DNA of 14,490 nucleotides from Thioalkalivibrio sp. (GTDB taxonomy: Bacteria; Pseudomonadota; Gammaproteobacteria; Ectothiorhodospirales; Ectothiorhodospiraceae), in NCBI GenBank assembly GCA_003555285.1, contig PWGH01000315.1, positions 1 to 14,490 of the forward strand, read 5' to 3'. The notes beneath the pieces were generated by a model, which did not search any database, was not told the origin of the DNA, and saw only the letters and a list, made by a program, of their open reading frames with translations. Made by a program: the position numbers and the translations under genes. Of the stretch, positions 1 through 14,490 are shown piece after piece. How positions within the stretch are numbered: the first letter of the stretch is position 1; every line of letters starts with the position of its first letter.

Positions 1-623
1 ATCGAATCCAACACCCGTAGCCCCCACAACACCACACGATGCGTCAGCCACCAAGCCACGGCCAGGGCCGGCAGCAGCACCGCCAGCCACCATCCGCTCG
101 GCTCGTTACCCGGCTCTTGCCACGGTGGGTACAGCGCGAAGTTCACGTTCTGATCGGGATCCGCCAGCAGATGGACGGCCACGACCACCATCCAGCCCAA
201 GGGCAGCAACAGGCGCCAGGCACGGGCGTCATAGCCAAGGCGCCAGACCATCCAGAACAGGACGACCGGCAACGGCAGGTGATACAGCGACAAGGCGCGC
301 ACCATCCACGGAATCTGCGGGTCGAACAGGTAAGCCACAACACCCAGCGGCGGCGTGCCCCCCAGGACCAGCCCGCCGAGAAAGTCCAGGATCCAGCCGA
401 TCTCGAGCAGGCCCACGGCAACCAGCATCATGCTGGCCAGGCGCGCGCTGCCCCACCAGGCGGCGACCAACCCCGTCAGCAGGGCAATGTTCGAAAACCA
501 CAGAAAGTTGATCAGTGGATAGGTCAGGGCATAGGCCGGCACCATCACGACCACAAACACCAGGTAGGCCGCGCGAAACCACAGCGGCAGGCTGGAACCG
601 GACACAGCGTGGACGCCTGTCAT
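1..623 (-). CDS. Multi-pass membrane protein of unknown function (partial, 3' end outside window)
   Basis: The frame is open from an ATG at 623 down to the window edge, giving 207 complete codons. An in-frame TGA lies just upstream, so the start cannot move far, and a GGGGG stretch 4 nt before the ATG is a plausible ribosome site. The product is very hydrophobic and Trp-rich. Likely membrane segments are at about residues 16-34, 37-57, 62-86, 111-129, 137-154 and 177-200. Conserved-looking loops include LWFSN (41-45), YLFDPQIPW (98-106) and ADPDQNVNF (154-162). I recall a family of uncharacterised bacterial membrane proteins with similar 'DP-x-N-x-N' and 'FDPxIP' loops, but I know no function for it. 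It is divergent from ilvD across 359 nt. The reading frame and membrane nature are seen; a role in the inner membrane is inferred. Confidence 0.8.
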   Translation of the reverse strand, partial: MTGVHAVSGSSLPLWFRAAYLVFVVVMVPAYALTYPLINFLWFSNIALLTGLVAAWWGSARLASMMLVAVGLLEIGWILDFLGGLVLGGTPPLGVVAYLFDPQIPWMVRALSLYHLPLPVVLFWMVWRLGYDARAWRLLLPLGWMVVVAVHLLADPDQNVNFALYPPWQEPGNEPSGWWLAVLLPALAVAWWLTHRVVLWGLRVLDS

Positions 624-763
624 GATGCCCCCATGCCCGTAGGATCACACGGGAGTTCGGCCGCCGGCACCGCAAATCCCCCGGCATCGCAAACCGATCT
701 GAACCCGACTGGTCTGAAACCGTATCCGCCGCGTCTCCCCGCGGTCAAGCACCCCGACAAGCC

Positions 764-808
764 CCTGTAGGAGGCGAGCCCCCTCGGCGATGCCCTTACC
801 AGCGTAAG
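764..808. repeat. REP-like palindromic element with adjacent small hairpin
   Basis: The stretch starts with CCTGTAGGAGGCGAGCCCCC and continues with TCGGCGATGCCC. This resembles bacterial REP elements of the 'TGTAGGAG-stem-CGGCGA' type, with an imperfect stem (GGCGAG against CTCGGC) around a C-rich loop. It is followed directly by a perfect small hairpin, CTTAC-CAGC-GTAAG, at 795-808. It lies in the divergent intergenic region between the membrane-protein gene and ilvD, which is a usual place for REP elements. Only one copy is present in the window, so repetition across the genome cannot be shown here. Confidence 0.5.
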
Positions 809-826
809 CCTGAGTAGGGACGATTC

Positions 827-852
827 ACCACGAAGACCACGAAGACACGAAG
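827..852. repeat. Short direct repeats, 'accacgaag' type
   Basis: Three tandem units are visible: ACCACGAAG at 827-835, ACCACGAAG at 836-844 and ACACGAAG at 845-852, followed by AAGAGCC. Similar 'ccacgaag(g)acacgaag' runs occur in intergenic DNA of many environmental Proteobacteria as dispersed repeats; that statement is from memory. The units are too short and too closely spaced for a CRISPR array. No function is assigned. Confidence 0.6.
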
Positions 853-968
853 AAGAGCCTTTTTGGGGTGCGGGGTGGCCGTCCGATGGGACTGGCACCA
901 TCCGGTGTGTGCCTTGGTACGACGCCGGTTCGCTGCGCCGCACCGGAGCCCGCAAAACGTCACTCGTC

Positions 969-973
969 AGGAG
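969..973 (+). promoter_or_regulatory. Ribosome binding site for ilvD
   Basis: AGGAG sits 9 nt before the ATG at 983 and supports that start. The competing ATG at 1076 would give a more family-typical N-terminus ([10 protein letters not shown]), but its AGGAG abuts the start codon with no spacer, which is a poor arrangement. Confidence 0.6.
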
Positions 974-982
974 CACCACGCC

Positions 983-2908
983 ATGTCCAGGAACCGCCCA
1001 CCCGCGAGCAACCGGCCCCAGGATCGTCCATCATCAGGTGATTCATCCCCGAACCGTTCATCTCCGAACCAGGAGATGCCCGAAAACCGCCAAAGCCGGA
1101 TCGTCACCAGCGGACCCGAGCGCAGCCCGAATCGCGCGATGCTGCGTGCCGTGGGCTTCGGCGACGGCGATTTCACCAAGCCCATCGTCGGCGTGGCCAA
1201 CGCCCACAGCACGATCACCCCCTGCAATCTGGGCATCGGGGCCCTGGCCGAACGGGGCACGGCCGCGCTGCGGGCCGCGGGCGCAATGCCGCAGGTCTTC
1301 GGCACGATAACCATCTCCGACGGCATTTCCATGGGCACCCCGGGCATGCGCTATTCGCTGGTCTCGCGCGAGGTGATCGCCGATGCCATCGAAACGGTGT
1401 GCATGGGGCAATCGATGGACGGCCTGCTGGCCTTCGGCGGCTGCGACAAGAACATGCCGGGGGCGATGATGGCGATCGCGCGCATGAACCTGCCCGCCAT
1501 CTTCGTCTACGGCGGCACCATCCGGCCCGGTCAGTACCAGGGCGAGGATTTGACCATCGTCTCAGCCTTCGAGGCCGTCGGCCGCCATGCCGCCGGACGG
1601 CTCAGCGATGAGGATCTGGCCGGTGTGGAACGCCACGCGTGTCCCGGCGCCGGTTCCTGCGGCGGGATGTTCACCGCCAACACCATGTCCAGCGCCTTCG
1701 AGGCCATGGGCATGAGTCTGCCGTACTCCTCGACCATGGCCGCCGAGGACCCGGAAAAGGCCGACAACGCCGCGCGCTCCGCCGAGGTCCTGGTGGAGGC
1801 GATCCGTCACCAGCGTCTGCCGCGCGCGATCCTGACCCGGGCCGCCTTCGAGAACGCGATCGCCGTCGTCATGGCCATCGGCGGCTCCAGCAATGCCACA
1901 CTGCACCTGCTCGCCATCGCGCACGCCGCCGAGGTGCCGCTATCGCTGGACGATTTCGAAACCATCCGCGCCCGGGTGCCGGTGCTGTGCGATTTGAAGC
2001 CCTCCGGGGCCTATGTCACCACCCAATTTCATCAGGCGGGCGGCGTTCCGCGGGTGATGAAGATGCTGCTGGACCATGGGCTGCTGCATGGCGATTGCCT
2101 CACCATCAGCGGCCGCACCATCGCCGAAACCGTGGCCGATGCCTTGAACGGCAAGCCGGGCCAACCTTCAACCCCTGCCTCAAGCCCTGGCACAAACCCT
2201 GCCTCGGTCCCGGCATCAAATTCGGCCTCGGAGCCGGCCGCAAGTCCTACGTCCGGTTCAGCTACAGACCAACTCTCAGGAAAGATGCCGACAGCTCCAC
2301 CCTGGCCACGGGTAATCCGGCCCTGGGACGATCCGGTCCAGACCAGCGGTCATTTGGCGATCCTGAAGGGGAACCTGGCCCCCGAAGGCGCCGTCGCGAA
2401 GATCAGTGGTGGCTCACAACCGGCGATCACCGGCCCGGCCCGGGTCTTCGATGCCGAGGAGGCCTGCATGCAGGCGATCCTCGGCGGCGCGATCCGTCCC
2501 GGCGATGTGCTGGTGATCCGCTACGAGGGCCCGAAGGGGGGGCCCGGCATGCGCGAGATGCTCGCGCCCACGGCCGCGCTGGTCGGCGCCGGCCTGGGCG
2601 ATCGCGTCGGGTTGATCACCGACGGACGCTTCTCCGGCGGCACGCACGGCCTGGTGGTGGGTCACGTGGCGCCCGAGGCGGCCGTAGGCGGCGCCATCGC
2701 CCTGGTCCAGGAGGGCGATACCATCACCATCGACGCCGGCACCCGGCGCCTGGTTGTGAACGTATCCGAAACCGAGCTGGAACAGCGGCGGCGCCAATGG
2801 CGTCCGCCGCCGCCGCGCTGCCGGCGCGGGGTCCTCGCCAAATACGCCCGACAGGTCGGTTCCGCGGCCCGGGGCGCGGTCACCGACGCGGACGACCCGG
2901 CGTTCTAG
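983..2908 (+). CDS. ilvD: Dihydroxy-acid dehydratase IlvD, with extra N-terminus and linker insertion
   Basis: IlvD dehydrates 2,3-dihydroxy-isovalerate and 2,3-dihydroxy-3-methylvalerate to 2-oxo acids, the third common step of valine and isoleucine synthesis, in the cytoplasm. The match to the shorter [2Fe-2S] IlvD class is very clear. Visible motifs are STITPCN (Cys81), SDGISMG (Asp113), GGCDKNMPG (Cys154, with Lys156 the usual carbamylated Mg ligand), [16 protein letters not shown] (Cys226), [15 protein letters not shown], and [10 protein letters not shown] with the catalytic Ser at about 551. The C-terminus GVLAKYA...GAVTD is typical. At 641 aa it is longer than the usual roughly 550-570. 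About 32 extra Ser/Pro/Asn-rich residues precede [10 protein letters not shown], and a Ser/Pro/Ala-rich insertion of about 40-45 residues lies at 391-443, between the catalytic N-domain and the C-domain beginning VIRPWDDP. The gene stands alone, with no other ilv gene in view. It converges on the RND gene with 11 nt between stop codons. Confidence 0.97.
2155..2311 (+). repeat. Low-complexity insertion inside ilvD (interdomain linker)
   Basis: This stretch encodes residues about 391-443 of IlvD, made mostly of Ser, Pro, Ala, Thr, Gly and Asn. DNA phrases such as 'ccctgcctc' and 'ccggc' recur imperfectly, suggesting decayed tandem expansion. From memory, ordinary short-form IlvD proteins have only about ten residues here, between the 'TIAE' segment and 'VIRP'. 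The frame is kept, and all catalytic motifs on both sides are intact. Confidence 0.7.
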
Positions 2909-2919
2909 CCCCGGCGCGC

Positions 2920-5900
2920 CTATCGGGCCTCCTGGATAGCGGCACCTCGGCGGCGTGGCCGATGGCAGGGCCGTTGGCCCCGGTGCTGCTGCACGGGCCG
3001 ATCGGACCTGGAATCCGGCCTGGGGTCGAGACCAGGATCAGAACCGTGACCGGGCTCGGGGCCGGAGCCGGAACCAGCACCAGAACCAGCACCAGAACCA
3101 GCACCAGAACCGGGACCGGGACCGGGACCGGAACCGGAGTCGGGGTTGGTGTCAGGGTCGGTGTCAGGGTCGGGGTCGGGACCCGAGCGCCCGGACTGCT
3201 TGCGGTCGAACCAGACCAGCACGACCGGGGTGAACAATAGGGTAAAGGGGGTGGCGAACAGCAGGCCGCCGGCGACCGTGGTGGCCAACTGCACCCAGAA
3301 TTGTGTGGACGGAGCCCCCACATAGAAATCCCGGCCGGCGAAGTCGACCGTCCAGGCCAGCACCATTGGCATCAGGCCGAGAATGGTGGTCACGGCGGTC
3401 AGCACCACCGGCCGCAGACGCTGTGCGGCGGCGCGCAGGGCCGCCTCGTGCGGGTGCAGGCCCCAGTCGCGCTTTTCGTTGTAGTTGTCGATCAGCACGA
3501 TGTTGTTGTTGACCACGATACCCGCCAGCGCCAACACGCCGATCCCGCTCATCACGATCCCGAAGGGCTCGCCGCGCACCAGCAGCGCCAGCAACACCCC
3601 TGCCGTGGAAAACACGATGGCCGAAAGCACCAGCCCGGCCTGGCTGAAGCGATTGAACTGGGTGACCAGCATCAGCAGCATCAAGAAGATCGAGAGCCCG
3701 AAGGCCGCCAACAGGAACCCGGCCGCCTCCTCCTGCTCCTCGATCTCGCCGCGAAAGCGGATCTGGACCTCGGGATCCAGCTGCATTTGATCCAACGCAT
3801 TACGCAGGCGGCTCACCTGCTGATCGACCAATAGACCCGATGCCACATCCGCCTCGATGGTATAGGCCCGGCGGCCGTCCCGACGCTTGATCAGCCCCAC
3901 CGCCGGCACCGGCACCAATTCGGCAAAATTGGCGATCGGCACCAGCCCCTGCGGCGTAGGCAGGCTGAGGTTCGCCAGATTCTGCAGGTGACGCTGATCG
4001 GCGGGCAGACGCAGCCGGATATCCACCTCCTCGTCGGTGAACTCCGGGCGGAAGGTGCCGAGCAGGATACCGTCGGTGAGCAGACGCACCCCTTGCCCGA
4101 GCAGCGACACGTCCACCCCGAAGCGGGCGGCCTCCTCCCGATTGAAGCGGACCTCGAGCTCCACGCCCGGCACCGGCAGATCGTCCTCGACATCGACGAA
4201 GCCCCCCACCTCGCGCATCGCCTCGCGGATGTTCCGAATCACCGGCGGGATCGCCTCCGGGGTGCGGCTGCTGGCCTCGATCTCAATCGGCTTGCCTTCG
4301 CCGGGTCCGCGCTCCTGGGTCAGGATCTGCAGCCGCAGCCCGGGCAGGGGCTCGACCCGTGCCCGGATACGGTCGATCACCTCGCTGGCCGGAGCCCGGG
4401 TGCGCCAGTGCGTGAACTCCAGCTGGATCACGCCGATCACATCCTCGGCATAATCGCCCTGCAGGCGCTCGAGGGCGGTCCCGATGGTCCGCCCGTAGAT
4501 CACCGCGACCTCCGGGATGCCCTGCACCGCGCGCTCGACCTGGCGCACCAGCGCATCGGCCTCCCAGACCGACAGATCGCCCCGGGCCTGCACCTGGATC
4601 TGCGCGAAGTCCGGCTCCACCTCGGGAAAGAACTCGACCCCGCGGCCCTGCACCATGTACAGCGCATAGGCGATCAGCAGCACCCCCAGCGTACCCAGGG
4701 CGGTCAGACCCGGATGCGCCAGCAGCACCCGCAGCACCCGGATGTAACGCCCGGTCACGCCATGCAACTCGTCGTGGCGCCCGGCTTCGGCCGCGTGCAC
4801 CTGGCGGCGCTGTTGCGGGCTGGTGGCGCCGCCGGCGCCGACAACGCTGCCGAGCGTCGGCAGGAAGACCAGTGCCATGGCAAGCGAGGCCAGCAGGGTG
4901 ACGATCACCGTCGCCGGCAGGTAGACGATGAACTCCCCCACCATCCCCGGCCAGAACAGCATCGGGGCGAAGACCGCGAGCGTGGTGAAGATCGCCGCCG
5001 TGATCGGCCAGGCCATGCGCTGCGCCGCATTGCGAAAGGCCGCATCCCGGGGCTGACCCTCGGCGATGTTCCGATCGGCAAGTTCAGTGACCACGATCCC
5101 GCCATCGACCAGCATGCCCACCACCAGAATCAGTCCGAACAGGACCGCGATGTTCAGCGTGAAGCCCAACAGGTAGATCACCAGGATCCCGGTCAGAAAG
5201 GCCCCCGGGATCATCAACCCCACCAGCAACCCGCCCCGGAATCCCATGACCGCGATGATCACCAGCGTCACCGCCAGGATCGCGGTGATCACATTGCTTT
5301 CCAGGTCCCCGAGCAAATCTTCGACGTCCTGGGCCTGATCCTGCAGGTAGGTCACCTCCACCGCCGCCGGCCAATCCGCCTGCGTCTGCGCCGTGTCGAT
5401 CAGCGCCCGGACTTCGGCAACCAGGTCGATCACATTCACGCCCACCTGCTTGCGGATCTCCAGCGCCACCGAAGGTTGGCCGTCGATACGGGCAAAGGTC
5501 TCGGGATCGCTCAGGGCCTGACGCACCTCGGCCACGTCGCGCACCCGCACCACGGCGTCGTCCTCGACGCGAACCACCGTATTCAACACATCCTCGACGT
5601 CCTCGATGGTCCCGGGCACGCGCAGCGCGATCCGCCCGACGCCGGTATCGACGGCCCCGGCGGCCACCAGCACATTGTTGCGCTCGATCGCCTCGGTGAG
5701 ACGATCGAATTGCAGCGCGTAGGTCTCGAGCATCAGGGGATCGACGAGCACTTCCATCAGGTCCTCGCGCATGCCGCCGATATCCACCTCCAGGATTCCG
5801 GGCAGCGCCTCGATCTCGTCGCGCAGGTCCCGGGCAAGGCGCGCCAGCGCGCGCTCCTCGACCGGTCCGGACAGGTTGGCGATCAGGATCGGAAACAGCG

Positions 5901-6303
5901 AGACATCGACCTCGCGCACCGTCGGTTCCTCGGCGCCGTCCGGCAGCTCGGGGCGCAGCTGATCCACCTCGTCGCGCAGGTCGGACAGCGCCTGGCGATT
6001 GTCCCAGCCCGGCTCGAAATCCAGCCGTATCATGGCGAAGCCGTCGCCGGCCCAGGAGCGGCTCTCGTCGATGCCGGCAATGGCCAGCAGTTCCCGCTCC
6101 AGGGTGCGCAGCATCAAACGTTCGGCATCCTCGGGGCTGACCCCGGGGTAGGCCACAGTGACGAAGAAGATCGGGATGTCGATCTCCGGAACCGCTTCCT
6201 TCGGGATGATCACGTAGGTGGTGCCGCCCATGATCAGCAACAAAAACAGCGCCAGCAGCACCGTTCGGGCATGGTTGATCGCCCAGGCGATGCCGGCATT
6301 CAC
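2920..6303 (-). CDS. RND-family efflux transporter, inner-membrane permease subunit, with long repetitive C-terminal tail
   Basis: The 1127-aa product is a proton-driven efflux permease of the AcrB superfamily. Visible features in order are TM1 (about 12-33), PKEAVPEIDIPIFFVTVAYPG (34-54), a first periplasmic pore region (55-335), TM2-TM6 (about 338-488, with GMLVDGGIVVTE at 396-407 and FWPGMVGEF at 450-458), a second periplasmic half (about 555-860), and TM8-TM12 (about 862-1031, including GIVVNNNIVLIDNYN at 928-942 and GAPSTQFW at 996-1003). One Asp (400) stands where AcrB has two, and Asn replaces the AcrB Lys940 position. I believe this is normal for this 'LVDG/VVNNN' subfamily. The start is GTG, overlapping the adaptor stop as GTGA, so translation is probably coupled. 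The normal body ends near residue 1036; about 90 Asp/Pro/Gly/Ser-rich then Arg-rich residues follow. The substrate is unknown. Confidence 0.93.
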   Translation of the reverse strand: MNAGIAWAINHARTVLLALFLLLIMGGTTYVIIPKEAVPEIDIPIFFVTVAYPGVSPEDAERLMLRTLERELLAIAGIDESRSWAGDGFAMIRLDFEPGWDNRQALSDLRDEVDQLRPELPDGAEEPTVREVDVSLFPILIANLSGPVEERALARLARDLRDEIEALPGILEVDIGGMREDLMEVLVDPLMLETYALQFDRLTEAIERNNVLVAAGAVDTGVGRIALRVPGTIEDVEDVLNTVVRVEDDAVVRVRDVAEVRQALSDPETFARIDGQPSVALEIRKQVGVNVIDLVAEVRALIDTAQTQADWPAAVEVTYLQDQAQDVEDLLGDLESNVITAILAVTLVIIAVMGFRGGLLVGLMIPGAFLTGILVIYLLGFTLNIAVLFGLILVVGMLVDGGIVVTELADRNIAEGQPRDAAFRNAAQRMAWPITAAIFTTLAVFAPMLFWPGMVGEFIVYLPATVIVTLLASLAMALVFLPTLGSVVGAGGATSPQQRRQVHAAEAGRHDELHGVTGRYIRVLRVLLAHPGLTALGTLGVLLIAYALYMVQGRGVEFFPEVEPDFAQIQVQARGDLSVWEADALVRQVERAVQGIPEVAVIYGRTIGTALERLQGDYAEDVIGVIQLEFTHWRTRAPASEVIDRIRARVEPLPGLRLQILTQERGPGEGKPIEIEASSRTPEAIPPVIRNIREAMREVGGFVDVEDDLPVPGVELEVRFNREEAARFGVDVSLLGQGVRLLTDGILLGTFRPEFTDEEVDIRLRLPADQRHLQNLANLSLPTPQGLVPIANFAELVPVPAVGLIKRRDGRRAYTIEADVASGLLVDQQVSRLRNALDQMQLDPEVQIRFRGEIEEQEEAAGFLLAAFGLSIFLMLLMLVTQFNRFSQAGLVLSAIVFSTAGVLLALLVRGEPFGIVMSGIGVLALAGIVVNNNIVLIDNYNEKRDWGLHPHEAALRAAAQRLRPVVLTAVTTILGLMPMVLAWTVDFAGRDFYVGAPSTQFWVQLATTVAGGLLFATPFTLLFTPVVLVWFDRKQSGRSGPDPDPDTDPDTNPDSGSGPGPGPGSGAGSGAGSGAGSGSGPEPGHGSDPGLDPRPDSRSDRPVQQHRGQRPCHRPRRRGAAIQEAR
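3061..3190 (-). repeat. Hexamer/dodecamer tandem repeats coding the RND C-terminal tail
   Basis: On the plus strand the 12-bp unit ACCAGCACCAGA occurs three times without change (3073-3084, 3085-3096, 3097-3108). It is followed by three ACCGGG hexamers (3109-3126), two ACCGGA hexamers (3127-3138), and decayed GTCGGG/GTCAGG units to about 3180. Read on the minus strand these give SGAGSGAGSGAG, GPGPGPG and DPDPDTDPDT. All units are multiples of three bases, so copy-number change would lengthen or shorten the tail without a frameshift. Confidence 0.9.
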
Positions 6304-7490
6304 CGATCGATCCCGGAAGAGACGTCTTCGGCATTGTCTTGTAACGAACTCCGGTCGGATTCCGTTGGCTCCGACGCGGTCGGGTTCGGCGCGTTTTGCA
6401 CCGGTTCTTGCTCCTGATCTTGCTCCTGGTCTTGCAGCTCGGGGCGCACCGCTTCGCCAGCCATCACGAAGCCCTGGCCGACCGTGATCAGGCGCATTCG
6501 CTCCGGCGGGCCGGTCACCCAGACCCCCTCCGGCTCGGTCCGAACCACCTCGATTACGTGAAACTCGACCCGATTGTCGGCATCGACGGTCTTCACACCG
6601 ACCCGCCCGGCCTGATCGAGACTGACCGTCGCGGGCGAGACCCGGTGGGCGAGAACGGTATCCGTGGGGATCTCGACGCGGGCGCTGATGCCGGAAGGCA
6701 AGGCGCGGTCGGGATTGGGAACCTCGATCTCCACCCGGAAGGTTCGGGTCTCGGGTGCGGCCACCGAGCCGACGAAGCGCACGACCCCCTCGACACGGCG
6801 GCCGTCGGCCAGACGAATCCGGGCGGGCAGGCCGAGCGACACCCGTCCGATCTGGTGCTGCGGCACCTGCACCACCGCCAGTAACGGGTCGTTGCTGATC
6901 ACCTCGGCCGCCGGATCCCCGATCGACAGGAACTCGCCGCGTTCCGCCAGGCGCTGCTCGAGCACGCCCGGAATCGGCGCCCGGATCCGGGTCTGGCGGA
7001 TCTCCAGTTCGATCGCCTCGAGCTCCGCACGCGCCGCTTCGAGTTCCGCCTCGGCGACCTCCAGATCGATCTCCGGCACATGCTGATCCTCGACCAGCCG
7101 CTGGGTCGCCTGGAACTCGCTCTGGCGGCCACGCAAGCGGGCGATGGCCTGCCGGCGCCGGGCCTCGCGGTCGTCCATCGCCAGAATCGCGAGTTCATCG
7201 CCCGGCTCGACGACCGTCCCGGCCACCACCGCCCAACGCTCCAACTGACCCGCCGTCTCCACCCGCACCATCACGCGCAGATCGGGTTCGATCCGGCCCT
7301 GCAGGATCAACACCTGCTCGACCGACTCGGCCATGCGGTGCTCGACGAGCACGCGCATCGGCGCCCATTCCGGCGCCTCGATCGGCTCCGGCGGCTCCCG
7401 GGTCAGCACTCCCGAGGCGATCCAGACCACCGCCAGCAGAATGATGCCGGCGACGGCGGCCAGACGGGTCCAGGGCTTGAATGCGGACAT
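6300..7490 (-). CDS. HlyD/AcrA-family periplasmic adaptor subunit of the RND efflux system
   Basis: The 396-aa product is a membrane fusion protein that links the inner-membrane pump to the outer membrane. Residues 1-30 hold one N-terminal membrane anchor (RLAAVAGIILLAVVWIASGV) with no lipobox Cys. A first lipoyl half lies at about 74-108, followed by an alpha-hairpin rich in Glu, Ala and Arg at about 108-168 (EVAEAELEAARAELEAIELE). The second lipoyl half, IRAPIPGVLEQRLAERGEFL, is at 169-188, and beta-barrel and membrane-proximal domains cover about 200-345. The hairpin is short, as in adaptors that meet the channel tip to tip. The ATG at 7490 is chosen because it gives a clean anchor and has GGTGAG just upstream; upstream codons in this frame are a shadow of the barrel gene. 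The last about 45 residues are Gln/Glu/Asp/Ser-rich and repetitive (DQEQDQEQE). The gene follows the barrel gene after 44 nt and overlaps the pump gene by 4 nt. Confidence 0.92.
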   Translation of the reverse strand: MSAFKPWTRLAAVAGIILLAVVWIASGVLTREPPEPIEAPEWAPMRVLVEHRMAESVEQVLILQGRIEPDLRVMVRVETAGQLERWAVVAGTVVEPGDELAILAMDDREARRRQAIARLRGRQSEFQATQRLVEDQHVPEIDLEVAEAELEAARAELEAIELEIRQTRIRAPIPGVLEQRLAERGEFLSIGDPAAEVISNDPLLAVVQVPQHQIGRVSLGLPARIRLADGRRVEGVVRFVGSVAAPETRTFRVEIEVPNPDRALPSGISARVEIPTDTVLAHRVSPATVSLDQAGRVGVKTVDADNRVEFHVIEVVRTEPEGVWVTGPPERMRLITVGQGFVMAGEAVRPELQDQEQDQEQEPVQNAPNPTASEPTESDRSSLQDNAEDVSSGIDR

Positions 7491-7534
7491 GCGCTCACCA
7501 TGGTTTGCCGGCAACCGGTGTGTGGCCGTGCGTT

Positions 7535-8482
7535 TCAGTAGTGGTAGCGGATTCCGGTGGCGATGAAATTGGAACCACTGGCCTCGCTCACGAGGTCGAA
7601 CGCCCCGGATCGATGATGGATCCGCAACAGGCCCGCCCAACGGCCGTCCGCTTGCGGCGGCGCGAAGGTCAGTTCGGTCACCATGAACACCAGGCCCCGG
7701 CTCGCGGGTCGATCCGGCCGCGCCTCGACCGCGGGTTCGGTAAAGGCATAGGAGGGGCCCAGACCGTAGGCAAAACTGGTGTCCACCCAGCGATCCCAGG
7801 GAAAGCGGCTCCAGCGCAGATTCAGGGCGCCGTTCAGTTCGAAATGATCCTGCTCGCCCCAGTGCCGGACGAGACTCACTTCCGCCTCCAGCAGCAGATC
7901 CTCGCTGAACCGCCGGAGGGTTTGCGCCACCCCGACGGCACCCAGATACGAATCGTCGAATTCGGTTTGCCCCCGCAGGATGTCCACCCAGCGGTTGTCG
8001 GTCCAGCGCGCCCCATACAGGAATACCGTCGTGTCCCGGCCGGCCCGTTCTTGAGCGGCCCATTCTTGAGCGGCCCGTTCTTGAGCGGCCCGTTCTTGAG
8101 CGGCCCGTTCTCGGTCGGCCCGTTCTCGGTCGGCCCGTTCCCCTTGATCGACCCGTTCTGGGTCGGCGCGTTCTTCTTCGTCGGCCCGTTCCCGATGGGC
8201 CCACTCCCGGTCAGCGCGACCGCGCTCGGCCGGGGTTTCGACATTCGTGGCACTTGCGACGCCTGACCAAGCTCCCGAACCGGGTAAAGGAATCACGGGT
8301 TCGGACGCCGACACGGGCATCCAACCGAAGGCCGATTCAGGTTCCGAACCGGGTCCGCCCTTGCCGGCCAAGGCCGTGTCGATCCAAGCGCACAGGATCA
8401 GCGCAACGGCCAGCCAGCCGACCCCTGCGGCCCTGGACCTGAACCTGGCCTCGGGACGATTCAACGTTTGCTTAGCCACCAT
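7535..8482 (-). CDS. Outer-membrane beta-barrel protein, PagL-like (possible lipid A 3-O-deacylase), with pentapeptide-repeat N-terminal region
   Basis: The 315-aa product has a signal peptide (basic residues 11-18, hydrophobic VGWLAVALILCAWIDTALA, likely cut after Ala39). A low-complexity region follows, then at 86-149 degenerate five-residue repeats of ERADR/ERAAQ type. Residues 150-315 have alternating beta-strand character and end in Tyr (GIRYHY), as in outer-membrane barrels. The segment HHRSGAF (289-295) near the last strands fits the H-x-S active-site pattern of PagL-type lipid A deacylases (His290, Ser292), with Glu300 a possible third residue. The spacing differs from Pseudomonas PagL, so catalysis is inferred rather than shown. 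The ATG at 8482 is preferred because it places the signal peptide near the N-terminus. A GTG at 8539 would add 19 residues without a good ribosome site. It is first in a likely operon with the adaptor and pump. Confidence 0.75.
   Translation of the reverse strand: MVAKQTLNRPEARFRSRAAGVGWLAVALILCAWIDTALAGKGGPGSEPESAFGWMPVSASEPVIPLPGSGAWSGVASATNVETPAERGRADREWAHRERADEEERADPERVDQGERADRERADRERAAQERAAQERAAQEWAAQERAGRDTTVFLYGARWTDNRWVDILRGQTEFDDSYLGAVGVAQTLRRFSEDLLLEAEVSLVRHWGEQDHFELNGALNLRWSRFPWDRWVDTSFAYGLGPSYAFTEPAVEARPDRPASRGLVFMVTELTFAPPQADGRWAGLLRIHHRSGAFDLVSEASGSNFIATGIRYHY
8036..8227 (-). repeat. 15-bp tandem repeat array inside the barrel-protein gene
   Basis: On the plus strand, units of the form CGGCCCGTTCTTGAG recur about every 15 bp: four near-identical copies between about 8038 and 8100, then CGGCCCGTTCTCGGT copies and increasingly diverged units to about 8227. 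On the coding strand they read as pentads ERAAQ, ERADR and EWAHR. Because the unit is a multiple of three and has no stop in several frames, other frames on both strands also stay open here. The gradient from exact copies near 8060 to decayed copies near 8200 suggests recent expansion at one end. Confidence 0.92.
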
Positions 8483-8745
8483 GGCAGCGCATCGTCGCAC
8501 TCCGTTAGGGCATCCGGGAGTCGTTTCCCGGGTGGACACACGGCCGAACCGACCCCACGATCCGGTGCGCAGAAACCGCGTGGTCGCGGTCCAGGTCGAT
8601 CGTCGTTCGAAGCGGAATGAATGCGAGGGTCAGGCTTGTCGTCGGGCTCGGGCCTCGGCTGCGTGTGCTGGAACCCGTATGGTCGCGTGAAACGCCCTGG
8701 ATTTCCCTGCGTATCATTCCCCAGGCCCGTCGATGTCCAGCGCGC
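8483..8745. other. Intergenic region between the long Hsp70 gene and the barrel/efflux operon
   Basis: These 263 nt separate two minus-strand gene groups and should contain the 3' end of the chaperone transcript and the start of the efflux operon. I see no hairpin with a T-run after the Hsp70 stop (8746), and no clear -35/-10 pair before 8482. A minus-strand open frame crosses it, but it overlaps the Hsp70 end and lacks protein-like composition. Nothing else is supported. Confidence 0.5.
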
Positions 8746-11718
8746 TCAATGCACCAGGCGCAGACCCGCTGGCAGCGATTCACCAAAGACCTGCTGCTCG
8801 GCGGCACGATCGAGTTCGGTGATCGCCTCGACCATGGCGACCCAGACCTCGGGCGCCTTCGCCAGGCGCAAGCGCTGCGCCACTTCGGCCCGCTGCGCCG
8901 CGGGCAGATCGCGGGCCCGATCCCCGCTCATCCGGCTGAGCATCGTTGCAGCAAAGGCCGCCGGCCGCACCGTCTTCCAGTCCAGATCCAACACCTGCTG
9001 GAGCCAGTCGGCGGCGATCTCCGGTGGTATCACCGCATGCGCGCTGCCATAGAAGGGCACGCGGGCGCCGAGCCGACCGACGGCCCACCACCCCTGCGGC
9101 GACTCCCCCGGCCGGCGCAGGCGTTCGAGCAGCCAGCCGCCGACCTCCACCTTGCGCGCGATCGACAGCCGCTCCAGCCCGCCGACCAGGCGCACCATGT
9201 CGTCATACCCCTGCTTCTTCGGTCCCGGGGGCTTCTTCGGCGGCGTCGGCCCCAGCGGCGTCAAGTACCAGGCCATGTCCTCCAGCAGGGTTTCCTGCGC
9301 GAGCGCATCGAGGCCCCCGGAGATCCGGCGCCACAGCGTCCACCACTCGGCCCAGACCCGGGCCTCGGGCACGAACTGCACGCCCTGGGGATACAGCGAC
9401 CACAGTTGCTCGACCCGCCACTCATCGAGCGGGTAGCCATACCCGGGACGCAGGCAGAAGCCCATCAGGTTGAACCACTGGCGTTCGTGATCGGCCGAGC
9501 GCCGCCGGCGCCGGGCACCGGCCCAGAGCGGCTCGAAGAGCTCGCGCAGCAACGGAATCGGCCAATCGTCCCGCGGCCCCAGAATCTTTTCCAGCGCACC
9601 GCGCAGGCCCCTCACCTCGCGCGGATCGACCTGCTGCGAGCGCGAGCCGTAGCAGCGTTCGATCCGGGCCGCCGCCTCGCTGATGCGCGGATGCGCTTCG
9701 CCTACCGGGGTCATTGCGCCGGCGGCCGTCGACGCATCGTTCGGCGATCGCGGCGCCTCCGTTCCGGCACGCAACTGGAATTCAAGCTTCCAGCGCCGGC
9801 GTTCGTCGTCTTCGGCGACGCAGGCCAGGGCCAGGGTGCCGATCTCGGTCGGGGTGGCCACCAACTGCACCCGGACCTCGCGGGTGCGCGAGGCGCCGTC
9901 GCGGGCACCGACCACCGTCTCCAGTGGCGGCAGGAAATGCAGGGTGTCCGCGTCGAGAGTCACCACGGCCCCCGGCCGGCAGGGCGCATCGGCGGGGGAA
10001 GCGGCCAGTCGAAACTGCACCGGCTGACCCAGCCGCAATGCGAAGCTGCGTTCGGTCAACCGCAGCTCGTGGCCCTCCTCGGTCCCGCGCGGCAACACGC
10101 AAACGCCGCGGGGCCGGCCCTGTTGCGTCGCGTCCAGCAGCAGAAACAGGCTGCGCGCGGCACCGCCGCCGATCGTACGGCCCCAGCCGCGGCGCGCCAT
10201 CGCATAGGCCACCGCACCGCGGGCCACGGCCAGTTCGGGATCACCGTTTACCAATTGATGCAACGGCGCACCCCGCCAAGCGGTGAGTTGATCGAGCAGC
10301 CGCCCAGCGAGCATCCCGCTGCGAAAAACCCCGCCGTTGAGCAGCACCGCATCGGGCATCGATGAGAATCCCGAGTCGGGCGCGGCAACCCCCAGGGCCT
10401 GACGCGCGGCAGGGGCGTGTTGGGCCAGAAAGGCGGCGAGGTGGCGCGTGATCGCCGGATCCGCTGCATAAGGCAGGCCGAATTCGACCAACGCGCCGCG
10501 TGTGCGCCGCGGTCGTTCCTCGGCCGCCGCCGGCGGAAAGAAGCCCTCCAGCACCATGTGCCGAACCTCATCGCGGGTCAATTCGGTCGAGCGCGCCGCA
10601 CCGATCAGCCGGGCGCCCGCCCCCAACACGGTCACGCTCGCACGCTCCGGCCCGTCGGCTTCGAGCAGCCGCTCCTTGGCAGTGCGGCATTGCTGGACCA
10701 GCTGCGACAACTGCGCCGAACCCAGACGCGCACCGGATTCGGTCGCCAGCCGCCCTTCGGCGACGTGGGCCAGCGCCAGGTCCATGTTGTCGCCACCCAG
10801 CATCAGGTGCTCGCCGACGCCGATGCGGGTGAGCCGCGGACCCGCCGCTGTGGGCTCGATTTGGATCAGGGTCAGGTCCGTGGTGCCGCCGCCCACATCG
10901 CAGACCAGCAGCAGCCGCAGATCTTCCGGGAGTGCCGCGGCATCGTCCCGATGCCGAGCCAGCCAATCGTAGCAGGCCGCCTGCGGTTCCTCGACCAGCC
11001 GCGCCTGGTCGAGGCCGGCGAGCCGGGCCGCCTCCACCGTCAGCGCGCGGGCCGCCTCGTCGAAGGAGGCCGGCACCGTGAGCACGATCTCCTGCCCTTC
11101 CAGCCGGTGCGCCGGAAAGGCCCGGTTCCAGGCGGCGCGCACGTGGGCCAGGTAGCTTGCGCTTGCGGCCAACGGGGAAACCCGGGGCACCTCGTCGGGT
11201 GCACCCCAGGGCAGGATGGGCGCGGTGCGATCCACCGCCGGGTGCGACAACCAGCTCTTCGCGCTGGCGACCAGCCGCCCGGGCACCCGCGAGCCGAGTT
11301 CCCGCGCGAGCTGCCCGAGGACGGCGTCCGGTGCCGCTGCCGAGACCTCAGCGGGACCCGGGCTGGACACGGACTCATGCACGGACTCATGCACAGGGCC
11401 GGAACCCGAGCCAGCCGCCGGGCCGGAACCCGGGGGCTCGTCGGATTCCCGATCGGCCCAGGGCAGGCGGATATCGCGCACCGGCAGCTCGCCGGGCGCG
11501 GGATGGTAGCGCAGCGAGGGCAGCAGCGGGCGCGCGGCGATCTCGCCCGGTGCGACCAGCTGCTCGATGTCGAACACGCGCACCGGCGTGTCCGGACCCC
11601 CGTCGGTGTCCGCGTAGGCCACGACGGTGTGGGTGGTGCCCAGGTCGATGCCGACCAGGTAGCGCGCCGCTGCAGGCGGTGGCGGTGGCGGTGGCGGTGG
11701 CGGTGGCGGACTAGACAC
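8746..11718 (-). CDS. Long Hsp70-family protein with DUF3731-like C-terminal region
   Basis: The 990-aa product belongs to the divergent Hsp70/YegD-like group. The nucleotide-binding domain shows GIDLGTTHTVVAY (23-35), ASAKSWL (151-157), VPASFDEAAR (215-224), VEEPQAACYDW (242-252, where DnaK has NEPTAAA), CDVGGGTTDLTL (273-284), LGGDNMD (307-313) and LLNGGVFRSG (459-468). After ARGAVAY (499-505) the hydrophobic DnaK linker (VLLLDV) is absent. A beta region spans about 520-650. The C-terminal part (about 675-990) is helical, basic and Trp-rich: RRRRRSADHERQW (736-748), LRPGYGYPLDEW (756-767), EWWTLWRRISGGLD (791-804). I recognise this as the DUF3731 region found with such Hsp70s. The start is GTG with GGGG 5 nt upstream, 21 nt after the short Hsp70 stop. 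Odd features are a 12-residue poly-proline run at 4-15 and a Gly/Ser/Pro-rich insertion at about 92-128. The client is unknown. Confidence 0.9.
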   Translation of the reverse strand: MSSPPPPPPPPPPPPAAARYLVGIDLGTTHTVVAYADTDGGPDTPVRVFDIEQLVAPGEIAARPLLPSLRYHPAPGELPVRDIRLPWADRESDEPPGSGPAAGSGSGPVHESVHESVSSPGPAEVSAAAPDAVLGQLARELGSRVPGRLVASAKSWLSHPAVDRTAPILPWGAPDEVPRVSPLAASASYLAHVRAAWNRAFPAHRLEGQEIVLTVPASFDEAARALTVEAARLAGLDQARLVEEPQAACYDWLARHRDDAAALPEDLRLLLVCDVGGGTTDLTLIQIEPTAAGPRLTRIGVGEHLMLGGDNMDLALAHVAEGRLATESGARLGSAQLSQLVQQCRTAKERLLEADGPERASVTVLGAGARLIGAARSTELTRDEVRHMVLEGFFPPAAAEERPRRTRGALVEFGLPYAADPAITRHLAAFLAQHAPAARQALGVAAPDSGFSSMPDAVLLNGGVFRSGMLAGRLLDQLTAWRGAPLHQLVNGDPELAVARGAVAYAMARRGWGRTIGGGAARSLFLLLDATQQGRPRGVCVLPRGTEEGHELRLTERSFALRLGQPVQFRLAASPADAPCRPGAVVTLDADTLHFLPPLETVVGARDGASRTREVRVQLVATPTEIGTLALACVAEDDERRRWKLEFQLRAGTEAPRSPNDASTAAGAMTPVGEAHPRISEAAARIERCYGSRSQQVDPREVRGLRGALEKILGPRDDWPIPLLRELFEPLWAGARRRRRSADHERQWFNLMGFCLRPGYGYPLDEWRVEQLWSLYPQGVQFVPEARVWAEWWTLWRRISGGLDALAQETLLEDMAWYLTPLGPTPPKKPPGPKKQGYDDMVRLVGGLERLSIARKVEVGGWLLERLRRPGESPQGWWAVGRLGARVPFYGSAHAVIPPEIAADWLQQVLDLDWKTVRPAAFAATMLSRMSGDRARDLPAAQRAEVAQRLRLAKAPEVWVAMVEAITELDRAAEQQVFGESLPAGLRLVH
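11371..11432 (-). repeat. Duplicated 12-bp segments coding an Hsp70 insertion
   Basis: GGACTCATGCAC is repeated exactly at 11371-11382 and 11383-11394, coding the VHESVHES stretch. GGCCGGAACCCG is repeated at 11397-11408 and 11421-11432, coding part of the Gly/Ser/Pro run. Together they make the insertion at about residues 92-128 of the long Hsp70. The short Hsp70 has no counterpart here: its PWGPRPGYVVGELARSQG aligns directly to the flanks. Confidence 0.85.
11674..11710 (-). repeat. Hexanucleotide microsatellite coding an N-terminal poly-proline run
   Basis: Five GGCGGT units plus one GGCGGA lie in tandem at 11675-11710 (plus strand). On the coding strand they read as alternating CCG and CCA, giving twelve prolines just after the first three residues of the long Hsp70. 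The hexamer keeps the frame, so slippage would change the proline number but not switch the gene off. Confidence 0.95.
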
Positions 11719-11739
11719 TCGGGCCCCAGGGTATCGTTG

Positions 11740-13590
11740 TCATTCCGGTTCCGGCCGGCCGCGCACGTCGAGCTCGACCCGCCAGCGCTGCTCGCCGCTG
11801 CGCGGCACCGCCTCGAGCTGCAGGGTCCCGAGTTCGGTGACCCGCGCGTGCAGCCGGACCGGAACCACCTCGCCCGGCGAGCGGCCATTGGCGGGCAGGG
11901 TGACCTCGATTTCGGGCAGTTCCTCCATCGTGTCCGGGGGCCAGTCCTCGACCACGGTGCCGACCGGATCCTCGCGCCGCACCGAGGAGCCGAAGAAGCG
12001 AAAGCGCACCGGTTCGCCGACCACCAGGCCGACCTCCTGGGGCGGCAGGTCGGCCTCGGTACCCTCTTCCATGCCGAAGGGGGCGACACACAGCGCCGAC
12101 AACGGCGGCTCGACACCCGGCACCGCCGGCATCGCGCTCTCGACGCCGACGTAATAGCTGCGCGCGGTGCCGCCGCGGATACGCACCCCCCGGCCGGTGC
12201 GCACGAAGCCGTGGTAGGCCGCACCGCGGGCCACCGCCAGATCGAGATCGGCGCCCTGAATGCACCGCGCCGGGGCGGCCGCTTCGCCCTCGAGCCAGTC
12301 GTTCAGCACCTGCATCACCCGATCCGCAAGGACACCGGCCTTGAACACCCCGCCATTGAACAGCACCGCGGTCGGATACAGGAAGGTCGCTCCCTCCGGG
12401 CGAAGGCCCTCGAAGCCCTGAAGTTCCTCGGTCGCGGCCATCTGGCGGCTGAGAAAGGCGGCGAGATGACGCGTCACCGCAGGATCCTGCGCATACGGCA
12501 AACCCAGGCGCGTCAGTGCCGTCCGGGCACGAACCGCCGGCCGGGCCGAAACCTCCACCACCGGAAAGAAGCCATCGACCAGGGTTTGCGTGACCTCCTC
12601 GCGGGTCAGCTCGGTGCGCAGCGTGGCGCCGATCAGGCGCGAGCCCCGGCTGGGCACCACCACGGGCACTGCATCCAGATCCGGATCCAGCAACAACTGT
12701 TCCTTGGCGGCGCGGCAGCCGTGCATCAGGGCCTGCAGCTGCCAGGCCTCGAGGGTGGTTCCGTCGGCAGCGAGCTTCGCGCGCACCCGGTGCGCCAGCG
12801 CCAGATCCATGTTGTCGCCGCCGAGCAGGATGTGATCGCCCACCGCCACCCGATGCAGTTCCAGACTGCCGTCCTGTTCGGTGACCGCGATCAGGGACAG
12901 GTCCGTGGTCCCGCCACCGACGTCCACCACGAGGAGCACGTCGCCGACACTCACCTGCTCGCGCCAGGTGTCCTGACTGCCCTGGATCCAGCTGTAGACC
13001 GCGGCCTGCGGTTCCTCGAGCAGGATCATGTCCTCGAGGCCGATCGCCTGCGCGGCCTGCGCGGTCAGTTCCCGCGCTGCGGGGTCGAAGGAGGCCGGCA
13101 CCGTCACCGCGACGCGCTGCTGCGCCAGCGGGTGCTCCGGATGGGCATCATCCCAGGCATCGCGCAGGTGCTCGAGGTAACGGATCGAGGCCTCCAGCGG
13201 CGAGAGGCGCGGCACTTCCTCCGGCGCTTCGGCCGGGAGAATGGGCGCATGCCGGTCCACCCCCGCGTGACAGAGCCAGCTCTTGGCGCTGGCGACGAGT
13301 CGGATCGGGGTGCGCGTACCCTGGCTGCGCGCCAGTTCGCCGACCACATACCCGGGTCGTGGGCCCCAGGGCAGCGTGAGGTCGGTCTCCGCCAACTCGT
13401 CGGGATGCGGCAGGTATAAAAAGGAGGGCAGCAGATGACGCGCCTCGACGGTGCCCGGCGCGACGAGTTGGGGCACGGGCAGGATCTCGTCGGTCACCCT
13501 GGTGCCCGGTTCCTGAGTGAGGTCGATCCGGGCAAGGGCGCAGTGCGTGGTCCCCAGATCGATGCCCACCGCATAGCGGGCCGCACTCAC
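11740..13590 (-). CDS. Short divergent Hsp70-family protein
   Basis: The 616-aa product is an Hsp70-type ATPase, homologous to the long Hsp70 downstream and probably its ancient paralogue. Motifs are GIDLGTTHCAL (9-19), SAKSWLCHAG (101-110), VTVPASFDPAAREL (162-175), LEEPQAAVYSW (191-201), VVDVGGGTTDLSL (221-233), LGGDNMDLALA (256-266), RAAKEQLL (293-300) and LFNGGVFKAG (410-419). After ARGAAYHG (454-461) the sequence runs GVRIRGGTARSYYVGV in place of the DnaK linker. A beta region of about 140 residues ends the protein, with no helical lid, so it stops at about DnaK length without the DUF3731-like part. The GTG at 13590 is chosen because GGGG lies 8 nt upstream and it gives MSAARYAVGIDLG. 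A GTG at 13599 would add three residues. It is the middle gene of the DUF2760-Hsp70-Hsp70 module. No J-protein or exchange factor is seen. Confidence 0.9.
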   Translation of the reverse strand: MSAARYAVGIDLGTTHCALARIDLTQEPGTRVTDEILPVPQLVAPGTVEARHLLPSFLYLPHPDELAETDLTLPWGPRPGYVVGELARSQGTRTPIRLVASAKSWLCHAGVDRHAPILPAEAPEEVPRLSPLEASIRYLEHLRDAWDDAHPEHPLAQQRVAVTVPASFDPAARELTAQAAQAIGLEDMILLEEPQAAVYSWIQGSQDTWREQVSVGDVLLVVDVGGGTTDLSLIAVTEQDGSLELHRVAVGDHILLGGDNMDLALAHRVRAKLAADGTTLEAWQLQALMHGCRAAKEQLLLDPDLDAVPVVVPSRGSRLIGATLRTELTREEVTQTLVDGFFPVVEVSARPAVRARTALTRLGLPYAQDPAVTRHLAAFLSRQMAATEELQGFEGLRPEGATFLYPTAVLFNGGVFKAGVLADRVMQVLNDWLEGEAAAPARCIQGADLDLAVARGAAYHGFVRTGRGVRIRGGTARSYYVGVESAMPAVPGVEPPLSALCVAPFGMEEGTEADLPPQEVGLVVGEPVRFRFFGSSVRREDPVGTVVEDWPPDTMEELPEIEVTLPANGRSPGEVVPVRLHARVTELGTLQLEAVPRSGEQRWRVELDVRGRPEPE

Positions 13591-13621
13591 CCGCAGCACC
13601 CCGGACGCGGAACGGGCGTCT

Positions 13622-13666
13622 CGACCCGGGCATGGCCGACCCGGGCGAGGGTGACCCGGGCGAGGC
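13622..13666. repeat. Three 15-bp intergenic tandem repeats
   Basis: The units are CGACCCGGGCATGGC (13622-13636), CGACCCGGGCGAGGG (13637-13651) and TGACCCGGGCGAGGC (13652-13666). They fill part of the 121-nt gap between the DUF2760 stop and the start of the short Hsp70. The C/G-rich cores could pair with one another in RNA. No terminator T-run follows, so the three genes may still share a transcript. Confidence 0.85.
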
Positions 13667-13711
13667 CGTTACCGCCGCTGCAGGTGCGATGCCGGACCCT
13701 CGCTGCCGCCG

Positions 13712-14269
13712 TCACAGCTCGACCTCGGCGGGCGCCAGAATCCGCAGATCATGGCCCTGCACCACCTGCGGCAGGCGCAGTTCCCGAACCCGCCAGCCCC
13801 GATGCACCAGGGTGCCGGTGAACGGCGGCTGACCGACCACGTTCCCGATCAGCCGCACCTCGGCGGCATCGAAGCCGGCCGGCAGGCTGACCCGGCTGCC
13901 CTCGGCTTCGGTGCGAACGGGCTCCAGCGTGCCATGGTCATGCAGGGCCTTGCGGCAGCCCTGGTGCACCACACGGGCCGCCGCACCGATTTCGGCATCG
14001 GAATAGCGGTCGACCCCCTCCTCGATGAAGTCCAGAAAACGGCCTTCCTGCTGGAGCAGCCCCAGCAGTTGCAGCGCGGCATCGGGCGATGCCTCGGTGA
14101 GGGCTCGCTCCGATTCCGGCTTCGATTCCGGCTCCAGTGCCGGGGGCCGCCGCTCGCCCGCCCGCAGTGCCGCCACCGCGTTCGCGAATTCCGGATCCAC
14201 AAGCACCCGCCACCACGCGACGAAGCTCAGGGCGAGACGGCGGAAGAAGGTCATCTGCGACTGCGTCAT
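13712..14269 (-). CDS. DUF2760 domain-containing protein
   Basis: The 185-aa protein begins MTQSQMTFFRRLALSFVAWW, where residues 8-24 could be an amphipathic or weak membrane-contacting helix. A Glu/Pro/Ser linker (about 43-60, with PESKPESE) leads to the domain. Features I associate with DUF2760 are ALQLLGLLQQEGRFLDFIEE (65-84), YSDAEIGAAARVVHQGCRKAL (89-109), LEPVRTEAEGSRVSLPAGFD (115-134), GNVVGQPPFTGTLVHRGWRV (142-161) and the ending LRILAPAEVEL. Function is unknown; the domain is commonly found beside Hsp70 genes of this type (from memory). The ATG at 14269 is supported by AGGAG 6 nt upstream, one of the best ribosome sites in the window. It is the first gene of the module, 121 nt before the short Hsp70. 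A partner or substrate adaptor for the two Hsp70s is a reasonable guess, but a guess. Confidence 0.88.
   Translation of the reverse strand: MTQSQMTFFRRLALSFVAWWRVLVDPEFANAVAALRAGERRPPALEPESKPESERALTEASPDAALQLLGLLQQEGRFLDFIEEGVDRYSDAEIGAAARVVHQGCRKALHDHGTLEPVRTEAEGSRVSLPAGFDAAEVRLIGNVVGQPPFTGTLVHRGWRVRELRLPQVVQGHDLRILAPAEVEL
14112..14135 (-). repeat. 12-bp duplication in the DUF2760 gene linker
   Basis: GATTCCGGCTTC (14112-14123) and GATTCCGGCTCC (14124-14135) are adjacent near-identical units. They code the EPESKPESE stretch between the N-terminal helix and the folded domain. This is a small, in-frame example of the expansion seen in the neighbouring genes. Confidence 0.75.
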
Positions 14270-14275
14270 GGACGT

Positions 14276-14280
14276 CTCCT
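14276..14280 (-). promoter_or_regulatory. Ribosome binding site for the DUF2760 gene
   Basis: AGGAG on the minus strand lies 6 nt before the ATG at 14269. It decides this start over an upstream in-frame ATG at 14344 and a downstream ATG at 14254. Confidence 0.7.
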
Positions 14281-14452
14281 GGTGACTGCACGGGCTCTGT
14301 ATGCTGCGCATGCTATCAGAGTGCCCTGCGGCCTTGGCCGGCACCGTCGGCGTCGCCGCCGCGGTCGAACCCGGAGCGAAGGCGCTATTTGACTCGATCG
14401 ACGCTGGGCCTTGTCGATCTAGAGCCAGGGCGACGGTCGACGACCCGTTCGC

Positions 14453-14490
14453 TCCCCGGTGTGGACCCCCGGTGTGGACCCCCGGTGTGG
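14453..14490. repeat. 13-bp intergenic tandem repeat at the window edge
   Basis: The units are TCCCCGGTGTGGA (14453-14465), CCCCCGGTGTGGA (14466-14478) and CCCCCGGTGTGG (14479-14490, cut by the edge). The array probably continues beyond the window. The unit is not a multiple of three, unlike the clear arrays inside genes, which fits a noncoding location. Confidence 0.9.

Follow-up and report, generated by a model that had tools for sequence, protein, structure and literature searches.

The window (the whole stretch of DNA analyzed, 14,490 nt, from an uncultured Thioalkalivibrio-like lineage) carries genes for IlvD, an RND permease, an HlyD adaptor, a barrel protein, an Hsp70 with DUF3731, a second Hsp70, and a DUF2760 protein. 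TRF, run on it at a score of 50 or more with overlapping arrays merged, identified 10 tandem repeat arrays covering 622 bp in total, the lengths of which may be wrong since the contig is an assembly. The arrays are as follows.

1042..1070, + strand: IlvD N-terminal extension array (SSPNRSSPN), 15-bp unit, 1.9 copies, TRF score 51
2168..2271, + strand: IlvD inter-domain insert, degenerate 12-bp (24-bp) array, TRF score 63
3030..3180, - strand: RND permease C-terminal tail array (DPDTDPDT...GPGPGSGAGSGAGSGA), 6/12-bp, TRF scores 50-82
6406..6435, - strand: HlyD C-terminal tail array (QDQEQDQEQE), 12-bp unit, 2.5 copies, TRF score 53
8037..8202, - strand: barrel protein linker array (ERAAQERAAQERADRERAD), 15-bp, 8.8 copies, TRF score 152
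11368..11394, - strand: Hsp70-DUF3731 loop array (VHESVHES), 12-bp unit, 2.2 identical copies, TRF score 54
11675..11709, - strand: Hsp70-DUF3731 polyproline N-terminus array, 6-bp unit, 5.8 identical copies, TRF score 70
13622..13668, no strand: array between the second Hsp70 and DUF2760, 15-bp unit, 3.1 copies, TRF score 59
14107..14135, - strand: DUF2760 linker array (EPESKPES), 12-bp unit, 2.4 copies, TRF score 51
14454..14490, no strand: contig-edge array upstream of DUF2760, 13-bp unit, 2.8 identical copies, TRF score 74

Eight of these arrays lie within genes, and the other two are those at 13622-13668 and 14454-14490. Dinucleotide shuffles of the whole window (n = 200) contained a mean of 0.25 arrays and at most 2, compared with 10 in the window. 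Codon-order shuffles do not alter the two nongenic arrays, and that comparison therefore counts genic arrays, with 8 in the window and a mean of 0.4 (maximum, 4) in 200 shuffles. Head-to-tail units exceed chance against both shuffle types, and the arrays reported by the initial annotation in the RND pump, barrel protein, Hsp70, and DUF2760 genes are indeed present. In each of the eight coding arrays, the period is a multiple of 3 and the frame is open, which agrees with its statement that the repeats are always in frame; the noncoding edge array with a 13-bp unit was also recovered, and it is cut off by the contig end. The 15-bp array at 13622 was absent from its list. Several arrays contain unit variants. 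The arrays of the IlvD N terminus, HlyD, Hsp70 loop, and DUF2760 are near the threshold (1.9 to 2.5 copies; scores of 51 to 54). No array was found at score 50 in the second Hsp70 (11740-13599) or in the first reading frame (3-623). The consensus units differ from array to array, and one shared repeat element or mobile unit was rejected on this ground. A plasmid origin was likewise rejected; a near search of plasmids gave eight records at 72 to 75%, which matched the second Hsp70 only (four Burkholderia) or part of IlvD (four Ensifer).

The arrays were described initially as confined to N termini, linkers, and tails. They do fall outside the matched domain stretches, but the Hsp70 loop array sits inside the nucleotide-binding region, yet outside the Pfam-matched stretch. 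The loop holding it is 25 to 34 amino acids longer than in six homologs (alignment of seven proteins). The barrel array precedes the conserved barrel core, and the protein has 315 amino acids in the window and 231 in its closest homolog, which is without the array. The HlyD array falls past the TIGR01730 match (positions 54 to 350). The IlvD N-terminal extension is absent in 8 of 11 aligned homologs, and the other 3 have an unrelated extension. The second IlvD array belongs to an insert of 47 residues between Pfam domains PF00920 (66-382) and PF24877 (444-632); the TRF array stops at 2238, and the repeat pattern is fainter from there to 2271. The corresponding motif spacing is 127 residues in the window and 80 in all 10 related loci. 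The insert site is empty in 10 of 11 aligned homologs, the remaining one (P0112) carrying a different, longer insert. The residues P, G, S, D, E, R, and Q are abundant in the additions. The array at 13622 is located in a 112-bp gap just upstream of the second Hsp70, where it is open in the Hsp70 frame without an ATG, GTG, or TTG start, and a stop lies just beyond it.

The DUF2760 array does not fit the picture of expansion. Three Methylococcaceae loci have KPEPKPEP at the equivalent place, and there is no insertion relative to L005. Since distant species also have a repetitive linker here, this array is neither an addition nor a fresh expansion.

The RND-HlyD segment of the window is 90% identical to that of one metagenome-assembled genome (MAG; G586), which is not a sister genome since the IlvD it carries shares only 76% identity with that of the window. 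The RND tail is 96 amino acids long in the window, 60 in G586, where it is also rich in P, G, and D, and 5 to 28 in 18 other readable loci of the order. The G586 copy is shorter than the window by 90 contiguous bases in the RND array and by a single 12-bp unit in the HlyD array; these unit-sized length differences are relative to one 90%-identical copy, not a same-species allele. Over the 232 kb of this MAG that were surveyed, arrays average 1.12 per 14.49 kb.

Codons in register between units were identical in 27 of 29 pairs in the barrel array (14.0 expected), 21 of 27 in the RND array (10.8 expected), and 9 of 10 in the Hsp70 N-terminal array (4.4 expected), although the pairs overlap and hence are not independent. 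Such identity beyond codon usage points to duplication of DNA, and a DNA-level origin is supported for at least these three arrays. The suggestion that a DNA-level process was at work is strengthened by the same codon identity and by the unit-sized gaps in RND and HlyD relative to G586. The IlvD insert has no such excess (4 of 10, with 3.8 expected), and it may therefore be old or no tandem duplication at all. The arrays of the IlvD N terminus, HlyD, DUF2760, and Hsp70 loop offer only three to five codon pairs each, too small a sample for this comparison.

The density of arrays was compared with that of control chunks of equal length, 100 in all, drawn from 12 related genomes. At score 50, none of the chunks reached the 10 arrays of the window (mean, 1.43; maximum, 7). 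The window count was equaled by 1 or 2 chunks at scores of 55 to 70 (equaled or exceeded by 1 at score 60), by 9 at score 80, and by 20 at score 100, so the local density is above all controls at the lowest threshold but not at higher scores. The excess lies in the number of short arrays. Eight window arrays have a best period of 6, 12, or 15 bp, compared with 0.11 to 0.58 per 14.49 kb in the relatives. Homopolymers are not enriched in the window (length of at least 6, 4 versus a control mean of 7.9; at least 5, 39 versus 36.5). The dinucleotide count was excluded, two control chunks carrying 5,000 masked bases each. Control short-period arrays are divisible by 3 in 84 of 106 coding and 21 of 49 noncoding cases, figures that are rough because the crude gene caller marked both nongenic window arrays as coding and skipped control arrays straddling gene ends. 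Coding arrays of a like kind occur in the relatives, including a PEPEPE linker before a SPOR domain, DTDTDT, GDPGDP, LEQGLEQG, and the GGM tail of a chaperonin.

The arrays are best explained, with a probability of about 0.7, as ordinary minisatellites, mostly coding, that arose by local DNA duplication and were filtered for frame and for position in tails, linkers, or loops. Stretches of 6 to 15 bp would have been duplicated locally, each array from its own neighboring sequence, and the molecular step may have been replication slippage or short-homology recombination. Selection would then have retained frame-preserving changes in tails, linkers, and loops, sites that are probably disordered and where protein shape may carry little weight. 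Neither the kept frame nor the position in linkers is special to this contig; purifying selection preserves the frame in any genome, and the relatives have similar coding repeats. Such arrays are more closely spaced in the contig than in the sampled relatives, which may reflect either a local chance cluster or a lineage trait.

The latter would be a lineage-wide raised rate of 6- to 15-bp duplication, that is, a minisatellite-forming mutator state in which the whole genome resembles the window. We consider it unlikely, even though the window exceeds every control chunk at score 50 and its 6-, 12-, and 15-bp class exceeds that of the relatives. Arrays with differing units occur both in genes common to the Thioalkalivibrio order and in the Hsp70-DUF2760 operon, which was not found there; the affected genes thus apparently differ in ancestry, and the 13-bp array lies outside genes. 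However, the evidence is a single contig, picked because it looked repetitive, whose counts are matched by control chunks at scores of 60 and 100; neither the first reading frame nor the second Hsp70 has an array at score 50, homopolymers are not enriched, and the repetitive DUF2760 linker of distant species argues against lineage-specific additions throughout. A more specific form, in which a mismatch-repair-independent duplication rate raised several-fold over the relatives fills disordered regions genome-wide with young in-frame minisatellites, is slightly less likely still. Loss of mismatch repair is improbable given the homopolymer counts (length of at least 6) and the open frames of the named window genes. 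Units of 12 to 15 bp generally exceed the size that mismatch repair acts on, and the idea of a mutS or mutL defect is weak for this reason and because homopolymers are not enriched.

Selection at the protein level for the additions, for example, for flexible charged tails in a haloalkaliphile, would suit their residue composition and the long, similarly composed RND tail of G586. It is nevertheless very improbable, as the proteins and compositions are unlike one another, the other RND tails of the order are short, the edge array is noncoding, and codon identity in three arrays reflects DNA copying; the initial preference for a DNA-level process over a shared protein-level role is consistent with these differences. 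Least probable of all is an assembly or contig-end artifact. Assemblers tend to halt at repeats, and the 13-bp array lies exactly at the contig end, but eight arrays are within genes with open frames, and several contain unit variants.

If the density is only local, the minisatellites of the window are a tidy example of how DNA duplication, filtered for frame, lengthens unstructured segments, for which the 90%-identical copy serves as a comparison. If it is genome-wide, the lineage would represent a naturally occurring mutator acting on units beyond the size range of mismatch repair, and it would allow the emergence of disordered regions to be dated.

Bacterial coding minisatellites, or VNTR loci, are a known kind of tandem repeat. 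The window arrays are like them in their 6- to 15-bp units, in-frame state, location in tails and linkers, and, in several arrays, near-identical units; they differ in density, with ten in 14.5 kb, and the length differences observed for them are between the window and G586. The Thioalkalivibrio literature found concerns other matters, as far as titles and the opening of abstracts indicate. According to the part available of a census of protein tandem repeats (PMC7230257), repeats in disordered regions often lie at flanks, are enriched in disorder-promoting residues, and arise mostly by duplication. From that part, the window arrays show no difference in principle, the window being one contig whose array sites may be disordered. 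The available part of a report on Beggiatoaceae (PMC4679880) describes intergenic TAACTGA heptamer repeats, and arrays with 7-bp units, TTGTCAG and CCTTGAA among them, also occur in one control genome (G595). Both the Beggiatoaceae heptamers, as described there, and the window arrays are short tandem repeats in sulfur-oxidizing Gammaproteobacteria, the former with 7-bp units and the latter with 6-, 12-, and 15-bp units. The arrays of the window are a known kind of repeat that is locally dense.

At a Tandem Repeats Finder (TRF) score of at least 50, ten tandem repeat arrays were detected in the window, which has a GC content of 69%. Eight of them are genic, one is located at the contig end, and another falls within a 112-bp gap before the second Hsp70 gene; the gap array is open and in frame with the second Hsp70, with no ATG, GTG, or TTG start. 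The reading frames of the window are as follows.

3 to 623: unnamed reading frame
IlvD
RND permease
HlyD-type adaptor
Barrel-like protein, with no named family ("barrel" being a putative label from the initial annotation)
Hsp70-like protein carrying a DUF3731 tail
Second Hsp70-like protein
DUF2760 protein

Upstream of IlvD, at 827 to 853, there is also a 9-bp ACCACGAAG repeat (TRF score, 47), the like of which presumably occurs in many environmental genomes.

The repeat arrays that the initial annotation had noticed in the window genes exceed shuffled sequence and, at score 50, the sampled natural sequence. Shuffling codon order 200 times yielded a mean of 0.4 arrays in genes (maximum, 4) versus 8 in the window, and 200 whole-window dinucleotide shuffles yielded a mean of 0.25 arrays (maximum, 2). 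As controls, 12 genomes supplied 100 chunks, each 14,490 bases long, comprising 80 from eight genomes of the Thioalkalivibrio order (20 of these from genome G595) and 20 from four genomes of the same class outside this order, with 5,000 masked bases in each of two chunks. At score 50, the chunks contained a mean of 1.43 arrays (maximum, 7) and none of the 100 reached 10, a contrast inflated by the choice of the window for its repetitive look. The tandem repeat search of relatives thus sets the window apart at score 50, but its count was matched or exceeded by 1, 1, 2, 9, and 20 of the 100 chunks at scores 55, 60, 70, 80, and 100, respectively. Because the contrast depends on the threshold and 2 of 60 chunks were above the window in bases covered by arrays, the surplus is one of the count of modest arrays. 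The best period was 6, 12, 13, or 15 bp in 9 of the 10 window arrays versus 24 of 193 control arrays. Per 14.49 kb, the window has 8 arrays with units of 6, 12, or 15 bp and four control groups have 0.11 to 0.58, the top control value being that of G565, a Thioalkalivibrio genome among the closest relatives of the window.

Several arrays coincide with extra protein sequence. Two conserved IlvD motifs are 127 residues apart in the window versus 80 in all 10 related loci, and the 47 extra residues, some 141 bp relative to G565, lie between the two Pfam domains. No insert was found at this linker in 10 of 11 aligned homologues (11 of at least 120 listed; 7,999 scored). The exception, a 650-residue IlvD (P0112), has its own longer, different insert at the same site, repeating neighboring sequence, so the linker accepts additions in other proteins too. 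The barrel repeat linker was absent from all 19 other proteins aligned (20 aligned and 98 found, both including the window's own), and the closest homologue (81% in BLAST over 64%) has 231 residues versus 315. The Hsp70-DUF3731 loop with VHESVHES is 25 to 34 residues longer than in six homologues chosen from at least 120 listed. Among 25 RND loci of the order, 19 had readable tails, which were 5 to 28 residues long in 18 and 60 in the copy of G586, a MAG, versus 96 in the window. Expansion had also been proposed for DUF2760, and this case is withdrawn: its array is not an addition, since there is no insertion relative to locus L005 and a KPEPKPEP linker is present in three Methylococcaceae loci (L002 to L004).

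In G586, contig C54 (locus L203) carries RND and HlyD genes whose DNA is 90% identical to that of the window, adjoined by a citrate synthase gene and flanked by two remnants.

L203 322 to 435: IlvD 3' remnant, 114 bp, 88%
L203 5078 to 5150: barrel-gene 3' remnant, 73 bp, 89%

Since G586's own IlvD, elsewhere in the genome, is only 76% identical to that of the window, the pair looks like an import from some relative of the window's lineage, the remnants being scars of the donor's neighbors; C54 could instead be a misbinned or chimeric contig. Relative to the C54 copy, the RND array of the window is longer by 90 contiguous bases and the HlyD tail by 12, one unit. Two copies alone cannot tell gain from loss, but gain in the window is favored by the shorter RND tails of other loci. 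G586 is not a sister genome; the 232 kb analyzed from it (20 pieces) contain 18 arrays, or 1.12 per 14.49 kb.

If selection for amino acids built the arrays, residues one unit apart should follow gene codon usage. Synonymous codons matched in 27 of 29 pairs in the barrel array (14.0 expected), 21 of 27 in RND (10.8), and 9 of 10 in the Hsp70 N-terminus (4.4). The short arrays, with 3 to 5 pairs each, gave 5/5 in the Hsp70 loop (2.3), 4/5 in HlyD (3.1), 3/4 in the IlvD N-terminus (1.5), and 3/3 in DUF2760 (1.3). Overlap among the pairs makes them non-independent, so these are indications rather than tests. The DNA-level origin proposed initially is thus indicated for the barrel, RND, and Hsp70 N-terminus arrays, which DNA copying accounts for, but not for the IlvD insert, which shows no excess (4/10 versus 3.8) and is of older or other origin. 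The molecular step may be slippage or short-homology recombination. Homopolymer counts in the window versus controls (4 versus a mean of 7.9 at ≥6; 39 versus 36.5 at ≥5) give no sign of mismatch-repair loss; loops of 12 to 15 bp are not known to be controlled by mismatch repair.

The first 1,064 bases of the IlvD match show 82 to 83% DNA identity, closest to G565, G592, G591, and G595. A search of 47 genomes from the Thioalkalivibrio order, run without a positive control, did not recover the Hsp70-DUF3731 gene, and 8.7 to 14.3 kb had no row among the matches listed (6 candidates scored per genome); the arrays therefore seem to sit in genes of mixed ancestry. Relatives of the second Hsp70 of the Hsp70-DUF2760 operon (8746 to 14269) were met in Competibacteraceae, Methylococcaceae, and Burkholderia, and the alignment of this Hsp70 with L005 is gapless over 552 residues.

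Relatives also carry coding repeats, including a PEPEPE linker preceding a SPOR domain (L135), GDPGDP and LEQGLEQG (both L113), a chaperonin GGM tail (L085), and a G565 reading frame (L109, 1 to 2283) with a 1,633-bp array of 12-bp units and long Thr-Asp runs. In G595 (L164 and L165), recurrent 7-bp arrays of TTGTCAG and CCTTGAA are like in kind to the TAACTGA repeats described in Beggiatoaceae (PMC4679880). According to excerpts of PMC7230257, protein tandem repeats arise mostly from duplication, often lie at sequence flanks, and are rich in disorder-promoting residues; excerpts of PMC12699852 describe short tandem repeats in bacterial genomes as on average not enriched, with enrichment at indels. 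Given these accounts and the same sort of repeats in relatives, the window, though possibly from a hyper-expanding lineage as first suggested, is a dense local case of a known kind.
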